This document shows, piece by piece, positions 1 through 5,979 of a stretch of 5,979 bases of DNA. The notes under the pieces were generated by a model. The model saw nothing but the letters and a program-made list of their open reading frames with translations. It did no database searches and was not told the DNA's origin. Origin of the DNA: Planctomycetota bacterium (lineage in GTDB: Bacteria; Planctomycetota; Brocadiia; JAJRTI01). Every line of letters begins with the position of its first letter. Within the stretch, counting starts at the first letter, position 1. Position numbers and translations under genes: made by a program. The stretch lies in assembly GCA_024278415.1 (NCBI GenBank), contig JAJRTI010000726.1:1-5979 (forward strand). Reading direction: 5' to 3'.

Positions 1-455
1 GTCGCGGGCTTGAACACGTTCGTCGCGGAGTTGCCCTTGTGGCCGGGATCGGTCTGCGTGACTTCGAGCACGACCGCCGCGGGGAGGTCCACGGCGAAGG
101 CCTTGCCCTCGTGGAACTTGACGCGCACCTGTTGGTTCGGCGTCACGAACACCATCTGCTCGCCCACCAGATCCTCGCTCAGATGGATCTGGTCGTACGT
201 ATTCACGTCCATGAACACGTACGAATCGCCGTCCTGGTATAGGTACTCCATGACCCGGGTCTCCAGGGTTGCGGCCTCCACCCTATCCGTGGAGCGAAAC
301 CGCTTGTTGATCGTGTTGCCCGCGGTGATGCTTTTGAGCTTGGTCTGCATCAGGGCCTGGCCCTTGCCGGGGGTGATGTGCTGGAAATCGGTCACGACGA
401 ACAGTTCGCCGTCGATGTTCAGCACTGTGCCTTTTCGGATGTCGGTAGCGTTCAT
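1..455 (-). CDS. efp: Translation elongation factor P, C-terminal end cut by window edge
   Basis: EF-P binds the ribosome between the P and E sites and relieves stalling at polyproline stretches. Reading down from the ATG at 455-453, 151 codons are open to the edge with no stop. The protein begins MNATDIRKG and has the N-terminal KOW-like domain with the exposed loop ITPGKGQALMQTKLK. Lys31 in PGKG lies where EF-P is modified (lysylation in E. coli), so this is a lysine-type rather than an arginine-type EF-P. The first OB domain follows (METRV-like segment TRVMEYLYQDGDSYVFMD, then YDQIHLSEDLVG), and the start of the last OB domain is visible as TDPGHKGNSATNVFKPA. EF-P is usually about 185-190 residues, so roughly 35 are missing. 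No good Shine-Dalgarno precedes the ATG. It is 268 bp from the phosphorylase gene and probably has its own promoter. Identification is firm; the modification state is inferred. Confidence 0.96.
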   Translation of the reverse strand, partial: MNATDIRKGTVLNIDGELFVVTDFQHITPGKGQALMQTKLKSITAGNTINKRFRSTDRVEAATLETRVMEYLYQDGDSYVFMDVNTYDQIHLSEDLVGEQMVFVTPNQQVRVKFHEGKAFAVDLPAAVVLEVTQTDPGHKGNSATNVFKPA

Positions 456-528
456 GTGGGTTTGGCTTGCAGGCGGGAGGTTGAGACTTCGATCTGAGCT
501 ACGCTCTGGACCGCGCGAAAGCATGCGT

Positions 529-564
529 ACGCGCTTGTAGTAGGCCCGTGAGGGCCTTCCTGCC
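529..564 (+). repeat. GTAG-led palindromic repeat, family 1, copy 1
   Basis: A GTAG tetranucleotide (537-540) is followed directly by a short hairpin: AGGCCC (542-547), loop GTGA, GGGCCT (552-557). The 36-bp unit begins ACGCGCTTGTAGTAGG and recurs 38 bp downstream with one substitution in the loop and one deleted C. A tetranucleotide at the foot of a palindrome is the known layout of bacterial REP sequences recognised by RAYT transposases; assignment to that class is inference. Confidence 0.75.
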
Positions 565-566
565 GC

Positions 567-601
567 ACGCGCTTGTAGTAGGCCCGTAAGGGCCTTCTGC
601 C
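567..601 (+). repeat. GTAG-led palindromic repeat, family 1, copy 2
   Basis: Second direct copy, starting 38 bp after copy 1. GTAG at 575-578 is followed by stem AGGCCC (580-585), loop GTAA and GGGCCT (590-595). It differs from copy 1 by G to A in the loop and one C fewer near its end. Its outer nine bases GCTTGTAGT (571-579) are exactly complementary to ACTACAAGC at 648-656, so copies 2 and 3 form an inverted pair of about 86 bp. Confidence 0.75.
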
Positions 602-607
602 TGTATC

Positions 608-625
608 GTCCGCGGTGCGGCGGAC
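608..625. repeat. Hairpin between inverted repeat copies
   Basis: Perfect 6-bp stem GTCCGC (608-613) with GCGGAC (620-625) around loop GGTGCG. It sits between repeat copies 2 and 3, giving a palindrome, hairpin, inverted palindrome arrangement. There is no T-run after it in either direction, so a terminator role is not supported. Confidence 0.6.
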
Positions 626-629
626 CAGC

Positions 630-656
630 GGCGCCCTTACGGTCGCCACTACAAGC
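630..656 (-). repeat. GTAG-led palindromic repeat, family 1, copy 3, inverted
   Basis: Read on the minus strand it starts GCTTGTAGT, as copies 1 and 2 do, and then has a different stem: GGCG and CGCC pair, A faces G as an internal mismatch, CC pairs with GG, and the loop is GTAA. The core CCGTAAGG is shared with copy 2 while the outer arm differs but still pairs. That pattern argues for selection on structure rather than sequence. Confidence 0.72.
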
Positions 657-723
657 ACTGTCGAGAGCCGCTACTGCTATAGTGGGCTCGGGGAGATTAA
701 AGAGGATATCAGAACCCCAGGGC

Positions 724-1575
724 TCACTCAAGAATGGCGCCCACGGCGGCCGTGAGCAGCGCGACGCACTGCTGCTCGACGCGTCGGGCCGTGTGCACGA
801 TGTCCTCGTGCGAGAGCTTGGCGCCGGCCGCGAGTCCCGCCGCCTTGTTCGTGATGCAGGAGATGCCAACGACACGCACCCCCATCTGCCGCAGTGCGAT
901 GGTCTCCCAAACAGTGGACATGCCGATCGCGTCGATGCCCTGGCTGGCCATCGCCCGGATCTCCGCGGGCGTCTCGTACATGGGCCCCAGCGTGCTGGCG
1001 TATACGCCTGACTTTAGCGGCACGCCGGCTGCGGCCGCGGCCGCGTTCACGCGAGCGCGCAGCTCCGCATCGTACGCCTCGGTCATGTCCACGAACCGCG
1101 GGCCCAACACGCTGCCGAGCCCCAGCAAGGGATTGGTCGCGGTGAGATTGACGTGGTCTCCGATGAGCATGAAATCGCCTGGGTCGAGGCCGTCCCGAAT
1201 GCCGCCCGCGGCATTGGTCAGCAGGACCGTCCCGACTCCCCACCGTGCGAGCGCGCGGGCCGCGTACACGACCTCGTTTGGCGAGTAGCCCTCGTACCCA
1301 TGGCAGCGCCCGCGGAGGCAAGCGACCCGGCGCCCCCCTACCGTCCCAATGTGCAGCATGCCTGCGTGCACTTGGGGCGTAGACAAATGCGGCACGTCGG
1401 CGCAAGCAAACTCCGCGGCCGTGTCCACGGCCCCCGCAAACGCGTCCCAGCCGGATCCGAGGATGACGGCCATGGCCGGCGCAGCGCCGGCGCGGTCGCG
1501 CAGCCACGCGGCGGTCTCGTCGAGGGATTGGGAGAGGGAAAGCAAATGACCAGCGACCAATGACGAATGCCCCAT
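724..1575 (-). CDS. Purine nucleoside phosphorylase, trimeric type
   Basis: Cytosolic enzyme that uses phosphate to split purine nucleosides into base and (deoxy)ribose 1-phosphate. The 283 residues match the usual length of trimeric phosphorylases (PunA/PupG/human PNP type). Visible motifs: phosphate loop LGSG with Ser41, Arg90 and His92 in RGRCHGYEGYS, NAAGG at 121-125, GDHVNLTATNPL at 139-150, FVDMTEAYD at 161-169, GPMYETPAE with Glu201, GMSTV at 218-222 and SCITNKA with Asn243. Glu201 and Asn243 correspond to the human residues that read 6-oxopurines, so guanosine and inosine are the likely substrates and adenosine a poor one. His256 in SHED is the likely ribose-side histidine. GSGW and TVWET replace the commoner GSGL and TVPE. 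The ATG lies 7 bp after the transporter stop, so translation is probably coupled. Residues 2-10 fall in a 7-bp tandem repeat, and homology to relatives would start near residue 18, so a later TTG start is possible. Confidence 0.95.
   Translation of the reverse strand: MGHSSLVAGHLLSLSQSLDETAAWLRDRAGAAPAMAVILGSGWDAFAGAVDTAAEFACADVPHLSTPQVHAGMLHIGTVGGRRVACLRGRCHGYEGYSPNEVVYAARALARWGVGTVLLTNAAGGIRDGLDPGDFMLIGDHVNLTATNPLLGLGSVLGPRFVDMTEAYDAELRARVNAAAAAAGVPLKSGVYASTLGPMYETPAEIRAMASQGIDAIGMSTVWETIALRQMGVRVVGISCITNKAAGLAAGAKLSHEDIVHTARRVEQQCVALLTAAVGAILE
1545..1572. repeat. Four 7-bp tandem units at the start of the phosphorylase gene
   Basis: On the plus strand the units read AATGACC, AGCGACC, AATGACG, AATGCCC. 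They lie just inside the chosen start codon (1575-1573) and encode the non-conserved residues 2-10. Seven is not a multiple of three, so a gain or loss of one unit would shift the frame of this start but not of any start further inside the gene. Confidence 0.6.
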
Positions 1576-1582
1576 CTCTGTT

Positions 1583-2899
1583 CTACAGCAACGCGCCCGC
1601 GACGCATGCGGTCATCATGGACGCCATGGCGCCGCCGGCCACGGCCTTGAGGCCGAGCTTGGCGAGGTCGTGGCGACGGGTCGGAGCGAGGGTGCCGATG
1701 CCGCCGATGGTGATGGCGATGGATCCGAAGTTGGAGAAGCCGCAGAGTGCGTACGTGGCCATGGTGATCGAGCGGGGCGACATGGCCTGTTGGGCGATGA
1801 TCTTCTTGAGTTCGAGGTACGCGAGGAACTCGTTGAGCACGATCTTCTGCCCCAGCAAGTTGCCGAAGCTCAGGCAGTCCTTCCACTCGACGCCAAGGCA
1901 GAAGGCGAGGGGGCTGAAGATCCAGCCGAGAATCTTCTGCATGCTCAAGGCCTGGCCGGCCGCCACGTCGGCAACGAACCAGCCTTGCACCATGCCCAGC
2001 ATGTAGTTGAGCATCGCGACGAGCGACACGAACGCGAGCACCATCGCGGCCACGTTGATCGCGAGCTTCACGCCCATGCCCGCGCCGGCCGCGGCCGCGT
2101 CGATCACGTTTACGGTGTCGCGCTCGAACTGGACTTCCACCTCGCCCAACGTCCTGGGCTCCTCGGTCTCAGGCAAGAGGATCTTGGCCATGACCAACGA
2201 CGCCGGTGCGGACATGACGCTCGCGGCGAGCAAGTCCGCGGCTTTGATGCCGAAGCTGGCGTACACCATGAGCACGCTGCCGGCGATGGTGGCGAAGCCG
2301 CTCGTCATGAGCGCCATGATCTCGGACAGGGTCATGCCCGGCACGTACGGCCGAATCACGAGCGGCGCTTCCGTCATGCCCACAAAGACGTTGGCCGCGG
2401 CCGCGAGCGACTCTGCGCCGCTCACGCGCATGGACCACTTCATGATCTTGGCCATGGCCGCCACGATCTTCTGCATGATACCCAGATGGTAGAGCACGGA
2501 CATGAGGGAAGAGAAGAAGATGATGATCGACGACACCCGCACAAAGAAGACGAATCCCCCGCCTGGCGGCAGCGCGCCAAACGTCACGCCCGAAGCCGTG
2601 GCGCCAGACCGGCTCACGGTCGCAAATTGCTCCATGTTCGCGAGCGGGCCAAAGATAAACTTCGCCCCCTCGTCCGCGAACCCGATGACCACCTGCACCG
2701 TCTCCCCCAGCCACTCGAACACGGCCTGCCCCGGCGCGGTCTTCAGCACGACGAACGCGAACACAAACTGGAGCACCAAGCCCCACACGACAATGCGCGG
2801 AAGTATCCTGCGCCGATGTGCGGATAGCGCCCACGCGATGCCGAGCAATACCGCCAGGCCGCCAAGGCATTGCAGACGTTGGAGGAGGGTGGTTTCCAT
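1583..2899 (-). CDS. Concentrative nucleoside transporter (CNT/NupC family)
   Basis: Inner-membrane symporter that brings nucleosides in with H+ or Na+. With the ATG at 2899 it has 438 residues, close to the family's usual 400-430, and begins METTLLQRLQCLGGLAVLLG, the typical first membrane segment. A longer open frame reaches 3040, but those 47 residues are Arg-rich and unlike the family. Motifs: SGVTFGALPP at 103-112, FFVRVSSIIIFFSSLMSVLYHLG at 118-140 (given here as separate parts: RVSSIIIFFSS, LMSVLYHLG), GAESLAAAANVFVGMTEAPL at 161-180, MTSGFATIAGSVL at 198-210, LLAASVMSAPASLVMAKIL near 223-241, NEF at 356-358, YALCGFSNFGSIA at 383-395 and IGGIGTLAP at 398-406. Glu177, Glu357, Asn390 and Ser393 match substrate- or cation-site residues in characterised CNTs; Met175 sits where a Gln is common. 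It is followed 7 bp later by the nucleoside phosphorylase, which supports nucleosides as substrate. Confidence 0.94.
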   Translation of the reverse strand: METTLLQRLQCLGGLAVLLGIAWALSAHRRRILPRIVVWGLVLQFVFAFVVLKTAPGQAVFEWLGETVQVVIGFADEGAKFIFGPLANMEQFATVSRSGATASGVTFGALPPGGGFVFFVRVSSIIIFFSSLMSVLYHLGIMQKIVAAMAKIMKWSMRVSGAESLAAAANVFVGMTEAPLVIRPYVPGMTLSEIMALMTSGFATIAGSVLMVYASFGIKAADLLAASVMSAPASLVMAKILLPETEEPRTLGEVEVQFERDTVNVIDAAAAGAGMGVKLAINVAAMVLAFVSLVAMLNYMLGMVQGWFVADVAAGQALSMQKILGWIFSPLAFCLGVEWKDCLSFGNLLGQKIVLNEFLAYLELKKIIAQQAMSPRSITMATYALCGFSNFGSIAITIGGIGTLAPTRRHDLAKLGLKAVAGGAMASMMTACVAGALL

Positions 2900-3023
2900 T
2901 TCCGGGTGTGCTCTCTCTCGAAGGGCAAGAAGCCGCGCGCGTCGCACGTTCGTAAGAGCGTCTCTGGCCGGGCGCCATTGCGCGCCAAGCGCAGCGGAAC
3001 GCACCGACGTGCACGCCACAAGC

Positions 3024-3047
3024 GCGGGACCCGTCCGCACGTCCCGC
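3024..3047. promoter_or_regulatory. 7-bp inverted repeat in the transporter leader
   Basis: GCGGGAC (3024-3030) pairs perfectly with GTCCCGC (3041-3047) around a 10-base loop. No T-run follows on the minus strand, so an intrinsic terminator for the lipoprotein gene is doubtful. It could be an operator half-site pair or an RNA hairpin in the leader of the transporter gene. GC-rich DNA yields such stems by chance, so the role is open. Confidence 0.35.
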
Positions 3048-3066
3048 CTCGCAGGGGGGACTTACA

Positions 3067-3076
3067 GGGGGGGGGG
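3067..3076 (+). repeat. Run of ten G (C10 on the coding strand)
   Basis: Ten consecutive G, preceded by a second run of six G at 3054-3059 with ACTTACA between. On the coding (minus) strand it is a C10 tract lying 25-34 bp after the lipoprotein stop and about 170 bp before the transporter start. Homopolymers of this length are prone to slippage and also to sequencing error. Confidence 0.85.
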
Positions 3077-3100
3077 AAGACGCCAGTTCCTCTGCAAACG

Positions 3101-5566
3101 TCAGCGCCGCGGCGTCCACTTGCCATCGCCATCCGCGTCGATCCAGATCGGGTTGGTCACGGCGAAGGGAGTGACGGGCTCAGAACGATAGTCGGGGTAC
3201 ACCGGGCTGAGGGCAGCGATGCCGGACACGACCGCTACGATCCACGAGTCGCGGCGAATGGGGTAGCGCAGGCGCCGGTCAAAACGCTCGACCACCCCCG
3301 TTTCGGGCAACGGGAACGCATCGACAACCGCGCCATTGACAACGAACTCAATCTTGTTCGGCTGCACCCAGGGCGCACAAAAAACGCGGCCGCGCACGTC
3401 GATTTCGCCATCGCTGTCGCTGACCATGCTGCCAATGACGCCGTCGCGGTTGACGGTGATATACACCATGGGGCCGTTGGTGACAATCGCGCGGCGGCGC
3501 GTCTTGATCGCGGCCGTGATGCTCTCCAGAGAGACGCGCACGACCGAGTCCGTGCCCACGTAGAGCATCGTGCGCGGGCAGCCGGCCTCCTGCGTCACCG
3601 CCATGTGGCTGTCGGACCCGCCCACCGCGGTGAACCGATGGCCCGCGTTGAGCAGCGCAAACCAATCCCGCAGCACCCGATCCGCGGCGGCCACGTGCTT
3701 GCCGTTCAGCACCTCGATTGCGTCGAAGTCCAGCGACATCCCGGGGCCGGCAAGCCCGGTCTTGGGGTCGAACTTCACGCGGTTGAAGTAGCCCAACCCG
3801 CCCGCGCGCGGGTGGTTGACTTGCACGATCGCGCCGGGGTTCAGCCGGCGCAACTCCTCGAAGATCGTCGCCGCATCCTTGCCGCGGTGGTCCACCGGCC
3901 CCAGCCGCGGGTTCCGCGGCACAAGCGGCATGGGGTACGCGTTGAAGTGGCCCAGCGTGTTCGTCGTCACCTCGTTGCCCACGAGCGCGGCCACGAACTT
4001 CGTGAGGCCCAACTCGCGGATCGTAGGGGCCAAGTCCGTGTGGCGGTCGTGGTCGGTCACCGCGGCCACTTCCACACCCTCGCAAGCGTCCGTGATGACG
4101 CGGTCCTTGAATGCGAGCGCGCTGTCAAAGCTCGCGGCGGTGTGCTGGTGGAGGTCCGCCGCGAGGTAGCCCTTGGTGGGCACGACGCGGCGCAGCGTTG
4201 CCCGGATGTGCTTCCGTTCGCCGCTGGCGATGAAAAACGTCTGCTGGTGCAACGTATACTCGATGCCGCGCGAGGCCACGACGAGGTAGTTGCCCGGCGC
4301 GATCGGGGCGTCGGCCTTGCCGTATGGCACGAACACGACGTTCCTCGCGCCGGCCGCGGTGTACGTCGAGCCGAAGTCGGGCGTGGGCGTGGACGCGGCG
4401 CCGAGGAAGGTGAACTTGGCTGGGATGGGCTCGCCGGCCTCGTCCACGGCCTCCAGTGTGAGTTGCGCGGGCTCGCCGAGTTCGCCGTCGAAGGCCACGG
4501 CCCGGCTGGGCTCGATCCGGACGGTGAACTCTCCCATGGGCTGCCGGTTGTGCGCGGTCGGCCGGAGCTTGTACAAGCCTGGGCGGAGGCTGGCGGCATA
4601 TGCACCCCAGGGGTCGGTCTTGGCAATGCCCACGATCTGGCCGCGCATGTCTCGAATCTCGATGGCCGCGTTGGCGATGGGCGCCTTGGTCTTGGACGAC
4701 CGGAAGCGGCCGGAGAGGCTGCCCACTTGGTCGCCGCGCACGAAGAAGCATTCGTCGCTGATGCCGGTGCTGCCGCCGATGCCGACTGCGAAGTGGCGCG
4801 TGTACGTGGCCGCGCTCCCCACCGGGATATCCGGCGCGGACACGATCACGTCGGACCACCCTGATCCGTGCCGGGTTTGCATGCTTCTGCTGCCGACGAA
4901 CATGCCGTACGACGCGAAGTCGCCCACGCCCGCGAGCCATACGAGCTTCGGCTTGCGCCCACCCAAATCGCGGCCGAAGCCTTGCGCGAAGTGATCCACT
5001 GCGCCCCATTGGATCGCGTCGCCGAGAGCGAACGCATCGAGCGGCTTGTCCGTGTGGTTGGCCACCTGGGTCGTGAGCGTCACGTGGCGCTGCCCGGGCC
5101 AAAGCTGATAGGTCGTCGCCACGCGGATGCCCGGCTGCTCGCAGTCAACGCCTTCCGCGCGAATCTCCGCCGGCTCGTGTTCTCCGCCTGCCTTGACGAT
5201 CGCCACGGACTGGTACACGGCCTGGCGCGGGAAGGTGTCCGCGAAGTAGGTGAACACCTCCTTGAGCAAATCCACGTTCGTGCGTTTGTCGCACGCGTCG
5301 CGGATGTTGCCGCCAGACTTGGAGCCCCCCGAGGGCCGCTGCACCGCGGAGATAATGACCCGGATCAGTTCGTTTTCGAGCACGTAATCGCCCGGCAGGC
5401 CATTGGCCGCGGGGCCGGGGATCATGTCCTTGGGCGTGGCGATGCGCGCGGCGGCGAAGGGCCGTTCCGGCTTGGGCGGCTCCACCACGGCCCGGCGCCA
5501 GCAGCCAGCGATGCACGCCGCGGCCGCGAGCCACAGGCAGGTCCGCTTGTGTGGGGAAGGGCGCAT
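3101..5566 (-). CDS. Lipoprotein with C-terminal PHP-type metallohydrolase domain (CehA/McbA-like)
   Basis: Predicted exported lipoprotein of 821 residues. The start at 5566 gives MRPSPHKRTCLWLAAAACIAGC, a basic head, hydrophobic core and lipobox IAGC with acylated Cys22, and is preceded by GAGG eight bases upstream. Starts further out would run through a palindromic repeat. Residues about 45-265 look like a beta-rich domain (DYVLENELIRVIISAVQ onward). About 282-345 resembles a carboxypeptidase-regulatory-like beta-sandwich (GRFRSSKTKAPIANAAIEIR to GLYKLRP). The PHP domain spans about 465-690 with the metal-ligand set DLHQHT (Asp471, His473, His475), TDHD (Asp505, His506), GNE (Glu532), GHFN (His540), NHPR (His585) and GSDSH (Asp652, His654), so the active site looks intact. 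The C-terminus ends WIDADGDGKWTPR, an acidic loop that could bind calcium. CehA hydrolyses carbaryl, but family members vary widely and the substrate here cannot be told; phosphoester or other ester hydrolysis at the envelope is a guess. Confidence 0.9.
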   Translation of the reverse strand: MRPSPHKRTCLWLAAAACIAGCWRRAVVEPPKPERPFAAARIATPKDMIPGPAANGLPGDYVLENELIRVIISAVQRPSGGSKSGGNIRDACDKRTNVDLLKEVFTYFADTFPRQAVYQSVAIVKAGGEHEPAEIRAEGVDCEQPGIRVATTYQLWPGQRHVTLTTQVANHTDKPLDAFALGDAIQWGAVDHFAQGFGRDLGGRKPKLVWLAGVGDFASYGMFVGSRSMQTRHGSGWSDVIVSAPDIPVGSAATYTRHFAVGIGGSTGISDECFFVRGDQVGSLSGRFRSSKTKAPIANAAIEIRDMRGQIVGIAKTDPWGAYAASLRPGLYKLRPTAHNRQPMGEFTVRIEPSRAVAFDGELGEPAQLTLEAVDEAGEPIPAKFTFLGAASTPTPDFGSTYTAAGARNVVFVPYGKADAPIAPGNYLVVASRGIEYTLHQQTFFIASGERKHIRATLRRVVPTKGYLAADLHQHTAASFDSALAFKDRVITDACEGVEVAAVTDHDRHTDLAPTIRELGLTKFVAALVGNEVTTNTLGHFNAYPMPLVPRNPRLGPVDHRGKDAATIFEELRRLNPGAIVQVNHPRAGGLGYFNRVKFDPKTGLAGPGMSLDFDAIEVLNGKHVAAADRVLRDWFALLNAGHRFTAVGGSDSHMAVTQEAGCPRTMLYVGTDSVVRVSLESITAAIKTRRRAIVTNGPMVYITVNRDGVIGSMVSDSDGEIDVRGRVFCAPWVQPNKIEFVVNGAVVDAFPLPETGVVERFDRRLRYPIRRDSWIVAVVSGIAALSPVYPDYRSEPVTPFAVTNPIWIDADGDGKWTPRR

Positions 5567-5595
5567 GTGCTGAGCCTCGTGCTGCGGCGTCGGCA

Positions 5596-5619
5596 GTAGC
5601 CGCATCCGCCGGGAGGCGG
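5596..5619 (+). repeat. GTAG-led palindromic repeat, family 2, copy A
   Basis: GTAG (5596-5599) is followed by CCGCATCCGCC and GGGAGGCGG; CCGCC (5606-5610) pairs with GGCGG (5615-5619) around GGGA. It differs from copy C at four of 24 positions. Its first 15 bases are the inverse complement of 5657-5671 with one mismatch. Confidence 0.75.
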
Positions 5620-5640
5620 GCCAACTGGAGATTGGCCTAC
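5619..5640 (-). repeat. GTAG-led palindromic repeat, family 2, copy B
   Basis: On the minus strand GTAG (5640-5637) opens a palindrome with stem GGCCAA/TTGGCC (5619-5624 with 5632-5637 on the plus strand) and a seven-base plus-strand loop CTGGAGA. The loop resembles that of copy C (CTGGCGA) while the stem is completely different, yet still complementary. Confidence 0.7.
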
Positions 5641-5647
5641 AGAACGC

Positions 5648-5671
5648 CCGCATTCTGGCGAATGCGGCTAC
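5648..5671 (-). repeat. GTAG-led palindromic repeat, family 2, copy C
   Basis: On the minus strand GTAG (5671-5668) is followed by a perfect 8-bp stem: CCGCATTC (5648-5655) with GAATGCGG (5660-5667) around TGGC. It is the inverted partner of copy A; together they bound a 76-bp unit with 14 of 15 matching terminal bases. In minus-strand direction copies C and B are in tandem about 31 bp apart. Confidence 0.78.
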
Positions 5672-5698
5672 CGCCGGCCCGCGCCCTCGTTCATGCCC

Positions 5699-5979
5699 TT
5701 ATTGCCCTGGGGGCTTGGCCGCGGCTCCGCCGGCGGGCTTGGCTTGGACGCCTTGGGGCGCCTTGGGCTTGGCTTGGGCGCCTTGGGGTGCCTTGGGCTT
5801 GGAGCCGGCAGGGGCGGCAGTCGAGGTCGCGGCTGCGACGGCCGCGGCTTGCGCCGCCTTGTAGGCCTTGCGCGCGGCTACGGCCGCGGCGTCCAACTGC
5901 TCATTGAGCTTCTTGTTATTCTCCATGAGCGCTTCGAGGCGTTTCTTCGCCGCGGCCTCATGCTCTTGCTGCTTCTTCA
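5699..5979 (-). CDS. C-terminal end of an Ala/Lys-rich coiled-coil-like protein, start outside window
   Basis: I do not recognise this gene. The frame is open from the right edge (first full codon at 5977) to TAA at 5701-5699, giving 92 residues. The first half, KKQQEHEAAAKKRLEAL then MENNKKLNEQLDAAAVAARK, has the Lys/Glu/Gln/Leu pattern of a helical coiled coil. An alanine-rich stretch follows (AAQAAAVAAATSTAAPAG), then a tail of KPKAPQGAQA-type decapeptides ending AAAKPPGQ. An internal ATG at 5926 could open a 75-residue protein, but no Shine-Dalgarno precedes it and the same composition continues upstream, so a partial longer gene is more likely. Such tails occur in envelope-spanning or nucleic-acid-binding proteins; no function is claimed. 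Confidence 0.65.
   Translation of the reverse strand, partial: KKQQEHEAAAKKRLEALMENNKKLNEQLDAAAVAARKAYKAAQAAAVAAATSTAAPAGSKPKAPQGAQAKPKAPQGVQAKPAGGAAAKPPGQ
5735..5802. repeat. 30-bp in-frame tandem repeat within the coding tail
   Basis: Two full units (5735-5764 and 5765-5794) differ at two positions, and a partial third runs to about 5802. Thirty bases keep the frame, so the repeat encodes the decapeptides KPKAPQGAQA and KPKAPQGVQA. Unit number is likely to vary between strains. Confidence 0.85.

Follow-up and report, generated by a model that had tools for sequence, protein, structure and literature searches.

A probable head-to-head GTAG REPIN on a Planctomycetota contig, and a divergent RAYT-like gene flanked by the same REP family

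The window analysed here is a whole contig of 5979 bp, and we conclude, with a probability of about 0.88, that its segment 5596-5671 is a REPIN, a non-autonomous, RAYT-mobilised element made of two GTAG REP palindromes placed head to head between co-directional genes. Most of the work on REPINs has been done in a small number of Proteobacteria. The GTAG REP family to which this element belongs was met in this analysis only in Planctomycetota, Lentisphaerae and Verrucomicrobia, and in four genomes its REPs lie on both sides of a divergent RAYT-like gene.

The original prediction of two GTAG-led palindromes facing each other over 76 bp, with 14 of 15 terminal bases matching, proved exact, and 22 match when the comparison is extended to 26 bases. 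A covariance model (R1) built from 46 REPINs of other genomes, with the window left out, recovered the element and bore out its identity as a REPIN (E 1.7e-18), the next-best place in the window scoring 11.8 bits against 53.8 (Table 1). The element has the unpaired GTAG tag, the stem of 6-13 bp and the short loop of the GTAG REP superfamily. When folded as DNA, arm 1 reached -7.4 kcal/mol (6 of 200 shuffles equally good) and arm 2 reached -9.2 kcal/mol (0 of 200). A third GTAG-led palindrome had been described between the arms; it is present on the minus strand, but with only five perfect pairs it is weak, and 66 of 5000 spacer shuffles gave a stem of at least 5 plus GTAG or CTAC anywhere. Among the spacers of other REPINs (64 examined, 15-60 nt long), none contains a stem of at least 5, so that the middle hairpin is not a family trait, and the notion that it forms part of a shared design is unsupported. 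Apart from this hairpin and the points that depend on the host genome, the original prediction stands.

That design had been likened to a second element of the window, a member of another REP family at 537-652, in which two tandem GTAGTAGGCCCGTRAGGGCC units (537 and 575) face GTAGTGGCGACCGTAAGGGCGCC on the minus strand (652), with loops GTGA and GTAA closed by C-G. R1 has no match in this element at E values up to 1, in agreement with the claim that the two sequences are unrelated apart from GTAG. The loops of the second element, lying between C and G, do share the cGNNAg form with the arm at 5648-5671; as DNA, d(cGNNAg) makes a tetraloop of unusual stability.

Table 1. Coordinates of the REPIN, its parts and the neighbouring genes in the window
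Feature	Position	Strand	Remarks
Whole REPIN, head-to-head heterodimer	5596..5671	.	R1 model 53.8 bits, E 1.7e-18
REP arm 1, GTAGCCGCATCCGCCGGGAGGCGG, imperfect hairpin	5596..5619	+	one mismatch in 8-bp stem, loop GCCG
REP arm 2, GTAGCCGCATTCGCCAGAATGCGG, perfect 8-bp hairpin, loop GCCA	5648..5671	-	
REPIN spacer, 28 nt	5620..5647	.	weak GTAG-led hairpin at 5640-5620, minus strand
Downstream gene, lipoprotein-like protein	3101..5566	-	lipobox IAGC by eye; start codon 30 nt beyond REPIN
Upstream gene, cut by contig end	5699..5977	-	no Pfam match over cut-off

Far from standing alone, a possibility that the original prediction had named against itself, the element has hundreds of copies in related genomes. 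Members of the family have GTAGC, an outer stem that varies and TTC-GNNA-GAA as their core, the hairpins being written GTAGC..TTCGNNAGAA. With the perfect arm as bait (GTAGCCGCATTCGNNAGAATGCGG, exact matches only), the genome collection gave 108 loci under 22 assembly prefixes (our own count), all 108 of them in Planctomycetota, Lentisphaerae or Verrucomicrobia; viral contigs had no match to the bait. A search of Rfam gave no match at the gathering score. Once the pattern was relaxed to leave the outer stem more freedom (GTAGCNNNRTTCGNNAGAAYNNNG), 19 of the genomes selected by the bait yielded 678 forward and 665 reverse copies (1343 in all), and the reversed pattern, used as a control, yielded 0. 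These related genomes, which do not include the window's own, are element-loaded, with between 1 (G013) and 159 (G018) exact-pattern copies each, and two 8-kb queries from G011 matched several other repeat families elsewhere in both G018 and G019. In phylum samples that each include their bait-chosen centre genome (and, for Verrucomicrobiota, also G007), the pattern was found in 7 of 392 Planctomycetota and 8 of 288 Verrucomicrobiota genomes, with five or more matches in 8 of the 680. In either sample the reversed control had a single match in each of two genomes, so that single pattern matches prove little. The family is thus sparse across genomes and dense where present. With crude ORF calling, 141 of 244 REPs in the 108 loci lie outside ORFs of at least 200 codons, and such ORFs make up 84% of the bases.

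A tolerant finder applied to the 108 loci and the window recorded 246 REPs, arranged as 80 head-to-head pairs (including that of the window, and one artefact in which a REP overlaps itself), 9 tail-to-tail pairs, 11 in tandem and 62 singles. Both 24-mers are identical in only 17 of the 80 head-to-head pairs, which makes heterodimers the rule, as has been reported for most GTAG families (PMC3733652). With so many heterodimers in the family, covariation can tell which fold is selected. For the 46 head-to-head elements without the window, 98.2% of cells are paired within the arms, and 46 cells show changes on both sides; the corresponding figures for the long hairpin are 94.0% and 29 cells. The finder behind this set demanded 7 of 8 local pairs and so favours the within-arm fold in this comparison. 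When the stem filter was removed, 102 of 112 outer-stem cells paired in 28 distinct non-bait 24-mers, compared with 81.7 in shuffles, a value reached by 0 of 2000. The constancy of the GNNA loop is not independent evidence, because its G and A were written into the search patterns. Taken together, the covariation counts suggest that the selected fold is the hairpin of the single REP and not the long one, which is what a single-strand nuclease would need.

It is close to an even call, though we lean slightly against it, that the REPIN in the window is a dead, fixed relic in its host lineage, its mobility lost. Arm 1 differs from the family consensus at 3 of 14 core positions in addition to its stem mismatch, and the 28-nt spacer exceeds the mode of head-to-head pairs, whose spacer lengths peak at 18-20 nt. 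Arm 2, however, is a perfect member of the REP family, and imperfect arms are common among heterodimer copies.

The occupancy of individual sites was compared between congeners, using two 8-kb loci of G011 that were chosen, before any alignment, for holding two family REPINs each. Against G018 and G019, with identities of 84-96% in aligned pieces, the family REPIN was absent from the aligned place in all 7 of the resolved site-by-genome comparisons, none of which showed a perfectly clean empty site. The remaining one of the eight comparisons failed because the G018 assembly is split where G011 has its REPIN (L234, G018:C164; L236, G018:C57), as would be expected if repeats break contigs. At the place corresponding to L035:4565, both congeners (counterparts L232 and L233) instead hold a REPIN of the GTAGGTCAGCC.. 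family, a family also found, in G005 and G019 (L140, L184), on the flanks of another RAYT-like gene. This single intergenic site thereby carries REPINs of two unrelated families across three congeners, an arrangement that makes competition between elements testable. Pointing the other way, three groups of copies are, by eye, apparently common to congeners (L001/L007, L045/L069/L083 and L057/L074).

In the mechanism that we consider likely, each REP would fold by itself in single-stranded DNA, and a divergent RAYT, a HUH single-strand transposase of the TnpA-REP group, would bind the tag and hairpin, cut beside the REPs and move the doublet as a unit. We infer that cutting is the work of a RAYT of the type found at locus L088, that the two REPs move together as a doublet, and that such an enzyme is or was present in the host of the window.

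PF01797 (Y1_Tnp) genes are present in 18 of 19 REP-bearing genomes, and were rejected as a route to the cognate RAYT because none of 135 loci had family REPs on both sides within 700 bp; one of the 135 had them on one side only. These loci comprise 107 of the first 139 matches, the 32 in G013 (one REP copy) having been left out, and 28 of 36 further matches; left out of the latter were one that was in the count before, one that hit a frame for the second time, and six not fetched. GTAG-led perfect hairpins of other sequence lie on both sides of 15 of the 135. Comparison of the PF01797 proteins with the bait loci pointed instead to L088, in the Lentisphaerae genome G002. Its protein, a 211-residue reading with HLH and YILENP motifs, has six family REPs upstream and four downstream of or over the gene end. 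It scores 17.3 bits against PF01797 (cut-off 23) and 46.9 bits, E 2.6e-12, against the NF047646 model for REP-associated tyrosine transposases (cut-off 80). A single-sequence structure of the protein had a mean pLDDT of 36.5 and was not used.

An orthologue search at 45% identity or more, covering 25 REP-bearing genomes and 31 without exact-pattern matches, returned six genes including the query's own (G002, G011, G009, G567, G457 and G448), that of G009 being a fragmentary frame without the HUH part and that of G448 having one internal stop; 20 further genomes gave only weaker matches, below 45% identity. Four of the six have family-type REPs on both sides (numbers on the two sides: G002, 6 and 4; G011, 4 and 2; G009, 2 and 2; G567, 5 and 5); beside the G567 gene these form a tandem array and have a diverged stem. 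There, in L286 (G567:C70), the array surrounding the orthologue has units of about 116 bp, each with GTAGCCAGCCTCGCCAGAGGGTGG. R1 matches in all four REP-flanked loci, its training set holding one element from beside L088, and gave no match in L287, L288 and twelve stretches of genomes to which the 3101-5566 protein had led. Family REPs were found in just one (L312, about 0.9 kb away) of 24 other loci fetched from the orthologue search, several of whose genes had already been counted.

The four L088-type proteins score 46.9, 31.8, 59.9 and 34.9 bits against NF047646, and 17.3 and 11.8 bits against PF01797, with two giving no match to the latter; all lie under the respective cut-offs. A profile of four orthologues nevertheless finds the TnpA-REP structure 4er8 in the PDB (E 1.9e-5). 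Residues H77, H79, Y136 and N140 are invariant in the four proteins (alignment A1), which carry an HUH motif and a putative catalytic tyrosine with an asparagine at +4, and a C-terminal stretch (P161 G162 Y163 P164, F177 W178 and Y181) is also conserved. We label these proteins RAYT-like on the grounds of E-values, motifs and flanking REPs.

Orthologues are present in 4 of 25 REP-bearing genomes and 2 of 31 others (G457 and G448), the latter having no family REPs beside the gene. This distribution leaves room for a REPIN mobilised by an enzyme other than an L088-type RAYT, for example an ordinary RAYT acting in trans, a reading that we consider unlikely without dismissing it. In its favour are the 21 of 25 REP-bearing genomes without an L088-type orthologue and the near-universal PF01797 genes. 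On the other hand, it is beside the L088 type that the family lies on both sides, whereas no PF01797 locus has it on both sides and 15 of the 135 have other GTAG hairpins there; moreover, the bins have gaps, and contigs are broken by repeats. For the REP-bearing genomes in which no orthologue was found, the reason could lie in such gaps, in loss of the enzyme or in its action in trans. As to the suggestion in the original prediction that two RAYT enzymes may serve such elements, among these relatives other GTAG hairpins flank other RAYT-like genes, and the REP family flanks its own divergent RAYT.

Many different inverted or palindromic repeat families accompany the RAYT-like genes of these genomes (L131, L140, L143, L182, L184, L194, L200, L201, L207, L291, L295 and others), the flanking repeat sequence being mostly gene-specific. 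For other RAYT-like genes, at L197, L206, L211 and L296, the flanking palindromes have GTGG as their leading bases in place of GTAG. Also recurrent in Planctomycetota is a small protein of HUH type whose motif reads WTTYGTWLPGD or WRTYGTWLPGD (L180, L183, L187, L189, L193, L256, L258 and L260), with inverted repeats near several of these loci.

Within the window, the REPIN occupies a 132-nt spacer (5567-5698) with a minus-strand gene on either side, and the order on that strand is the cut ORF, the REPIN, the lipoprotein-like protein, a NupC-type nucleoside transporter, a purine nucleoside phosphorylase and EF-P. The 3101-5566 protein has a distant relative, P0037 (35% identity), named as a member of the CehA/McbA family (metallohydrolase), and its best whole-genome match is 40% in G039, the one genome of its class in the collection, where the stretches fetched for it showed no synteny and no REP core; at E 1e-100 it had no match in 288 Verrucomicrobiota genomes. 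The best named relatives of NupC and EF-P are from KSB1 (58% over 74% of the query) and Brocadiae (56%); Planctomycetes (56%) and Brocadiales (54%). The host probably represents a deep lineage of Planctomycetota-like bacteria. Relatives with the gene neighbourhood of the window probably exist.

As RNA, 5590-5677 folds at -59.4 kcal/mol (z -7.27), and as DNA at -32.5 kcal/mol (z -5.79), in each case with 0 of 200 shuffles as good. From the sequence, a strong hairpin would be expected in mRNA between the two genes, with no terminator predicted: an intrinsic terminator (a GC-rich stem followed by a T-run) was rejected, since 5450-5800 contains no terminator-like site and neither side of the REPIN has a T-run. 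This RNA folding and the position between co-directional genes are what one would expect of a hairpin that evolved in place as a terminator, attenuator or mRNA stabiliser, an explanation made very improbable by that lack of a terminator, by the hundreds of family copies next to unrelated genes, and by arms that co-vary locally and not with each other. Chance, for all that GC-rich sequence folds easily, is excluded as the origin of the palindromes by the folding shuffles and by the facing GTAG-led 15-mers (at most one mismatch, over 30-120 bp), of which the window has one and 2000 first-order Markov windows had none, as well as by the E value to the independent model.

On the REPIN reading, a RAYT type missed by standard models is now linked to its likely substrate. 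More tentatively, and with rather more doubt than confidence, we suggest that Planctomycetota, Lentisphaerae and Verrucomicrobia share a patchy REPIN family and, with it, a RAYT subclass of its own that has gone unrecognised, having a distinct C-terminal stretch and falling under current Pfam and NCBIfam cut-offs, that the two have passed between phyla as an enzyme-plus-REP pair, and that among congeners a given intergenic site is taken over in turn by competing REPIN families, each served by a different RAYT.

The kind of element described here is already known, since GTAG REPs in PVC bacteria, with head-to-head dimers and several families per genome, are on record (PMC3733652). The work in the cited REPIN and RAYT papers is mainly on Pseudomonas, E. 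coli and Stenotrophomonas. Our literature search, which drew on parts of these sources and placed the consensus list of the 24 published GTAG families (PMC3733652) outside the comparison, did not find this REP sequence paired with the divergent RAYT. The REPINs of Bertels and Rainey (2011, PMC3116915) resemble the present elements in their two inverted REPs with a short spacer, hairpin folding, mostly extragenic location and association with a RAYT, singlets being read there as remnants; they differ in REP sequence, and covariation here favours single-REP hairpins over the long hairpin. The GTAG REP superfamily of Di Nocera and others (2013, PMC3733652) is alike in the unpaired GTAG, the 6-13 bp stem and short loop, the head-to-head dimers and heterodimers, the several families per genome and the PVC hosts. 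Y1 transposases are diverse, with one class mainly in Planctomycetes (PMC6006769). The L088-type proteins resemble RAYT/TnpA-REP (PDB 4er8; PMC8266576, PMC6006769) in the HUH pair, in the tyrosine with an asparagine four residues on (Y136 and N140 in alignment A1; Y115 and N119 of E. coli in these papers) and in the REPs on both sides of the gene, but differ in scoring under the PF01797 and NF047646 cut-offs and in a conserved C-terminal stretch that lies beyond the part matched to 4er8.
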